Of a DNA stretch of 64,000 bases, positions 1-64,000 are shown piece after piece. The notes beneath the pieces are model-generated. The model was given only the letters and a program-made list of their open reading frames with translations, did not search any database and was not told the DNA's origin. Source of the stretch: Streptomyces oceani. GTDB taxonomy: Bacteria; Actinomycetota; Actinomycetes; Streptomycetales; Streptomycetaceae. Numbering within the stretch: position 1 is the first letter of the stretch; each line of letters starts with the position of its first letter. The translations under genes were made by a program, and so were the position numbers. Location: positions 94,244 through 158,243 of the forward strand of contig NZ_LJGU01000114.1 in NCBI RefSeq assembly GCF_001751245.1. The letters are read 5' to 3'.

Positions 1-13
1 GTCCCCTGGTCGG

Positions 14-30
14 CCGCCCCGCCGGGGCGG
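14..30 (-). terminator. Hairpin downstream of the TM2 gene
   Basis: A 7-bp perfect GC stem (CCGCCCC/GGGGCGG) with a 3-base loop lies about 45 bases past the stop codon of the leftward TM2-domain gene. No U-tract is seen, which is usual for high-GC actinobacteria. It is a plausible terminator, but its function is inferred from position only. Confidence 0.4.
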
Positions 31-74
31 GACCCGCCGGAACGGGCCCTGTCCCGAGGGGCGTGACCCGCTCG

Positions 75-584
75 TCAACCGCCACGCAGCACCCGACCGT
101 CCTTGTCCGTGGCGTTGTTGTTCGTCAGGAGCATGATCCCGTCGATCAGCGCCCAGATGCCGACGCCGCCGCAGGTGAACAGCTGGCCGAGGGCCATGCC
201 CACGTGCCCGGTGTAGAACCGTCCGATGCCGAGCGTCCCTATGAAGAGCTGCAACACACCCGCCACGATGCGGGACTTCTCGGAGTACGGACGGCCGTAG
301 GGGTCGTAGCCGAACGGCGCCATCGGGTCGCCGCCCATGTACGGACCGCCCGCACCCGGCGGTGGCGGCGGCCCTCCGGCCGGCGGGTAGGCGTAACCAG
401 GCTGGCCGGTCTGACCGGGTGGTGGCGGCGGCGGGCCCTGCTGGGCGTATCCCCCGGACTGGTCCGGCGGGCCGAACCCGGGCTGTCCCGGGGGCGGCTG
501 CTGCGGATAGCCGTAGCCGGAGCTCGGTTGCTGCGGATAGCCGTAGCCATCGTTCGACTTCATGTACGGATTCTGATCGGACAT
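75..584 (-). CDS. TM2 domain-containing membrane protein with Pro/Gly/Tyr-rich N-terminus
   Basis: A 169-residue protein. Residues 1-95 are low-complexity and rich in P, G, Q and Y, with the unit GYGYPQQP repeated twice. The last 70 residues form a TM2 domain: two hydrophobic segments, the first starting around SRIVAGVLQLFIG, joined by the short GRFYTGH turn, with a GIWALIDGI second helix. TM2 proteins are small inner-membrane proteins of poorly defined function, and in actinobacteria they often carry such proline-rich cytoplasmic tails. It is monocistronic, transcribed leftward away from the glycan operon, and the 585-823 gap should hold its promoter. No enzymatic residues are visible. Confidence 0.88.
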   Translation of the reverse strand: MSDQNPYMKSNDGYGYPQQPSSGYGYPQQPPPGQPGFGPPDQSGGYAQQGPPPPPPGQTGQPGYAYPPAGGPPPPPGAGGPYMGGDPMAPFGYDPYGRPYSEKSRIVAGVLQLFIGTLGIGRFYTGHVGMALGQLFTCGGVGIWALIDGIMLLTNNNATDKDGRVLRGG

Positions 585-823
585 CGAAAGGACCCCCGAG
601 GGAGTGACAGAGCGAAACAGTGCGTGAGAACCGGGGAGGTTCCCTGTGCCATCCTGACAGCCTTCCGGCCGTTGGGTACCCCCGACCCATCACCGAGCCG
701 TGTGGTCGGCCACCTCGTCCGGCGACCCGGCTGGGTCCGGGGCCTACGGCCGACTCGCCGGACGCACGGGGAGACACCCGTGCCACCGAGCTGGTCCAAA
801 CCGGTCTGGGACCCTCCCTGCCG

Positions 824-2994
824 TCAGGTCCAACGCACCCGGACGCGTGCCGGCGCACCGCGCGTCCCGTCCGGCCCCACCGCCGTCAGTTGGAGCGTTG
901 TGCTCGACTCCTCCGCGAGTCGGGTCAGTGTCTTGACGTAGTACACCTCGTCCAGGATCCGACCGACGGCCTGCCGGCCACCCCGCGGCAACTCCCGGTG
1001 GATGTCGTAGTACCACACGCCGGTCCCGGCGAACCGCCAGGAGAGGAAGACCTCCGCCCGGTCGCCGTCCGGGTGTACGGCGTCCACGGTGAAGTCCCGG
1101 GGACGCTCCGGCCGTCGTGGCCGACCGCCCTCCAACAGCGCCAACTCTCCGAGGTGCAGGGCGTACGCGCGCCGCCGCGCCGCGGAGACCCGCACCCCGA
1201 CGGCGGCGATCGTACGGCCACGGAAGGCGTCGAGGTGCTGGGTGAAGTGGTTCCAGGTGCGGTTGGCGGCGACGCCGACAGGCAGCCACACGAAGCGTTC
1301 CGGGTCATCGGCGAGCAGCACGCCGACCTCCAGGCCGCTGTCCTCGCCCGCCGCGCCGGTCGCGTACGTCACGGACAGCCGCTCACCACCGGTGACCCGC
1401 AACCGGGTCTTGAACAGCCGCACGGTGGTGGGGTTGTCCGGACCGAGTTCGCCGGATACCCGCAGCGCGCAGCCCCCGTCGTACGCCTGGTCGTAGTCGT
1501 AGTCCACGGTCAGGGGCTCTCCGGAACCGCCGCTTCGGGTCCAGAACTGCCAGGTGGGCAGAATGTCCTGAATACTGGCGTTGTTCCATTCCGCCTCGCT
1601 CGCCCGCTTCCCCTCCAGGAAGAAGGAGCGGCCGTGTCCGGTGTTGAAGCGGGTGACGAAGGGGAAGGCGCCGATCACCGAACGTTCCGTGATGTAACGG
1701 GCGACCCCGTCCCACTTCCGGTGGTTGTCCGGGTCGCGCGGCTTCCCCTCGTCCTCCTCCGGCCACGGGACGTACTCCGTACGGCCGGTGCGGGTGGGGT
1801 CCTCGTACGGCCGGTGCGGGTGGGGTCCTCGTTCGGGCCGGACCAGTACCAGCGTTCCCGCTGGAATACCTCGTCCTGCGCGTCCGGGTCCTCCCGATCC
1901 GGGTGGCGGTCCCAGGGGAAGTGTGAACCGAACAGCGCCCAGCTGGTGCGTGCCCGCTCCCCCTCCGGGAAAACCAACCGGGTGTCGTAGGGCGGGTTGT
2001 AGCCGTACTTCTCGGTCTCGGTGCCGTGGTAGACGGCCTCGTACGGGTCCAGCCCCAGCCGCTCGGCGGTTTTTCGTGAGGTGATGACCTGCTGGGCGTC
2101 CGGCAGCCAGTAGTTGGGGAAGATGCTGTGCGCGACGGGGGTGCCTTCGTCCTGGATCCAGGGCGCGTTCCTCTCGTTGAGCTGGTTCTGGTAGTCCAGC
2201 TTCCCGTTCGCCAGGATGGTGTCGTACCACTGGATGTGGAAACCCTCGGGCGCCCGCGACCGGAGGTACTTCAGCAGCTCCATCAGCCGCGCCGCCTCCG
2301 GGGCCGGGGTGTCGTCCTCCTGGTTGACGAAGTAACCGTCGAAACCGAAGTAGCCGGCCATCTCGATCAGCTTGTCCGCCACCGGGAAGGACCCGTCCGC
2401 GCGCCGCTCGAGGTAGTCGTCGAAGTCACCGTCGCGGGGCCAGAACCAACAGCCGAGGCTGCGCGCGCCGTTGCGATGCGCGGCGTCCGTGTAGGCGGGA
2501 TTGGGCAGGTTGACCACACCGTGTACCGGTTCGTCGGTGGGTGAGCCATCGACCGGCATACCGTGCCAGGAACCGTAGATGTCGGTGTACTGCCAGAAAC
2601 GCAACAGCCGCCGGGCGAAGACGTCGTTGTACTTGTGCGCGGCGAAGAAGCTCTTGTCGTAGTCGAAGCTCAGGTTCATCACCCGCGCGGCGGTGGGGCG
2701 ACGCGGATCCGCCTGGGTGGCGGCGAACGGCGGAATCCGGGTGGCCAGCGGCACCCGGGAGCGGAAGTACTTCGCGAAGCGGTCGGTCTCCGGGCTCCAG
2801 TTCTTCAGCGCCTTCGCGTCGTAACCGTGCATGTACGGCTGGTGCGGCGCCCGTCCGGCGGCCGGGTCCTCGCCGGCGGCGGTGGTCACGGTGGTCGCGG
2901 CCCGCGCCGCCGAGGGCAGGGGGCCCGCCGGTCCGGCGAAGCCGACGGTGACTCCGGCGGCACTGAGCATGCCGATGAAGGTCCTGCGGTCCAT
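824..2994 (-). pseudogene. GH85 endo-beta-N-acetylglucosaminidase, frameshifted by a 26-bp tandem duplication
   Basis: GH85 enzymes cut the GlcNAc-GlcNAc bond of N-glycan cores. The first frame (2994 to about 1830) starts with a Tat-like signal (MDRRTFIGMLSAAGVTVG) and carries the catalytic region, with FDGYFVNQED holding the expected glutamate. It then runs out of frame. The matching continuation, RYITERSVIGAFPFVTRFNT and onward to RVRVRWT, is in another frame (to 824). The break sits on a perfect 26-bp tandem duplication at 1778-1829. Removing one copy restores a continuous 714-residue protein of normal GH85 size with C-terminal beta-sandwich domains. The gene follows GH38 by 15 bases, so it is last in the N-glycan operon. 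The frameshifted form keeps the catalytic barrel but loses the accessory domains. A sequencing or assembly artefact is possible. Confidence 0.9.
1778..1829. repeat. 26-bp perfect tandem duplication inside the GH85 gene
   Basis: Two adjacent identical 26-bp units (1778-1803 and 1804-1829) begin CGTACGGCCGG and are followed by three more matching bases. Because 26 is not a multiple of three, the second unit shifts the reading frame. The protein motif DPTRTGRT is encoded in both frames on either side, which marks the duplicated segment. Slippage could add or remove a unit. Confidence 0.95.
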
Positions 2995-3009
2995 GGTCGG
3001 TCTCCTCCC

Positions 3010-6000
3010 TCAGTCCTCGCGGCGTCGCAGCCGCAGTGTGGTGATCTCGAACGGGCGCAGCGACAGCGGGATGACCTCCCCCGCGTCCGTGCTCTCCGTC
3101 ACGACCTCGGCCGTCGGCCGCTCCAGCAGGTCGCAGCGGGTCGCCGAGGCCAGCGGGAAACCGGCGGTCAACCGGGTCCGTACCCGACCGCCGTGTGCCT
3201 CGTGCAGCCGGACGACCACGTCTGTGCTGCCGTCGTCGGCGAGCTTGACGGCGGTGATGACCACGGCGTCCTCGTCCGCCGACACCAGGGGCGGCACGGC
3301 GGAGTCGCCGGGCAACCGCCGCTCGGGCAGGTTGAGATGGTGGCCCTCGCGTACGGCGTCCCCGATCGTCGCGCCCGGCACCAGCGCGCAGCGGAAGCGG
3401 TGCACGCCCTGGTCGGTACGCGGGTCAGGGAAGCGCGGGGCACGGAGCAGGGAAAGCCGCACGGTGGTGGCGGTGCAGGTCTCAGCGAGCGCCCCGGCCT
3501 CCCCCGGAGTGCGGGAGACGTCGTAGCCGTAGGTCGAGTCGTTGACCAGCGCCACGCCCCAGCCGGGCTCCGTAAGGTGCACGAAGCGGTGCTGGCATGC
3601 CTCGAACTTCGCCGCGTCCCAGCTGGTGTTGGTGTGCGTGGGCCGGTGCAGGTGGCCGAACTGGGTCTCGGCCGCGATCCGGTCGGTGTGTACGTCCAGT
3701 GGGAAGGCCAGCTTGAGGAACTTCTCGGTCTCGTGCCAGTCCACCTCGGTGGCGACCTCCAGCCGCCGCTCCCCGGCAGGAAGGGTCAGCACCTGCTCGA
3801 CGCGGGAGGAGCCGAAGCGGCGCGTCACCCGTACCGACGCGCCGTCCGCTGACGTGTTCCCGGCGGCGTCCGCCTCCGCCTGGTCCGCCGCGGTCACCGA
3901 CTCGGCCTCGGTGAGGTCGGTGACGGTGTTGCGGTAGAAGTGGTCCACGTCCCAGGCGTCCCACATGTTCGGGAAGTCCTGGTGCAGTTGGAGCAGGTTG
4001 GCGGGCTGCCCGGGCGCCAGGGTCTCCCGATCGGCGACGGTGTCGTACACCGAGCGGACGAGACCGGCGGCGTCGACGACCACCCGCAGCAGCCCGTTGT
4101 CCAGCACGAAACCGCCCTCCGCGGCGACGTCGCGCCGGGTCGGCTCCGCCGTGTGGGAGACCGGCCGTGCGCCCCCGGCCGGTACCTGGGAGCGGGCGTG
4201 CGGCGCGGCGTTGAAGACCAGTTCGCCACCGGCCGGCGCGTCGCCCGCGAGCGTGGCCTGCGCCTCTCTGATGATCGCCTCCAGCTCCGCGGCGACCTCC
4301 GCGTACGTACGGGCCGCCTCGCGGTGCACCCAGGCGATGGAGGTGCCGGGCAGGATGTCGTGGAACTGGTGCAGCAACACCGTCTTCCACAGCCGGTCCA
4401 GCGCCTCGTGGGGGTACGCGTACGGCCGTCCGGGAGCCGATCGTACGGCCGCCGTGGCCGCCCAGAGTTCCGCCTCGTACAGCAGGCGCTCGCTGTGCCG
4501 ATTGCCCTGCTTGGTACGGGCCTGGCTGGTCAGCGTCGCCCGGTGCAGTTCGAGATACAGTTCGCCGGCCCAGACGGGGGCGTGCGCGTACTCCTCCTCG
4601 GCCTTGGTGAAGAACTCCGCCGGCTTCTCGAAGCTGACCCTGGCCGAGCCCTCGAGGTCGGCCAGCCGCCGGGCGCGCGCCAGCATCTCGCGGGTGGTGC
4701 CGCCTCCCCCGTCGCCCCAGCCGGTGGGGGCCAGCGACCGGGTGGCGCCGCCCTTCTCCTGGAAGTTGCGTACGGCGTGCGCGACCTCCGCGCCGGACAA
4801 CTGGGCGTTGTAGCTGTCGATCGGCGGGAAGTGGGTGAAGACGCGGGTGCCGTCCAGACCCTCCCACCAGAAGGTGTGGTGCGGGAACTTGTTCTGCTGG
4901 CTCCAGGAGATCTTCTGGGTGAGGAACCATCGGGCGCCCGCCTGTGTCACCAGTTGCGGCAGCGCGGCGGAGTAGCCGAAGGTGTCGGGCAGCCAGACCT
5001 CCTCGGTCTCGATCCCGAACTCCTCCAGGAAGAAGCGCTTGCCGTGTACGAACTGCCGGGCGAGCGCCTCCGATCCGGGCATGTTGGTGTCCGACTCCAC
5101 CCACATGCCGCCCACCGGCACGAAGCGGCCGTCCGCCACGGCCCGCTTGACCCTGGCCCACACCTCCGGCCGGTGCTCCTTGAGCCAGGCGAACTGCTGG
5201 GCCTGGGACATGGCGTAGACGAACTCGGGCGCGTCGTCCAGTAGCGCCGTCATGTTGGAGGCGGTCCGCGCCACCTTGCGTACGGTCTCGCGCAGCGGCC
5301 AGAGCCAGGCCGAGTCGATGTGCGCGTGTCCCACCGCGCTGATCCGGTGTGCCGAGGCGTGCGCGGGGGACGTGAGGACGCCGGTGAGCCGCTCCCGGGC
5401 GGCGGCGGCCGTACCACTGATGTCGCCCAGGTCGACTGTGTCCAGGCAGCGTTCCACGGCTCGCAGGATCTCCCAGCGGCGCGGAGTGTCCGGGGACAGC
5501 TCGGCCATCAGGGAGCCGAGCACGTCCAGGTCCTGGGTCAGCTCCCACACGGTCTCGTCGAAGACGGCGAGGTCCATCCGGGCCAGCCGGTACTGCGGCT
5601 CGTCGCCGGCCGTCTCCCGGTCGCCGAGCTCGGTGGGCAGGAAGGGATGGTAGTCGAGGATGACCGGGTTGGCGGCGGCCTCGACGTGCAACCGCACCCG
5701 TTCGCCGCCGGCCACCTCGGAGCCGATCCGCACCCAGGTGTTGCGCGGGTTGAGCCCCTTCACGGGGGTGCCGTCCGGCTCGTAGACCAGGCCCTCGCAC
5801 TGGAAGCCGGGCATGTTGTCGTCGAAGCCGAGGTCCAGGACGGCCTCGACCGTACGGCCCGCCCAGTCGGCCGGCACCGTCCCGGAGACGGTGAACCAAC
5901 TGGTGGACCAGGGGGCTCCCCACGGGTCGCCGACGGCGATGGGGCTCGGCTCTGCGGCCAGTCCCTCGGCGACGGGCACCGGCTCGCCGGGGGCGTGCCA

Positions 6001-6105
6001 CACGCCCACCTCGAGGGGGACGGCCTCGGCGTAGCACGCCGGGCGGATGCGTTCGTCGAGTACCCGCTTGAGCCGGGCCTCGGTCACGGAACGGTCGTTG
6101 TGCAT
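3010..6105 (-). CDS. GH38 alpha-mannosidase, cytoplasmic
   Basis: A 1031-residue protein, the usual length for GH38. It hydrolyses alpha-linked mannose from N-glycan-type oligosaccharides. HAHIDSAWLWPL near residue 261 is the metal-binding motif, and LPDTFGYSAALPQL near 372 contains the nucleophile aspartate. Beta-sandwich domains follow and the chain ends TTLRLRRRED. There is no signal peptide, so it should act inside the cell on imported glycans. The ATG at 6105 is preceded by GAGGAAG. It lies between the GH5_18-like gene (93-base gap) and GH85 (15-base gap) in one leftward transcript that also encodes the transporter. Family is certain; N-glycan specificity is inferred from context. Confidence 0.95.
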   Translation of the reverse strand: MHNDRSVTEARLKRVLDERIRPACYAEAVPLEVGVWHAPGEPVPVAEGLAAEPSPIAVGDPWGAPWSTSWFTVSGTVPADWAGRTVEAVLDLGFDDNMPGFQCEGLVYEPDGTPVKGLNPRNTWVRIGSEVAGGERVRLHVEAAANPVILDYHPFLPTELGDRETAGDEPQYRLARMDLAVFDETVWELTQDLDVLGSLMAELSPDTPRRWEILRAVERCLDTVDLGDISGTAAAARERLTGVLTSPAHASAHRISAVGHAHIDSAWLWPLRETVRKVARTASNMTALLDDAPEFVYAMSQAQQFAWLKEHRPEVWARVKRAVADGRFVPVGGMWVESDTNMPGSEALARQFVHGKRFFLEEFGIETEEVWLPDTFGYSAALPQLVTQAGARWFLTQKISWSQQNKFPHHTFWWEGLDGTRVFTHFPPIDSYNAQLSGAEVAHAVRNFQEKGGATRSLAPTGWGDGGGGTTREMLARARRLADLEGSARVSFEKPAEFFTKAEEEYAHAPVWAGELYLELHRATLTSQARTKQGNRHSERLLYEAELWAATAAVRSAPGRPYAYPHEALDRLWKTVLLHQFHDILPGTSIAWVHREAARTYAEVAAELEAIIREAQATLAGDAPAGGELVFNAAPHARSQVPAGGARPVSHTAEPTRRDVAAEGGFVLDNGLLRVVVDAAGLVRSVYDTVADRETLAPGQPANLLQLHQDFPNMWDAWDVDHFYRNTVTDLTEAESVTAADQAEADAAGNTSADGASVRVTRRFGSSRVEQVLTLPAGERRLEVATEVDWHETEKFLKLAFPLDVHTDRIAAETQFGHLHRPTHTNTSWDAAKFEACQHRFVHLTEPGWGVALVNDSTYGYDVSRTPGEAGALAETCTATTVRLSLLRAPRFPDPRTDQGVHRFRCALVPGATIGDAVREGHHLNLPERRLPGDSAVPPLVSADEDAVVITAVKLADDGSTDVVVRLHEAHGGRVRTRLTAGFPLASATRCDLLERPTAEVVTESTDAGEVIPLSLRPFEITTLRLRRRED

Positions 6106-6198
6106 GGCGCTTCCTCGGGGAGTCGGTAGCTTGGCTGGGCAGACACGGATCGGGCTCGCGGTTTCGGGGGAAGCCGACGCTCGGGGCGGTGCCCGGGC

Positions 6199-7473
6199 TC
6201 AGCCCCGCGGTCCGGGGCGCTGGGGCGTCGGCGGCACGTCCCGCGGCTCGACGACCTCCGAGATGCCGCGTGCGGCGAGCCGTTCGGCGTCCGCGGCCTC
6301 TTCGGCCAGCACGCAGGCGGGACGTACGCCGTCGGCGGCCAGCCGCATCCACGCCTCGAAGTACGCGCCGCCGGGCGCGCACGCCGCGCGACCGCCGGAC
6401 CCGTCCGCGCCGTGCAGCACGAGCGCGGTCGTACGCGCCCTCGGAGGCCGCCAGGACTGCCGCAGTTCCGCCACCGCCTCGGCGAGGGCGGCACCGGCCG
6501 GCTTGACCCGCCGGTCGTTCGTCAGCAACCCGAGGTCGTACTCCAGCTCCGGGAAGTCCGCCAGCGAACGGTCGACGTCATGGGAGCTCCACCAGGTGAC
6601 CCCCCACACGTCCGGACAGTCCAGCGCGTTGCGGACGGTCGCGGTGGTGAAGGCGCCGGCCCGCTCCGGCGGGACGTGCGGGGCCGGGGCGCCGACCTCC
6701 TGCAGCCACACGGGGCGGTGCGGTTCCTCGGCCCAGGGCTTGGCCAACTCGATGAGGTACGCCGCGTGCTGCTCGGTCGCCGTGGCGCTGGGACCATGCC
6801 GCTGCGCGGTGCCGTTGAACACCCAGGAGTGCACGTTCGTCATGGCGCCGATCCGCGCCGCGTGCGCCGGGGTGAAGGGGTGCCCGTCGGCGTACCAGGC
6901 CGCGTCGTCCGAGGCGTGCAGGTGCGTACGGCCGGGGGCGCCGGCCTCGCAGGCGGCGACCATGCGTCGCAGCCACTCGGCGGCCTCCGCCTCGGTGATC
7001 CGGTCCGGGTCGGGGTGCGGGTCCGAGGAGAACTGGTTGGTCTCGTTGCCGACCGTCATGCCGAGGAAGTGCGGCCGGTCGGCCAGCGCCTGGGCGAGCG
7101 TACGCAGGTACTCCGCCTGGCCCGCGGTCACTTCGGGATCGGTGAAGAGGTTGCGGCGGTGCCAGGTGGTGGTCCAGGACGGGACGAAGTCGAAGCTGGA
7201 GAGATGGCCCTGGAGCCCGTCGACGTTCACCTCCAGTCCGCGTTCCCCCGCGGCGTCGACCAGGGCCACGAGCTGTTCGACGGCACGCGGGCGGACCAGG
7301 GTGCGGTTGGGCTGGAAGAGGGGCCAGAGGGGGAAGACCCGGACGTGGTCGAGCCCGAGCTCGGCGACGGAGTCGAGATCGGCGCGCACGTCGTCCAGGT
7401 CGAAGTCGAGCCAGTGGTGGAACCAGCCCCGGGTGGGCGTGTAGTTGACACCGAAGCGGGGGGTGGCGGTCAT
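6199..7473 (-). CDS. GH5 subfamily 18-like beta-mannosidase (Man-beta-1,4-GlcNAc cleaving)
   Basis: A 424-residue TIM-barrel glycosidase without a signal peptide, beginning MTATPRFGVNYTPTRGWFHH. VGNETNQF near residue 141 gives the Asn-Glu acid/base pair, and PVWLQEVGAP near 256 gives the nucleophile glutamate, both as expected of clan GH-A. The N-terminus and GWFHHWLDFDLDDVRADLDS resemble GH5_18, whose characterised bifidobacterial members split Man-beta-1,4-GlcNAc, the last step of N-glycan trimming. The start was set at the ATG before this conserved N-terminus; the open frame runs further upstream but overlaps the permease gene. An AGGACA sequence precedes it. Subfamily assignment is from recalled motifs, not alignment. 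Confidence 0.82.
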   Translation of the reverse strand: MTATPRFGVNYTPTRGWFHHWLDFDLDDVRADLDSVAELGLDHVRVFPLWPLFQPNRTLVRPRAVEQLVALVDAAGERGLEVNVDGLQGHLSSFDFVPSWTTTWHRRNLFTDPEVTAGQAEYLRTLAQALADRPHFLGMTVGNETNQFSSDPHPDPDRITEAEAAEWLRRMVAACEAGAPGRTHLHASDDAAWYADGHPFTPAHAARIGAMTNVHSWVFNGTAQRHGPSATATEQHAAYLIELAKPWAEEPHRPVWLQEVGAPAPHVPPERAGAFTTATVRNALDCPDVWGVTWWSSHDVDRSLADFPELEYDLGLLTNDRRVKPAGAALAEAVAELRQSWRPPRARTTALVLHGADGSGGRAACAPGGAYFEAWMRLAADGVRPACVLAEEAADAERLAARGISEVVEPRDVPPTPQRPGPRG

Positions 7474-7616
7474 ACGGGGTGTCCTGTTCGTTCGGGTGCG
7501 GCGTTCGGCACGCGTGGCGCGCGAGTGCGGTGCTGCGATGGCGGTCGTACGCTCCGGGGCGCGCCGGCTGAGTGGCGTCCCACAGGGGCTGGATCGTACG
7601 AACGCCGAGCGGGCGC

Positions 7617-8447
7617 TCAGCCCTTGACGGCGCCCTCCCCCACGCCACGGAAGAAGTAGCGCTGCAGGCAGGCGAACATCACGATCAGGGGTGCCACCGC
7701 GATGACGGTGCCGGCGGCCACCAGCCGTGGATCGTTCTGGAAGGTGCCGTGCAGGAAGTTGAGGCCGACGGTGAGGGTGAAGTTCTCCGAGTCGGAGAGG
7801 ACGATCAGCGGCCAGAGGAAGTCGTCCCAGGCGGTCATGAACGCGAAGATGGCGACCACCGCGAGCGTGCCCCGGACCGCGGGCAGTCCGATGCGCAGGA
7901 ACCGTTGCCAGACGTTGGCGCCGTCGATCACCGCGGCCTCCTCCAGCTCGTACGGCAGCGCCTGGAAGGCGTTCCGCATCAGCAGGACGTTGAGGGCGCC
8001 CACGGCGCCGGGGAGGACGACGGCGACCAGGGTGTTGTTGAGTTCGAGCTGCTGCATGGTGGTGAACTGGGCGATGATGATGCTCTCCAGCGGCACCAGC
8101 AGCGCCATCACGAACAGCAGCCCGGCGATCTTGCGTCCACGGAAGCGCAGCCGGGCCAGGGCGTAGCCGGCCAGTGAGGCGCCGACGCAGTTGGTGACGA
8201 CGTTGGCCGCGGCCACCTTGAGCGAGTTCAGGGCGTAGTCCCAGACGGGGATGATCTCCGCGACTCCGGAGTAGTTCTCCAGCGTCGGGTCTCCGGGCAA
8301 CAGTCGCGGCGGATCGCTGTAGACGTCCTCGGCGGGCGACTTGAGCGAGGTGGACAGCTGCCACAGGAACGGCCCGATGGTGATCACCAGTACCAGGAGC
8401 AGCAGGGCGTACCGCAGGATGCGCTCCCGTCGGCTCATGCGCTTCAC
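7617..8447 (-). CDS. Carbohydrate ABC transporter permease (MalG/CUT1 type)
   Basis: A 276-residue membrane protein with six hydrophobic segments. The cytoplasmic EAA loop (ELEEAAVIDGANVWQRFLRI) binds the ATPase. The GTG start at 8447 sits 7 bases after AGGAGG, and its first base-group overlaps the stop of the upstream permease in a GTGA junction, which implies translational coupling. It pairs with the 8444-9322 permease to form the import channel for the oligosaccharide bound by the 9364-10668 lipoprotein. No ATPase is encoded in the operon, so a shared MsiK-type ATPase elsewhere in the genome is likely. Confidence 0.94.
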   Translation of the reverse strand: MKRMSRRERILRYALLLLVLVITIGPFLWQLSTSLKSPAEDVYSDPPRLLPGDPTLENYSGVAEIIPVWDYALNSLKVAAANVVTNCVGASLAGYALARLRFRGRKIAGLLFVMALLVPLESIIIAQFTTMQQLELNNTLVAVVLPGAVGALNVLLMRNAFQALPYELEEAAVIDGANVWQRFLRIGLPAVRGTLAVVAIFAFMTAWDDFLWPLIVLSDSENFTLTVGLNFLHGTFQNDPRLVAAGTVIAVAPLIVMFACLQRYFFRGVGEGAVKG

Positions 8448-9322
8448 GGCGCGTCCTCCTTACGGTCGGCGCGCAGCACCAGCAGCATCAGCGCGAGCGC
8501 GATGGCGAAGATGACCAGCGAGATGGCGGAGGCGTAACCGACCCGGCCGCCGAGCCCGGTGCCGACCCGCTGGACCAGCATGACCAGAGTGGTGTCGGCG
8601 CCCGCCGGGCCGCCGTCCGGGCCGGCCAACAGGTACACCTCGGAGAACACCTTGAAGGCGGCGACCGAGGACAGCGCCCCGACGAGCACCATGGTGGAGC
8701 GCACGGCCGGCACCGTGACGCTGACGAACCGGCGTACGGGCCCGGCACCGTCCACGGCGGCGGCCTCGTGCAGTTCCCTGGGGACGTTGCCCAGCGCGGC
8801 GAGATAGATGATCATGTAGTAGCCGAGGCCCTTCCACACCGTGAGCGCCATGGCGGAGAACAGCAACAGCCACTGGTCTCCGAGGAAGTTGACGCGGTCG
8901 GCTCCGAGGGTGACCAGCAGGCTGTTGACCAGCCCGCGGTCGTCCAGCATCCAGGACCAGATCAGGCCGACCACCACCACCGAGGCCACCACGGGGGTGT
9001 AGAAGGCGGACCGGAAGAAGGCGACCCCGGGGATCCGCTGCTCCACCAGCAGCGCGAGCAGCAGGGGCAGCAGCACGGTGAAGGGCACCACGAGCGCCAC
9101 GTACAGCAGGCTGTTGCGCAGTGCCACCCAGAACAGCTCGTCGCTCAGCAGTTGGCGGAAGTTCTCCAGGCCCACCCAGCTGCCGGCGGTGAGCGTACGG
9201 GCGTCGGTGAACGCCTTGTACGCGGTGCTGAGGAAGGGATAGAGGTTGAAGGCGAGGGTGATCGCCAGTCCGGGCAGCAGGAACAGCCAGGGGCTGACCG
9301 TCCGGTGAGTGCGTACGCGCAT
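8444..9322 (-). CDS. Carbohydrate ABC transporter permease (MalF/CUT1 type)
   Basis: A 292-residue permease. Its N-terminal helix PWLFLLPGLAITLAFNLYPF and the EAA loop ELHEAAAVDGAGPVRRFVSV are typical of the CUT1 MalF/UgpA group. It sits between the binding protein (41-base gap) and the second permease (4-base overlap). GGAAG precedes the ATG by 5 bases. It forms half of the membrane channel for glycan import, and substrate choice is set mainly by the binding protein. Confidence 0.94.
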   Translation of the reverse strand: MRVRTHRTVSPWLFLLPGLAITLAFNLYPFLSTAYKAFTDARTLTAGSWVGLENFRQLLSDELFWVALRNSLLYVALVVPFTVLLPLLLALLVEQRIPGVAFFRSAFYTPVVASVVVVGLIWSWMLDDRGLVNSLLVTLGADRVNFLGDQWLLLFSAMALTVWKGLGYYMIIYLAALGNVPRELHEAAAVDGAGPVRRFVSVTVPAVRSTMVLVGALSSVAAFKVFSEVYLLAGPDGGPAGADTTLVMLVQRVGTGLGGRVGYASAISLVIFAIALALMLLVLRADRKEDAP

Positions 9323-9363
9323 GACGTCTTCCGAATCCTTGAGTCCTCGAAACCCGAGGGCGG

Positions 9364-10668
9364 TCAGTGCTTCCGGAGCAGCTTGTTGCTCTCGGCGACG
9401 GCGTCGTCGAGTGCCTGCTTCGGGGACTTGTCGCCCTGGAGAGCCTTGGCGATCTCGTTCCGCAGGATCGTCTCCATCTCGTCGTTCATCACCACGGGCT
9501 GGTAGTTGACGGCGCCGTCCAGCGACTGTGCGGAGTTGACCCGGACCCGGCCGGCGGCGGTGCCGTCGTCCTCGCTCCAGTAGTCCTTGTCCAGAGAGCC
9601 CCTGGTGCTGGGGAAGACGGCGGTCTGGTGGCCGAACTTCTCCTGGTTCCGCTTGTTGGTGACGAAGTGGGCGAAGGCGATGGCGGCGGGCTTGTGCTCG
9701 CTCTGGTCGCTGACCGCCAGGCCCATCAGGTACATGTTCGGCCGGCCGGTGTTGTTGGGCGCCTTGGTGATGCCGAGGTTCTCGTAGAGGCTGGGGGCGT
9801 TGTTCCTGAAGTTCGCCAGGTCGAGGGCGCTGCCCGGATTCATCGCGACGCGCTGCTTGAGGAACTTCTGCCCGGCCTTCTCCGGGGTGTTGGTCAGTGC
9901 CTGTGCGTCCAGCCCGCCCTGCTCGTAGAGCTTCTTGTAGCGGGTGAGCAGTTCGACGCCGGCTGGTTCGTTGTACGTGAACTCGGTGGCGTCCTCGTTC
10001 ATCAGCCGCACGCCGTAGCGGCCGAAGTTCTCGATGGTCGGGGTGGCGGCGAGGGTGGGGATCCTGCCCTCGGAGCGTTCCGCGATCCGCTCGGCGTAGC
10101 GGAAGAGCGCGTCGTAGTCGCGCGGTGGCTTCTCCGGGTCGAGTCCGGCGTCCTCGAGGAGCGCCTTGTTGTAGAACAGCGGGCCGGTGTTGAGGTACCA
10201 GGGGAAGGCGTACGTACCGCCGAGGCCGGGCATCTCGTAGCCGTCCCAGGCCTCCTTGGTGTACTCCGGCCGGTACTTCGCGGTGGCCCGCTCGGCGTCC
10301 ATGTTCATGATCACGCCGGCGTCCGCGAGCGGGTAGGCCAGGTCCGGCGAGACGTTGATGACGTCGGGCAGGCTGCCGGACCCGGCGTCAGCGCTGAGCT
10401 TGTCCGCGTAGTTCTCCGCCGGCTGGTCCGCCCACTCGACCCGGACGTCCGGGTGCCGGGACTCGAACTCGTCGATCAGCGTCTCGAAGTAGTCCTTGAA
10501 CTCCGCGCGAAGGTTCCAGGTCTGGAAGGTGATGTCGCCCTCGACCGGGCCTTCGGCGCTGGTGGCGGGTCCGCCCACGCCGGGCCCGCAGGCGGTGAGC
10601 AGCAGGGACAAGGCCGCGGGCACGACGGCGAGTGCCGCCGCCCGGCGAGCGGGACGTGCGGAGGGCAT
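9364..10668 (-). CDS. Sugar ABC transporter substrate-binding lipoprotein
   Basis: A 434-residue extracellular binding protein of the SBP_bac_1 family. The signal peptide ends in a lipobox (LLLTACGPG), so the mature protein is anchored through cysteine. The ATG at 10668 was chosen over an upstream in-frame ATG because AAGGAG lies about 11 bases before it and the signal peptide begins there. It is the first gene of the leftward operon and lies opposite the LacI gene across a 229-base regulatory region. Given the downstream GH5_18, GH38 and GH85 genes, its likely ligand is an N-glycan or high-mannose oligosaccharide with a single reducing-end GlcNAc. That ligand is inferred. Confidence 0.93.
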   Translation of the reverse strand: MPSARPARRAAALAVVPAALSLLLTACGPGVGGPATSAEGPVEGDITFQTWNLRAEFKDYFETLIDEFESRHPDVRVEWADQPAENYADKLSADAGSGSLPDVINVSPDLAYPLADAGVIMNMDAERATAKYRPEYTKEAWDGYEMPGLGGTYAFPWYLNTGPLFYNKALLEDAGLDPEKPPRDYDALFRYAERIAERSEGRIPTLAATPTIENFGRYGVRLMNEDATEFTYNEPAGVELLTRYKKLYEQGGLDAQALTNTPEKAGQKFLKQRVAMNPGSALDLANFRNNAPSLYENLGITKAPNNTGRPNMYLMGLAVSDQSEHKPAAIAFAHFVTNKRNQEKFGHQTAVFPSTRGSLDKDYWSEDDGTAAGRVRVNSAQSLDGAVNYQPVVMNDEMETILRNEIAKALQGDKSPKQALDDAVAESNKLLRKH

Positions 10669-10819
10669 GACCGGGTGGCTCCTTGGGCGTGGCGCGGCGG
10701 GGATGAAAAAGAAGGTGCCCCGAACTCCGAACACAGGTCAACACTCCCACCGAAACTTTTCACAACTAAATTCATTACCGCAGGTCAGCACCCTGAAAAG
10801 ATCCTCAGAAGCGGAGATG

Positions 10820-10857
10820 CTAATGCGCTTTAGTCGATACTCGCTCAAGCGCTTTAG
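10820..10857. promoter_or_regulatory. Two LacI-family operators in the divergent promoter
   Basis: Two 14-bp near-palindromes, CTAATGCGCTTTAG (10820-10833) and CTCAAGCGCTTTAG (10844-10857), each have one mismatched base pair around a central GCGC/CGCG core. Their centres are 24 bp apart. This is the classic CTAAAGCGCTTTAG type of LacI/GalR operator. They lie between the binding-protein gene and the LacI gene, so they can serve both directions. The second copy lies where the -35 region of the LacI promoter would be. Confidence 0.85.
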
Positions 10858-10867
10858 TGACTGACTG

Positions 10868-10890
10868 TACAATCAGCTGCACACAGGAGG
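10868..10890 (+). promoter_or_regulatory. -10 element and ribosome binding site of the LacI gene
   Basis: TACAAT (10868-10873) is a good -10 hexamer, with the second operator occupying the -35 position, so the regulator probably represses itself. GGAGG (10886-10890) lies 7 bases before the ATG at 10898, leaving a leader of about 20 bases. Confidence 0.55.
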
Positions 10891-10897
10891 TGAGGCA

Positions 10898-11971
10898 ATG
10901 CGCCGTACGCCGGCACGACGCCCGACCATCAAGGACATCGCCCAGCGCGCCGGTGTCTCGGAGAGTGCCGTCTCGTTCGCGCTCAACGGCCGGCCCGGCG
11001 TCTCGGAGGGCACCCGGAACCGGGTACGCCGGGTGGCCGCTCAGCTCGGCTGGCAACCCAGTACGGCCGCCCGGGCCCTGTCCGGTGAGGGCTCGGCGAC
11101 GATCGGCCTCGTGCTGGCCCGGCCAGCCAGCACGCTGGGTGTCGAGTCGTTCTTCCTGCAGTTGGTCTCCGGTGTCCAGGAAGTCCTGGCCGCACGCAGA
11201 CTGGGCCTGCTGTTCCAGGTCGTTCCGGACCTGGAGGCGGAGTGCGAGATCTACCGCCGGTGGTGGGCGGAGCGCCGGGTGGACGGCCTGCTCGTCGTCG
11301 ACCCTCGCACCGACGATCCGCGCCCGGCCCTACTGACCGAACTCGGCCTGCCCGCGGTCGTGATCGGCGCGATGAACACGCATCCCGGGGGCGAGGAGAA
11401 CACGACGTCCGAGAGCCACCTGGCCAACCTCTGGGCCGACGACGCCGGCGCGATGGCCTCCGTCGTCGACCACCTGCACGACCTGGGTCACCGACGCATC
11501 GTGCATGTCGCGGGGCTGCCCGAACTGGTGCACACCCAGCGACGCGTCAACTCGCTGCGCGCCGAGGCCGAGCGCCGCGGGCTGCCCGAGGTGCGCTCGG
11601 TCAGTACGGACTACTCCGACTCCGAGGGGGCCGCGGCCACCCGGAGGTTGCTGACCGGCGAGCACCCCCCGACCGCGATCGTCTACGACAACGACGTACT
11701 GGCCGTCGCGGGGCTCGCGGTGGCCACCGAGCGGGGCTACCGGGTGCCGGACGACCTCTCGGTGATCGCCTGGGACGACTCGGTGCTCTGCCGTAGCACC
11801 CATCCCCCGCTCACCGCGCTGTCCCGGGACACCACCGCCTTCGGTCAGCACGCCGCCGAGCAACTGTTGGCCATGCTCGACGGCGAGGCCGGGACACGCG
11901 TCCAGGACACCCTGCCGCACCTGCTGGCCCGCGGCAGCACGGCCTCTCCGGCCGAGCCCACCCTCGGGTGA
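10898..11971 (+). CDS. LacI-family transcriptional regulator of the glycan operon
   Basis: A 357-residue regulator. Residues 10-55 form the LacI helix-turn-helix and hinge (PTIKDIAQRAGVSESAVSFA, then GWQPSTAARALSG). The rest is a periplasmic-binding-protein-like effector domain, ending in the usual DDLSVIAWDDS and LTALSRDTTAFGQHAAEQLL segments. It is divergent from the transporter/glycosidase operon and separated from it by two matching operators, so it almost certainly represses that operon and itself. The inducer is probably a glycan fragment such as Man-GlcNAc or mannose; this is inference. Confidence 0.93.
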   Translation: MRRTPARRPTIKDIAQRAGVSESAVSFALNGRPGVSEGTRNRVRRVAAQLGWQPSTAARALSGEGSATIGLVLARPASTLGVESFFLQLVSGVQEVLAARRLGLLFQVVPDLEAECEIYRRWWAERRVDGLLVVDPRTDDPRPALLTELGLPAVVIGAMNTHPGGEENTTSESHLANLWADDAGAMASVVDHLHDLGHRRIVHVAGLPELVHTQRRVNSLRAEAERRGLPEVRSVSTDYSDSEGAAATRRLLTGEHPPTAIVYDNDVLAVAGLAVATERGYRVPDDLSVIAWDDSVLCRSTHPPLTALSRDTTAFGQHAAEQLLAMLDGEAGTRVQDTLPHLLARGSTASPAEPTLG

Positions 11972-11991
11972 GCGGTACGCATCGCAGCGGG

Positions 11992-12057
11992 CCGACGTCC
12001 GGGGGGGTGACCAGGGGGGTGACCAGCCGACTCGCCCGGTCACAGGCCGGACGTCGG
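11992..12057. terminator. Bidirectional hairpin between convergent genes
   Basis: CCGACGTCCG (11992-12001) and CGGACGTCGG (12048-12057) form a 10-bp perfect inverted repeat spanning the whole gap between the LacI gene and the convergent GH20 gene. Inside, a GGGGGTGACCA-type unit is repeated twice in tandem. Position and symmetry suggest a shared terminator. Confidence 0.5.
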
Positions 12058-13707
12058 TCAGCCCCCGTACGACCGGCTCCCGAGTGCCGGCGCCTCGCCC
12101 ACCGCCTCGATCAGCGGCACGAACTCCTCGTACGTCGCGGCCGGCTTGGGCGAGCCCCACATCTGCTGGGCGAACGAGCGCAGCCAGGGATGGACGGCCT
12201 CGGCCACCTCCCGCTCGCTCTGGAAGTCCGGGTTGTCGCACCAGATGGACAAGTGCGCCCCGGACACGGGCTGCCCCGCGGCGAGCCGGAGGTCCTCGCC
12301 GGGCTCACGCATGAAGGTGCGTGGCGTCCAGAGGTCGTAGAGCCCCTGCGCGGACTTCTTGCCCTTCTCGTGCTGCTGGTCGGGGGCCAGGATGAAGTAC
12401 AGGTGGTCACCGTGGCCGTTGAGCACGTCGTAGTCCGCTTCCAGGAAGTCGGTCACCGAGGGCTCGTCGGTGTTCCAGCGCACCCACACCTCGATCTCGA
12501 CGCGTCTGTCCAGCTCGACCCGACCCGATCCCGGTGCGGCGGGGACGATGTGGTCGTTCCACACCTTCGCCCGTTTGCCACGCGCGGCGACAACCGACAC
12601 CAGGTCGTTCAGGTAGCTGGTGAAGCCGTCCAGCAGAGTCGCCCGGGGTCCCGCCACCGAGCGTGCGTACTCCAGGAGTTGGGGAGCGTTCTCGCCGGTG
12701 AGGCGATCCTCCTCCCAGGGGTAGCCGAAGTACTCGTCGCCACCGAGGTGGAACCACCCGCCCGGGAACAGCTCGGCGTACTCGGCCACCAGGTCCTTGA
12801 TCAACCGCCGTGCGGCCGGCTTGCTGTAGTCCAGTTTCGAGGGCTCGACCGTGCCGTCCTTGCGTATCAGACGCAGCTCGGGGCGCGCCTCCAGTACGGC
12901 CTCCAGGTGACCCGGTGAGTCGATCTCGGGGACGAGAGTCACATGGCAGTCCTCCGCGACCGCGATGAGCCGGCGCACCTCGGCCTTGCTCAGCGCGGGA
13001 CGGGTCACGATCTCGGGATGCGACTCGCTCTCGATCCGGAAGCCGGAACTGTCGCTGAGGTGCAGGTGCAGCACGTTGCACTTGAGCCAGGCGAGTTCCC
13101 GGATCATCCGCTCCAGCCAGCCGGGGGTGAAGTACTTGCGGCCGACGTCGACCATCAGGCCCCGCTGGCCGTATTCCGGCCAGTCAACCACCCGGCCGGC
13201 GAACTCGCCTCGCTGCCGCAGGGTTTGCAACAGGGTGCGGGTGCCGTAGAAGACCCCGGCGGCGGAGCCACCGGTCACGGTCAGGGCCGCCCCGGCATCC
13301 ACCCGGTACGCCTCCGAGGAGTCTGATTCATCCAGCTTGCCCGTGCGCAGCAGCACATCGTGCGGGGACGCGGAGTGCCGCTCGACGATCCGGGGCGGGC
13401 GGTCGAGATGCCCGTCCCCGCACAGCTCAGCGGCCAGTACGCGGGCCTCGTCGCCCAGTCGCCGGGAGTCCGGAGGCGGCAGGACGATACGGGTGGCCGG
13501 GCTTGGCCGCCATCGGGCGGCCCCGGGTTCGGACGTCCGTACGGCGGGAATGACCGGCGGCCGACTGCCGGCGGCGCCCGGAGCGGCGCCGCGCATCCGA
13601 CCCGGCGAGGTGTCTCGACTGGCGGCCCGCGCTGTGCCGAGGCCGGTGCCGAACGCCGCCGGGCCGGCGAACGTACCCACGGTCAAGGCCGACCTTCGGT
13701 TGAGCAC
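12058..13707 (-). CDS. GH20 beta-N-acetylhexosaminidase, exported
   Basis: A 549-residue protein with a Tat-like signal (NRRSALTVGTFAG). A GH20b lead-in domain (GVFYGTRTLLQTLRQRGEF) precedes the catalytic barrel with HLHLSDSSGFRIES. FHLGGDEYFG near residue 321 carries the Asp-Glu catalytic pair of substrate-assisted hexosaminidases. It removes terminal beta-GlcNAc/GalNAc. The GTG at 13707 was chosen because GGGGAG precedes it and it gives a clean signal peptide; the open frame extends further upstream without one. It is transcribed divergently from the GH84 gene, with a weak dre-like site 57 bases upstream, and is convergent with the LacI gene. Confidence 0.9.
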   Translation of the reverse strand: MLNRRSALTVGTFAGPAAFGTGLGTARAASRDTSPGRMRGAAPGAAGSRPPVIPAVRTSEPGAARWRPSPATRIVLPPPDSRRLGDEARVLAAELCGDGHLDRPPRIVERHSASPHDVLLRTGKLDESDSSEAYRVDAGAALTVTGGSAAGVFYGTRTLLQTLRQRGEFAGRVVDWPEYGQRGLMVDVGRKYFTPGWLERMIRELAWLKCNVLHLHLSDSSGFRIESESHPEIVTRPALSKAEVRRLIAVAEDCHVTLVPEIDSPGHLEAVLEARPELRLIRKDGTVEPSKLDYSKPAARRLIKDLVAEYAELFPGGWFHLGGDEYFGYPWEEDRLTGENAPQLLEYARSVAGPRATLLDGFTSYLNDLVSVVAARGKRAKVWNDHIVPAAPGSGRVELDRRVEIEVWVRWNTDEPSVTDFLEADYDVLNGHGDHLYFILAPDQQHEKGKKSAQGLYDLWTPRTFMREPGEDLRLAAGQPVSGAHLSIWCDNPDFQSEREVAEAVHPWLRSFAQQMWGSPKPAATYEEFVPLIEAVGEAPALGSRSYGG

Positions 13708-13763
13708 GGAGCTCTCCCCTCGCTGTCCGCACGGCAGTTGGCCACGGCGAAGATAGCGGCTCC

Positions 13764-13779
13764 ACTGGAGTAAACCAAT
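13764..13779. promoter_or_regulatory. Degenerate dre-like (DasR) site upstream of GH20
   Basis: ACTGGAGTAAACCAAT matches 12 of 16 positions of the DasR site form ACTGGTCTAGACCACT, keeping the outer ACTGG and ACCA arms. It lies about 57 bases upstream of the leftward GH20 start. It is weaker than the sites at 13837 and 25412 and should be treated as a candidate. Confidence 0.4.
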
Positions 13780-13791
13780 AGATCGGTCCTC

Positions 13792-13848
13792 TTGACACAT
13801 CTCCGCGTCAAGCGAGTAGCTTGTGAGGCGTCTTTATGGTCTAGACCA
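13792..13848 (+). promoter_or_regulatory. GH84 promoter with DasR-type operator
   Basis: TTGACA (13792-13797) and TAGCTT (13817-13822) make a plausible promoter with a long 19-base spacer. The perfect palindrome TGGTCTAGACCA (13837-13848) follows just after the expected transcription start and matches the core of the DasR responsive element, which in Streptomyces is released by GlcN-6-P. GGAG (13853-13856) is the ribosome binding site for GTG 13863. Confidence 0.78.
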
Positions 13849-13862
13849 CCCCGGAGCGGTCC

Positions 13863-15854
13863 GTGAGAAGACAGCGCACGACCATTGCAACGACATTCGC
13901 TCTCGCAACCTCAATGGCGTTCGGAGCCCTGCCCGCCAGCTTCTCCGCCCAGGCAGCCCCCGCACCCGCGTCCGAAGAACCCACCTCCGAGGGCCCTTTG
14001 CCACCGGTCTCCCCCACCCCGCAGTCGCTCGCCCGAGCCGGCGAGGACGCGGGCGTGACCGAACGGGTGCTGGTCGTCGCGGACGACCGCACCGACGCCG
14101 CCGCCCAGAAGCGACTGGTACGCGAACTGAAGTCGCACGGCGCCGAACGGGTCGACATCGTCGCCCCGGGCGAGACCCCGCCGTCCGCCGCCGGGCTGCT
14201 CACCGTACGTCTCGGGCCCGGTGATCGTACGGACATCGCCGAGGAGCTGCGGGACACCGAGGTGCCCGAGCACGAGGAGGGTTACGCCCTGCGCGTGTCC
14301 GGCGAGCGCCCGCACCCGGAGGTCGTGCTGGGCGGCACGGACGCCAGCGGCCAGTACTACGCCGTGCAGACGCTCCGACAACTCTTCCAGCGGGACGACG
14401 AGGGCTGGCGGATCGCGGGCGCGACAGCCAGCGACTTCCCGTCCATGCCGCTGCGCGGCACGATCGAGGGGTTCTACGGCGAGCCGTGGACGCACGCCGA
14501 ACGGCTCGACCAGATGGACTTCTACGGCGACGTGAAGGCCAACACCTACGTCTACGCGCCGAAGGACGACCCGTACCACCGCGGCAAGTGGCGCGAGCCC
14601 TATCCGAAGGACAAGCTGGCCGAGTTGGGCGAGCTGGTCGACCGGGCACGCGCCAACCACGTGCGCTTCACCTTCGCCGTCTCGCCCGGCGAGTCGATCT
14701 GTTACTCCGATGAGGGCGACCGCAAGGCCCTCACCTCCAAGCTCCAGTCGCTCTACGACCTGGGTACCCGGGCCTTCTCGATTCCGCTGGACGACATCAG
14801 CTACACCGAGTGGAACTGCGAGGGTGACCGCGCGAAGTACGGCGAGCCGGGGCGCGAGGCCGCCGCCAAGGCACAGGTGGACCTGCTCAACGACGTGCAG
14901 AAGAACTTCGTCGCCACGCACGAGGGCGCCCAGCCGCTGCAGATGGTCCCGACCGAGTACGGCGACCTGACCGACACGGCGTACAAGCGGACCATCCGGG
15001 AGTCCCTGGACCCGAAGGTCGAGGTGATGTGGACCGGAACGGCCGTCGTCCCGCCCGAGATCACCAACGAGCAGGCGGACAAGGCGGCCGAGCTCTTCGG
15101 CCGCAAGGTCTTCGTCTGGGACAACTATCCGGTCAACGACTTCGACAACACCAAGGGCCGGCTGCTGTTGGCTCCGTACGACAAGCGTGAGGCCGGGCTG
15201 TCCGAGCATCTCTCCGGCATCGTGGCTAACCCGATGAACCAGCCGTACGCCAGCAAGGTCGCGGTCTTCGGCAGCGCCGACTTCGCCTGGAACGACCAGG
15301 ACTACGACGCCGAGACGAGTTGGCCGCGTGCCCTGTCGTATCTGGCGGGCGGCGACGAGGAGGCCACCGAGGCGCTGCGGGTCTTCGCCGACCTGAACCA
15401 CATGGCGCCGACCTTCGGCGACACCCCCTGGCAGCCCCAGGCACCGATCCTTCGCGGGCACGTCGAGGACTTCTGGACGGCCTGGGACGACGGCCGGCAG
15501 GGCGAGGCCGTGCGGGAACTGCGCGGGTACGCCGAGCGTATCGAGCAGGCGCCGGCCACCATCCGGGACGGCGAGGTGCAGAAGGGGTTCACCGTCGACG
15601 CCGACCCCTGGCTGACCGCGACACACCTGTGGGGCCAGGCGGCGGTGACCATGCTGGACGCGCTGGACGCGCACCGCGCCGGGGACGAGGGTCGGGCCGA
15701 CCAACTGCTCGCCGAATATCGGGAGCTGCGCGAGCAGGCCACCGCCGTACGCGTCGATCCGCCCCGGAACTCCTGGGGCAAGGCACAACCCAGGATCGGT
15801 GACGGAGTGTTGGACGCCTTCCTCAGCGAGGCGGAGCAGCGCATCGAGGGTTGA
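13863..15854 (+). CDS. GH84 beta-N-acetylglucosaminidase (NagJ/hyaluronidase-like), exported
   Basis: A 663-residue protein with a Sec-type signal peptide of about 31 residues ending in AQAA. After the GH20b-like lead-in (GQYYAVQTLRQLFQ), the GH84 barrel starts at GTIEGFYGEPWTHAERLDQM near residue 203. The paired catalytic aspartates lie in IPLDDISYTEWN near residue 309. GH84 enzymes remove beta-linked GlcNAc from glycoproteins by substrate-assisted catalysis. The C-terminal 180 residues resemble the helical domain of bacterial NagJ-type enzymes. It has a DasR-type operator in its promoter, tying expression to GlcNAc supply. The start is GTG with GGAG 6 bases before. Confidence 0.9.
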   Translation: MRRQRTTIATTFALATSMAFGALPASFSAQAAPAPASEEPTSEGPLPPVSPTPQSLARAGEDAGVTERVLVVADDRTDAAAQKRLVRELKSHGAERVDIVAPGETPPSAAGLLTVRLGPGDRTDIAEELRDTEVPEHEEGYALRVSGERPHPEVVLGGTDASGQYYAVQTLRQLFQRDDEGWRIAGATASDFPSMPLRGTIEGFYGEPWTHAERLDQMDFYGDVKANTYVYAPKDDPYHRGKWREPYPKDKLAELGELVDRARANHVRFTFAVSPGESICYSDEGDRKALTSKLQSLYDLGTRAFSIPLDDISYTEWNCEGDRAKYGEPGREAAAKAQVDLLNDVQKNFVATHEGAQPLQMVPTEYGDLTDTAYKRTIRESLDPKVEVMWTGTAVVPPEITNEQADKAAELFGRKVFVWDNYPVNDFDNTKGRLLLAPYDKREAGLSEHLSGIVANPMNQPYASKVAVFGSADFAWNDQDYDAETSWPRALSYLAGGDEEATEALRVFADLNHMAPTFGDTPWQPQAPILRGHVEDFWTAWDDGRQGEAVRELRGYAERIEQAPATIRDGEVQKGFTVDADPWLTATHLWGQAAVTMLDALDAHRAGDEGRADQLLAEYRELREQATAVRVDPPRNSWGKAQPRIGDGVLDAFLSEAEQRIEG

Positions 15855-15990
15855 CCGAGAGGGCCGTACGTCCCACACCCCGGGCGCCGTGCCGGCCGGG
15901 GTGTGGGGGCGGCGGTCGAACGCGAGCGCCTCGGGAGCTGCCGGACAGTCCATAGACTGCGTTCCCCACGTCGACTGCGAGGAGGACGCC

Positions 15991-16662
15991 GTGCCAGTCA
16001 CCGACGAGGCGATCGAGAAGATCAAGGAGATGATCGTCACCGGCCAGCTGCGCCCGGGAGACCGGTTGCCGCGCGAGGCCGACCTGTCCGTCCAGCTCGG
16101 TCTCTCCCGCAACTCCCTGCGCGAGGCCGTCCGTGCGCTCTCCCTGCTCAACGTGCTGGACGTGCGCCAGGGCGACGGCACGTACGTGAGCCCGCTCGAC
16201 TCGTCGAGGCTGCTGGAGGCGCTGACCTTCCTCGTCGACCTGCACCGGGACGACTCGGTGCTGGAGTCGTTCCAGGTGCGGGCCATCCTGGAACCGGCCG
16301 CGGCGGCTCTGGCCACCCACCGGATCGACCTGGCGGAGCGGGCGAGCCTGCGGACCCTGCTGGACTCGCTGGGCTCCGCACCCACCGTGGACGAGGTGGT
16401 CGCGAACGACATCGAGTTCCACCACCGGATCGCGGCGGCGGCCGGCAACACCATGCTGTGCTCGTTGATCGACTCGCTCTCCGGGCCCACCGTCCGCGCC
16501 CGGATCTGGCGGGGCATCACCCAGGAGGGTGCGCTCGAGCGCACCGTGGCCGAACACGGCGCCATCCTGGACGCGATGGGCAGCGGCGACGCCGAGGCCG
16601 CGCGGGCGTGGATGACCGTGCACATCACCGGTGTGACGCGGTGGCTCCAAGAGGCGCCCTGA
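15991..16662 (+). CDS. GntR-family (FadR/FCD type) regulator, probably of fucose genes
   Basis: A 223-residue regulator: a winged helix (residues 1-70, with PGDRLPREADLSVQLGLSRN) followed by an all-helical FCD effector domain (ATHRIDLAERASL, FHHRIAAAAGNTM, EHGAILDAMGSGD). GTG 15991 is taken because GAGGAGG lies 5 bases upstream. It stands directly before the fucosidase promoter, where a CATCGGATG palindrome overlaps the spacer. The same 13-bp sequence recurs before the fucose catabolic operon at 25.2 kb. It is therefore the best candidate for a fucose or fuconate-responsive repressor; the ligand is inferred. Confidence 0.88.
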   Translation: MPVTDEAIEKIKEMIVTGQLRPGDRLPREADLSVQLGLSRNSLREAVRALSLLNVLDVRQGDGTYVSPLDSSRLLEALTFLVDLHRDDSVLESFQVRAILEPAAAALATHRIDLAERASLRTLLDSLGSAPTVDEVVANDIEFHHRIAAAAGNTMLCSLIDSLSGPTVRARIWRGITQEGALERTVAEHGAILDAMGSGDAEAARAWMTVHITGVTRWLQEAP

Positions 16663-16671
16663 AGCGAACAC

Positions 16672-16700
16672 TTGACAGTCATCGGATGTATCCCTAGGTT
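16672..16700 (+). promoter_or_regulatory. Fucosidase promoter with GntR-type operator
   Basis: TTGACA (16672-16677), a 17-base spacer and TAGGTT (16695-16700) make a near-ideal promoter. CATCGGATG (16680-16688), a 9-bp palindrome with a free centre, lies inside the spacer, where binding would block RNA polymerase. The surrounding AGTCATCGGATGT (16678-16690) is identical to 25209-25221 in front of the fucose operon. Confidence 0.8.
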
Positions 16701-16827
16701 GCTCGCCGCAGAATCCGCTTCATGGCGTCATCCCTTCCGATACATGGGATGAGTCGGCTCAGCAGCACACGCTCGGCCGCTCTCCACTCCTCGTGCCCTG
16801 TCCCGCCTCGCGACACCGGAGCACCCG

Positions 16828-18531
16828 ATGGCACACCAGCCCACACCGCCCCAGCAGCCCGAGCAGCCCCACTCGCCCCGGACACCTCGACAGCGCGTCA
16901 GCCGCCGGCTGTTCGTCACCGGAGCCGCCGCCACCGCGTCCACCGGCCTGCTCTCGTATGCCCCGGGCGCCCACGCCCGCCCGCCGACGGCAACGGCCCG
17001 CCCCCTCCGGGCGGACCCCTCGCGCATCCCGGTCAGTCCCGACGACTCCCCCGCCCAACTGCTCGCCAAGGCGGCACGGGTCCGCCCCACGGAACGCCAG
17101 GTCGCCTGGCAGCGCCTGGAGCGGACCGCCTTCGTGCACTTCGGCGTCAACACCTACACCGGCCTCGAGTGGGGCACCGGCGAGGAGGACCCGGAGATCT
17201 TCCAGCCGCACGAGTTGGACACCGACCAGTGGGCACGCGCACTGCGCGACGGCGGCTTCACCCTGGCCGTACTGACCGTCAAGCACCACGACGGCTTCGT
17301 GCTCTACCCCAGCCGGTACACCGGGCACAGCGTGTCCGCCAGCTCCTGGCGGTCCGGTCAGGGCGACGTGCTGCGCGCGTTCGCCGACTCCATGCGGCGA
17401 CACGGCCTCCGGGTCGGGATTTACCTCTCCCCCGCTGACCAGAACCAGTACCTGCACGGCGTCTACGCCAACGAAAGCGCCCGCTCCCCCCGGCAGATCC
17501 CCACCCCGGTCGAGGGACGGCGCCGGCCGGCCGACCCACGCTTCACCCTGCCCGCCACCGACTACGGCGCCTACATGCTCAATCAGCTGTACGAGGTGCT
17601 GACGGAGTACGGCCACGTCGACGAGGTCTGGTTCGACGGCGCGCAGGGCAACATCCCGGAGGGGGAGGTCGAGCCGTACGACTGGGACAGCTGGTACGAG
17701 CTGATCCGCGCGCTCGCCCCCGGGGCGGCGATCGCCGTGTCCGGTCCCGACGTGCGCTGGGTAGGCAACGAGGACGGGCACGCTCGGGAGAGCGAGTGGA
17801 GCGTGATCCCCGTGGGGCGGCGGGCGCGCGGCCGTACGGACTGCGCCCTGGCCCCCGACGCCCCCGAGCACGGCAGTCGGCAGGCGCTGCTGAAGGCGCA
17901 GCCGGACACGGACTACCTCCAGTGGTGGCCGGCCGAGTGCGATGTCTCGATCCGTCCCGGGTGGTTTCACCACGACGACGAACAGCCCAAGTCGGCCGAG
18001 GAGTTGACCGACATCTATCTGAAGTCGGTGGGTCGCAACGCGGTGTTGCTGCTGAACACGCCGCCGGACCAACGGGGACTGCTCCCGGACGCAGACGTGC
18101 GGACGCTGCGGGAGTTCCGTGACCGACTGCGCCGGGAGCTTCCCGAGGATCTGGCCCGTGACGCCCGTACGACCGGGCCCGGGCATCCCGAACGGGCGGT
18201 GGACGGGGACCCGGACACCGCGTGGTCCGCGCCGCCGTCCGGTCCGGGGGCACTGACCCTGGACCTCGGCTCCGCCCGGGAGGTGGACCGGATTCGCCTC
18301 GCCGAGGACATCCGGCAGGGGCAGCGGGTCGTACGGGCCGTGCTCGAGGCGCGCGACGGCGAGAGCTGGGTGGCGGCCGCCGAGACCGGCACGATCGGTG
18401 CGAGCCGCATCCTGACGCTGCCCGAGCCGGCCACCGCCCGGCACTGGCGGCTGCGGATCGTGGAGTCCCGACAGCCCGCCCGGATCAGCGAGTTCGGTCT
18501 GTACCGCGCACAGCCCGCCGCCCGCGCCTGA
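16828..18531 (+). CDS. GH29 alpha-L-fucosidase with C-terminal carbohydrate-binding domain, exported
   Basis: A 567-residue protein with a twin-arginine signal (SRRLFVTGAAATASTG) ending near AHA. The GH29 barrel is marked by FVHFGVNTYTGLEWG, LTVKHHDGFVLYPS and the nucleophile aspartate in EVWFDGAQGN near residue 268. From about residue 450 a discoidin-like (CBM32) domain follows (GHPERAVDGDPDTAWSAPP). Such enzymes release fucose from glycans, usually alpha-1,3/1,4 or alpha-1,6 linkages. GGAG lies 6 bases before the ATG. It is the first gene of a two-gene operon with GH95, 11 bases apart. Confidence 0.92.
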   Translation: MAHQPTPPQQPEQPHSPRTPRQRVSRRLFVTGAAATASTGLLSYAPGAHARPPTATARPLRADPSRIPVSPDDSPAQLLAKAARVRPTERQVAWQRLERTAFVHFGVNTYTGLEWGTGEEDPEIFQPHELDTDQWARALRDGGFTLAVLTVKHHDGFVLYPSRYTGHSVSASSWRSGQGDVLRAFADSMRRHGLRVGIYLSPADQNQYLHGVYANESARSPRQIPTPVEGRRRPADPRFTLPATDYGAYMLNQLYEVLTEYGHVDEVWFDGAQGNIPEGEVEPYDWDSWYELIRALAPGAAIAVSGPDVRWVGNEDGHARESEWSVIPVGRRARGRTDCALAPDAPEHGSRQALLKAQPDTDYLQWWPAECDVSIRPGWFHHDDEQPKSAEELTDIYLKSVGRNAVLLLNTPPDQRGLLPDADVRTLREFRDRLRRELPEDLARDARTTGPGHPERAVDGDPDTAWSAPPSGPGALTLDLGSAREVDRIRLAEDIRQGQRVVRAVLEARDGESWVAAAETGTIGASRILTLPEPATARHWRLRIVESRQPARISEFGLYRAQPAARA

Positions 18532-18542
18532 GAGAGGCCAGT

Positions 18543-20930
18543 ATGCACACACCCGCGCCCCGTCCGGGGTGGAACCGGCGCACCTTCCTCACCCTCGGCT
18601 CGCTGACCGCCCTCGCCCCCACGCTGAGCACGCTGCCCGGCGGCGCCTCGTCGGCGTACGCGGCTGCGCGGGGCGCACCGGCCGCCGCCGGCACCGCCGG
18701 GGCGGACTGGGCACGGCTGTACTACGAGAGTCCCGCCCGCACCGAGAAGATCCTGATGGAGGGCCTGCCGCTGGGCAATGGCAACCTCGGCGCACTCGTC
18801 GGCGGGGACGTCGCGGGGGACGTGCTCGCGCTCAACGAGGACACTCTGTGGACCGGCGGCACCAACCCGTCGGGCGACTACGGCGGCGACGAGAACATGG
18901 GCAACTACCAGGCACTCGCCCGGCTCACGGTGCGCCTGGACCACGATCCGGTGCAGGCGAGCGACTACTACCGCCAACTGGACGTCCAGGACGCGCTCGC
19001 GGTGACCAGCTACACGACCCTGGGCACGGGCTACCGCCGGCGCGCCTTCGCCAGCCACCCGGACCAGGTCCTCGTGTACTCCCTCACCGCCGACCAGCCC
19101 GGCCGCCACAGCGGCAGCGTCCAGCTCGCCGACGGCGGGCAGCGGACGGGGGCGACCCTCCAGGCGGCGGCCGGCCACCTGTCCTTGCGCAACTCGCTGT
19201 CCAGCCAGCGCCAGTACGCCGTCCACGTGGCCGTACGCGCCGAGGGCGGCTCGGTCCGGGTGTCCGAGGGGCGGTTGCGCTTCACGAGTTGCACCGCACT
19301 GACCCTCGTCATCGCCGCCGGCACGGACTACGTCCCGGACCTCGACCTGAACTATCGCAGCGGCCAGGACCCGCTGCCGGCCGCCCGGGAACGGGCGACC
19401 GCCGCCGCCGCGCGTACGGTCCCGGAGCTGCTGCGGCGGCACCAGGCGGACTATCGGAAGCTCTTCGACCGGCTGACCCTGGAGCTGGGCAGCTCCAGCG
19501 AGGAGCAGCTGGGCACGCCGACCTTCCAGCGGGTCAAGGCGAACCAGCGGACGCTGGACCCGGAACTCTTCACGTTGTACTTCCAGTTCGCCCGCTACCT
19601 GATGATCTCCGCCTCCCGTGCCGGCGCGCAGCCGATCAACCTGCAGGGCATCTGGAACATCGTCAACGATCCGCCGTGGTCCAGCGACTACCACACCGAC
19701 ATCAACGTCCAGATGTGCTACTGGCTGGCCGATCAGGCGAACCTCGCCGAGACCAGCGAGCCGCTGTTCGCGATGCTCGAGGCACAGGTGCCGTCCTGGC
19801 GGCGGCTGACCCGGGACACCGTACGCCGGCCCGCCGACGGCGAACCGGTGCGTGGCTGGACGGTGCGGACCTCGCACAACATCGACGGCGGCATGGGCTG
19901 GGAGTGGGTCGGCACCGGCAACGCCTGGTACTGCATGCACCTGTGGGACCACTATCTCTACACCCTGGACCGGGACTTCCTGCGGGACCGCGCCTATCCG
20001 CTGCTTCGGGAGACCTGCCAGTACCTCGAGGACATCCTGGTGGACGACGGCCGGGGCGCCCTCGTGGTGCCGGACGGCTGGTCGCCGGAGCAGGCCCCGG
20101 GGCCGTACTGGCGACGCACGCCGATCGGCTTCGACTTCCACGGAATGGTGCGGGAGGACGGCGTGTCCTTCGACCAGGAGCTGGCCTGGGACGTCTGCAC
20201 CCGTTTCCTCGCCGCGGCCCACGTCCTCGACTCAGACGAGGAGTACCAGGACACGGTCCGAGGGCTGCGGGACCGGCTCCGGCTGCCCCGGATCGGCGGC
20301 TGGGGGCAGCTTCAGGAGTGGTACGACGACAAGGACAGCCGGGACAACACCCACCGGCACATCTCGCACCTCGTCGGCTTCTATCCCGGCAACCGCATCT
20401 CGCCGCACACGGACCGGGAGCTGACCGAGGCCGTACGCACCTCGCTCACCGCCCGGGGTGTCGGTCCCACCGGCTGGTCAGCGGCCTGGGGCGCCGCGTG
20501 CTGGGCGCGCTTGGGCGACTCCGCCATGGCGATGAAGCACCTGCGGAACCTGCTGGCGCCGGTCGAGTCCAGCCGGGACGACATCGATATGGACGGCGGA
20601 GGAGGCGTCTACACCAACCTGTTCGACGCACACCCGCCCTTCCAGATCGACGGCAACATCGGCGGCGCCTCGGCGATGCTCGGCATGCTCGTGCAGAGCG
20701 AGGCCGAGCGGATCGACCTGCTGCCCGCGCTGCCCGAGGAGTGGCCCACCGGCTCGCTGCGCGGCGTACGGGCCCGCGGTGGTTTCGCTCTGGAGGTGGA
20801 GTGGGAGGACGGCGCGCTGCGGCGGGCGGTGGTCGAGAGCACCGGCGGCACCTCGACCACCGTGCACTACGGCTCCGCGAGTTGGCCGGTTCGACTGCGG
20901 CCGGGGGACCGTCGGGAGATCCGGCCCTGA
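18543..20930 (+). CDS. GH95 alpha-L-fucosidase-like enzyme, exported
   Basis: A 795-residue protein with a Tat signal (NRRTFLTLGSLTALAPTLS). The N-terminal domain begins YYESPARTEKILMEGLPLGN, characteristic of GH95, and is followed by an (alpha/alpha)6 barrel. GH95 enzymes invert and mostly cut Fuc-alpha-1,2-Gal. In the catalytic region (near residue 383) the sequence reads YHTDINVQMCYW, whereas typical GH95 proteins have N-I-N then MNYW; the first asparagine is aspartate here and MNYW is MCYW. Specificity is therefore uncertain. The ATG at 18543 lies just after GAGAGAGG. It is co-transcribed with GH29. Confidence 0.88.
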   Translation: MHTPAPRPGWNRRTFLTLGSLTALAPTLSTLPGGASSAYAAARGAPAAAGTAGADWARLYYESPARTEKILMEGLPLGNGNLGALVGGDVAGDVLALNEDTLWTGGTNPSGDYGGDENMGNYQALARLTVRLDHDPVQASDYYRQLDVQDALAVTSYTTLGTGYRRRAFASHPDQVLVYSLTADQPGRHSGSVQLADGGQRTGATLQAAAGHLSLRNSLSSQRQYAVHVAVRAEGGSVRVSEGRLRFTSCTALTLVIAAGTDYVPDLDLNYRSGQDPLPAARERATAAAARTVPELLRRHQADYRKLFDRLTLELGSSSEEQLGTPTFQRVKANQRTLDPELFTLYFQFARYLMISASRAGAQPINLQGIWNIVNDPPWSSDYHTDINVQMCYWLADQANLAETSEPLFAMLEAQVPSWRRLTRDTVRRPADGEPVRGWTVRTSHNIDGGMGWEWVGTGNAWYCMHLWDHYLYTLDRDFLRDRAYPLLRETCQYLEDILVDDGRGALVVPDGWSPEQAPGPYWRRTPIGFDFHGMVREDGVSFDQELAWDVCTRFLAAAHVLDSDEEYQDTVRGLRDRLRLPRIGGWGQLQEWYDDKDSRDNTHRHISHLVGFYPGNRISPHTDRELTEAVRTSLTARGVGPTGWSAAWGAACWARLGDSAMAMKHLRNLLAPVESSRDDIDMDGGGGVYTNLFDAHPPFQIDGNIGGASAMLGMLVQSEAERIDLLPALPEEWPTGSLRGVRARGGFALEVEWEDGALRRAVVESTGGTSTTVHYGSASWPVRLRPGDRREIRP

Positions 20931-20988
20931 GCTGGTTGTTGTTCCCTTTTGCGCTCGCTTCGCCTCCGGCCTGGGGAGGCCCCCAGGC

Positions 20989-21864
20989 TCACTCGCCGGC
21001 GCTGCTCGGTTCTCCTCGGGACGGCAGCCCGTAGACCCGTTCGGCCGTGCCGGCGAGGACGGCCGCGCGCTCGGCCGGCCCCAGCCCGCCGGTCAGCGTG
21101 CGGGCGACGGTCAGCACCTCGGCGTACGAGGCGGCGAGGCGGCACACCGGCCAGTCGGAGCCGAAGAGGACCCGCTCCGGGCCGAAGACGTCCAGCACGG
21201 TGTCGGCGTACGGCCGCAGGTCCACGGTCCGCCAGTGCCGCCAGTCGGCCTCGGTGACCAGGCCGGAGAGCTTGCACACCACGTTCGGTCGGGCGGCGAG
21301 ACGGCGGATGGCGTCCGCCCAGACGTGGTGGTCGCCGGTGGCGACGGGGGGCTTGGCGGCGTGGTCCAGGACGAAGGTGAGTTCCGGGAGCAGCTCGGCG
21401 ACCTCGGTGGCGGCGGGCAGTTGCCCGGGCAGGATGACGAGGTCGTAGACGAGTCCGGCGGCGGCGACGGCGCGCAAGCCGCGCAGGACGTCCGGGCGCA
21501 ACAGCCAGCGCGGGTCCGGCTCGCCCTGTACCTGGTGCCGGATGCCGACGAGCCGATCGCCGCCCGGGAGCGCGCGCAGCCGAGCGAGGGTGTCGGCGAC
21601 TCCCGGCGCGGTGAGGTCGGTCCAGCCGACGACCGCGGTCACCAACTCGCCGCGGCTGGCCAGCGCGAGGAGTTCCGGCGTCTCCTCGGGCACAGTCACC
21701 GTCTGGACCACGACGCTGGCGCTCACCCCGCTGGCGCGGGCCACCGCCGCGTACTCCGTGGCGGGGAAGTCCCGGCGGATCGGGGCGAGGGCGGCGCCGG
21801 TGATCCAGTCCTGGTCCCGGACCCGGAGGTCCCACACGTGGTGGTGCGCGTCGACGATACGCAT
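20989..21864 (-). CDS. Amidohydrolase-family L-fucono-1,5-lactonase
   Basis: A 291-residue metal-dependent TIM-barrel hydrolase of the amidohydrolase-2 family. MRIVDAHHHVWD at the N-terminus gives the metal-binding histidines; LDHAAKPPV and LFGSDWPV are the other conserved strand ends. It should open L-fuconolactone to L-fuconate. The ATG is set at the conserved DAHHH N-terminus with GGGAG upstream. It is the last gene of the leftward fucose operon, 61 bases after the aldo-keto reductase. Function rests on pathway context plus family. Confidence 0.87.
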   Translation of the reverse strand: MRIVDAHHHVWDLRVRDQDWITGAALAPIRRDFPATEYAAVARASGVSASVVVQTVTVPEETPELLALASRGELVTAVVGWTDLTAPGVADTLARLRALPGGDRLVGIRHQVQGEPDPRWLLRPDVLRGLRAVAAAGLVYDLVILPGQLPAATEVAELLPELTFVLDHAAKPPVATGDHHVWADAIRRLAARPNVVCKLSGLVTEADWRHWRTVDLRPYADTVLDVFGPERVLFGSDWPVCRLAASYAEVLTVARTLTGGLGPAERAAVLAGTAERVYGLPSRGEPSSAGE

Positions 21865-21925
21865 CGTTGCGTGCTCCCTGTCTGTCCGTCGTGACCGCGG
21901 TGTCCGTCGTTCTCGCTCGGTCGCC

Positions 21926-22930
21926 CTACGCTCGGTCGTCCCCAGGCGGTACGGGCACCTCGTACGGCAGCAGGCCCTCGGCTCGCAGTTCGGCCCACAG
22001 GGCCGCCGGGACACGCTGCTGCCACAGCCGGGCCGACCGCCGTACCTCCGCCGCCGAGCGGGCGCCGATGAGGACGCTGACCACGGACGGGTGGCCGAAC
22101 GGGAAGCGCAGGGCGGCGGCCGGCAGCGGGACGCCGTGCCGTTCGGTGACGGCCCGCATCCGCTCGGCGCGCTCCAACACCGGTGCCGGCACTGGCTCGT
22201 ACTGGAAGGTCGCTCCCGGACCCGGTGCGGCGAGCAGGCCGGAGTTGAAGACGCTGCCGATGACGACGCTTCGGCCCCGGGCCGCGGCCTCGGGTAGGGC
22301 TTCGGCGAGCCCCGTGTGGTCCAGGAGGGTGTAGCGCCCGGCGAGTAGCACGACGTCGATGTCCGTCTCGCGGAGGAAGCGCGCCAGCATGGCCCCCTGG
22401 TTCATGCCCACGCCGATGGCTCCGAGCGTGCCCTCAGCCCGTAGCCGCTCCAGCGCGGGATAGCCCTCCCGGAGCGCCTGTGCGGGATGGTCGTCGGGGT
22501 CGTGCAGGTAGGCGATGTCGATCCGGTCCAGACCCAACCGGTCCAGGCTCGCGCTGATACCGCGCCGGACCCCGTCGGCGCTGAAGTCCCAGACCCGGCG
22601 GTGGGTGGCCGGGACGGCGAAGCCGTGGTCCAGGTCGTCGCGGTCGGGTGCGCCCGCTCCGTCGGGTACGAGCAGCCTGCCGACCTTGGTGGAGAGGACG
22701 TACTCCGCGCGGGGGCGCTCGCGCAGGGCCTGCCCGAGGCGGCGCTCGGACAGGCCGAGGCCGTAGTGCGGGGCGGTGTCGAAGTAGCGGATGCCGGCGT
22801 CCCAGGCGGCGTCCACGGTCGCGGAGGCCTCGTCCTCGGCCACGGGGGTGTAGAGGTTGCCGATGGAGGCGGCGCCGAAGGAGAGTTCGGTGACTGCGGC
22901 CCGGCTGCCGCCGAGGGTGCTACGGCGCAT
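21926..22930 (-). CDS. Aldo/keto reductase, L-fucose (D-threo-aldose) 1-dehydrogenase
   Basis: A 334-residue aldo/keto reductase. FDTAPHYGLGLSERRLG carries the conserved Asp and Tyr, with LSTKVGRLL the Lys, and the C-terminus has VSVLIGARSAAEVRR for the cofactor. This subgroup (D-threo-aldose dehydrogenases) oxidises L-fucose or L-galactose at C1 to the lactone with NAD(P). It starts 9 bases after the SDR gene ends and precedes the lactonase, which fits the first two pathway steps. Confidence 0.88.
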   Translation of the reverse strand: MRRSTLGGSRAAVTELSFGAASIGNLYTPVAEDEASATVDAAWDAGIRYFDTAPHYGLGLSERRLGQALRERPRAEYVLSTKVGRLLVPDGAGAPDRDDLDHGFAVPATHRRVWDFSADGVRRGISASLDRLGLDRIDIAYLHDPDDHPAQALREGYPALERLRAEGTLGAIGVGMNQGAMLARFLRETDIDVVLLAGRYTLLDHTGLAEALPEAAARGRSVVIGSVFNSGLLAAPGPGATFQYEPVPAPVLERAERMRAVTERHGVPLPAAALRFPFGHPSVVSVLIGARSAAEVRRSARLWQQRVPAALWAELRAEGLLPYEVPVPPGDDRA

Positions 22931-22939
22931 GGCGGACCG

Positions 22940-23761
22940 TCAGTCCTGCCGCGGCGGGCGCTTGCGGAGGCCGGCCATACCACCGTCGACGGCCAGCGCG
23001 GTACCGGTGACCGCGGCGGCCGCCGGGCTGGCCAGGTAGGCGATGGCGGCGGCGACCTCCTCGGCGCGCACCAGCCGGCCGGTGGGCTGTCGGGCGTTCA
23101 GCGCGGTCCGCTCGGCCGCCGGGTCCTCGGCCGCGTCCAGCAGCCGCCCGATCCAGGGGGTGTCGACGGTGCCGGGATTCACGCAGTTGACCCGTACGCC
23201 CTCGTCGATGTGGTCGGTGGCCATCGCCAGCGTGAGGGACTGGACGGCGCCCTTGCTGGCACTGTAGAGGGCGCGTTGGGGCAGGCCGGCGGTGGCGGCG
23301 ATGGAGCAGGTGTTGACGACGGCGGCGTGCGCGGAGGCGCGCAGGTACGGCAGAGCGGCCCGGGTGGTGCGTACGACGCCGAGGACGTTGACGTCGTACA
23401 CCCGGTGCCACTCCTCGTCCGGGTTGTCCTCGACGGTGCCGAGGGCGCCGACGCCGGCGTTGTTGACCAGGATGTCGACGCCGCCCAGCTCCTGGGCCGC
23501 CGCCCGTACCGCGCCGCGTACGGACCGCTCGTCGGCGACGTCCGCCCGGTGACCGCTCAGCGGCTCCGGGAGGGCGTCGGGCTGGAGATCCAGTACGGCG
23601 ACGCGGGCGCCACGCTCGGCCAGCAGCCGGGCGGTGGCCAGGCCGATGCCGGAGGCGCCGCCGGTGACGAGGGCCCGCAGGCCGGCCAACTCGCCCCGGG
23701 CGGCGGTGGCGTGCTCGGTCCGTGGGGCGGCCGTGGCGGCACCGGGTGCGCTGTCGTTCAC
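22940..23761 (-). CDS. SDR, 2-keto-3-deoxy-L-fuconate dehydrogenase
   Basis: A 273-residue short-chain dehydrogenase with [12 protein letters not shown] (cofactor), NNAGVG, a YSASK catalytic Tyr-Lys pair and [11 protein letters not shown]. It is expected to oxidise 2-keto-3-deoxy-L-fuconate to the 2,4-diketo acid. The GTG at 23761 overlaps the stop of fuconate dehydratase (GTGA), with AGGAGG 8 bases before; the open frame reads on upstream inside the dehydratase gene but that part is not used. The specific substrate is inferred from the operon. Confidence 0.87.
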
Positions 23762-25128
23762 TGCGTGGCCTCCTGTCGCGTGGCACGGTCGGCGCGCCAG
23801 TACGTGCCGTCCGGATAGCTGAACTCGGCGAGGGAGGCCGGGTGCATCTCGGCGGAGAAACCGGCCTCGGTCGGCGCGGCGTACCGCCCGTCCCGTATCC
23901 GTACGGGAGCGCGGAAGTGCGCGTGCAGGTGGTCCACGAACTCGATGACCCGGTCCTCGGTGCTGCCGGACAGCGCCACGTAGTCGAACATGGACAGGTG
24001 CTGCACCAGTTCGCACAGTCCGACGCCGCCGGCGTGCGGGCAGACGGGCACCCCGAACTTCGCGGCCAGCAGCAGGATCGCGAGGTTCTCGTTGACCCCG
24101 CCCACCCGGGCCGCGTCGATCTGCAGGATGTCGAGCGCGCCGGCCTGCAGCAGCTGCTTGAACACGATCCGGTTCTGCACGTGTTCGCCGGTGGCGACCC
24201 GGACCGGGGCGACGGCGCGGCGGATGGCGGCGTGGCCGAGGATGTCGTCCGGGCTGGTCGGCTCCTCGATCCAGTACGGGCCGAACTCACTCAGTGCCCG
24301 TATCCACTGAACGGCCTGGTCGACGTCCCAGCGCTGGTTGGCGTCCAGCGCGACGCGGACGCCAGGGCCGACGGCGGCCCGAGCGGCGCGGCAGCGGCGC
24401 AGGTCGTCCTGGAGGTCCGCGCCGACCTTCAGCTTGATCTGCGTGAAGCCGTCCGCGACCGCCTCCTTGGCCAGCCGGCTCAGTTTCTCGTCGCCGTACC
24501 CGAGCCAGCCCGGCGAGGTGGTGTACGCCGGGTAGCCGTGCTGTCGGAGCGCCGACTCCCGCTCGGCGGCGCCCCGTTTGCCGGCCCACAGCAGGTCGAG
24601 TGCCTCGGAGGGAGTGAGCGCGTCGGTGAGGTAGCGGAAGTCGACCTGTCGCACCAGCCACTCCGGCTCGGCGTCCGCCAGCAGCTTCCACAGCGGTTTG
24701 CCCTGGCGGCTGGCGACCAGGTCCCACACGGCGTTGACGACCGCCCCGATCGCCATGTGCAGCACGCCCTTCTCCGGGCCGAGCCAGCGCAGTTGGCTGT
24801 CCCCGACGAGATCCCGGCTGACCGATCCGGGGTCGGCGCACAGCTCGTCCAGGGTGCGGCCCAGCACGTACGAGCGCAGCGCGTCGATCGCGGCGACCTG
24901 CACGTCGTTGCCGCGCCCGATGGTGAACGCGAAGCCGTGCCCGCACACCTTGTCCGGGGCGTCGGTGCGCAGCACCACGTAGGCCGCGGAGTAGTCCGGG
25001 TCGGGGTTCATCGCGTCCGAGCCGTCCAGCTCACGGGAGGTGGGGAAGCGTACGTCGTGGGTGTCCATCGCGGTGACGCGCGGGGAGGCGGTTGCGGAGG
25101 GTGCGGCGGGTGCGGCGTGGGCAGCCAC
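23758..25128 (-). CDS. L-fuconate dehydratase (enolase superfamily)
   Basis: A 456-residue enolase-superfamily enzyme. The N-terminus [20 protein letters not shown] followed by [16 protein letters not shown] is the family signature of L-fuconate dehydratases. KLKVGAD gives the catalytic lysine, DANQRWD the metal ligand, GEHVQNR the second acid and [11 protein letters not shown] the histidine. It dehydrates L-fuconate to 2-keto-3-deoxy-L-fuconate. The GTG start at 25128 is fixed by AAGGAG 7 bases upstream. It heads the four-gene fucose oxidation operon and is preceded by the AGTCATCGGATGT operator. Confidence 0.94.
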
Positions 25129-25175
25129 AGTGGCGCTCCTTCGTGCGTCAGGGTGCGTCCGGGTGCGGCAGGGCG

Positions 25176-25219
25176 ACTCTACGGACTCCGGCCGGGACTC
25201 CACAAGAAGTCATCGGATG
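25176..25219 (-). promoter_or_regulatory. Fucose operon promoter with GntR-type operator
   Basis: Read leftward, TTGTGG (25200-25205), an 18-base spacer and TAGAGT (25176-25181) form a candidate promoter. CATCGGATG (25211-25219) lies just upstream of the -35. The 13 bases at 25209-25221 are identical to those in the fucosidase promoter, so both promoters probably answer to the GntR protein encoded at 15991-16662. A weaker related sequence (ACATCGGAG on the minus strand) lies near 25300. Confidence 0.75.
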
Positions 25220-25395
25220 TCTGTGCGAGGAAACCCCTGAAGGGCGGCAGCGCTCCCCCGGCCCGTTCCGCCGAACTCACCGCACCTCCGAGGGTGTTGC
25301 TCCGATGTCTCATGCGGATCGCCCGAGCCCCTCGCACGGTACGTGAGGGCTGCCCGACACCGCGCCGAGGCGAACGCGGCAGTGCGTGAGGGGTG

Positions 25396-25427
25396 TTGAC
25401 CACGCCCTCGCACTGGTATATACCACT
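25396..25427 (+). promoter_or_regulatory. GH20 promoter overlapped by a DasR (dre) site
   Basis: ACTGGTATATACCACT (25412-25427) is a near-perfect palindrome matching 13 of 16 positions of the dre form ACTGGTCTAGACCACT. TTGACC (25396-25401) and TATACC (25419-25424) are 17 bases apart, so the operator covers the -10. The rest of the 25129-25475 gap shows no coding sequence. Confidence 0.82.
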
Positions 25428-25475
25428 GAAGCCACGTTTGTTCCTGTTCGAACGCGTCGACTTCATGGGGCATTT

Positions 25476-27071
25476 ATGACAGAGAACGAGAAGTTCCAAC
25501 TCAGCAGGCGCGCGCTGACCGCCGGCGCCGTGTCCGTGGCGGTCGTCGCGATGGCCGGGCCGCTGACCGGCTCCGCCACCGCCGCCGGCGCCCGTGCTCG
25601 TACGGCCGCGGGGGCGCCCTTCGTCGTGCCGGCCCTGCGGGAATGGCGGGCGGGCGAGGGCGCGTTCACGCTCTCGCCGCGCGGTCGCGTCAGGGTGCCC
25701 GCCGGTGACGAGCGGCTGCTGCGGCTCGCCCGCACCGTGACCGAGGAGCTGGCCGAGCTGACCGGCGTACGCCTCCGCGAGCCCGCCACCGGTGACGGCG
25801 AACCCTCCGCCGGGGAGATCCGGATCGCCCTCGACCCCGAGGACGGACACCCCGAGGGCGGCGAACGCTACCGCGCGGAGGGCAACACCATCACCGTCAC
25901 GCCACGGCACCTCACCGTCACCGCCCCCGCGTACGCCGGCGCGTACCACGCGACCCGCAGCCTGCTGCAGATCCTCACCCGGGACAACGCGCGCCGTATC
26001 CCGGCGGGCACCGCCCGGGACTGGCCGGACTACGCGCGGCGCGGCTTCCTGCTGGACGTCGGACGGCGCTACTTCACCCCGGAGTTCCTCCGGGACTACA
26101 TCCGGCTGTTGAGCTGGTTCAAGTTCAACGACTTCCAGATCCACCTGAACGACAACGAGATCGAGCCGCCCGAGGGCGACTGGAGCAAGGCGCAGTCCGC
26201 GTTCCGACTCGCAAGCGAGCATCCGGACTGGTCGGGACTCGCCGCGAAGGACGGTTCGTACGACCGCGCCACCTGGGACTCGTTCGAGGAACTGGCCGCC
26301 GCCCGCGCGGTCCGGCTGACCCCGGAGATCGACGCGCCCGCGCACTCCCGCGCGTTCGTGAGGTTCCGTCCCGACATCGGCCTGAACGGCGGCGACTCGG
26401 ACCACCTGGACCTCGGGAACCCGGACGCGACCCGCTTCATGCGGGACCTGTTCACGCACTTCGACCCGTGGTTCCGCAGCCCCGTGGTGCACTTCGGCGC
26501 CGACGAGTACACCGGCCCGGTGGAGCAGTACCGCGCCTACTTCAACACCATCGCCTCGCACCTGAGGGACCTGGGCAGGCAGCCGGCCGCCTGGGGCAGC
26601 CTGAGCCAGATGGGAGGCTCGGCCGAGGGCTACGACCGGGACGTCCACATGTACAGCTGGAACAACGGCTGGTACGGGCCGCAGGCGATCAAGAAGGACG
26701 GCTTCCGGTTCGTCAACATCAACGACGCCACGCTGTACATCGTGCCTTTCGCGGACTACTACCACGGCGACGGACTCGACGGCCGCCACCTCTACGAGAA
26801 GTGGGCGCCGCACGTCTTCCCCGACGGCCAGAGCGTCGAACCGCTCGACCCCGCGCTGCTGGGCGCGTTCTCCGGGGTGTGGAACGACCTCGTGCACCAC
26901 CCCTACACCGAGCGGGACGTGCACGGGCTGGTCAACAGGACACTGGGAGTGCTCGGACAGAAGATGTGGAGCGGCGGCACGCCGGACGGACTGGCGTACG
27001 ACACCTTCCAGCAGCGCGTGAAGGCGCTCGGCCTCGGCCCCGGGATGGAGCTGCTCGGCACGCCCGGCTGA
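25476..27071 (+). CDS. GH20 hexosaminidase / lacto-N-biosidase-like, exported
   Basis: A 531-residue protein with a Tat-like signal (LSRRALTAGAVSVAVVAM). A GH20b lead-in (GAYHATRSLLQILTRDN) precedes the barrel. FQIHLNDNEIEPPEGDW and EIDAPAHSRAFVRF are followed by the catalytic pair in HFGADEYTG near residue 340. The HLNDN and EIDAPAHS segments look more like lacto-N-biosidases than simple hexosaminidases, so the product could be a disaccharide; this is a pattern-based guess. The ATG is at 25476, 49 bases after a strong dre site, linking it to GlcNAc-responsive control. Confidence 0.87.
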   Translation: MTENEKFQLSRRALTAGAVSVAVVAMAGPLTGSATAAGARARTAAGAPFVVPALREWRAGEGAFTLSPRGRVRVPAGDERLLRLARTVTEELAELTGVRLREPATGDGEPSAGEIRIALDPEDGHPEGGERYRAEGNTITVTPRHLTVTAPAYAGAYHATRSLLQILTRDNARRIPAGTARDWPDYARRGFLLDVGRRYFTPEFLRDYIRLLSWFKFNDFQIHLNDNEIEPPEGDWSKAQSAFRLASEHPDWSGLAAKDGSYDRATWDSFEELAAARAVRLTPEIDAPAHSRAFVRFRPDIGLNGGDSDHLDLGNPDATRFMRDLFTHFDPWFRSPVVHFGADEYTGPVEQYRAYFNTIASHLRDLGRQPAAWGSLSQMGGSAEGYDRDVHMYSWNNGWYGPQAIKKDGFRFVNINDATLYIVPFADYYHGDGLDGRHLYEKWAPHVFPDGQSVEPLDPALLGAFSGVWNDLVHHPYTERDVHGLVNRTLGVLGQKMWSGGTPDGLAYDTFQQRVKALGLGPGMELLGTPG

Positions 27072-27363
27072 CGCTCGGCGCCCCGTACGACGGTCGTCCG
27101 GCCCCGGCCCGCCCCCACTCCAGCCCGCCCCGGCCCGGTTGCCCGCGCAACGCGCACCACGGCACCGGGCCAGGGCGGAGCCGTACGAGGCCGCCAGCCG
27201 GTGATCCCACCGCCGTACCGGCCACCCCACCCGCACCGTCCCGATCCGGAACACGCCCGCGCTCCGTCGCAGCGCGCCATTCGCACGACCATCAGGTACA
27301 ACCATTGCTGATGTCATTTCGTCGTATGACCGTAAATATCGTACTTCAGCACCTCACCCCGGG

Positions 27364-29034
27364 ATGGTCACCGTGCATGCGCTACCCCCCACGACGGACG
27401 ATCGGGCACCGCTCAAGGTCAGCGTGGTGGTGCCGCTGTACAACACCGGCCAGACACTCCTCCACGGACTGCGCTCCCTGCGGGCACAGACGATGGCCCC
27501 GACGGACTACGAGATCGTCTACGTCGACGACGGCTCCACCGACGACACCGTCGAGCTGCTGCGGGCCGACATCGCCGCCCACGGTCCCGTACCGGCGGTG
27601 CGCCTGCTGCAGATCGAGAACTCCGGCTGGCCCGGACGCCCGCGGAACATCGGCACCGACGCCGCCCGCGGCGAGTACGTCCACTACGTCGACGACGACG
27701 ACTGGCTCGCCCCGGAGGCCCTGGAGCGGCTGTACGCCCGTGCGCGTGAGACGGATGCCGACATCGTCATCGGCCGCATGGCCGGGCACGGCCGGGGAGC
27801 GCCCCGTGCGCTCTTCGAGAAGCCGCTGGCCAGCTCGGACCTGCGTACGGAGACTGTGCTGCTCGGCTCCATGACGGTGCACAAGCTCTTCCGCCGGTCC
27901 TTCCTGGACCGACACCAACTGCGCTTCGCCGAAGGGCGCGTGCGGCTGGAGGACCACCTCTTCACCCTGCGGGCGTACCTGCTGACCAGCCGGGTCGCCA
28001 CCGTGCACGACTACACCTGCTACCACTGGGTGCGGCACACCTCGGGTCAGCACAACATCAGCCACCGGCCCATCGAACCGTGGTCGTACGTGGAGAGCGT
28101 CCGCAGGGTGCTCGCCCTACTGGACGCGCCCGACACCCGGGTCGCCCCAGGCCGGCACCACCGCCGGCTGACCGCGAACTGGTACGGGCAGAAGGCCCTC
28201 ACCCGGCTCATCGGCCGCCGCCAGCTACGGCAGCCCGCGAGACGCCGGGCGCAGTGGTTCAACGCCGTCCGCGCGCTGGCCGACGAGATCCCGCCGGCGG
28301 CCGACGCCGCGCTCCCGCCCCGGCTGCGCGTGGTCGCCGCCCTCGTACGACACGGCGACCGCCACGCCCTGGAACGCTACGCCGCCTTCGAGGCCACGAT
28401 CGACCACCAGCCAGAAGTGCTCTCCTCGGCCTGGCAGGACGGCAAGCTCACCGTACGGTGCCGCTCCCGCCTGGTCCGCCGCAACCCCGCCGGCATCGCT
28501 CCCGAGGCGCTGCTCTTCACCCGCTCCCACGACCGCTATGTCCTGTGTCTGCCACCGGAAGTAGCCGCGGTGCCGGCCGCCGTCTCCGCCGCCGACTTCA
28601 CCAAGGAGATCCTGCGCAGCAAGGTCCGCGGCCAGCTACAGCACCGCGAGGGCGGGACGGCGCTCATCGTGCCGACCACCAGCCGTCTGCTGGCGGAGCC
28701 CGTACGCCGGAACTCGGCCCGCTGGCTGCACACGCTGGGCCGGTTCGGCAGGCTGGGACGTGTCGTGGGCCGGCTCCGCGCGCCCTCCTGGCTGCTCGGC
28801 CGACTGCCGATGCTCCGCGAACTGCCCGAGCAGTGCACGATCAGTTACGAGGCCGAGTTCACCGTGGACCCCGCCCAGCACGACCAGGGCGGACCACTCG
28901 CTCCCGGCAGTTGGGATCTCCAGCTGCGCCTGGTGTGCTGCGGATGGCGCACCTCACCGAGCCTGCGCGGCCTCAGCATCGACATGCCCGCCGCGACCCA
29001 GCCGTACGACGCGCCCGCCGCCACCCCCAGTTGA
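27364..29034 (+). CDS. Family 2 glycosyltransferase with long C-terminal extension
   Basis: A 556-residue protein. Residues 15-120 are a GT-A fold: VSVVVPLYNTG, IVYVDDGSTDDT and the DXD-like YVDDDDW near residue 109. A helical segment follows, and the last 200 residues are a beta-rich accessory region, the architecture of wall polymer (teichoic acid-type) glycosyltransferases. No signal or membrane helix is seen. The 292-base gap before it is coding-free, with an AT-richer stretch (27300-27350) that may hold the promoter. No clear ribosome binding site supports the ATG at 27364. It is not obviously part of the glycan degradation set. Confidence 0.82.
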   Translation: MVTVHALPPTTDDRAPLKVSVVVPLYNTGQTLLHGLRSLRAQTMAPTDYEIVYVDDGSTDDTVELLRADIAAHGPVPAVRLLQIENSGWPGRPRNIGTDAARGEYVHYVDDDDWLAPEALERLYARARETDADIVIGRMAGHGRGAPRALFEKPLASSDLRTETVLLGSMTVHKLFRRSFLDRHQLRFAEGRVRLEDHLFTLRAYLLTSRVATVHDYTCYHWVRHTSGQHNISHRPIEPWSYVESVRRVLALLDAPDTRVAPGRHHRRLTANWYGQKALTRLIGRRQLRQPARRRAQWFNAVRALADEIPPAADAALPPRLRVVAALVRHGDRHALERYAAFEATIDHQPEVLSSAWQDGKLTVRCRSRLVRRNPAGIAPEALLFTRSHDRYVLCLPPEVAAVPAAVSAADFTKEILRSKVRGQLQHREGGTALIVPTTSRLLAEPVRRNSARWLHTLGRFGRLGRVVGRLRAPSWLLGRLPMLRELPEQCTISYEAEFTVDPAQHDQGGPLAPGSWDLQLRLVCCGWRTSPSLRGLSIDMPAATQPYDAPAATPS

Positions 29035-29085
29035 GGTCGCGGCGGGCTCATGAGGCGGAACGCGCTGACCCTCCGACGGGCCTGG

Positions 29086-29297
29086 TCAGGTGAGTCGGTC
29101 GGCGGCCGGCCCGAGGAACCGGCCCCACGCCTCCCGGGTGACGCTCAGCACGGGGCCACTCCGGGCCTTCGAGTCCCGGACGTGGACGGCGCGTTCGGCC
29201 ACTGCCACCTCTAGACATCGCCACCGCCGGCGCTGCTGTAACTGCTCTTGAACCAGGCCGGCTGCGGCACCGTCCGACCGTTACCCCGCACCGTCAT
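29086..29297 (-). pseudogene. DUF397 protein gene with a 1-base deletion
   Basis: From ATG 29297 the frame reads MTVRGNGRTVPQPAWFKSSY and then SSAGGGD before a premature stop at 29211-29213. Adding one base at that point restores the familiar continuation CLEVAVAERAVHVRDSKARS through to RFLGPAADRLT and a stop at 29086. The restored length of about 70 residues is normal for DUF397. The ATGA overlap with the upstream XRE gene is the standard arrangement for these pairs, which are common in Streptomyces. Either decay or a sequencing error is possible. Confidence 0.85.
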
Positions 29298-30161
29298 CTC
29301 TCTCCCAGCAGCTTCTCGATGAGGGTCAGCGACTCACCCGGAGTGAGTGCTTGCGACCTCGACAGGTTATAGCGCGCCTCCAGTTCATGAACCTTACGTT
29401 GTCCCGTATGGAGGCGGCTGTCGTCCTGCGCCTCGGTGTACGCGATGCGTCGGCCCTCAGCCGTGTCAATCAGGTTGAAAGGCCCACCGAGTCCGGCGTG
29501 ATCGTCGCGGTCGGTCGGCATCACCTGGATGTCCACGTTACGTGCCCGTCCCGCGACGAGCAGGTACTCCCGCTGCCCGTGCAGGACGCTCGAACCACCA
29601 ACAGGCCTGTGCAGCACCACCACCTCCAGCACGAAACCGAGCAACGGGGCGGTGGGACGCTCGACGATGCCCTGCCTCGCCATGCGTGCTTCGAGACGCT
29701 GTTCGATGACCTCCTCCGCCAGCAGTGGACGTTGTCTCTCGAAGACGGCTCTCGCGTAGTCGGCTGTCCGCAACAAGCCCGACACCAGCTGCGCCGCGTA
29801 CACGCACAGCGACTCGGCCCCCGCCTGCAGTCGCACCGCGTCCCGGAAGAACGCCGGGTACTGCGCTCGCAGCACCTCCTCCTTGAGCGCCCGCAGCAAG
29901 CCCCGGCGCCCAGCACCTCGTCCGCGCGGTCGATGAACTGCGCCGGCGGAATCCGCCGGCCCCTGCTCGAAGGACGCGATCGACCGCGCCGCGTAGCCCA
30001 CCCGGCTCCCGAAACTCGGGCCGGTCGATTCCCGCTCGGCAGCGCAGCAGCTTCAACTGCCGCCCGGACGCCACCACCACGCCCTCCCCCGGCTCGTCCG
30101 CCGGCCCGACCCCGTGCTCCGGGCGTTCGCCGTCGGCGCCCCGTTCGGTCGGTACCACCAT
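29294..30161 (-). pseudogene. XRE-family regulator (DUF5753 type) with three frameshifts
   Basis: ATG 30161 (after GGAGGGAG) starts a frame with GRQLKLLRCRAGIDRPEF. The helix-turn-helix continuation GYAARSIASFEQG is in a second frame, RRIPPAQFIDRADEVLGAG in a third, and LLRALKEEVLRAQYPAFFRD to the end is back in the second. The three changes are single-base steps in short homopolymers (an extra T, an extra G, a missing G) within about 100 bases, net +1. The C-terminal DUF5753 domain (AQLVSGLLRTADYARAVFE, NVDIQVMPTDRDDHAGLGG) is intact. It is paired with the DUF397 gene, which is also broken. Confidence 0.85.
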
Positions 30162-30323
30162 GGTTCCGCTCCCTCCGTCGCCGGCCACCTCCCGGTCCAA
30201 CGGCGGCGTACGGCCGAGGTCGCACGTCGGGTCGCGTACAACGTCCGTTCCACCGCGCACAACACCGGGACCGCGCCGCGTCACCACTGGTCACGCTTCA
30301 CCACACTCCGCGAACGTGGAGCC

Positions 30324-30776
30324 ATGACCAGCGAAACCACACCGCTCCTCCGCGCCGAACACAGCGGCACGGCCGAGCACTTCAGCATGGCGTTCAGCTC
30401 CACCCCGCGCGGCGCCCGCCTCGCACGACGGCTGGCCGGGGAGCGGCTGAACGCCTGGGGCGTGCCGTACGGCGGCGACGCGCACGACACCCTGGCCCTG
30501 ATCGTCGGCGAACTCGCGGCCAACGCCACCTGGCACGGCTGGTCCCCGGGGCGCGACTGCCACCTGGCCCTCACGATGACGGCCACGACCGTACGAGTCG
30601 AGGTGACCGACTCCCGTCCCGAACGCCCGCCCCGTGTCGCGGCCCCCGCCGAGGAGCGGGACACCGGCCGTGGCCTGCTGCTGGTGGACGCCCTGGCCTC
30701 GTGCTGGGGCTGGCGCCCGCACTCCGCGGGGGTCGGCAAGACGGTGTGGGCGGAGTACACCGTGGAAACGCCTTGA
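30324..30776 (+). CDS. RsbW-like ATP-binding protein (HATPase_c, anti-sigma type)
   Basis: A 150-residue single-domain GHKL ATPase. The N box is GELAANATWHGW and the G1/G2 boxes appear as VEVTDSRPERPPR and DTGRGLLLVDALASCWGW. Streptomyces encode many such stand-alone kinases, often beside XRE/DUF397 pairs as here. They may phosphorylate anti-sigma antagonists. The ATG at 30324 fits the conserved length, although the nearest GGAG is only 2 bases before it, so translation may be weak or start elsewhere. The target is unknown. Confidence 0.87.
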   Translation: MTSETTPLLRAEHSGTAEHFSMAFSSTPRGARLARRLAGERLNAWGVPYGGDAHDTLALIVGELAANATWHGWSPGRDCHLALTMTATTVRVEVTDSRPERPPRVAAPAEERDTGRGLLLVDALASCWGWRPHSAGVGKTVWAEYTVETP

Positions 30777-30913
30777 TGTATTCCCGAGCTGACTGAGTTC
30801 CGCTCAACGAAATGATCTCGTGAGGTGACTCGACCCAGTGGATCTCGCGTCGCGATGAGTCCTGCCGCGTCCGGTGGTCGTACTGTCGAAACCGTCACCG
30901 AGGAGGGCTTCTG

Positions 30914-31477
30914 ATGCGCAGCGTGACGTATTCGATGGGCGTCTCACTGGACGGCTACATCGTCGGCCCGGACGGCGCCTTCGACTGGACGCCACCCGAC
31001 GAGGAGATCTTTCGCTTCACCACCGACGAGGTACGAGAGGCCGGTGTTCACCTGTTGGGACGACGGTTGTACGAGACGATGCTGTACTGGGAGACCGTCG
31101 ACCAGAATCCATCGCTCGACTTCCCCACGCGCGACTTCGCCGCGGTCTGGAGGGCGCTCCCCAAGGTGGTGTTCTCCACCACGCTGTCGACGGTGCAGGG
31201 CAATGCCCGCCTGGCCTCTGGCGGCCTGGCGGAGGAGATCGAGCGATTGCGAGCCGAGCCGGGGGACGGCAACATCGCGATCGGCGGTGCGACTCTCGCT
31301 GCCGAGGCGGCCGCGCTGGGTCTGGTCGACGAGTACCGGGCCAGGATCTTCCCGGTGCTGGTCGGCGGCGGCATTCCGTTCTTCCCCCAGCACCAGCGCC
31401 GGGTGGATCTCGAACTGGTCGAGACCCGCGACTTCAGCTCAAGAGTCGTCTACCTCCGCTACCGCGTGGCGCGTTAG
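30914..31477 (+). CDS. Dihydrofolate reductase / RibD C-terminal family protein
   Basis: A 187-residue protein. The YSMGVSLDGYIVGPDGAFDW N-terminus, LLGRRLYETM, NIAIGGATLAAEAAALGLVDEY and FPVLVGGGIPFF are the conserved segments of the RibD_C family of NADPH-dependent reductases. The physiological substrate of these stand-alone members is generally unknown. GAGGAGG precedes the ATG by 7 bases. The 259 bases after it hold no gene; an inverted repeat TGCCAGT/ACTGGCA near 31513-31557 may be structural. Confidence 0.9.
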   Translation: MRSVTYSMGVSLDGYIVGPDGAFDWTPPDEEIFRFTTDEVREAGVHLLGRRLYETMLYWETVDQNPSLDFPTRDFAAVWRALPKVVFSTTLSTVQGNARLASGGLAEEIERLRAEPGDGNIAIGGATLAAEAAALGLVDEYRARIFPVLVGGGIPFFPQHQRRVDLELVETRDFSSRVVYLRYRVAR

Positions 31478-31736
31478 CCGCCTGGGTCCGCCGAACCCTG
31501 GGAAGAACGGGCTGCCAGTGATGTCCCCTGTGAAAGGACCAGCCCCGCTGACTGGCACCTCATCCGACGGCCCAGCTCACGTGCCCTCTCACCGGGCCGT
31601 ACGGTCCGTGCCCGGCGGGACCGCCGGCGTGTCCGGATTGAGCCCGAGCGGCACGGGCACCCGTGCGCGGAACGACAGGGCAGAAGCGCCGAGGGCACCC
31701 GGGTGGTGCCACCCGTCCGGCGAGGGAGCACGGATC

Positions 31737-32177
31737 ATGCACTACGAGGAATTCATCGGTCGGGTGCAGGAGCGGGCGGCACTGAGCGACCGCCAGTCGT
31801 CCGAACGAGCCGTGTGGGCGGTGCTGAGCACGCTCGCGGAACGGCTGCCGGACGGTACGGCCGAACATCTGGCCGCGCAGCTCCCGCGAGGTGCGGCTGT
31901 ACCGCTGCGGGAGGTGATCGTGTCGGACGAGGGCAGTTCGCCCCGTGAGCGTGAGGTCGCGCGCTGGCGCGGCGAACGCTTCGACCTGACCACCTTCGCC
32001 GGCCGGGTCGCCTGGCGGGACGCCACCTCCCAGGAGCGCGCCGCGTACCGGACGGCGGCCGTGGTCGAGGTACTCGACGCGGCGGTCGCGCCGGAACTGA
32101 TGCGCAAGCTGGAGGACGTACTGCCGGCGGACATCCGGGAGGTGCTCCCCTCGGCACGCGTCCGGGACGCTGAGTAG
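31737..32177 (+). CDS. DUF2267 domain-containing protein
   Basis: A 146-residue soluble protein made almost entirely of a DUF2267 domain: an N-terminal YEEFIGRVQERAALSD, then ERAVWAVLSTLAERLPDGTA, EHLAAQLP and a closing LEDVLPADIREVLP. The family is widespread in actinobacteria with no assigned biochemical role. ATG 31737 is preceded by GAGGGAG. It lies 50 bases upstream of the LigD-type phosphoesterase and probably shares a transcript with it. Confidence 0.88.
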   Translation: MHYEEFIGRVQERAALSDRQSSERAVWAVLSTLAERLPDGTAEHLAAQLPRGAAVPLREVIVSDEGSSPREREVARWRGERFDLTTFAGRVAWRDATSQERAAYRTAAVVEVLDAAVAPELMRKLEDVLPADIREVLPSARVRDAE

Positions 32178-32227
32178 TCGGGACGCGAGGCGGGCGACCG
32201 GTTCTCGCATGCAAAGAGGAGGCGGCC

Positions 32228-32878
32228 GTGAGCCGATCCGACAAGCTGCGGACGTACCGCGAGAAGCGGCACTTCGACCGTACGAGGGAGCCGGCGGGTG
32301 GCGCTGGCGCCGAGTGGCCGGAGTCCGGGTCGGAGCCGGTCTTCGTGGTGCAGATCCACCGGGCGAGCACCACGCACTTCGACTTCCGGCTGGAGGTGGA
32401 CGGGGTGCTGAAGTCGTGGGCGGTGCCGAAGGGTCCGTCCGCGACGCCGGGCGACAAGCGGCTGGCGATGCCGACGGAGGACCATCCGCTGGAGTACCGG
32501 AAGTTCGAGGGGGTCATCGCGGAGGGTGAGTACGGCGCCGGCACCGTCCTCGTCTGGGACGAGGGCGCGTACGAGCCGTTGACCCACGACCGGCGGAAGC
32601 GTCCGGTGCCGTTCGCGCGGGGGTTGGCGGCCGGGCACGTGTCGTTCTGGCTGGACGGCCACAAGCTGCGCGGCGGTTACTCACTGACCCGTTTCCGCGG
32701 TGGCGAGGGCAACGGGGACGGCGAGCGCGAGGCGTGGCTGTTGGTGAAGCGGGACGACGAGCGGACCGCGACCCGTGGCGCGCCGGAGCCGACACGTGCC
32801 CGCTCGGCGCGTACGGGACGCACGCTCCACCAGGTGGCCGCCCAGGAGGAGCCGATCCGGCCGGCCGAGGAGTGGTGA
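32228..32878 (+). CDS. LigD-type 3'-phosphoesterase domain protein
   Basis: A 216-residue stand-alone version of the N-terminal phosphoesterase module of bacterial NHEJ ligase D. FVVQIHRASTTHFDFRLEVD and LKSWAVPKGPS carry the metal-binding histidines and arginine, followed by EYRKFEGVIAEGEYGAGTV and VSFWLDGHKLRGGYSL. It should trim 3' ends of DNA breaks. GTG 32228 follows AGAGGAGG by 5 bases. No ligase or Ku gene is nearby. The last 35 residues are an Arg/Ala-rich tail beyond the domain. Confidence 0.9.
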   Translation: MSRSDKLRTYREKRHFDRTREPAGGAGAEWPESGSEPVFVVQIHRASTTHFDFRLEVDGVLKSWAVPKGPSATPGDKRLAMPTEDHPLEYRKFEGVIAEGEYGAGTVLVWDEGAYEPLTHDRRKRPVPFARGLAAGHVSFWLDGHKLRGGYSLTRFRGGEGNGDGEREAWLLVKRDDERTATRGAPEPTRARSARTGRTLHQVAAQEEPIRPAEEW

Positions 32879-32952
32879 CCGGATACGCCCGGGAGACCGC
32901 GAGCACGCGCCGTTCCGGGTCCCTCTCCCGGCGGTCCTGCCGGGACGCGTGC

Positions 32953-33687
32953 TCACTCCCCGTTCGTCCGCCGATCGAAGCGCGGCGAGTGCCGCAGCAG
33001 TTCGGACACCTCCGTGTCCGCCGGCAGCTCCTCGGGCGGCGTGCCCCGGCGGAACAGCCGGGCGGGGCGTGCGCCTTCCACCCGGGCGCGGTCTCCCGTC
33101 ACGCGCAGCCAGGACCCCTCCCGCAGCCCGAGCACGGCGACGTCGTTCTCCTCGAGGAACTCGGTCAGCCGCTGCTCCCTGGTCTCGCCCTTGTGGGTAC
33201 TGCCCGGGTCCGGGTCGAGATAGTGCGGGTTGATCTGGAACGGCACGAGGCCCAGTGTCTCGAAGGACGGCGGCTGCACGATGGGCATGTCGTTGGTCGT
33301 ACGGAGCGTGGGCGCCGCCATGTTCGTGCCGGCACTCGCGCCCATGTACGGCATACCGCCGCGCACCGCCTCGGTCACGGCCTGCCGCAGGCCCGTAGCG
33401 TACAGCTCGGCCAACAGCCGGAAGGAGTTGCCGCCGCCGACGAACACCGCGTCGCACGCGTGGAGTTCGTCGACCGGTGCGGAGCTCTCGTGCACGCCGC
33501 GGACGGTGATGCCGGCGGGCTCGAGTGCCTTGCGTACCTGTGCGGTGTAGGCGTCGTGGTCGGACAACGCGTACGGCACGAAGGCGAGTCGGCCGCCCTC
33601 CGGGAGGAAGCCGGTGACGGTGTCGAGCGCGTGTGCCAGGTATTCCCGGCCGTGCTGGGTGGAGTTGGACAGGAGCAGCAGCTTCAT
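32953..33687 (-). CDS. pepE: Peptidase E (S51, alpha-aspartyl dipeptidase)
   Basis: A 244-residue S51 serine peptidase. MKLLLLSNSTQHG opens the fold, FVGGGNSFRLLAEL precedes the catalytic serine in MGASAGTNMA, and FQINPHYLDP follows. It hydrolyses Asp-X dipeptides in the cytoplasm. Its ATG overlaps the IclR stop by 4 bases, so the two are co-transcribed. The pair is divergent from the DUF1177, NCS1 permease and M20 peptidase operon, suggesting a shared role in peptide or amide uptake and breakdown. Confidence 0.93.
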   Translation of the reverse strand: MKLLLLSNSTQHGREYLAHALDTVTGFLPEGGRLAFVPYALSDHDAYTAQVRKALEPAGITVRGVHESSAPVDELHACDAVFVGGGNSFRLLAELYATGLRQAVTEAVRGGMPYMGASAGTNMAAPTLRTTNDMPIVQPPSFETLGLVPFQINPHYLDPDPGSTHKGETREQRLTEFLEENDVAVLGLREGSWLRVTGDRARVEGARPARLFRRGTPPEELPADTEVSELLRHSPRFDRRTNGE

Positions 33688-34529
33688 GCGGTCTTCCCTG
33701 GTGGTGCGGTACGGGTGCGGGCGCGCGGGGGTCGGGGACGTTGCGGCGGCTGGGTCAGGCGCTTCTCCAACAGCTCAGCGGCCTGGCGGAGGGGGTCGAG
33801 CCGGTCGCCGGGGCCGTGCGGGAAGCGTTCCTCGGCACCGCCGAGGCTGAGGCTGCCGTACGGCTCGGGGCCGAGGAAAACCGGCACCGCGACCGTGCCG
33901 ATGCCGGTGTCGTACTCCCCCACCGTCCAGGCGTAGCCCTGGGCGCGGATGCGCAGAAGCTCCTCCTCCAGCAGGTCGGCGTCGGTGACCGTGCGATCGG
34001 TGAACCGGGCCATGGGCCGACCCCGGAACAGCCGGTGGCGCTGCTCGTCTGGGAGGAAGGCGTAGTACGACTTGCTGGTCGCCCCGGCGTGCGCCGGGTA
34101 CAGCTCCCCCACCAGCGGGTGGTAACGCAGTGGCCCCGCCGGGCCCTCCGCCGCCACGACGCAGCGCATGTGGAAGCTGTCGGGCAGGGAGAACAGCACG
34201 GTGTCGCCGGTCGTCCGGGACAGTTCCTCCAGCACCGGCTTGGCCAGAAGTTCGAGTGACCCGGAACGTTCCCACAACCGGCCGAGCCGGAGCGCGGCCG
34301 GGCCGATGCGGTAGCGCCGGGTCACCGGGTCGGACACCAGGAACCCACGGCCGGCCAGCGTGGCGAGCAGGCGCTGGGCGACCGAGGTGTCCCAGCCGAA
34401 CTCCTCGGCCACCTCGGTGACACCCCAGTCGGGGCGGCTCCGCTCGAAGGACAGCAGGACGAGCAGGGCTCGGTCGACGGTCTGGAGCGAGCCGGGAGGC
34501 GTAGCCCGGTCGGTGGCGAACTCAGCCAT
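33684..34529 (-). CDS. IclR-family transcriptional regulator
   Basis: A 281-residue regulator. The winged helix spans roughly residues 18-80 (VDRALLVLLSFERSRPDWGV, GFLVSDPVTRRYRIGPAALR) and the IclR effector domain follows, with YKSYYAFLPDE-like sequence and GEYDTGIGTVAVPVFL. It is divergent from DUF1177 and translationally coupled to peptidase E. The GATAACG/CGTTATC inverted repeat between the divergent starts is a possible operator. The ligand is unknown. Confidence 0.9.
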   Translation of the reverse strand: MAEFATDRATPPGSLQTVDRALLVLLSFERSRPDWGVTEVAEEFGWDTSVAQRLLATLAGRGFLVSDPVTRRYRIGPAALRLGRLWERSGSLELLAKPVLEELSRTTGDTVLFSLPDSFHMRCVVAAEGPAGPLRYHPLVGELYPAHAGATSKSYYAFLPDEQRHRLFRGRPMARFTDRTVTDADLLEEELLRIRAQGYAWTVGEYDTGIGTVAVPVFLGPEPYGSLSLGGAEERFPHGPGDRLDPLRQAAELLEKRLTQPPQRPRPPRARTRTAPPGKTA

Positions 34530-34558
34530 CGCGTCTCACCATACAGACTTGGATTGCA

Positions 34559-34590
34559 GATAACGGGAAATCATTGCGTTCTACGTTATC
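34559..34590. promoter_or_regulatory. Inverted repeat in the IclR/DUF1177 divergent region
   Basis: GATAACG (34559-34565) and CGTTATC (34584-34590) form a perfect 7-bp inverted repeat with an 18-base AT-richer spacer, placed 30 bases from the IclR start. It is the only obvious symmetry between the divergent genes and may be the IclR operator or part of both promoters. Confidence 0.45.
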
Positions 34591-34685
34591 CGGTCCCGAC
34601 TCTGATGTCCGCACCCCCGCGCAACCCATCCAACCGGCCGGAACCTCGCGCAGGGCGGTTGCCCAAGCGAAAGGAAGGCCGCCGC

Positions 34686-35639
34686 ATGTTGAAGTACGTC
34701 CTCGAGTTGATCGACCTGCTGGACGATCCACGGGTCGACGGCGAACGGGTAGTGGAGTACCTGGACTTCGTCGCCGGCGCCGAGGCCTCGGGAGCGCGGA
34801 TCACCACGGTCCCCGGGGAGCGCGGGACGACGGATTTCGTTCGGGTACGCGTCTCCGGCAGCCACGGGCGCTCCGCGGGGGAGAACGCCCGTACCCTTGG
34901 CGTGGTCGGCCGACTCGGCGGAGTCGGGGCACGGCCCGAGATGACCGGTCTGGTCTCGGACGCGGACGGCGCGGTCGCCGCGCTCGCCACGGTGGCCAAG
35001 CTGCTGGACATGCGCCGCCGCGGGGACACGCTCCCGGGGGACGTGGTGATCGCGACCCACATCTGCCCCACCGCGCCCACCGAGCCGCACGACCCAGTGC
35101 CGTTCATGGGCTCACCGGTGGACATCGCCACCATGAACCGGCACGAGGTCGCGGCGGAGATGGAGGCCGTGCTCTCCATCGACACCACGAAGGGAAACCG
35201 CGTCATCAACCACCGGGGCCTGGCCCTCTCCCCCACCGTCAAGGAGGGATGGGTGCTGCGGGTCAGCGAACAGCTCGGCGAACTGCTGTCCGTCGTCACC
35301 GGTCAGCCACTGGTGACCTATCCCGTCACGACCCAGGACATCACCCCCTACGGGAACGGCGTGCACCACATCAACTCGATCCTTCAGCCGGCCACCGCCA
35401 CCAACGCCCCGGTCGTCGGGCTGGCGGTCACCTCCTCCGCCGCCGTACCGGGCTGCCAGACCGGCGCGAGCCACGAGACGGACATCGCCGCCGCCGCGCG
35501 CTACGCCGTCGAGGTCGCCAAGGCGTACGGCGCCGGCCGGCTGGACTTCCACGACGCGGAGGAGTTCGCCGGCCTCGTCCGCCGCTACGGCGCGATGAAC
35601 CACCTGCAGACCCTCGGGCGGCACCAGGAGGAGTCCTGA
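34686..35639 (+). CDS. DUF1177 family protein
   Basis: A 317-residue protein starting LKYVLELIDLLDDPRVDGER. Segments such as VVIATHICPTAPTEPHDPVP, GLVSDADGAVAALATVAKLL and a C-terminal TGASHETDIAAAARYAVEVA match DUF1177, a family of unknown activity usually found beside peptidase and transporter genes. ATG 34686 follows GAAAGGAAGG. It is the first gene of an operon with an NCS1-type permease (TGATG overlap) and an M20 peptidase. Presence of conserved His, Asp and Glu residues suggests a hydrolase, but this is only a guess. Confidence 0.87.
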   Translation: MLKYVLELIDLLDDPRVDGERVVEYLDFVAGAEASGARITTVPGERGTTDFVRVRVSGSHGRSAGENARTLGVVGRLGGVGARPEMTGLVSDADGAVAALATVAKLLDMRRRGDTLPGDVVIATHICPTAPTEPHDPVPFMGSPVDIATMNRHEVAAEMEAVLSIDTTKGNRVINHRGLALSPTVKEGWVLRVSEQLGELLSVVTGQPLVTYPVTTQDITPYGNGVHHINSILQPATATNAPVVGLAVTSSAAVPGCQTGASHETDIAAAARYAVEVAKAYGAGRLDFHDAEEFAGLVRRYGAMNHLQTLGRHQEES

Positions 35640-37030
35640 TGGCGTCGACAGGGCAGGCCGCCGCGAAGCACCTCGGCAACGACGACTACGCGCTCTCCCG
35701 CGTCCCGCGCGACCAGCGCTTCGGCTTCTGGAGCATGCTGCTCCAGTGGCTGGCCCAGTCCGGCTCGATCTCCCAGTTCACCCTGGGGGCCACCATCGGC
35801 GTCGGAATGACCTTCGGTGACGCCTTCCTGGCCTTCACGCTCGGCGCGGTCATCCTGGAGGTCGTGATCTTCGCCATCGGCCTGGCCGGTATGCGCGAAG
35901 GACTGGCGACGCCCCTGCTCACCCGCTGGGCCGGCTTCGGGAGAAACGGTTCCGCACTGGTGAGCTTCGTCCTCGCGGTCAGCCTCGTCGGATGGTTCGG
36001 CGTCCAGAACACGATCTTCGGGGAGAGCGTGTCCGCCCTGGCGGGTGGCCCGGCGTGGGCGTGGTGTCTGGCCGCCGGGATCGCCATCACGGTGCTCGTG
36101 ATGTTCGGCTTCCGCTACATGGCGCACTTCGCGAAGATCGTCACCCCGCTCTTCTTCGGCATGGTCGCCTGGTCCGTCACCAGCACGCTGATGGACCACT
36201 CCCTGACGGAGTTGATCAACTCCCCGCCCCCCGGGGAGACCATCCCCCTCTCGGTGGCCGCCACGGCGGTCGCGGGCGGCTTCATGACCGGCGCGATCGT
36301 CGCCCCGGAACTCACCCGCTACAACCGGAAGGGCTCGCACGTCCTCCTGCAGACCGGCTCCTCGATCGTCCTGTCCGAGTACATCGTCGGCATGGTGGGT
36401 GTACTGCTCGGTCACCTGGTCAAGAGCAGCGAGGTCTCACACATCGTGCTGAGCACCTCCGGGGCGTTCGGCGTCCTTGTCGTCCTGATGTCCACGGCGA
36501 AGATCAACGACTGGAACCTCTACGGCTCTTCCCTGGGGGTGGTCAACTTCTTCCAGGTCGTCTTCGGCAAGCGCCTGCACCGCGGAGCCGTCACCATCGG
36601 GCTCGGCGTGGCCGGCACGGCGCTCTCCGCGGTCGGGATGATGGCGCACTTCACGGACTTCCTGTCACTGCTGGGCGTCACCATCCCACCCATCGGCGGC
36701 ATCCTGGTGGCCGAGTACTGGCTGGTCCGCCGGATGCGGAAGCCGCTCGACGACACCCGGGAGTCCGGCACCCTCCCAGCCAGCTCGCCCACCTGGGTAC
36801 CGATGTCCCTGGTCATCTGGGCCGTGGCGTTCTGTGTGGGCCAGTTCGTGGACGCGGGCATCCCGGCGCTCAACTCGCTGTTGACCGCGGTCGTGCTCTA
36901 CTGCGTGCTCGGCCGACTGGGACTCGTGAGGCCGTACGGCACCTCGGAACTGGACCACGAGGTCGGCACCGCCACGCGACGGGGCCACAGCGACGGCGAA
37001 AGTGAAACCACCCCGATCGGAGCCGTATGA
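35639..37030 (+). CDS. NCS1-family permease (cytosine/purine permease-like)
   Basis: A 463-residue protein with about 12 hydrophobic segments. The N-terminal SRVPRDQRFGFWSMLLQWLA and the SLVGWFGVQNTIFGES region are typical of CodB-like NCS1 transporters, which move nucleobases, hydantoins or related amides with a cation. Start and stop overlap its neighbours by 2 and 4 bases. Coupling to an M20 hydrolase and DUF1177 makes a cyclic amide, ureide or dipeptide-like substrate more likely than cytosine; no deaminase is present. Confidence 0.9.
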   Translation: MASTGQAAAKHLGNDDYALSRVPRDQRFGFWSMLLQWLAQSGSISQFTLGATIGVGMTFGDAFLAFTLGAVILEVVIFAIGLAGMREGLATPLLTRWAGFGRNGSALVSFVLAVSLVGWFGVQNTIFGESVSALAGGPAWAWCLAAGIAITVLVMFGFRYMAHFAKIVTPLFFGMVAWSVTSTLMDHSLTELINSPPPGETIPLSVAATAVAGGFMTGAIVAPELTRYNRKGSHVLLQTGSSIVLSEYIVGMVGVLLGHLVKSSEVSHIVLSTSGAFGVLVVLMSTAKINDWNLYGSSLGVVNFFQVVFGKRLHRGAVTIGLGVAGTALSAVGMMAHFTDFLSLLGVTIPPIGGILVAEYWLVRRMRKPLDDTRESGTLPASSPTWVPMSLVIWAVAFCVGQFVDAGIPALNSLLTAVVLYCVLGRLGLVRPYGTSELDHEVGTATRRGHSDGESETTPIGAV

Positions 37031-38355
37031 CCTCCCCCAACCCGCAGCCCACACCGGCCCCGGCGTCCGAGGAGGCACAGCGTGAGGTCGTCGACCTCTG
37101 CGCCGAACTCATCCGCTTCGACACCTCCAATCCCACCAGCGACGAACGTGCCTGCGCGGAATGGGTCGCCGGCAAGCTGGCCGAGGCCGGCATCGAGTCA
37201 CAGCTGATCGAGAGCGAACCGGGCCGCGCCAACGTCATCGCCCGGATCGCTGGTTCCGACCCAGGGCGCGGCGCGCTGCTGGTGCACGGCCACCTGGACG
37301 TCGTACCGGCGGACCCGGCGGAGTGGCGGGTCGCGCCGTTCGCCGGGGAGATCAGGGACGGGTACCTCTGGGGCCGAGGCGCCATCGACATGAAGGACAC
37401 GGTGGCCGTGATGCTCGCCACCGCGCGGCACTTCGCGCGTACGGGCACACGCCCGGCGCGCGACCTGGTCCTCGCCTTCCTCGCCGACGAGGAGGCCGGC
37501 GGGAGGTGCGGCGCGCACTGGCTGGTGACCCACCGGCCGGAGCTGTTCGAGGGGGTCACCGAGGCGATCGGCGAGGGCGGCGGCTTCTCGTACGCGCTGG
37601 ACGACACACGCCGGCTGTACCCGATCGAGAACGCGCAGCGCGGCATGGCCTGGATGGAACTCACCGCGACCGGGCGAGCCGGGCACGGTTCCTCGCCCAA
37701 CGCCGAGAACGCCGTGACGGACCTCGCCGAGGCGCTGACCCGGATCGGCCGGCACACCTTCCCACTCCGGCTGATCGAGCCAGTCCGGGCGCTGCTGGCG
37801 GAGGCCGCGCGACTGTACGGGGTCGAGTTCGACGAGGGCCACCTGGCGGGCAGCCTGGACCGGCTCGGGCCGGTCGCCGACTTCACCCAGGTGGTGCTGC
37901 GCAACTCGGCCAACCCCACGATGTTCCAGGCCGGCTACCAGACCAACGTGATCCCGGGCCGAGCCACCGCCAGGGTGGACGGCCGCTTCCTGCCCGGACA
38001 CGAGCAGGAGCTGATCGACACCATCGACGCGCTCCTGCCTCCGTCGGTGAGTCGCGAGTGGGTCAACCACGACCTCGCTATGGAGACCCCCTTCGAGGGT
38101 CCGCTGGTGGACGCGATGTGCGACGCCGTACGCGGGGAGGACCGGGACGGCTACCCGGTGCCGTACTGCAACCCCGGTGGCACCGACGCCAAGGCGTTCA
38201 CCCGGCTCGGCATCCGCTGCTTCGGCTTCAAGGGGCTGAAGCTGCCGCACGACCTGGACTACGGCCGACTCTTCCACGGCGTGGACGAACGGGTGCCGGT
38301 CACCGGCCTGGAGTTCGGGGTCCGGGTCATGACCCGCCTGTGGCGGACCTGCTGA
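37027..38355 (+). CDS. M20 family metallopeptidase (ArgE/DapE/ACY1 type)
   Basis: A 442-residue zinc hydrolase. VHGHLDVVPA and WGRGAIDMKD hold the first metal ligands and the catalytic aspartate, ADEEAGG the general base and metal-binding glutamates, GRAGHGSSPN the dimerisation-domain histidine, and NPGGTDAK and LFHGVDERVP the C-terminal part. It hydrolyses an N-acyl or peptide amide bond in the cytoplasm. Its ATG overlaps the permease stop (ATGA). A strong hairpin follows 45 bases after the stop. Substrate unknown. Confidence 0.92.
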   Translation: MTSPNPQPTPAPASEEAQREVVDLCAELIRFDTSNPTSDERACAEWVAGKLAEAGIESQLIESEPGRANVIARIAGSDPGRGALLVHGHLDVVPADPAEWRVAPFAGEIRDGYLWGRGAIDMKDTVAVMLATARHFARTGTRPARDLVLAFLADEEAGGRCGAHWLVTHRPELFEGVTEAIGEGGGFSYALDDTRRLYPIENAQRGMAWMELTATGRAGHGSSPNAENAVTDLAEALTRIGRHTFPLRLIEPVRALLAEAARLYGVEFDEGHLAGSLDRLGPVADFTQVVLRNSANPTMFQAGYQTNVIPGRATARVDGRFLPGHEQELIDTIDALLPPSVSREWVNHDLAMETPFEGPLVDAMCDAVRGEDRDGYPVPYCNPGGTDAKAFTRLGIRCFGFKGLKLPHDLDYGRLFHGVDERVPVTGLEFGVRVMTRLWRTC

Positions 38356-38400
38356 ACGACCGATACGCGCGACGGTCTCCCGCCGTGGCCCGTCCGCACC

Positions 38401-38428
38401 GCCCCCGCCGCCGTCAGGCGGCGGGGGC
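38401..38428 (+). terminator. Strong GC hairpin after the M20 operon
   Basis: GCCCCCGCCGCC, loop GTCA, GGCGGCGGGGGC: a perfect 12-bp stem. It lies between the convergent M20 and phospholipase D genes and could terminate both. Confidence 0.85.
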
Positions 38429-38502
38429 GATGTCGTTGTCGGCAGTTCCGTGTGTACGCCCTGGCCTCCTGCCCGAAACCTTCGCGGGCCTCCGCGAGGT
38501 GA

Positions 38503-39723
38503 TCACAGGAAGCGGCGGATGGGACGTACAGCTACTTCCCCCAGGCGCTGCGGCACGGGCCTGCGCTTCCAGCGTCCGGGCGTGATGAGGTCGCCGCCCT
38601 GCCAGTCCACGGTGTAATGCTCGTCCAGCGTCGCGGTGAGTTCCTCGTCCACGACGGCGAGCATGACCTCTTCGTCATGTTCGAGCGAGCGACGGTTGAA
38701 ATTGGTCGAACCGACCAGGGAAACGATGCCGTCGATGGTCACGATCTTGGCGTGCAGCATCGTCGGCTGGTACTCGGCGATCCGGACGCCGGCGCCCAGG
38801 AGATCCTCATAGGAGCGACGGCCGCCCAGCTGCGAGACGCGTTTGTCCGTGTGCGGACCGGGGATCAGGATCTCGATCCTGACTCCCCGGCGAGCTGTGC
38901 GGCACAACAGTTGGACGAAGAAATCGTCCGGGGTGAAATACGCGGTCGAGACCCGGACCCGCTCCTGTGCCGACTCCAGCACCACACGCAGCAGGGTCTG
39001 CATGTCCTGCCAGCCGAAGCTGGCCGAACCGCGGACCACCTGGACCACGGACCGACCGGTCATGTCGTGTTCGATGAAGCGGTCATTATGGTCGAAGAGC
39101 TCCTGATGGCACTCCGCCCAATTTTGAGCGAACGCGGCCGTGATGCCGTCGACCGCTGGGCCGCAAACCTGGATGTGCGTATCCCGCCATTCACCCGGAT
39201 GACGGGCGTCCCCGCACCATTCCTCCGCAATGCCTACCCCTCCGGTGAAGGCGGTTCGCTCATCAACCACGAGAGCCTTGCGGTGGCAGCGGTGGTTCTG
39301 CTTGAAAGGAGAGACCCACATCGGCTTGCGGAACCACACTACCTGCACGCCTGCCGCGGACATCTCGTCGAGCAGGTTCTGCTGGATGGGGCTGCTGCCG
39401 AACCCGTCCAGCAGCAGTCGCACGCGTACACCCTCCCGGGCGCGTTCCGAGAGCGCGGCTGCGAAATCACGGGCGATGTCACCGCGCCAGTAAACGAACG
39501 TCATCATGTCGACCGTGTGCTCGGCCGCTCGGATCGCCCCGAGCATCGCGGGGAAAATCTCATCGCCGTTACGCAACACGCGCAGCTCGTTGCCTTCCGT
39601 CGCGGCGATGCCAATCAACCGCTCCAGACGTCTGCGTATCTCCCGCTTTCGCTCCCCGACCCGCACCGCACTCGAGTTCGGGCCATCATCGGCAGGACTG
39701 GCAGGCTGCTCCGCGACACTCAT
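38503..39723 (-). CDS. Phospholipase D-family protein, cardiolipin synthase-like
   Basis: A 406-residue protein with two HKD motifs: HRKALVVDERTAFTGG and HAKIVTIDGIVSLVGSTNFN. The N-terminus has no membrane helices, unlike classical cardiolipin synthase A, but actinobacterial members of this type are known. It probably transfers phosphatidyl groups or cleaves phosphodiesters. The ATG at 39723 precedes the conserved region; the frame is open further upstream without support. It is transcribed leftward, 92 bases after the unknown membrane protein gene, with which it may share a transcript. Confidence 0.88.
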   Translation of the reverse strand: MSVAEQPASPADDGPNSSAVRVGERKREIRRRLERLIGIAATEGNELRVLRNGDEIFPAMLGAIRAAEHTVDMMTFVYWRGDIARDFAAALSERAREGVRVRLLLDGFGSSPIQQNLLDEMSAAGVQVVWFRKPMWVSPFKQNHRCHRKALVVDERTAFTGGVGIAEEWCGDARHPGEWRDTHIQVCGPAVDGITAAFAQNWAECHQELFDHNDRFIEHDMTGRSVVQVVRGSASFGWQDMQTLLRVVLESAQERVRVSTAYFTPDDFFVQLLCRTARRGVRIEILIPGPHTDKRVSQLGGRRSYEDLLGAGVRIAEYQPTMLHAKIVTIDGIVSLVGSTNFNRRSLEHDEEVMLAVVDEELTATLDEHYTVDWQGGDLITPGRWKRRPVPQRLGEVAVRPIRRFL

Positions 39724-39815
39724 GAACCGGACCCTACGGACCCCGTCGGCCGGATGGGAGAACCCTTCGTGACGACAGTGAAGGCCGTCGGACAGTGCGA
39801 GACGGCGACCGAGGC

Positions 39816-41066
39816 TCAACTCTCGTGGTCTTCGGCGCGTGTCGCCTCGCGATCGGTGCGCTCCTCTTCCTTGTCGCGCTGCGCCTGACGCTCAAGCTCC
39901 CGTTGGCTATAAGCAGCCCGACGCACGGCATCCTCTCCCGCGAGACCGGATCCCAGAGCACCTGCGATCGTTCCCATGGACGCAGACAGCCACGCGATGG
40001 TCGCCAGGTCGGAGAAGCCGGCCCCGTGCCCGAGCGTGGTGGCAAGGTAGCCGATAGGGATAGCAACGAACGCGGCAAGCAGCGTGACGGCGTACAGCAA
40101 CAGGTACATACAGAAGACACCGAAGGAAACCGTCAGCGTCGTCACCGAGTTGTACAGCGCCGATTCGGACCGCAGACGACGGTTTCTCGGCCTCTCCCAC
40201 AGACCGTTGTCGAAGATCAGCCAGACGATCATCGCGAGCACCGCGGCCGCATTCACCAGGATCAGGCGTGCGGTACTGAAGGCATCTGCCAACTGCCAGA
40301 TGTTGGAATAGAACACTCCGAACGCGGCGCCGGCAGCAGCACCCGCCAGCGCTGGCGAGAGGCTCGGAACCAGACGCCAAGGACGGTTCACCCTCACCAT
40401 CCCGGTCAACAGCCGCAGCTTCCCCCGCGCCCCTGTCAGCACAAGGTGCAGGGACCCACCCTGAGGACCGAGTTGGACGTCGGAATCCTCTTCAACGTCC
40501 TCCTGCTCATCAGCGCGCCTCTCTTCACTGTCGCTGATGATGTCCCAGGAAAAGCCCAGCCCGGACCCGGCAGGTTTCCGCTCCCCACCCGGCTCCTCCG
40601 TGGCGGCAGATCGAGCGCCACCCCCACTCCCGAGATACTCGGCCACCAGATACGCGATCGTGTCGCGCGCCCGGCGGCGCACCCGAAACGCCCCGAGGGC
40701 GGGCAACGACACAAGTCCCACCCCGCGATCGGGGTGGCAGTCAGCGAAAACCGGCTGCTTGCCCGCTCGACGCGGCAATTCGGTCAGCAGGACAGTGACA
40801 TCCCACCCCTGCTCCTCCCGCTGACGACGCCCGATATCGAGCAGCGGCAACACACCTTCCTCATCCAAGGGCAGCAACTGCGACGAGGTCTCCACCCGCC
40901 AGCGCTCCCGGCCACCCTCGGGCTCCGCGAGCAGAGCAGACAGCTCCTGTCCGATCGAATCCACAATCTCAGCCGACGGACCCGGGTCAGCGACCAGCCC
41001 GAGAACGGCTTCAGCGTTGTCCACACGACCGTTGCCTGCTTCCGCCGCGTCTTCCTTCGTGCTCAA
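39816..41066 (-). CDS. Unknown membrane protein with large soluble N-terminal domain
   Basis: A 416-residue protein I cannot assign. Residues 1-210 are soluble: an acidic start, WDVTVLLTELPRRAGKQPVF, VGLVSLPALGAFRVRRRARD and an acidic linker rich in E and D. The C-terminal half has about four hydrophobic segments (LAGAAAGAAFGVFYSN, LILVNAAAVLAMIVWLIFDN, MYLLLYAVTLLAAFVAIPIG, ASMGTIAGALGSGLAG) and a charged cytoplasmic tail (ERQAQRDKEEERTDREATRA). Codon choice is less GC-extreme than in neighbours, as it is in the downstream phospholipase D gene, which suggests joint acquisition. Membrane insertion or stress function is possible but unproven. Confidence 0.75.
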   Translation of the reverse strand: MSTKEDAAEAGNGRVDNAEAVLGLVADPGPSAEIVDSIGQELSALLAEPEGGRERWRVETSSQLLPLDEEGVLPLLDIGRRQREEQGWDVTVLLTELPRRAGKQPVFADCHPDRGVGLVSLPALGAFRVRRRARDTIAYLVAEYLGSGGGARSAATEEPGGERKPAGSGLGFSWDIISDSEERRADEQEDVEEDSDVQLGPQGGSLHLVLTGARGKLRLLTGMVRVNRPWRLVPSLSPALAGAAAGAAFGVFYSNIWQLADAFSTARLILVNAAAVLAMIVWLIFDNGLWERPRNRRLRSESALYNSVTTLTVSFGVFCMYLLLYAVTLLAAFVAIPIGYLATTLGHGAGFSDLATIAWLSASMGTIAGALGSGLAGEDAVRRAAYSQRELERQAQRDKEEERTDREATRAEDHES

Positions 41067-41728
41067 GAACCTCTCCTATTCGCGCCATCCCGCCGCGCCG
41101 TCACAGAGGTGACGACGCGGCGGGAAAGCGCCTCTTCCTCGTACATGTTCTGCCTGCACGGAACCCTGCCAAAGAGAGCACCTCTCCAGGACCGGGACAC
41201 GCTCCACAAGGCTAGACGAGGCTGTCCGAGAACTTTCGGTAATTCCTACGTTGTTGAGACGGGATGAGCGAGCCATTCGTCTCACCCGGGTGCCGGGGGT
41301 GGCTCCCAGCAGTCCGCCGACGATGGCTGCGATCGATTGGCCGCCCGACGCCCGGAAGCCAGCCCCCTACGGCGACCCGGCTGACCGGACGCCGCTGGGC
41401 GAAGGGCGCACCGAGCAGTCATCCGCAACCCGACCCGGACCACCGTCTACAAGGTCGAAGCGGAGGCCGACCGTAACCGGCGCGAGCACCGAACCCTCCA
41501 GGACTCCGCGACCAGGTGCCCACGCTCCACCCACCACGCGGTGAAGGGCGCCTGACCCGGCGTACGGCACCGGCCGCCATGTCGAGATCGACGCCGGCGG
41601 CATCAGAGAGTCAGAAGGTCCCGCCCCCGAGCACCACCGATGGCTGTAAGCCACTCGGCCGTGGACATACGAGAAGAGGGCCTTCTCGCCGCGGTTCCGG
41701 ACGCGGGCGGACGACTGACGGACATCCC
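41067..41728. other. Gene-poor stretch with degraded coding-like tracts
   Basis: About 660 bases without a convincing gene. Short tracts look protein-like: around 41430-41520 the plus strand reads TTVYKVEAEADRNRREHRTL before breaking, and at 41640-41732 it encodes a 30-residue MAVSHSAVDIREEGLLAAVP peptide ending at a stop. Neither matches a family I recognise. The stretch may hold remnants of a lost gene. The open frames across it have unnatural composition. Confidence 0.4.
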
Positions 41729-41793
41729 TTGACAGTGATTGAGGCCACCGCGCATGATTCGCTGATACCGAACGACAGTCGCTATAACCGAAC
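41729..41793 (+). promoter_or_regulatory. Symporter operon promoter with two tandem IclR-type operators
   Basis: TTGACA (41729-41734) and CATGAT (41753-41758) are 18 bases apart. TTCGCTGATACCGAAC (41758-41773) overlaps the -10, and the related GTCGCTATAACCGAAC (41778-41793, 13 of 16 identical) follows exactly 20 bases later. Both resemble the palindrome TTCGGTGATGCCGAAC found at four other places between 48.3 and 55.0 kb, so this promoter is probably repressed by the IclR protein encoded at 48455-49237. Confidence 0.78.
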
Positions 41794-41826
41794 GCATGGC
41801 GTGGGGTGCGACTCAGGAGGAGCGAC

Positions 41827-43410
41827 GTGGGCAATACGGACATCAGCTACCTCGACGTGGGCATCGTCGGCCTGTACATCGTGCTGACCCTGCTCATCGG
41901 CGTGTACGTGGGCAAGCGCAAGAAGAGCGCCGACGAGTACTTCCTCGCCGGGCGCAGCCTGACCTGGCCGGTCGTCGGCTTCTCGCTGTACGCGACGAAC
42001 CTCTCCGGCGCGTCCTTCATCGGCCTGGCCGGCGCCGGGTACTCCTCAGGGCTCGCGTTCTACAGCCACGAGTGGGTTCCGGCGCTCATCCTGATCGTGT
42101 TCGTCGTACTGTTCCTGCCCTTCTACATGCGCTCCGGGGTCTCCACGCTGCCCGAGTTCCTCGAGCGTCGCTACGACGAGCGGTCCCGGGTCGTACTGTC
42201 CGGCTTCACCATCGTGACCAACGTCTTCATCGACTGCGCCATCGCGCTGTACGCGGGCGCGCTGGTCTTCCAGGCGTTCTTCCCGCACATGCCGCTGTGG
42301 CTGCCGATCGTCGTGATGGCGGTGCTGACCGGCGTCTACACCGTCTTCGGCGGCCTCAAGTCGGTCGCCGTCAACGACGTCATCCAGGCGATCGTGTTCC
42401 TCGTCGGAGGCGCCATCGTCTTCTTCGCCGCGCTCGCGGCCATCCCGTCCTGGGACGCCGTGGAGCGGGCGGCGCCCGGCGGGGAGTTGAGCATCTTCCA
42501 GCCGGCGGACGACGCGCAGGTGCCGTGGCCCGGGGTGTTCACCGGTCTGGTGGTCATCGGGATCTACTTCTGGTGTACGAACCAGGTCATCGTCCAGCGG
42601 ACCCTCGGCGCGAAGAGCCTGGACCACGGCCGCAACGGCGCGCTCTTCGGCGGTTTCCTCAAGCTCACCGGCATCGCGATCATGATCCTGCCCGGCAGCA
42701 TGGCGCTGGTGCTCTACCCGGACCTGTCGAACCCGGACGAGGCGTTCCCGACCCTGACCCTGGACCTGCTGCCGAGCGGCCTGCGCGGCGTCGTCCTGGC
42801 GGCCGTGCTCGCCGGCATCATGTCGACGGTCGCCGGCGTACTGAACTCCGCCTCCACGCTGCTCACCATGGACTTCGTCGCGAAGTACCGTCCGCGCACC
42901 GCGCAGCGCACGCTCGTGCTCATCGGACGGGCCACCGCGGCCGGCGTCATCGCGGTCTCGACCGTCTGGGCCACCCAGATGCACCGCTTCGGCACGCTGT
43001 TCGTCTACCTGCAGTCGGTGCTGTCGTACCTGGTGCCGCCGATCGTCGCGGTGTTCCTCTTCGGCCTGCTGTGGAAGCGCACCACCCGGCACGGCGCGTT
43101 CTGGACGCTGCTCAGCGGACTCGTCGTCGGTGCGGTCGGGCTGCTCGCCAACGAGGTGTACGGCATGCTCGACATCCAGGCGCTGTACGCGGCGGCCATC
43201 CTCTTCGTCGGATCGAGCCTCGTGCTCGTCACCGTCAGCCTCGCCACCGAGCCGCTGCCGGACGACGAGGTGGCGGCTTACGTGTGGCGTCCGCAGCTGT
43301 GGCGGGACGAGTCCCGCGAGCTGGCCGGCAAGCCGTGGTACGTCAACTACCGCGTCTACGCCGCGCTGTTGTTCCTGACCACGCTCGGCGTCGTCGTCAC
43401 CTTCGCCTGA
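41827..43410 (+). CDS. Sodium:solute symporter (SSS family)
   Basis: A 527-residue transporter with about 13 hydrophobic segments. The conserved DEYFLAGRSLTWPVVGFSLY, TNLSGASFIGLAGAGY and VLNSASTLLTMDF regions identify the SSS family, nearest in feel to sugar symporters. The GTG at 41827 is chosen because AGGAGGAG lies 4 bases before it; a GTG further upstream precedes that site. It heads an operon with an oxidoreductase, SDR and SMP-30 lactonase, so the cargo is probably a sugar or sugar acid that is then oxidised. Confidence 0.92.
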   Translation: MGNTDISYLDVGIVGLYIVLTLLIGVYVGKRKKSADEYFLAGRSLTWPVVGFSLYATNLSGASFIGLAGAGYSSGLAFYSHEWVPALILIVFVVLFLPFYMRSGVSTLPEFLERRYDERSRVVLSGFTIVTNVFIDCAIALYAGALVFQAFFPHMPLWLPIVVMAVLTGVYTVFGGLKSVAVNDVIQAIVFLVGGAIVFFAALAAIPSWDAVERAAPGGELSIFQPADDAQVPWPGVFTGLVVIGIYFWCTNQVIVQRTLGAKSLDHGRNGALFGGFLKLTGIAIMILPGSMALVLYPDLSNPDEAFPTLTLDLLPSGLRGVVLAAVLAGIMSTVAGVLNSASTLLTMDFVAKYRPRTAQRTLVLIGRATAAGVIAVSTVWATQMHRFGTLFVYLQSVLSYLVPPIVAVFLFGLLWKRTTRHGAFWTLLSGLVVGAVGLLANEVYGMLDIQALYAAAILFVGSSLVLVTVSLATEPLPDDEVAAYVWRPQLWRDESRELAGKPWYVNYRVYAALLFLTTLGVVVTFA

Positions 43411-43446
43411 GCCCCACCCGGGATGTCCCTGGAGAGGAGTGCCCGC

Positions 43447-44547
43447 ATGCCCGCGGACGTACGTTTCGGAGTCGTGGGACTGACCCGCGGCCTCAGCTTC
43501 CTACGCCTGTGCGAGGTGGTCGGCGGCGCCCGCGTCACGGCCCTCCACGACACCGACGAGGTACGCGGTCGGGAGGTGGCCGCCGAGGCGGGGGCGACGT
43601 ACGCGCCCAGTATGGCCGAGCTGCTCGACTCGGACATCGACGCGGTCGTGATCGCCTCCCCCGTGCCCTACCACAGCCAGCACGCGGTGCAGGCCCTCGC
43701 GGCCGGCAAGCACGTGCTGAGCGAGGTCATCGCGTGCACGACGCTCGCCGAGGCGCGGGCGCTGGTCGCGGCCGTACGCGCGAGTGACGCGGTCTACATG
43801 CTCGCGGAGAACTACCGCTATCTCGACGAGGTCGAGCTGACCCGACGGATGTACGCCGACGGCCGGTTCGGCGAGGTCTACTACGCCGAGGCGGAGTACC
43901 TGCACGACTGCCGGGACCTCTGGTACGCCGAGGACGGCTCGTTGACCTGGCGAGCCGACGGCCGTATCGGCGTCTACTGCACCCACAGCATCGGCCCGCT
44001 GCTGTACGTCACCGACGACCGGGTCGCCTCCGTGAGCGCGGTCGCGGTGCCCGGCGGGCGGTTCGACCCGGAGGTGTCGGCTCCGGTGATGCACCTGCTC
44101 CAGCTGCGCACCGACGCGGGCCGCACCCTGCGGGTCCGGGTCGACCACACCTCGCCACGGCCGCACCAGATGGCCTACTACGCGCTCCAAGGCACCGCCG
44201 GGGCTTACGAGTCCTGGCGCGGCAACGGCGACCGCGGCAAGGTGTGGCTGGCCGACTCCCACGAGCGCTCCGGATGCTACGACGCCGCGCGATGGCACGA
44301 CCTCGACGACTTCGCCGAGCGCTACGTCCCCGAGCGTCTCGCCGCGCCGTCGGAGGCGGCCGTCAGCGACCACGGGACCAGCGAGTACTGGATGCTGCCG
44401 GAGTTCCTGGCGGCCGTGCGCGGGGAGCGGCCCTCGCCGATCGACGTGTACCGCGGCCTCGACTACACGCTGCCCGGAATCCTGGCTACCGAGTCGGTCG
44501 CGGCGCGGGGAGCGGCGGTCGACGTCCCCGATCCGCGAGGGTGGTGA
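43447..44547 (+). CDS. Gfo/Idh/MocA family oxidoreductase
   Basis: A 366-residue NAD(P)-dependent sugar oxidoreductase. VRFGVVGLTRGLSFLRL starts the Rossmann fold, although the usual GxGxxG is altered to GLTRG. DIDAVVIASPVPYHSQHAVQ and GKHVLSEVIACT give the conserved lysine region (here AGKHVLSE), and the active-site ENYRYL segment follows. The substrate is probably a cyclic sugar oxidised to the lactone or a keto sugar. GGAGAGGAG precedes ATG 43447. It overlaps the next gene by 4 bases. Confidence 0.88.
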   Translation: MPADVRFGVVGLTRGLSFLRLCEVVGGARVTALHDTDEVRGREVAAEAGATYAPSMAELLDSDIDAVVIASPVPYHSQHAVQALAAGKHVLSEVIACTTLAEARALVAAVRASDAVYMLAENYRYLDEVELTRRMYADGRFGEVYYAEAEYLHDCRDLWYAEDGSLTWRADGRIGVYCTHSIGPLLYVTDDRVASVSAVAVPGGRFDPEVSAPVMHLLQLRTDAGRTLRVRVDHTSPRPHQMAYYALQGTAGAYESWRGNGDRGKVWLADSHERSGCYDAARWHDLDDFAERYVPERLAAPSEAAVSDHGTSEYWMLPEFLAAVRGERPSPIDVYRGLDYTLPGILATESVAARGAAVDVPDPRGW

Positions 44548-45428
44548 CCGTGAAGATCTTCGACCTGTCGGGCAGGACGTGTCTGGTCACCGGCGCCGCC
44601 GGCGGCATCGGCGGCGTGCTCGCGCTGGGCCTCGCCGAGGCGGGGGCCGATGTCGTACTGAGCGATCGGCCCGGGTCCGAGCGGTTGGCGACACTGGCCG
44701 AGGAGATCCGCGGCACCGGCCGGCGGGCCACGGTGCGCGAACAGGACCTCTCCCGTCCGGAGGAACTTCTCGGCTTCGTCGACGCGGTGTGGGCGGAGGT
44801 CGGCCGGGTCGACGTGCTCGTCAACTGCGCGGGCGTCGCCCGGCTCAGCCGCTTCAACGAGGTCGATCCGGACGACTGGCACACGACCCTGACGACCAAC
44901 CTCACCGCGCCGTTCCTGCTCAGCAGGCGTACCGCCGAGCACATGATCCACCGAGGGGTGCAGGGGCGTATCGTCATGCTGTCCTCGAAGAACGGCATCG
45001 TCGGCGAGCCGGGCCTGGTCGCGTACAACGCCTCGAAGGCGGGACTGGAGCAGCTCACCCAGTCGCTGGCGCTGGAGCTCGGCGAACACGGCATCACGGT
45101 CAACGCGATCGCGCCGGGCGTCATCGAGACCGGCATCGACGCCGACTTCGAGCTGGAGCGCTCGGCCTTCGAGGCGTACTACCGCGAACACATCCCACTA
45201 CGGCACCGCTTCGGCTCGCCGCGTGAACTCGTCGGCGCGCTGCTGCTGTTGGCCTCGGACGCGGGCTCGTACATCACCGGGCAGAGCGTCGTCGTCGACG
45301 GCGGCGTGCTCGCGAGCCAGTTGCCGCGGATGCAGTTCATGAGGCCCTACGTCAACGCGCTCGAGGCGCGGGACGCGGAGCAGCACGGCGCGGATGGTGC
45401 ACGCGGCGCGGGAGAGGAACGGTCGTGA
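44544..45428 (+). CDS. Short-chain dehydrogenase/reductase
   Basis: A 294-residue SDR. TGAAGGIGGVLA, NCAGVA, the catalytic YNASK and VNAIAPGVIET are all present. The C-terminal tail of about 25 residues beyond the core is charged and unconserved. GTG 44544 overlaps the oxidoreductase stop; a second GTG 6 bases on is an alternative. In this operon it could oxidise a 2-keto-3-deoxy sugar acid or the free sugar. Confidence 0.88.
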   Translation: MTVKIFDLSGRTCLVTGAAGGIGGVLALGLAEAGADVVLSDRPGSERLATLAEEIRGTGRRATVREQDLSRPEELLGFVDAVWAEVGRVDVLVNCAGVARLSRFNEVDPDDWHTTLTTNLTAPFLLSRRTAEHMIHRGVQGRIVMLSSKNGIVGEPGLVAYNASKAGLEQLTQSLALELGEHGITVNAIAPGVIETGIDADFELERSAFEAYYREHIPLRHRFGSPRELVGALLLLASDAGSYITGQSVVVDGGVLASQLPRMQFMRPYVNALEARDAEQHGADGARGAGEERS

Positions 45429-46291
45429 GGGCGGAGCAGGTCACCGCCGTCGAGGCGGAACACGGCGAGGGCCCGGTCTGGTGGCCGGCCTGGGGCGGAC
45501 TGCGGTACGTCGACATGCTCGCCGGGGACGTGCTGACCCTGCGTGAGGACGACGGCTCAGTGTCGCGTACGCACGTCGGCAGGGTGGCGGCGGCGCTGCG
45601 GCCACGCGTCGGTGGCGGCGCGGTGCTCGCGCTGGAGCGTTCGTTCGCACTCGCCTCCCGCGACGACCTCGCGGACGTACGGTCCCTCGGCGAGGTGTGG
45701 GCCGATCCCGCGGTGCGGTTCAACGACGGCGGGTGCGATCCCGACGGGCGCTTCTACTGCGGCTCGATGGCCTACGACGCCACGCCGGGGGCCGCCTCGC
45801 TGTACCGGCTGGCGCCGGGCGCGGAGGAGGGCACGCCCGAGGTCGTGCTGGACGGGGTCACGGTGTCGAACGGGCTCGGCTTCAGCGCCGACGGGAGCCT
45901 CGCGTACTACAACGACACGACGACGGGGCGTACCGACGTCTTCGCCTACGACCGCGGGGCCGGCCTGCGCGCGCGGCGGCCCTTCGCGGTGTTCGAGGAC
46001 GGCGCCGGCCTGCCCGACGGGTTGTGCGTCGACGCGGAGGGCGGCGTGTGGGTGGCGCTGTGGGGCGGTTCGCGGGTGCGCCGGTACGCGCCGGACGGCA
46101 CCCTGGACGGGGTCGTCGACGTCCCGGCCTCGCAGGTGAGCGCGTGTACGTTCGGCGGGCCCGAGCTGGACACGCTCTACGTCACCACGTCCCGTACGGG
46201 CCTGCCGGTCGGCGCGGAGCCGGCCGCCGGGGCGGTGTTCGCGGTACGGCCGGGGGTCAGGGGTCTGCCCGCTCTGCCGTACACCGGCTGA
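45425..46291 (+). CDS. SMP-30/gluconolactonase family lactonase
   Basis: A 288-residue six-bladed beta-propeller. EHGEGPVWWPAWGGLRYVDM, RFNDGGCDPDGRFYCGSM, NGLGFSADGSLAYYNDT and PDGLCVDAEGGVWVALWGG hold the metal ligands (Glu, Asn, Asn, Asp). It opens sugar lactones formed by the upstream dehydrogenases. The GTG start overlaps the SDR stop by 4 bases. A bidirectional hairpin follows. Confidence 0.92.
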   Translation: MRAEQVTAVEAEHGEGPVWWPAWGGLRYVDMLAGDVLTLREDDGSVSRTHVGRVAAALRPRVGGGAVLALERSFALASRDDLADVRSLGEVWADPAVRFNDGGCDPDGRFYCGSMAYDATPGAASLYRLAPGAEEGTPEVVLDGVTVSNGLGFSADGSLAYYNDTTTGRTDVFAYDRGAGLRARRPFAVFEDGAGLPDGLCVDAEGGVWVALWGGSRVRRYAPDGTLDGVVDVPASQVSACTFGGPELDTLYVTTSRTGLPVGAEPAAGAVFAVRPGVRGLPALPYTG

Positions 46292-46304
46292 TCCGCCCCG
46301 CTCC

Positions 46305-46350
46305 ACGGACTGATCCGCCCGGCGGTACACCACCGGGCGGATCAGTCCGT
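46305..46350. terminator. Bidirectional terminator, 18-bp stem
   Basis: ACGGACTGATCCGCCCGG (46305-46322) pairs perfectly with 46333-46350 around a 10-base loop. It lies between the convergent lactonase and alcohol dehydrogenase genes. Confidence 0.88.
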
Positions 46351-46378
46351 ACGCACCGCCGGGCGGGCGTCGGCGCGA

Positions 46379-47398
46379 TCAGGAGAACCGGACGAGGACC
46401 TTGCCCGCGACCCCCAACTCGGCGGCCAGTTCGGTGAACTGCGCGGGCGCCCGCTCGACCGGCACCGTGCGCTCGACCAGGTCCGCGAGCTGCGGCGGCT
46501 CGCCGCCGACCCACCGGGCCGTCTCGGCGAAATCGCGCGCGGTGTAGGTAAAGGCGCCGATCAGCGAGCGCTCGCCGGTGCTGACCGCGAACGCGTCCAA
46601 CTCCAGGCGGGGCGCCGCCATTCCGACGAGCACGACCCGAGCGCCGAGGGCGGTGGCGGCGAAGGCGTCGGCCACCGTCGCGGAGGCTCCGACGGCGTCG
46701 AGTGCGACGCTCGCCGGGCCGTCCAGAAGTTCCGTCACCTGTTCCCCGACCGGGCCCGCGGCGAGGTCGATCACCTCGAAGCCGAGCGCCCGGCACAGGG
46801 CACGCCGCCCCTCGTGCGGCTCGCTGACGACCACGCGGGCGGCCCCCAACCGCTGGGCCGCGAGCGCGACGGCCTGCCCGATGGGGCCACCACCCAGCAC
46901 GAGCACCCGGTCGTCCGGGCCGACGGAGCCGCGCCGCGCGCCGTGGTACCCGACCGCGAGCGGCTCGATGAGCGCGCCGTACTCCTCCGGCATGGTGGCG
47001 GGCAGCGTGATGACGTTCGCGGCGGGGGCGACGACGTACTCCGCGAAGCTCGCCGTCCGCGTCGGATCGACACCGATGACGCGCTTGGTGGCGCAGTACT
47101 GCTCGGTGCCCGCCTCGCACGCCCCGCACGTGCCGCAGCCGACCACCGGGTTGAGGGTCGCGAGGGCCCCGAGCGGGAGGTCGACGCCGTCGCCCACGGA
47201 CTCGACCACCCCGACCGTCTCGTGGCCCATCACCTGCCCTGGTACGCGCCGCCCGTTGGTGCCGGTGAAGCCGTGCAGGTCGGAGCCGCAGATGCCGGTC
47301 AGTCGGACGCGCAGCCGTATCTCTCCGGGTCCGGGGGTCGGCGTATCGACGTCCTCGACCGCCATGGTGCCGAACTCCTTCAGGACAACGGCCTTCAT
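46379..47398 (-). CDS. Zinc-dependent alcohol (sugar/polyol) dehydrogenase
   Basis: A 339-residue medium-chain dehydrogenase. GICGSDLHGF and GHETVGVVESVG carry the catalytic zinc ligands, CGTCGACEAGTEQYC the structural zinc cysteines, and LVLGGGPIGQAVALAAQRLG the NAD-binding loop. It resembles threonine/sorbitol/galactonate-type dehydrogenases. It is coupled by ATGA overlap to the DapA-type gene, and both lie in a transcript under the 48.3-kb IclR-type sites. Confidence 0.9.
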   Translation of the reverse strand: MKAVVLKEFGTMAVEDVDTPTPGPGEIRLRVRLTGICGSDLHGFTGTNGRRVPGQVMGHETVGVVESVGDGVDLPLGALATLNPVVGCGTCGACEAGTEQYCATKRVIGVDPTRTASFAEYVVAPAANVITLPATMPEEYGALIEPLAVGYHGARRGSVGPDDRVLVLGGGPIGQAVALAAQRLGAARVVVSEPHEGRRALCRALGFEVIDLAAGPVGEQVTELLDGPASVALDAVGASATVADAFAATALGARVVLVGMAAPRLELDAFAVSTGERSLIGAFTYTARDFAETARWVGGEPPQLADLVERTVPVERAPAQFTELAAELGVAGKVLVRFS

Positions 47399-48321
47399 GC
47401 CCTCACCACCCCACTCAGTCGGTCGAACAGTTCGTCGAGTCGCCGCCGGGTCTCCTCGTCGAGGGTGAAGCCGAGCGGTTCGCGTACGCGTGACGACGGC
47501 AGGACGCCCTGGCGTACGAGGAAGTGCTTCTCGAACGCGACGTACGAGCCGAGCGACGTCACCAGGGACATGAGCGGGCTCAGCGCCTCGTCGATCGCCC
47601 GGGCCCGGGCGTGGTCGCCCGCCTCGAGCGCGTCCCACAGGGCGCGGATCGCCCAGACCAGGTCGGGGCCCGGCATGGTGCCGACGACGCCCCGCGCGTG
47701 GCTGTCGACGAGTGCCGCTCCCCCGCTGCCCTCGAAGACCCGCGCCCGTCCGTCCGTCGCGTCGCGCAGCATGCTCAGGCGCGGCCCGATCGGGATCGCC
47801 TCGGGCTTGAAGCGCACGCGCTCCGCGCCGTACTCACGCAGCAGCCGTGCCTGCAGGTCCAGGGACAGCGGTTCGCCGACGTATCCGCTGGCGTCCTGGA
47901 CGATCAGCGGCACCGAGGTCGCGTCGGCGAGCGCGCGGAAGTACGTCCCCGCCTCCTCGGCGCCGCACGCCACGGTCAGCGGCGGGATCGCCATCAGGGC
48001 GCTCGCGCCGTCGGCCTCGGCGCGACGGGCGAGGCGCAACGCGACGTGCGTGCTCTCCGCGCCGACGCTCAGCACGACGGGCCCGCGCCCGGCGACATGG
48101 GAGCACACCAACTCGCCGAGTGCTTCTTGTTCGTCGGTCGCGAGCCGCAGGATCTCCGAGACCATGGCGACGACGACGCCGTCGGCGCCGGAGTCGAGGA
48201 CCCAGTCGACCTCCGCGCGCAACGCGCCTTCGTCGATCGTCCGCTCCTGGGTGAAGGGAGTGGCCAGGACGGGAAGGACACCCCGAAGGTCGGGCACGGC
48301 AGTGGAAGACACCGAAGCCAC
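47395..48321 (-). CDS. DapA/KDG aldolase family lyase
   Basis: A 308-residue class I aldolase-type TIM barrel. The N-terminus GVLPVLATPFTQERTIDEGA is typical, VRFKPEAIPIGP has the Schiff-base lysine and QDASGYVGEP the region of the catalytic tyrosine. Members cleave 2-keto-3-deoxy sugar acids to pyruvate and an aldehyde, or dehydrate keto-deoxy-aldarates. The GTG at 48321 has only a weak AAAGAA before it. Two IclR-type sites lie 20-55 bases upstream. Confidence 0.88.
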   Translation of the reverse strand: MASVSSTAVPDLRGVLPVLATPFTQERTIDEGALRAEVDWVLDSGADGVVVAMVSEILRLATDEQEALGELVCSHVAGRGPVVLSVGAESTHVALRLARRAEADGASALMAIPPLTVACGAEEAGTYFRALADATSVPLIVQDASGYVGEPLSLDLQARLLREYGAERVRFKPEAIPIGPRLSMLRDATDGRARVFEGSGGAALVDSHARGVVGTMPGPDLVWAIRALWDALEAGDHARARAIDEALSPLMSLVTSLGSYVAFEKHFLVRQGVLPSSRVREPLGFTLDEETRRRLDELFDRLSGVVRA

Positions 48322-48340
48322 CGTTCTTTGTGTGCGAATG

Positions 48341-48376
48341 TTCTGTAATGCCGAACTCTATTTCGTAGAACCGAAC
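48341..48376. promoter_or_regulatory. Tandem IclR-type operators before the aldolase gene
   Basis: TTCTGTAATGCCGAAC (48341-48356) and the weaker TTTCGTAGAACCGAAC (48361-48376) have centres exactly 20 bp apart, the same spacing as the pair before the symporter gene. Both end in CCGAAC. The leftward aldolase start is 20 bases from the first. Confidence 0.72.
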
Positions 48377-48414
48377 CATAGTGACTGGCGGCCGTTGCGG
48401 TCAAGCGACCCGGA

Positions 48415-48463
48415 TTGACCTCGACGGACGGGGTCAAGCAAACTTTGTTCGGTGATGACGAAC
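48415..48463 (+). promoter_or_regulatory. IclR gene promoter with operator over the start codon
   Basis: TTGACC (48415-48420) and CAAACT (48439-48444) are 18 bases apart, which puts the transcription start at about 48451, directly at the GTG/ATG start codons. TTCGGTGATGACGAAC (48448-48463) covers this point. No ribosome binding site is seen, so a leaderless, self-repressed transcript is likely. Confidence 0.68.
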
Positions 48464-49237
48464 GGAATCGATGAGCGCTACCACGTCCGCAGCGTCAGTC
48501 GCGCGGCCCTGATCCTGGAGCATCTCGCGGCGGCGACCGACGGGTTGACCGTGACGGAGGTCGCGCGGATCGCCGGCGGCTCCAAGAGCTCGACCTTCTC
48601 GACCCTGCAGACGCTCGAGTCGCACGGACTGGTCTCCTCGGAGGGCGAGGGCACGCAGCGGCGGTACTTCCTCGGCCTCACGCTCGCGCGCTACGGCGAG
48701 CTCGCCGTGAGCCGGGTGTCGATCCGCGACATCGCGCTGCCCGAGCTGCGCGCGCTCACCGACGAGACCCAGATGTCCTCCCGGGTGGCCAAGCCCGAGC
48801 AGGGGCACGCCGTGATCGTCGGACGGGTGGACGCGCCCGGCTCCGTCCGCTTCGACCTCCACATGGGCCAGCGGGAGTTGCCGCACTGCAGCGGCCTCGG
48901 CAAGGCCGTCACCGCGGAACTCGACGACGACGCCGTACGCCGACTGCTCGACTCGGTCGGCATGCCCGCGCGCACCCGGAAGACCGTGACGGACCCGGAG
49001 CGGCTGCTCGCCCAGCTGGCCGACGTACGCCGGCGGGGGTACGCGGTCGACGACGAGGAGGACGCCGACGGCGTCTACTGCGTCGGCGCCGTCGCCCGCA
49101 ACCACCGCGGAGAGTGCGCGGGCGCGATCAGCGTGACCGGCCTGAAGCTGGACGTCACCGAGGAGCGCATCCACGAACTGGGCGAGCTGGTGCGCGAGTG
49201 CGCGCATCGCATCTCCGCGCGCCTTGGTTGGAGCTAG
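48455..49237 (+). CDS. IclR-family regulator of the second sugar locus
   Basis: A 260-residue IclR protein. VSRAALILEHLAAATDGLTV and VARIAGGSKSSTFSTLQTLE form the winged helix; the effector domain contains LPHCSGLGKAVTAELDDDAV and GYAVDDEEDADGVYCVGAVA. An in-frame GTG lies 3 bases earlier at 48452. Neither start has a Shine-Dalgarno sequence. It sits centrally among the genes whose promoters carry the shared TTCGGTGATGCCGAAC-like palindrome, including its own, making it their probable regulator. Confidence 0.9.
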   Translation: MTNGIDERYHVRSVSRAALILEHLAAATDGLTVTEVARIAGGSKSSTFSTLQTLESHGLVSSEGEGTQRRYFLGLTLARYGELAVSRVSIRDIALPELRALTDETQMSSRVAKPEQGHAVIVGRVDAPGSVRFDLHMGQRELPHCSGLGKAVTAELDDDAVRRLLDSVGMPARTRKTVTDPERLLAQLADVRRRGYAVDDEEDADGVYCVGAVARNHRGECAGAISVTGLKLDVTEERIHELGELVRECAHRISARLGWS

Positions 49238-49266
49238 GCCAGCCGGTACCGTACTGGAAAACACTG

Positions 49267-49282
49267 TTCTCTGATACGGAAC
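49267..49282. promoter_or_regulatory. IclR-type operator before the amidohydrolase gene
   Basis: TTCTCTGATACGGAAC (49267-49282) matches the palindrome of the other sites in most positions and lies 5 bases before the ATG. A much weaker relative (TACCGTACTGGAAAAC) is exactly 20 bp upstream. Confidence 0.68.
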
Positions 49283-49287
49283 GAAAC

Positions 49288-50136
49288 ATGATCGTCGATG
49301 TCCACAGCCATCTCTTCGGCTGCCCCGACCATCTCGGTCCCGACTTCCTCGCCCAGGCCGGCCGCGCCCGCTCGGACGAGGTCGACCTCACGGTGCGCTG
49401 GCAGGAGTACGCGGCCTCGGCACCGTCCGACTCCCGGACCATCGTCTTCGGCGGCAAGGCACGCCTGTCCGACCTGTGGGTCGACGACGAGTCCGTCGCG
49501 GCGTACGTCGCCGAGCACCCGGACCGCCTCGTCGGCTTCATGGCGCTCGACCCCACCCAGCCCGGCTGGCAGGACGAGATGCGCCACGGCCACCGCGCCC
49601 TGGCGCTGCGCGGCATCAAGCTGATGCCGATGTACGCGGGCTTCGACCCGGGCGACGAGCGCCTCGACCCGCTGTGGACGTACGCCAGCGACCACGGGCT
49701 GCCCGTGCTCATGCACACCGGCACGACCTTCGTCTCGCAGGCCCCGCTGGAGTACGCGCGACCGGTCCTCGCCGACCGGGTCGCGCGACGCTTCCCCGAA
49801 CAGCGGCTCATCCTGGCGCACCTGGGTCATCCGTACGAGGGCGAGTGCATCGCGGTGATCCGCAAACACCAGCACGTCTACGCGGACGTGAGCGCCCTGC
49901 ACTACCGCCCGTACCAGCTGTGGCGGGCGTTGATGCTGGTGCAGGAGTACGGCGTGTGGGACAAGCTGCTGTTCGGCAGCGACTATCCGTTCACCACCGT
50001 CGACGACTCGGTCGCCGGGCTGCGCGCGGTGGCGCGCATCCCCAGTCCGGCCGGCCTGCACGGCATCGACGAGGCGCGGTTGGAGTCGATGATCAGCCGC
50101 GACTCGCTCGCCCTGCTGGGCCTGAACGACGGCTGA
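49288..50136 (+). CDS. Amidohydrolase-2 family metal-dependent hydrolase
   Basis: A 282-residue TIM-barrel hydrolase. MIVDVHSHLFG has the metal-binding histidines, LPVLMHTGTTFVSQAPL and LILAHLGHPYEGECI the following ligands, and LFGSDYPFTTVDDS the aspartate. Related enzymes act as lactonases (for example on sugar or muconate lactones) or decarboxylases. The ATG is set at the conserved N-terminus; only GGAACGAA precedes it. Its IclR-type operator ties it to the sugar locus, where a second lactonase role is plausible. Confidence 0.85.
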   Translation: MIVDVHSHLFGCPDHLGPDFLAQAGRARSDEVDLTVRWQEYAASAPSDSRTIVFGGKARLSDLWVDDESVAAYVAEHPDRLVGFMALDPTQPGWQDEMRHGHRALALRGIKLMPMYAGFDPGDERLDPLWTYASDHGLPVLMHTGTTFVSQAPLEYARPVLADRVARRFPEQRLILAHLGHPYEGECIAVIRKHQHVYADVSALHYRPYQLWRALMLVQEYGVWDKLLFGSDYPFTTVDDSVAGLRAVARIPSPAGLHGIDEARLESMISRDSLALLGLNDG

Positions 50137-50445
50137 CCCCGCGCGCCCTGACAGGTACGGCCGTCGGGCACCACCAAGTGCGCCCGTACCGCGTTTCGGT
50201 GGCGCGGGTCGGCGCCGCGGTTCGGTCCACCACCCCGCGAACAGCCCGCCTACGCACACCACGCTCTCCGACGGCGGCCGCCGACCAGTCGAACTCCCCC
50301 TCGCCGTCCGGCCGTTCGCACCGAGGGCAAGCCCCTTGCGACTCAGCGGGGCGGCCGTGCCGCCTTGGCCTCACCAGGCGCGGGACCTCGCCGGCCGGAG
50401 GGGAGCCGGCGGAGTCCCGAGGGGGAGGTTGAAAGCCCCGCATGC
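50137..50445. other. Intergenic region, no gene recognised
   Basis: About 310 bases between the amidohydrolase stop and the iron box. Open frames here lack conserved features. It should hold the upstream part of the siderophore operon promoter. Confidence 0.5.
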
Positions 50446-50464
50446 CTAGCTTAGGCTTACCTAA
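50446..50464. promoter_or_regulatory. Iron box (DmdR/DtxR-type operator)
   Basis: CTAGCTTAGGCTTACCTAA matches 16 of 19 positions of the actinobacterial iron box TTAGGTTAGGCTCACCTAA. It is 50 bases upstream of the siderophore-binding lipoprotein start, so the operon should be repressed by iron-loaded DmdR. Confidence 0.85.
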
Positions 50465-50513
50465 GTTTACTCTCCGGGGCTTCCGCCCGCCGTACCAACG
50501 ATGAGGAACGTCC

Positions 50514-51560
50514 ATGTCTCCCTGGCTCACCCGCGCGCGCCGAAAGGCTGTCGCCACCTCAGCGGCCGCGCTCACGCTCGCACTCGTCGTCGGCGGCTGC
50601 GGCTCCTCCGGTGACCAGGACACCTCAGACTCCTCGGACAAGAGCGGGGACGCCTTCCCGGTCACCCTCAACAGCTCCCTCGGATCGGCCAAGATCGAAG
50701 AGGAGCCCAAGCGCGTCGTCACGCTCGGCCAGGGCTCGGCGGAGACCTCCATCGCGCTCGGGACCACGCCCGTGGGCGTGGAGGAGTACAAGTGGGGCAG
50801 TGACAAGACCGGTCATCTGCCGTGGGTCCACGAGGCGGTGAAGAAGAAGGGCGACAAGCTGCCCAAGCAGTTCCAGGGCGGCGAGAACCTGGACGTCGAG
50901 GAGATCCTCAAGCTGGAGCCGGACGTCATCCTGGCTCCCTGGTCCGGCATCACCCAGAAGCAGTTCGACGTCCTGAACGACATCGCGCCCACCGTCGCCT
51001 ACCCGGGAGAGGCCTGGAGCACCGACTGGGACGAGCAGATCGACCTGATCGGCAAGGCCCTCGGCAAGACGAAGCAGGCGGACGGCCTGAAGACGGACAT
51101 CGAGCGGCAGTTCGCGAAGGCGGCCGAGAAGCACCCGGAGTACGCGGACGTCTCGTTCTCGTACATCTACAACGACGGCCCCGGAACCCTCGGCGTCTTC
51201 AAGCCCACCGAACAGCGCGCCGAGATGGTCTCCTCACTCGGTCTCAAGGTCGACCCCGTCGTGAAGGAATTCGAGGAGACCAAGGGCACGGACTCGGCCC
51301 TGATCGGCCTGGAGAACGCCCACAAGCTCAAGGACAGCGACCTGATCTTCACCTTCTACAGCGACGAGAAGAACCGCGAGGAGATCGAGAAGCAGCCGCT
51401 GTACGCGAAGATTCCGGCCATCGAGAAGGGCGCTGTCGTCGCGAGTGACGACAACTCCTTCGTCACGGCGTCCTCCCAGATCAACCCGCTGACCGTGCCC
51501 TGGGTGATCGACCGCTACACGCCGATGATCGACAAGGCCCTCGAGAAGCTCGACAAGTGA
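50514..51560 (+). CDS. Iron-siderophore ABC transporter binding lipoprotein
   Basis: A 348-residue class III binding protein. The signal ends in a lipobox (LVVGGCGSS). PKRVVTLGQGSAETSIALGT, LDVEEILKLEPDVILAP and the DDNSFVTASSQINPLTVPWV C-terminus are typical of FecB/FepB-like receptors for ferric siderophores. GAGGAA lies upstream of the ATG. It leads an operon with two FecCD permeases and is under an iron box. No ATPase gene follows. Confidence 0.93.
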   Translation: MSPWLTRARRKAVATSAAALTLALVVGGCGSSGDQDTSDSSDKSGDAFPVTLNSSLGSAKIEEEPKRVVTLGQGSAETSIALGTTPVGVEEYKWGSDKTGHLPWVHEAVKKKGDKLPKQFQGGENLDVEEILKLEPDVILAPWSGITQKQFDVLNDIAPTVAYPGEAWSTDWDEQIDLIGKALGKTKQADGLKTDIERQFAKAAEKHPEYADVSFSYIYNDGPGTLGVFKPTEQRAEMVSSLGLKVDPVVKEFEETKGTDSALIGLENAHKLKDSDLIFTFYSDEKNREEIEKQPLYAKIPAIEKGAVVASDDNSFVTASSQINPLTVPWVIDRYTPMIDKALEKLDK

Positions 51561-51579
51561 GGCACGCCGGAACCACTTC

Positions 51580-52626
51580 ATGACCACCGTCACCTCGACG
51601 CACACCCCGTCGGGCGGCGCGCGCACCTCACGTGGTGCGCGCGCCGCCCGACGGGCGCTCGTCCTCGCCGGAGGACTCGTCGTCCTCCTGCTCGCCTGCG
51701 CGGCGAGCCTCGTGTACGGCAGCAGCCACACCACGTTCGGCGACGTCGTCGACGTCCTTCGCGGCACCGCTGACAGCAACGTCACCACCATCGTGGAGAG
51801 CCGCTACCCCAGGACGGCGATCGGTGTCCTCGCCGGACTCTGCCTCGCCGTGGCGGGCTCCCTCATGCAGGGCGTCACCCGCAACCCGCTGGCCGAGCCC
51901 GGCCTGTTGGGCATCAACGCCGGCGCGTCCGCGAGCGTCGTCACCGCCACCGCGTTCCTGGGCGCCTCCGGCAGCACCGCCACCATGTGGTGGGCGCTGC
52001 CCGGCGCCCTCCTCGCCGGCGTCCTGGTGCACGCGCTCGGCTCGGCGGGGACCAGTACCAACCTCGTCCGACTGGTCCTCGCGGGCGCGGTGCTGTCCGC
52101 CGTACTGACCGCGTACGTCCAGGCCGTGACACTGAGCAAGCCACAGGTCTTCGACAGCTACCGCTACTGGGTCGTCGGCGCCCTCAGCGGGCGGGACTTC
52201 GACGTGTTCTTCTCGGTCCTGCCGTTCGCCGTCGGCGGTTTCCTCCTCGCCGTGCTCCTCGGCCCCAGCCTCAACGCGCTGGCACTCGGCAACGACACGG
52301 CCAGCGCCCTCGGTTCGCGCCCCGGGCTGGTGCGCGGCGCCGGACTCGTCTCCGCCACCCTCCTCAGCGCCGCCGCGACCGCCGCCGTCGGCCCGGTCGC
52401 CTTCGTCGGCCTCGCCGTACCGCACGTGGTACGCGCGCTGATCGGCGTGGACTTCCGGCTGCAGATCGTCTTCTCCGCCATCGCCGGCCCGGCCCTGCTG
52501 CTTCTCGCGGACGTCGTGGGCCGGATCGTACTGCGCCCGCAGGAACTCATGGTCGGCGTCGTCACCGCGTTCATCGGCGCGCCCGCACTGCTCTACGCGG
52601 TACGCAGGATGAAGGGTGCCTCTTGA
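51580..52626 (+). CDS. FecCD-family iron-siderophore permease
   Basis: A 348-residue membrane protein with about nine hydrophobic segments. SRYPRTAIGVLAGLCLAVAG, MQGVTRNPLAEPGLLGINAG and VGPVAFVGLAVPHVVRALIG are the FecCD signatures, the last being the ATPase contact. It forms the channel with the next gene, whose TTG start overlaps its stop. It starts 19 bases after the binding protein. Confidence 0.94.
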   Translation: MTTVTSTHTPSGGARTSRGARAARRALVLAGGLVVLLLACAASLVYGSSHTTFGDVVDVLRGTADSNVTTIVESRYPRTAIGVLAGLCLAVAGSLMQGVTRNPLAEPGLLGINAGASASVVTATAFLGASGSTATMWWALPGALLAGVLVHALGSAGTSTNLVRLVLAGAVLSAVLTAYVQAVTLSKPQVFDSYRYWVVGALSGRDFDVFFSVLPFAVGGFLLAVLLGPSLNALALGNDTASALGSRPGLVRGAGLVSATLLSAAATAAVGPVAFVGLAVPHVVRALIGVDFRLQIVFSAIAGPALLLLADVVGRIVLRPQELMVGVVTAFIGAPALLYAVRRMKGAS

Positions 52627-53747
52627 CCCAGAACACCACCTCGCGGGTGGAACCGCCCACCCGGCACGCGACCGGACCGGATCGGCCGGACGACGGCACT
52701 CCCGTGCACCGGCCCGGGCCACGCGGCTGCCTCACCCTCGGCGACACCGTGGCCCTGCCGGTTCGTCGGATATCCGTCGTCACGGCCATCGTGCTGGTCC
52801 TGCTCCTCGTCGCCACCGCCGTCGCCACGCTGAGCCTCGGCAGCCTCGGCATCCCGGTGTCCGGACTGCTCGACGCGTTCGGCGGGGACGCGGGGGTCAA
52901 GGAGAGCTTCGTACTGGAGAGACTGCGGGGGCCACGGCTCGTCGTCGGGATCGGTGTCGGCGCGGCACTCGGCGTCTCCGGTGCCCTGTTCCAGTCCGTC
53001 ACCCGTAACCCGCTCGGCAGCCCCGACATCATCGGTCTCAACGCGGGCGCCGGTGCGGGTGCCGCGCTGGCCGCGCTGCTGCTGGCCGGCAGCGTGCCCG
53101 TACCGGTCGGTGCCGTCCTCGGCGCCGCGGGCGCCATGGCGCTGGTGTACGTGTCGACGGGTGCGGGCTTCCGCAGCCGGGGGCGGCTCGTCGTCGCCGG
53201 TATCGGCGTCGCCGCGATCGCCAACGCGATCACGCAGTACGTCGTCTACGCCGTCGAGCGGGACAAGGCCACCGCGCTGAACGCCTACATCCACGGCAGC
53301 CTCTCCACCCGCGACTGGGGCGACGCGGTCACCATCTGGGTCATCGTCACGCTCCTCGTCCCCCTCGTCGCCCTCGTCTCACGGCCGCTGGCCGTCGGAG
53401 AGATGGGCGACGACCTCGCCGGCGCGCTCGGAGCCCACCCGGCCCGGACGAAGACGATCGCCGTCACGCTGTCGATCGTGTTGTCCGCCGGTGCCGTCAG
53501 CGTCGCGGGGCCCATCGCCTTTATCTCGTTGACCGCGCCGCAGATCGCGAAACGCGTCACCCGCGGCACGGGTCCGCACCTCACCCTCGCCGCTCTCGTC
53601 GGTGCGCTCCTGATGGCCGTCGCGGACCTGGCGGCGCAGCAACTGCCCTGGTTCGACGAACTTCCCGTCGGCATCTACACGATGGCCGTCGGCGGCGTCT
53701 ATCTCGGCTACCTGCTGATACGGGAGTGGCGCCGCGGCACACTGTGA
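52623..53747 (+). CDS. FecCD-family iron-siderophore permease, second subunit
   Basis: A 374-residue permease with the FecCD signatures LFQSVTRNPLGSPDIIGLNA and VAGPIAFISLTAPQIAKRVT. The TTG at 52623 overlaps the previous stop as TTGA. The N-terminal 45 residues before the first helix are unconserved and hydrophilic (TQNTTSRVEPPTRHATGPDR). With no ATPase in this operon, it may borrow the one encoded at 57034-57846. Confidence 0.92.
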   Translation: MTQNTTSRVEPPTRHATGPDRPDDGTPVHRPGPRGCLTLGDTVALPVRRISVVTAIVLVLLLVATAVATLSLGSLGIPVSGLLDAFGGDAGVKESFVLERLRGPRLVVGIGVGAALGVSGALFQSVTRNPLGSPDIIGLNAGAGAGAALAALLLAGSVPVPVGAVLGAAGAMALVYVSTGAGFRSRGRLVVAGIGVAAIANAITQYVVYAVERDKATALNAYIHGSLSTRDWGDAVTIWVIVTLLVPLVALVSRPLAVGEMGDDLAGALGAHPARTKTIAVTLSIVLSAGAVSVAGPIAFISLTAPQIAKRVTRGTGPHLTLAALVGALLMAVADLAAQQLPWFDELPVGIYTMAVGGVYLGYLLIREWRRGTL

Positions 53748-53784
53748 GCGGCGGCCTGGGAGCGACGGGCGGGGAACCGTAGTC

Positions 53785-54981
53785 TCAGCGGCTCCGCAGT
53801 TCCCAGCCCGGGGCGAACATGTTCCAGAAGCCGCCCGTCGGCGGGTGCTCGGCGAATACGTCGTCGTCCAGCTCGATCCCGATCCCGGGCGCGGTCGGCA
53901 GTGGCGCACGGCCGTTCTCGACCGGCACACAGCCGCGCAGCGCCTCGAAGACGTACGGCTCGAGGAGGCTGTCGAAGGTCTCCAGGATCTTGAAGTTCGG
54001 GGTGGCAGCAGCCGCGTGCACCGTGGCGGTCGTGCAGAACGGCGAGTTGGAGTTGTGCGGCGCCACCACCATCGAGTGCATCTCGGCGATCGCGGCGATC
54101 TTCCGCATCTCGGTGTAGCCGCCGACCATGCTGAGGTCGGGCTGCACGATGTTGACGGCGTCGTGCTCGAACAGCGGCGCGTACTCGTAGCGGTTGTGGA
54201 AGTGCTCGCCCCCGGAGATCGGGATCGTCGTACGCGCGCCGACATCGCGGTAGCGCGCGATGTGCGTCCACGGCAGCGGCTCCTCGAACCAGCCGATGTC
54301 GTACGGCTCCAGGGCGGTGGCGATCCGTACGGCCTCGTGCACCGCGAAGCGGGCGTGCCCCTCGACGAACAGCTCGACCTCCGGGCCGACCGCCTCGCGC
54401 ACTGCGGCGATCAGGTCGACGGACAGCCGGCGCTCGGCGCGGCTGAGCTCGCCCATCCCGGCGCCGAAGGGGTCGAGCTTGAGGGCGGAGTAGCCGAGGG
54501 CGACGGTGTCACGGGCGAGCTCGGCGAAGCGTTGGGGCGTACGCTCGCCGGTGTACCAGCCGTTCGCGTACACGGGGATCTCGTCCCGGCAGGCGCCGCC
54601 GATCAGCCGATAGACCGGGACCTGGAGGAACTTGCCCTGGATGTCGTGCAGCGCCTGGTCGACCCCGCTCACCACGATGCCGCCGACGTCCCCGCCGCGC
54701 AGGAAGTCGCCCTGGTACATCCGGAGCCAGATCTCCTCGGTGTCGAAGGGGTCAGCCCCGATGAGGTGCCGCTCGGCCATGTTGCGCGCCAGCGCGCAGG
54801 TTTCGACACCGCGGAAGGGATGGGTGATCTCACCGACTCCGACCAGGCCCTCGTCAGTGCTGATGCGGACGTAGCTGAAGTCCCGCCAGGACGTGCCGAG
54901 GCTCAGCGTCTCTACCTTGCTGATGCGCCCGGCTCCCGTCGTGGGGCGGGTCTGGTTCACGGTGAGCACGAAAGTCTCCAT
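53785..54981 (-). CDS. Mandelate racemase/muconate lactonizing-type sugar acid dehydratase
   Basis: A 398-residue enolase-superfamily protein. GYSALKLDPFG carries the lysine strand, ELFVEGHARF and WFEEPLPWTH the first two metal acids, and ISGGEHFHNRYEY the third acid with a histidine. This pattern fits galactonate/gluconate/rhamnonate-type dehydratases making a 2-keto-3-deoxy acid. The ATG at 54981 lies inside an IclR-type operator. A GTG at 54969, with GGAG upstream, would give a start 4 residues shorter and may be the true one. It belongs to the second sugar locus despite lying beyond the siderophore operon. Confidence 0.88.
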   Translation of the reverse strand: METFVLTVNQTRPTTGAGRISKVETLSLGTSWRDFSYVRISTDEGLVGVGEITHPFRGVETCALARNMAERHLIGADPFDTEEIWLRMYQGDFLRGGDVGGIVVSGVDQALHDIQGKFLQVPVYRLIGGACRDEIPVYANGWYTGERTPQRFAELARDTVALGYSALKLDPFGAGMGELSRAERRLSVDLIAAVREAVGPEVELFVEGHARFAVHEAVRIATALEPYDIGWFEEPLPWTHIARYRDVGARTTIPISGGEHFHNRYEYAPLFEHDAVNIVQPDLSMVGGYTEMRKIAAIAEMHSMVVAPHNSNSPFCTTATVHAAAATPNFKILETFDSLLEPYVFEALRGCVPVENGRAPLPTAPGIGIELDDDVFAEHPPTGGFWNMFAPGWELRSR

Positions 54982-54996
54982 TCGGTGATGCCGAAC
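54981..54996. promoter_or_regulatory. IclR-type operator at the dehydratase start
   Basis: TTCGGTGATGCCGAAC is the most symmetric copy of the palindrome (TTCGG..CCGAA). Its first base is the last base of the dehydratase ATG. A leftward promoter TTGACG, 17 bases, GAACAT lies about 25-55 bases upstream. The site is also about 90 bases from the divergent FAH gene, so it may control both. Confidence 0.75.
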
Positions 54997-55083
54997 ACTG
55001 TTCTGTTTCTGCTATGTTCGTGGAAGCCGCGACGGCCGTCAAGAGGCCACATGTCCAGGCCGCGGCCCTGAGAAGGAGGACAG

Positions 55084-55932
55084 ATGCGGGTGACTCGAGT
55101 CGGTGACCCGGGGGCGGAGTTCCCGGTGGCGCTGGACGGTGACGGCGCGTACGACCTGCGCGGTCTGACGAGCGACATCACGGCCGACTTCCTAGCCGGC
55201 GACTGGGCCCCACGGGTGCGGGACGCGTTGGACGCCGGCGAGCTGCCCGGCGTCGCGCTCGACGGCCTGCGCGTCGGCGCGCCGGTCGTCCGCCCCGGCA
55301 AGGTGGTGTGCATCGGGCTGAACTATCGCAAGCACGCGGTCGAGAGCGGTGCCGACATACCCGAGGAACCGGTCGTCTTCATGAAGGCGAGCAACACCGT
55401 CGTCGGGCCCCAGGACACGGTGCTGATCCCGCGCGGCAGCGAACGGACCGACTACGAGGTCGAACTCGCCGTCGTGATCGGCCGTACGGCCCGCTACCTC
55501 CCCGGGCCCGACTCCGTACCCCGGCACATCGCTGGCTACGCCGTCGCGAACGACGTGTCCGAGCGGGCCTTCCAGCTCGAGCGGGGCGGCCAGTGGGTCA
55601 AGGGCAAGTCCTGCGAGACGTTCAACCCGCTCGGCCCATGGCTCGTCTCGCCGGACGAGGTCGGCGATCCACAGGACCTCCGCCTGCGGCTCTGGGTCAA
55701 CGGCGAGCGGCGCCAGGACAGCACGACCGCCGACATGATCTTCGACGTGCGGCACATCGTCTGGTACCTGAGCCAGTTCATGGTGCTGGAGCCGGGCGAC
55801 GTCATCAGTACGGGCACGCCGTCCGGCGTCGCGATGGGCTCACCGGACATCCCGTATCTGGCGGAGGGCGATGTCGTCGAGCTGGAGATCGACCGGCTGG
55901 GCCGGCAGCGTCAACGGGTCGCCCGGGCCTGA
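55084..55932 (+). CDS. Fumarylacetoacetate hydrolase family, 2,4-diketo-3-deoxy sugar acid hydrolase-like
   Basis: A 282-residue FAH-family enzyme. VVCIGLNYRKHAVESGADIP, PVVFMKASNTVVGPQDTVLI, DYEVELAVVIGRTARYL and GDVISTGTPSGVAMG are conserved, including the metal-binding acids (E..E..D). Members act on 2,4-diketo-3-deoxy-L-fuconate or rhamnonate, yielding pyruvate and lactate. GAAGGAGG lies just before ATG 55084. This activity is the one missing from the fucose operon at 21-25 kb, so it could serve that pathway, the IclR-controlled pathway, or both. Confidence 0.88.
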   Translation: MRVTRVGDPGAEFPVALDGDGAYDLRGLTSDITADFLAGDWAPRVRDALDAGELPGVALDGLRVGAPVVRPGKVVCIGLNYRKHAVESGADIPEEPVVFMKASNTVVGPQDTVLIPRGSERTDYEVELAVVIGRTARYLPGPDSVPRHIAGYAVANDVSERAFQLERGGQWVKGKSCETFNPLGPWLVSPDEVGDPQDLRLRLWVNGERRQDSTTADMIFDVRHIVWYLSQFMVLEPGDVISTGTPSGVAMGSPDIPYLAEGDVVELEIDRLGRQRQRVARA

Positions 55933-56066
55933 CGCGCGCGCCGCGCAAGCCGTCACCACGTGGATGCCGCGGGTGAGGCCAGGACGTCACGGCAGGCCCG
56001 TGGGCGGCCACGGACGCCATCCATGGTGAGTGGGCCACCGGAATCCGTGAGCCTGCGCCGGGCTTG

Positions 56067-56088
56067 ACCTTGACACTGATGTCAAGGT
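56067..56088. promoter_or_regulatory. MerR-type operator, perfect inverted repeat
   Basis: ACCTTGACA, 4 bases, TGTCAAGGT: a perfect 9-bp inverted repeat. It lies between TTGACC (56064-56069) and TACGTT (56091-56096), a spacer longer than 17 bases as expected for MerR-activated promoters. The ATG at 56103 follows the -10 by 6 bases, so the mRNA may be leaderless. Confidence 0.82.
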
Positions 56089-56102
56089 CGTACGTTGCGT
56101 GC

Positions 56103-56621
56103 ATGCTTCCTGACATCAACAGCTGGAACGAACGCGTCATCGCCGAGTTCCGCTCGAACGCCGGACACGTGCGCTGGAGCACGGAGGAGGACCTCGCCAC
56201 CGGCCGTCCGGTCCCACCCTTGCTACCCGGATTCGATGAGCACCGGGGCGTACCCATCATCCTGGTGCGGAATACGGGGGCCAAGACCCGTCGCGAGCGG
56301 ATCAATCCCCTGATGTACCAGCCGGTCGGCGGGGACTTCGCCGTCTTCGCCACGTACGGCGGCAGTCCACGTCCTCCGGCCTGGTTCCACAACCTGGTGG
56401 CGCATCCGCGGGCCGTGGTCGAAACGGGCGAGCAAGAGGTGCCGGTGACGGCGCGACTCACCGAAGGGGTGGAGCGTGAGCGGATCTGGACCAGACAGGT
56501 CACGCTGGTGCCGACGTTCGCCGAGTTCGAAGCGACCGCCGGCAGGGAGATCCCGATCCTCCTGCTCGAGCGCCCGCGCGAGGGAGCGGGCACGCCCGAG
56601 CACGGCACACTGACGCCATGA
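56103..56621 (+). CDS. Deazaflavin-dependent nitroreductase family protein (DDN type)
   Basis: A 172-residue split-barrel protein. NERVIAEFRSNAGHVRW, GVPIILVRNTGAKTRRERIN, YGGSPRPPAWFHNLVAHPRA and the closing IPILLLERP are the hallmarks of F420H2-dependent DDN-like reductases. The natural substrate is unknown. The gene is directly controlled by a MerR-type operator and overlaps the MerR gene by 4 bases. F420 use is expected in actinobacteria. Confidence 0.9.
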   Translation: MLPDINSWNERVIAEFRSNAGHVRWSTEEDLATGRPVPPLLPGFDEHRGVPIILVRNTGAKTRRERINPLMYQPVGGDFAVFATYGGSPRPPAWFHNLVAHPRAVVETGEQEVPVTARLTEGVERERIWTRQVTLVPTFAEFEATAGREIPILLLERPREGAGTPEHGTLTP

Positions 56622-57223
56622 CACCCAACGAACCCGGAAACCGCGGGATGCGCATCGGCGAACTCGCGCTGCGCACCGGAGTCAGCGCGCGCTCACTGCG
56701 GTACTACGAGCAGCACGGCCTCCTCACCCCACACCGTGACCCGAACGGCTACCGCAGCTACGGCGACGACGCCGTTCGCCTCGTCGCCCGACTGCGCCAG
56801 CTGCTCAGCGCCGGCCTGTCGGTCGCCGACATCCGGCAGTTCGGGCCCTGCCTCGCCGCGGCTGATATGGATCGAGCGCCCTGCGCGCCGGCACTGGAGG
56901 TCTATCAGCAGCGACTCCGCGTACTCGATGAGCGCCTCACCGCGCTCCGGCACCTACGCGACAACCTCGCGGTCCAGACCGAACTCCTGCGCGACAGGTC
57001 AGCACGGAATCATGACCTCCACGGGTCCCCGTGTCACGCGGCGCCCTCGAACCGCTGGGCGGTGCGGGCAGGGACCACGGTGGGCAACCGGTCCTCGGGA
57101 TCGTCGAAGACATGCGCGCGCAACCCGAAGCCGTCCAGCAGCAGTTCCGGTGTCATGGTCTCCCGCGGCGGGCCCTGCGCACGGAGTTCGCCGTCCTTCA
57201 GCACCACCAGGTGGTCGGTGTAG
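56618..57223 (+). CDS. MerR-family transcriptional regulator, 3' end doubtful
   Basis: A 201-residue frame whose first 128 residues are a clear MerR protein: RIGELALRTGVSARSLRYYE, the GLL..HRDPNGYRSYGDDAV wing, CLAAADMDRAPCAP and a coiled coil ending at TELLRDRS. The remainder (from about 57014) reads antisense through the start-distal end of the ATPase gene and has no natural composition. A one-base slip near 57005 would end the protein with a stop at about 57014, the usual length. Either the true stop has been lost or there is an indel. It should activate the DDN gene and itself. Confidence 0.78.
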   Translation: MTPNEPGNRGMRIGELALRTGVSARSLRYYEQHGLLTPHRDPNGYRSYGDDAVRLVARLRQLLSAGLSVADIRQFGPCLAAADMDRAPCAPALEVYQQRLRVLDERLTALRHLRDNLAVQTELLRDRSARNHDLHGSPCHAAPSNRWAVRAGTTVGNRSSGSSKTCARNPKPSSSSSGVMVSRGGPCARSSPSFSTTRWSV

Positions 57224-57846
57224 CGGGCCGCGAGGCTGAGGTCGTGCAGCACCACGACGATGGTGCGGCCGGTCTCCCGGCACAACCGTACGACCAGGTC
57301 GAGTACCTCGACCGCGTGCGCGAGGTCCAGGTGGTTGGTGGGCTCGTCCAACAACATCAGCTCGGTCTGCTGGGCGAGTGCCATGGCGACCCAGGCCCGT
57401 TGCCGCTGTCCGCCGGAGAGTTCCTCCAGCGGGGTGTCGGCGTACGCTTCGACGCCAGTGGCGGCCATCGCCTCGGCCGCGATCCGGTCGTCCTCGGGGT
57501 CCCAACGGCGGTACCACGGCTGGTGCGGTTGCCGGCCGCGCGCGGCCAGCTCGGACACGGTCATGCTCTCCGGGGCCACGGGATTCTGCGGCAGCATGGT
57601 CAACTTCCGGGCGAGGGTACGCGGGCGGAACGCGCCGAGCGGTTCTCCCTCCAGCAGCACGTGCCCGGCGGTCGGCGTCAACAGCCGCGCGAGGACCCGC
57701 AGCAGCGTCGACTTGCCGCAACCGTTGGGCCCGATGACGGTGGTGACCCGCCCCCTGGGTATCTCCAGGGACAGTCGGGCGAGCACGGTCTGCTTCCCGT
57801 AACCGGCGCTGACACCGTGCACGCTCAGGGGACTTGGTTCACACAC
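57034..57846 (-). CDS. Iron-siderophore ABC transporter ATPase (FepC-like)
   Basis: A 270-residue ABC ATPase. Walker A is GPNGCGKST near residue 42, the signature LSGGQRQRAWVAMALAQQ near 143, Walker B LMLLDEPTNHLDL near 163, and the switch histidine lies in VVVLHDLSLAARYTDHL. This subgroup (FepC/FhuC) powers siderophore import. The GTG at 57846 overlaps the upstream permease by 8 bases. It is last in a leftward operon from the divergent iron box at 60.0 kb. Confidence 0.94.
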   Translation of the reverse strand: MCEPSPLSVHGVSAGYGKQTVLARLSLEIPRGRVTTVIGPNGCGKSTLLRVLARLLTPTAGHVLLEGEPLGAFRPRTLARKLTMLPQNPVAPESMTVSELAARGRQPHQPWYRRWDPEDDRIAAEAMAATGVEAYADTPLEELSGGQRQRAWVAMALAQQTELMLLDEPTNHLDLAHAVEVLDLVVRLCRETGRTIVVVLHDLSLAARYTDHLVVLKDGELRAQGPPRETMTPELLLDGFGLRAHVFDDPEDRLPTVVPARTAQRFEGAA

Positions 57847-58972
57847 TTGTTCTCCGCCGATGTTGGTTCAACAGGTACAGGAGGTACGGCGCGCCGAGGA
57901 TGGCCGTCGGCACACCCACCGGGAGTTCCGCGGGCAGCCGCTGGGCCGTCATGTCAGCAGCCAGCACAAGCAATGCTCCGAGCAGGCCAGCGGCGAGCGG
58001 TGGCGGGCCCGGCGTACGGAAGACGCGCATCGCGGCCTGCGGCGCGACGAACGCCACAAAGGCAATCGGCCCAGCAACAGCCGTGGCACCGGAGACGAGG
58101 ACGACGGCAACGAACAGCGCCAGCGCCTCCGTACGCCCCGGTGCGGTGCCCAGCGTCGGCGCCACCTCGCGGCCCAACCGCAGGGCTGCCACGTCGCGGG
58201 CGAGCACGGCGCAAGCGAGGAACCCACACAGCACCACCGGCGTCATCAGGGTGACGTCGGGTAGTCGTACGCCATTCAGCGAACCGGTCAGCCAACGGGT
58301 GGCGACCTGCGCCTGCTCCAGTTCGGCACGGGTCAGCAGCCAGGAGACCCCGGACAGCGCGAGGGAGTTGATACTCAGGCCGACCAGGATGAGCCGCAGT
58401 CCGTCAAACCCCCCGCGCCAGGAAAGGGCCAGGATAAGAGCGGTGGTGGCCAATCCACCGAGGACCGCCATCGGGGCGAGAAGCTCCGCCGCGGCGTGCT
58501 CACCCGTACGGGAGGCGATCGCGGGTTGGGTGACCAGCAACACCGCGAAGAAGCTGGCGCCGCCGGTCACGCCGAGCAGATCCGGACTGGCGATGGGGTT
58601 GCGAGTGACGGACTGGGTCAGTGCCCCGGCACAGCCGAGCGCGGCGCCGACAAGGACGGCCGCCAGCACGCGGGCCAGCCTGTGATCGAGGACCACGAGC
58701 CTCTCCACGCTCTCGCCGTTTCCGGCGAGCGTCGCCAGTACGCGGTCGGCGGGCACGTCGAAGCTGCCGGTGAACACGGAGACGCCGCACAACACCAGCA
58801 GTACGGCGACGGTCACCGTGCCAGCCAGGAACGCACGGGGGCGCAGCGTCAGGGCGACGGGGCCGAGACGTATCCCACGGCGCGGGTCCAGCGCGAACCG
58901 CGGCCCGCTCGTCACCTTCGGCGGCCGATACCGACGAGCCGCGGTCGACGCCGCCGTCGTCCGGGGCCTCAC
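57839..58972 (-). CDS. FecCD-family iron-siderophore permease
   Basis: A 377-residue permease. TQSVTRNPIASPDLLGVTGG and VAGPIAFVAFVAPQAAMRVF are the conserved loops. The GTG at 58972 overlaps the preceding stop (GTGA); the N-terminal 40 residues are Arg/Pro-rich before the first helix at about ALTLRPRAFLAGTVTVAVLL. It partners with the 58969-59985 subunit. Confidence 0.93.
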   Translation of the reverse strand: MRPRTTAASTAARRYRPPKVTSGPRFALDPRRGIRLGPVALTLRPRAFLAGTVTVAVLLVLCGVSVFTGSFDVPADRVLATLAGNGESVERLVVLDHRLARVLAAVLVGAALGCAGALTQSVTRNPIASPDLLGVTGGASFFAVLLVTQPAIASRTGEHAAAELLAPMAVLGGLATTALILALSWRGGFDGLRLILVGLSINSLALSGVSWLLTRAELEQAQVATRWLTGSLNGVRLPDVTLMTPVVLCGFLACAVLARDVAALRLGREVAPTLGTAPGRTEALALFVAVVLVSGATAVAGPIAFVAFVAPQAAMRVFRTPGPPPLAAGLLGALLVLAADMTAQRLPAELPVGVPTAILGAPYLLYLLNQHRRRTSV

Positions 58973-59985
58973 AGCGCCACCAGCTTGCGGCGGCGGGTGA
59001 GCGCGAGGAGCACGGGAGCACCGACGGCGGCCATCACGATGCCGGCCTGGAGTTCGCCGGGGCGGGCACTGACACGGCCGACGGTGTCGGCGACGAGCAG
59101 CACGATGGCCCCGGTCAGTCCGGAGAGCGGCACCAGCCATCGCTGATCGTGCCGGGCGAACAGGCGGGCGGTGTGCGGGGCCACCAGGCCGAGGAAAGCG
59201 ACGGGTCCACAGAGGGCGGTGGCGGGTCCGGCGAGCAGCGTGATGGCGGTGATACCGGTGATCCGGCTACGGCGTACCCGGGTGCCGAGCGAACGGGCCA
59301 CGTCGTCTCCCAGGCCGAGGTTGTTCAGCGCGAAGGCGTTGACCAGGGCGAGCAGGCAACCGGCGGCGAGCAGCGGGATGATGAGGACCGCCATGCCGTG
59401 GTCCCTGTCGGCGAGGGCGCCCACCTGCCAGAAGCGCATGACGTCGAGAGTGCGCTTGTCCAGCAGGACCAGAGCGGTGGTGAGCGCGGTGAGCAGCGCG
59501 CTCAGGGTGGTTCCGGTAATGGCGAGCATGACCAGCGCGCCGCGGTTGGTGCCGCGCAGGCCGAACAGGGCGACCAGCGTGGCGACGACGCCCGCTCCGG
59601 CGAGTGCGGCGGCGACGAGTACGCCGGAGGAGCTGACGCCAAATCCGTAGGTGAGGCCGGCGACGGCGAAGGCGGCCCCGGCGTTGACGCCGAACAGGCC
59701 GGGGTCGGCCAGCGGGTTGCGGGTGTGACCCTGCATCAACGCACCAGCCATGCCGAGTGCGCAGCCGACCGCGAGGCCCAGGAGCGTACGGGGCAACCGC
59801 TGTGAGGTGACGACCGTGGCCTCGGCCGAGTCGACGTGTGTGAAGAGCGCCGAGAGTACTTCGCGGAACGGGATGTCGTTGCTCCCGAACGCGAGGCTGA
59901 GCAGGACGGCGAGGGCGGCACCCGCCGTCAGCAGCCCGGCGGCGAAGGGCAGTCGGCGGGCCGCGGGGAAGGGCTTCGATGTCAC
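58969..59985 (-). CDS. FecCD-family iron-siderophore permease
   Basis: A 338-residue permease with SQRLPRTLLGLAVGCALGMA, MQGHTRNPLADPGLFGVNAG and LCGPVAFLGLVAPHTARLFA. The GTG at 59985 directly abuts the iron box and has no ribosome binding site, so the message is probably leaderless, with TAGGCT inside the box as a possible -10. It is first in the leftward permease-permease-ATPase operon. Confidence 0.92.
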   Translation of the reverse strand: MTSKPFPAARRLPFAAGLLTAGAALAVLLSLAFGSNDIPFREVLSALFTHVDSAEATVVTSQRLPRTLLGLAVGCALGMAGALMQGHTRNPLADPGLFGVNAGAAFAVAGLTYGFGVSSSGVLVAAALAGAGVVATLVALFGLRGTNRGALVMLAITGTTLSALLTALTTALVLLDKRTLDVMRFWQVGALADRDHGMAVLIIPLLAAGCLLALVNAFALNNLGLGDDVARSLGTRVRRSRITGITAITLLAGPATALCGPVAFLGLVAPHTARLFARHDQRWLVPLSGLTGAIVLLVADTVGRVSARPGELQAGIVMAAVGAPVLLALTRRRKLVAL

Positions 59986-60004
59986 ATAGGTTAGCCTAAC
60001 CTAA
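59986..60004. promoter_or_regulatory. Iron box serving both divergent siderophore transcripts
   Basis: ATAGGTTAGCCTAACCTAA is almost fully palindromic; read on the minus strand it matches 17 of 19 positions of the iron-box consensus TTAGGTTAGGCTCACCTAA. It lies between the permease operon (leftward) and the binding-protein gene (rightward), and so should control both. Confidence 0.9.
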
Positions 60005-60040
60005 ATTCCATCCTTTCCCTTCGGGACCATGGGAGCGAAC

Positions 60041-61042
60041 GTGACGACGACCAGACGCAGGACGCGCGGGGCATGCGCCGCCGTGACCGCGGGAGCCCTG
60101 CTGGTGTTGGCCGCCTGCGGCGACTCGGACTCCAGCGGCACGAGCGGGGGCAGCGAGCGGGCGAGCGCCGACACCCGCACGGTGCGGGACACCCTCAACG
60201 GCGACATCGCCGATGTCCCCCGCAACCCCGAACGCGTGGTCGCGCTGTGGCGTACCGGGACCGAACTCGCCGACATGGGCGTCAAGCCCGTGGCCGCGTT
60301 GGAGGGCGAGTTCACCAAGCGGGAACTCGATGCCAAAACCTTCGCGAAGGTGAAGGACGTACCCACGGTCGGCAGCTTCGAGGGCGTGGACGTGGAGAAG
60401 GTCCTGAACGCGGACCCCGACCTGATCGTCGGCATGGACCACGGCGGCCTCAGTATCGACTACAAGGAACTGGAGGAGATCGCCCCCACGGTCATCCTCA
60501 AGATCAAGGAACCGACGGACGTTTGGAGGAACTACCCCAAGCTCGCCGACGTGCTCGGCAGGTCCACGGACTTCGCGAAGCGAAACACCGCGCTCGACGA
60601 GAGCCTGACGGCCGTCAAGCGTCGCTTCGGCGAGAAGGTCGACCGAGCCAAGGCTGTCCACCTCAACGTCGAGGGCGGCAAGACCTGGATCTCCACCAGC
60701 AAGTCCCTGACCTGGGAACGGATCGACGCCGCTGGCTTCGACTACCTCGACACCTACACCAAGAAGCCGGAGCGGTACGTGGCGGAGCTCGCCACCGAAA
60801 ACCTGCCGGACCTGCACGACGCCGACGTGATCCTCTACTCCGTCGACCTGCACGGCAGGAAGACCCCGGATCTGGACAAGCTCCTGAAAACCGAGTCCTT
60901 CCAACGACTCCCCGCCGCGAAGGTGGACAACGTCTTCCCCGTCACCTCCGGCACCATCTACACCTTCCCCGCCGCCAAGCAGCAGGTGCGGGAACTCACC
61001 AGCGCCGCCAAGCGGTTCACACCCGAAGGGAAGTCCTCCTGA
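60041..61042 (+). CDS. Iron-siderophore binding lipoprotein
   Basis: A 333-residue binding protein with a lipobox signal (LLVLAACGDS). NPERVVALWRTGTELADMGV, VDVEKVLNADPDLIVGMDHG and EIAPTVILKI follow the FecB/FepB pattern. GTG 60041 is preferred because GGAG lies 5 bases before it; an in-frame ATG at 60029 would add four residues. It is divergent from its permeases and ATPase across a shared iron box and overlaps the reductase-methyltransferase gene (TGATG). Confidence 0.9.
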   Translation: MTTTRRRTRGACAAVTAGALLVLAACGDSDSSGTSGGSERASADTRTVRDTLNGDIADVPRNPERVVALWRTGTELADMGVKPVAALEGEFTKRELDAKTFAKVKDVPTVGSFEGVDVEKVLNADPDLIVGMDHGGLSIDYKELEEIAPTVILKIKEPTDVWRNYPKLADVLGRSTDFAKRNTALDESLTAVKRRFGEKVDRAKAVHLNVEGGKTWISTSKSLTWERIDAAGFDYLDTYTKKPERYVAELATENLPDLHDADVILYSVDLHGRKTPDLDKLLKTESFQRLPAAKVDNVFPVTSGTIYTFPAAKQQVRELTSAAKRFTPEGKSS

Positions 61043-62862
61043 TGGCCGGCCCCGAGCACCAGCCGTACCCGATCTACGTCCGCGAACTCGAGGTCCTGGC
61101 GGCCTTCGACGTCACACCGATGATGCGCAGGGTGGTACTCACCGGCGACCAGCTCGGCGCCTTCCGCCACAACGGTTACGCCGTCGAACCCTTCCGCACT
61201 GAGAACGCCGACGACCACGTCAAACTCGTCATCCTCGACGCTCCCGACTCCGTCTCGGCCGCCTCGAGTCCCAGCGACGCCCCGGCCCTCACCCCGCCAG
61301 CACAGGCCGACGGCCACCTCGACTGGACCCGCGAGGCCCTCGGCCGCGCCCGCGACTACACCCCGCGCCGCTACGACCCCGAACAGCGGCGCCTGGAACT
61401 GGACTTCGTCCGGCACGACGGCGGACTGGCGGCCGAGTGGGCCCAGCGTGTGGCTCCCGGCCAGCGGGTGCACGTCGCGGGTCCACGCGGCACGACCGTA
61501 CTGCCCGACGGCATCGACTGGTACTTCCTCGTCGGCGACGAGACCGCGCTGCCCGCGATCGCTCGGCGGATCGAGGAGCTGCCTCCGGACACTCCGGTGA
61601 CCGCCGTGGTCTCGGTGCCCTCCGCCAGCGAGGAACAGACGTTCGCGCACTCCACCGACCTGCACCTGAGCTGGGTACATCGGGACACCGCCGGCCCGGA
61701 CGCACTCATGACGGCCGTACGGGCGGCACCGTGGCGGGACGGGCAGGTCTACGCCTGGGCAGCGGGAGAGGCCGGCATGCTGCGGCCACTGCGCCACTGG
61801 TTCAAACAGGACAAGGGCGTGGCCCCCGGGTTCACGGACATCGCCGGCTACTGGCGCGCGGGCCAGACCCAGCAGGAGATGGGTGAGGCCCTGCACACGC
61901 TGCACCACATGACCGACCTCGGCGTCCCATACGCCGTACGCGCCGCCGTCACGCTCGACCTCGCCGAGCACGTGGCCGACGGCCACCGCACCGTCGCCGC
62001 GCTCGCCAAGGTCATGGACGTCACGCCGGGTGGACTCAACAGACTGTTGCGCGTACTCGCGCACGAAGGCCTTCTCAGCCTCGACACGGAGACCGTCGGG
62101 CTGACGCCCTTCGGCACCGTCCTGTTGGAGGACGCCGCCCACACCCGCCTGGACCGCCGCAACGGCTACTCCCGGCTGGACGACTCCTGGCCGGGACTGT
62201 CACACACGCTGCGCACCGGCACCTCTGCCTTCGTGTACGAGAAGGGGCACGACTTCTGGGCCGAACTCGCCTCCGAGGAGCGCCTGAACCGTACCTTCGA
62301 CGACGTGCTGAGCCACTGGACATCCCTGTGGTCGCCCCCCGCCGTCCGGCAACTGGCGCTCACCGACGAGCACGTCCTCGACATCGGCGGTGGCACTGGC
62401 GCACTCCTCGGCCGGATCCTCACCGCCTACCCGCGCACCACGGGCACGCTGCTGGACCTACCGTCCACGGCCGAGCGCGGTCGCGCCGAACTCGCCGAAC
62501 GGGGACTCGCCGAGCGCGTCCACATCGCGGCCCAGAGCTTCTTCGAAGTACTGCCCGACGACGCCGACGTCTACCTGCTGGCGCAGGTGCTGCACGACTG
62601 GCCGGATCTGGAGTCCGTGGCCCTCCTGCGGCGGGTCGCACAGGCGGCGGGCGAGCGCCGGATCGCGCTGGTGGAGCGGATCAGCGGGGAAGACGACGAC
62701 GAGCACGACGCGCTCTTCGATCTCCTGATGCACGCCGTGTTCGCCAGCGGGGAGCGCACCCTGGACGATTGGACCGGACTGGCCCGGCAGGCGGGACTGC
62801 GGCTGGCCGGCACCACGCGGCTGCGGGAGAACCTTTTCATGATCGAACTGCGCGCGAGCTGA
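61042..62862 (+). CDS. Siderophore-interacting reductase fused to a SAM methyltransferase
   Basis: A 606-residue two-domain protein. Residues 1-270 are a siderophore-interacting protein (NAD(P)H flavin ferric-siderophore reductase): ARDYTPRRYD near 102 is the RxYT flavin motif, LVGDETALPAIARRIEELP binds the nucleotide, and WAAGEAGMLRPLRHWFK closes the fold. From about 285 a second module follows: HHMTDLGVPYAVRAAVTLDL (dimerisation helix region), LDIGGGTGALLGRIL near 446 (SAM motif I) and LAQVLHDWPDLESVALLRRV, as in O-methyltransferases of the COMT/Methyltransf_2 type. The frame is continuous with no sign of an assembly join. The first domain should release iron; the methyltransferase substrate is unknown. 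Confidence 0.9.
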   Translation: MAGPEHQPYPIYVRELEVLAAFDVTPMMRRVVLTGDQLGAFRHNGYAVEPFRTENADDHVKLVILDAPDSVSAASSPSDAPALTPPAQADGHLDWTREALGRARDYTPRRYDPEQRRLELDFVRHDGGLAAEWAQRVAPGQRVHVAGPRGTTVLPDGIDWYFLVGDETALPAIARRIEELPPDTPVTAVVSVPSASEEQTFAHSTDLHLSWVHRDTAGPDALMTAVRAAPWRDGQVYAWAAGEAGMLRPLRHWFKQDKGVAPGFTDIAGYWRAGQTQQEMGEALHTLHHMTDLGVPYAVRAAVTLDLAEHVADGHRTVAALAKVMDVTPGGLNRLLRVLAHEGLLSLDTETVGLTPFGTVLLEDAAHTRLDRRNGYSRLDDSWPGLSHTLRTGTSAFVYEKGHDFWAELASEERLNRTFDDVLSHWTSLWSPPAVRQLALTDEHVLDIGGGTGALLGRILTAYPRTTGTLLDLPSTAERGRAELAERGLAERVHIAAQSFFEVLPDDADVYLLAQVLHDWPDLESVALLRRVAQAAGERRIALVERISGEDDDEHDALFDLLMHAVFASGERTLDDWTGLARQAGLRLAGTTRLRENLFMIELRAS

Positions 62863-62947
62863 CAAGGACACCCACACACCGCGGGACAGGGGTCCGTCCA
62901 GGCCACGCTTGAGCCCGGCGTCTGGGGCCCGCGCGTGACGTAACCCG

Positions 62948-62983
62948 TTCCGGTTGTTCCCCGTGCGCGGGGAACAACCGGAA
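62948..62983 (+). terminator. Very strong terminator hairpin
   Basis: A perfect 16-bp stem (TTCCGGTTGTTCCCCG and its complement) with a 4-base TGCG loop, 86 bases after the reductase-methyltransferase stop. No repeat units flank it. It separates the siderophore operon from the tRNA gene. Confidence 0.85.
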
Positions 62984-63038
62984 GGAGGCAGGGTGGAGCG
63001 CGGCTCGCTGTCATGCGTTCCCGCACGAGTCTGGTAAG

Positions 63039-63123
63039 TGTCCGAGGGGGGACTTGAACCCCCACGCCCGATAAAGGGCACTAGCACCTCAAGCTAGCGC
63101 GTCTGCCATTCCGCCACCCGGAC
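63039..63123 (-). tRNA. tRNA-Leu (anticodon GAG)
   Basis: Read leftward, GTCCGGG pairs with CTCGGAC as the acceptor stem, followed by GTGGCGGAATGGCAGAC. The anticodon stem CTAGC/GCTAG encloses TTGAGGT, giving GAG, which reads CUC and CUU. A long variable arm (GTGCCC..GGGCGT) marks a class II tRNA, and GGTTCAAGTCC is the T loop. The discriminator is A and CCA is not encoded. Confidence 0.96.
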
Positions 63124-63290
63124 AGGTGTCGCGACCCGGACGCCGCCGTGTCGCCGAGACACCATAACAAGTCGTGCGGGCTCCCCTCACCTCAGTTCCC
63201 CCGTTCTCCGGACGCGGACGCGGATCTGACCTCGCGGGCGGCGCCAATCGCGCCAGACTGCACGGTAGCGCCCCGAGAGGCTCGCCCTCG

Positions 63291-64000
63291 TCAGTCCCGC
63301 CCGCAGGTACGCAACGCGCGCAGGTGCTGGCTGGAGCGGCGGGCCGTGCTGAGCGAGCCGGCGGGGTTCGCCTCCGGGTCGACGGCGTCGTCACGTTCCA
63401 CCGCCCAGTGGTGCCGGCGTCGGTGGCCCGGAAGCCGGCCGACCTCGCTGAGGAAGTGCTGGTAGTCGATGTCGCCGTCGCCGACGTCGGTCATCCGGTA
63501 GCCGTCCGGGAGGTCCTCGTCGTGCTCCCCGTCCTTGACGTGGAAGAGCGGGAACCGGTCCGGCGCCGCCCGCACGTAGTCCAGCGGCTCGAACGGCGCC
63601 GGGCTGCCGTCCGGCCGTACGCTGTACTTGTGCTGCCCGGCGAAGGCCCAGTAGATGTCCATCTCCAGGTACACCAGCTCCGGGTCGGTCTCCTCCAGCA
63701 GCAGGTCGTAGAGCCGTACGTCCGGGCGGTCGGTGGCGAAGCCGAACTCGTCGGCGTGGTTGTGCTGGTAGAACTTCAGGCCGCGGGCCCGGGCCGCCGC
63801 GCCGTACACGTTGAACTCCTCGGCCGCGCGCTTCCACGCGTCGACGGTGTCACCGTAGCGGTTCGGGCTCGACGGGGTGCCGACGTGGGTCAGGCCGAGG
63901 GCCTGCGCGTCGTCGAGGACCTGTTCCAGTCGGGTGGCGAAGGTGTACGCGTCCGGGTCACCGCCGTCGGCGTGGTAGCCGACGTGGCTGCCGAGGCCGC
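63291..64000 (-). CDS. Sugar phosphate isomerase/epimerase-like TIM barrel protein, 5' end outside window
   Basis: Partial: the frame is open to the window edge, so the N-terminus is missing. The visible part reads GLGSHVGYHADGGDPDAYTF and then LEQVLDDAQALGLTHVGTPS, followed by GLKFYQHNHADEFG, LVYLEMDIYWAFAGQH, FPLFHVKDGEH and GDGDIDYQHFLSEVGR. These are the metal-binding strands of the xylose isomerase-like (AP endonuclease 2) family. The end (RSSQHLRALRTCGRD) is typical of secreted Streptomyces homologues. The exact reaction is unknown. Confidence 0.85.
   Translation of the reverse strand, partial: GLGSHVGYHADGGDPDAYTFATRLEQVLDDAQALGLTHVGTPSSPNRYGDTVDAWKRAAEEFNVYGAAARARGLKFYQHNHADEFGFATDRPDVRLYDLLLEETDPELVYLEMDIYWAFAGQHKYSVRPDGSPAPFEPLDYVRAAPDRFPLFHVKDGEHDEDLPDGYRMTDVGDGDIDYQHFLSEVGRLPGHRRRHHWAVERDDAVDPEANPAGSLSTARRSSQHLRALRTCGRD

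Follow-up and report, generated by a model that had tools for sequence, protein, structure and literature searches.

A 26-bp tandem duplication breaks the GH85 gene of an apparent N-glycan-use operon in Streptomyces oceani

Introduction

In Streptococcus pneumoniae, the GH85 enzyme EndoD frees the glycan, which an ABC importer brings into the cell, as described in PMC5215778. Another GH85 enzyme, Endo-A, has a TIM barrel (domain 1, residues 1-350) with the catalytic residues N171, E173 and Y205, and with W216, W244 and Y299 around the site (PMC2646837). Domains 2 and 3 of Endo-A are interdigitated according to the authors of that work, and domains I to III are reported to be conserved in Endo HS-alpha as well (PMC12961652).

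Here we describe a GH85 endo-beta-N-acetylglucosaminidase gene of Streptomyces oceani in which a tandem duplication breaks the reading frame. The gene lies in a stretch of 64,000 nucleotides, which we call the window. A preliminary description had proposed that the duplication could be a recent loss, a slippage-reversible switch or an assembly artefact. We weigh these readings against the structure of the gene, its relatives, its neighbours and the assembly itself.

Results

The GH85 gene occupies positions 824-2994 of the window on the minus strand and its frame is broken at two identical 26-bp units, which lie head to tail at 1778-1829. As the gene is read, the first unit is 1804-1829 and the second 1778-1803. 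The copies are exact, and the self-match extends 3 nt beyond the second unit. A third copy, partial and imperfect, adjoins the two units, so that Tandem Repeats Finder reports 2.4 copies (1778-1841). No inverted repeat was found in 1500-2100.

On the coding strand, the first unit is preceded by CCGGCCCGAACG (1830-1841, minus strand), an imperfect direct repeat of the CCGGCC-GTACG that closes each unit and a likely anchor for slippage. With a 3'-end-anchored alignment, the direct-repeat homology at the unit boundary scores 7.5; among 20,000 random sites of the same 26-nt geometry drawn from 400 kb of the window's scaffold, 0.2% attain this value. Such an imperfect direct repeat bounding the unit is a signature of slipped-strand mispairing.

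The unit occurs at no place other than these two in the 6,311,054-base assembly, even when up to two mismatches are allowed. Within the 1,591,184 bases of the assembly that we sampled for genome-wide duplication counts, it forms the sole exact tandem duplication that overlaps a coding-like frame and has a basic unit of at least 20 bp with a length not divisible by 3 (two period-20 entries were left out because their basic units are 10-mers). We conclude that the 26-bp duplication in the GH85 gene is more than chance.

Longer arrays are present elsewhere in the genome. A 118-bp unit is repeated exactly 6.9 times about 3 kb before the window (C151:90188-90998) and a 30-bp unit exactly 21.5 times at C151:307676-308321, neither in a coding-like frame. 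A third array, with 13.8 copies of a 42-bp unit, lies inside a coding-like frame of 640 codons (C150:299077-299655).

The duplication separates two pieces of the gene. The N-terminal piece (1830-2994, minus strand) holds the start, the conserved N-x-E catalytic motif and most of the barrel. The C-terminal piece (824-1777, minus strand), out of frame with the first, holds the barrel end, the accessory domains and GH85_C. The first open reading frame runs from 2994 to 1675 and encodes 439 aa: 388 residues ahead of the repeat and nine from the first unit, which make 397 native residues, followed by 42 foreign ones. It ends at a premature stop (1675-1677, minus strand), which shares bases with a GTG (1676-1678) in the frame of the C-terminal piece, the two together reading GTGA. 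The remainder of the gene is open in another frame to 824, with no stop before its own end.

Both pieces belong to the same enzyme. The 439-aa frame matches PF03644 with an E value of 8.5e-54 over profile positions 13-268 of 302, and the C-terminal piece matches the end of that profile (259-302) with 21.6 bits against a cut-off of 22.2, and with 22.7 bits in a second search. The C-terminal piece also matches PF21910, the GH85 C-terminal domain (E 4.8e-11). Aligned with Endo-A (PDB 3fha), the piece before the repeat covers residues 13-324 and the piece after it residues 326-602. The two pieces therefore cover the GH85 profile and Endo-A in succession, as one gene split at the repeat. This agrees with the preliminary description, in which the two units shift the frame and loss of one would restore a 714-residue enzyme.

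The Asn-x-Glu pair and the following Tyr (N171, E173 and Y205 of Endo-A) are present in the N-terminal piece, with positions counted by hand along the 3fha alignment. Counted in the same way, all of N171, E173, Y205, W216, W244 and Y299 fall ahead of the break, which lies at about Endo-A residue 325.

The barrel is not complete, contrary to the earlier claim that the broken form keeps it. The break lies at Endo-A residues 324-326 while the barrel runs to 350, and the PF03644 match is interrupted at about 259-268 of 302. By the Endo-A alignment, the native part of the truncated form stops some 25 residues short of the barrel domain's end and includes nothing of domains 2 and 3; the absence of these two agrees with the loss of C-terminal domains proposed earlier. 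Thus the gene matches the catalytic and C-terminal domain profiles of GH85 and has its catalytic residues, and one open frame through domains 1-3 is absent. Judged from its sequence, the window gene is a broken member of GH85 that is predicted to encode no full enzyme.

With the barrel end and the accessory domains missing, the 439-aa product is most likely inactive. The preliminary description had allowed that the duplication either switches off or trims the enzyme; because the break falls before barrel residue 350, trimming most likely amounts to inactivation. Our literature search on deletions of the barrel end or accessory domains returned no deletion data. An AlphaFold model of the intact S. 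violens GH85 (from a 7-row alignment) had a mean pLDDT of 51.8; we did not use it to place secondary structure because pLDDT is 20-35 over residues 321-440, across the break region.

To place the duplication among relatives, we compared 19 GH85 loci, some from the same genus and some from outside it. Setting aside the window itself and one locus with only the first 103 residues (L043) leaves 17 loci, which represent at most 16 genomes because L004 is contained in L040, a Streptomyces violens contig. In all 17, the distance between the two GH85 pieces is a multiple of three and both halves share one frame; the second 26-bp unit is absent from every one. Six loci from five genomes (L004/L040, L005, L007, L033 and L034) have 27 nt between the pieces, compared with 53 (27+26) in the window, and in each of the six this stretch encodes EDPTRTGRT. 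The other eleven differ in inter-piece length, in part because their aligned pieces end at other places. The proposal of one extra unit set between conserved sequences is therefore borne out, with 17 of 17 loci in frame and six shorter by exactly 26 nt. One stop in L008 and two in L009 lie upstream of the start and hence break no gene.

Within the genus, 155 of 392 genomes, that of S. oceani included, have a GH85 match. Among the matches listed, no GH85 has an open frame shorter than 588 aa, compared with 444 aa in S. oceani, where two matches lie out of frame; the matches listed leave out G036, the S. oceani genome, and three weaker ones (G150, G321 and G030), and some may be broken or at contig ends. 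The nearest GH85 genes found by DNA are only 75-77% identical. A whole-gene search of 296 relatives hit five genomes besides our own, the nearest at 75% DNA identity (G086, which holds the S. violens contig).

The neighbours of the gene point to a function in N-glycan use. Directly upstream lies a GH38 alpha-mannosidase gene that is intact by profile (3010-6105, minus strand). It is preceded on the same strand by a GH5_18 beta-mannosidase-like gene (6199-7473, start approximate), which matches ScGH5_18 (PDB 7lr7, E 2.8e-215) and has no Pfam match at 1e-4, by two sugar ABC permease genes (7617-9322, PF00528 in both) and by a solute-binding protein gene (stop-to-stop frame 9367-10737, PF01547). 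A divergent LacI-family regulator gene follows on the plus strand (stop-to-stop frame 10865-11968, PF00356 and PF13377). The run thus looks like an operon for N-glycan use (solute-binding protein, two permeases, GH5_18, GH38 and GH85) in which GH85 comes last.

By analogy with S. pneumoniae, the broken gene would encode the release step of N-glycan use. Since GH85 is apparently last in such an operon, the release step has probably been lost and the import and trimming genes kept. GH38 stands directly ahead of GH85 in two further loci (L034 and L040, the latter from S. violens). In Streptomyces sp. Ru71, GH85 is preceded by a divergent NAGidase gene (PF07555; L033:1853-3913). A search of a plasmid collection gave no match to similar DNA.

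The broken gene is the only GH85 found in its genome. We also considered redundancy through GH18: two GH18 genes were found and both match chitinases, one of them with a sub-threshold match to Endo H (19.5 bits, cut-off 300). Accordingly, no second endoglycosidase was seen in the families searched (GH85 and GH18).

The sequence downstream of the break shows no decay. GC3 is 0.886 in the out-of-frame half and 0.912 in the first half. Against five intact relatives, pN/pS of the downstream piece is 0.505-0.57, and the ten pairs among these relatives give 0.245-0.785 with a median of about 0.63. The tip-length ratio B/A is 1.39 in the window gene versus 0.66-6.36 in 11 intact relatives. The event is therefore either recent or absent from the living strain.

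Taken together, we consider it probable that the gene is a fresh and in principle revertible pseudogene, produced by a slipped-strand error at the end of an N-glycan-use operon. The locus has both the direct-repeat homology at the unit ends and the one-unit state in relatives that a slippage-type duplication should have. During copying, the growing end at CCGGCCGTACG would have slipped back by 26 nt and paired anew with CCGGCCCGAACG, to which it is nearly identical, and the unit would then have been copied a second time. The extra 26 bp shift the GH85 frame, with the predicted product described above. The strain would then probably have lost glycan release while keeping import and trimming, and the allele may revert by dropping a unit, as often as short tandem repeats of this kind contract.

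The strongest competitor is an error of assembly, in which a 26-bp overlap between two contigs was left unmerged when they were joined, so that the living strain would carry one unit and an intact gene. We regard this as less likely than slippage, though a real possibility. The sequence is a single draft of 166 contigs with N runs, and its joins are imperfect. Of the 21 single-N joins in the sample, nine have a sequence of 45-282 bp duplicated on their two sides, and two of these lie on the scaffold that carries the window. Duplicated flanks also occur at 2 of 15 sampled longer gaps, and one gap has a 12-bp end overlap. Overlaps left unmerged elsewhere in the assembly speak for an artefact here, as do the absence of the extra 26 bp from all 17 homologous loci and a downstream half that looks fully maintained.

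The site itself looks different from those joins, with no N at it or between the 26-bp copies. No second exact tandem repeat of period 26 exists in the 1.59 Mb sampled, which also speaks against an assembler artefact of that fixed length. Nor are local duplications, defined as 20-mers repeated within 300 nt, in excess: the sampled part of the genome has 58 (36.5 per Mb), or 51 (32.1 per Mb) once seven pairs with N between them are removed, against 47.5 and 45.0 per Mb in two relatives, for which the samples are small (400 kb each of G308, a one-contig genome, and G351, with two contigs) and from other species. When only spacings of 13-60 nt not divisible by 3 are counted, the density is 3.8 per Mb (6 cases), compared with 7.5 (3 cases) in each relative. 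A shared word of at least 20 nt was present at 4 of 1,000 random N-free points, two of the four inside long repeat arrays. Finally, the boundary homology, matched by so few random sites, is expected under slippage and not under contig overlap.

The nine single-N joins with duplicated flanks are C151:253663, C151:381542, C150:336411, C147:135533 and five more. Given these unmerged overlaps, any further duplication that this genome seems to show close to an N should not be trusted. A single N also stands one base before window position 1 (C151:94243), with no duplicated flank there; the window thus starts directly after an assembly join or an uncalled base.

Far less support is found for a phase-variable switch, in which one unit would mean on and two units off, with a high rate of change selected as bet-hedging for N-glycan use. 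In its favour, contraction of a perfect tandem repeat is possible, and the homologous loci have the one-unit length. Nonetheless, the second unit recurs in none of the 17 related loci, and two copies of 26 bp are unusual for a contingency locus. We therefore think it very improbable that the repeat is such a switch, and just as improbable that cells with one and two units coexist, so that release by GH85 would come and go against a background of constant import and trimming. Nothing indicates regulated switching, or selection for it, beyond the possible loss of one tandem unit.

Stop/start overlaps of the GTGA kind are known for coupled genes. The gene might thus still work as two polypeptides or by frameshifting, with the ribosome stopping at the TGA and restarting at the overlapping GTG (GTGA, 1675-1678), so that the accessory domains would form a separate polypeptide. 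We think this very improbable. The hints in its favour are that overlap and a bare GGA 7 nt ahead of the GTG. Against it, the 20 nt before the GTG hold nothing longer than GGA as a Shine-Dalgarno-like sequence, a restart would omit the barrel end, and a TGA overlapping a GTG is in our judgement an unsurprising coincidence in high-GC DNA. Programmed frameshifting was rejected: the first frame has three X_XXY_YYZ heptamers, at 2926, 2245 and 1972, and none lies at the repeat.

Discussion

Among the three readings offered at the outset, recent loss is the best supported. The reversible switch has no support beyond the possible loss of one unit, and the artefact retains some indirect support from the joins of this assembly. 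A slipped-strand pseudogene, if real, would be a clean case of a single slip that disables the release step in an operon for sugar use. If it is an artefact, it means that joins of this assembly can mimic pseudogenes. Neither a real mutation nor an artefact would surprise a specialist. The locus also carries a caution for annotation: a 439-aa product scores strongly as GH85 very likely without having a complete barrel.

We searched the literature for a Streptomyces precedent, slippage pseudogenes, reversible microhomology duplications, intragenic duplication and false duplications in drafts. Among the papers listed for these topics, none bears directly on the case; a further search returned PMC3519483.

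Compared with known slipped-strand (microhomology-mediated) frameshift pseudogenes, the event here is inferred from one assembly. In its features the locus resembles them: the unit is short and exact, its boundary has homology, its length is not a multiple of 3, the intact alleles of relatives are without the extra unit, and the downstream sequence is undecayed.

With phase-variable contingency loci it shares that the number of units in a tandem repeat sets the reading frame. Unlike them, it has only two long units, and none of the 17 loci has the second.

As for the enzyme, the two pieces match GH85 enzymes (Endo-A, PDB 3fha and 2vtf; Endo-D, 2w91) consecutively and keep the N-x-E motif and the tyrosine, but in the window they are out of frame.

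At the level of the locus, the closest likeness is to the S. pneumoniae N-glycan loci as presented in PMC5215778 (EndoD, ABC-NG and SpGH38), where an ENGase, a sugar ABC importer and a GH38 enzyme likewise occur together. The window differs from what is described there in that it also has a GH5_18 gene, in that its genes form one operon-like run, and in that GH85 comes last in this run and is broken.
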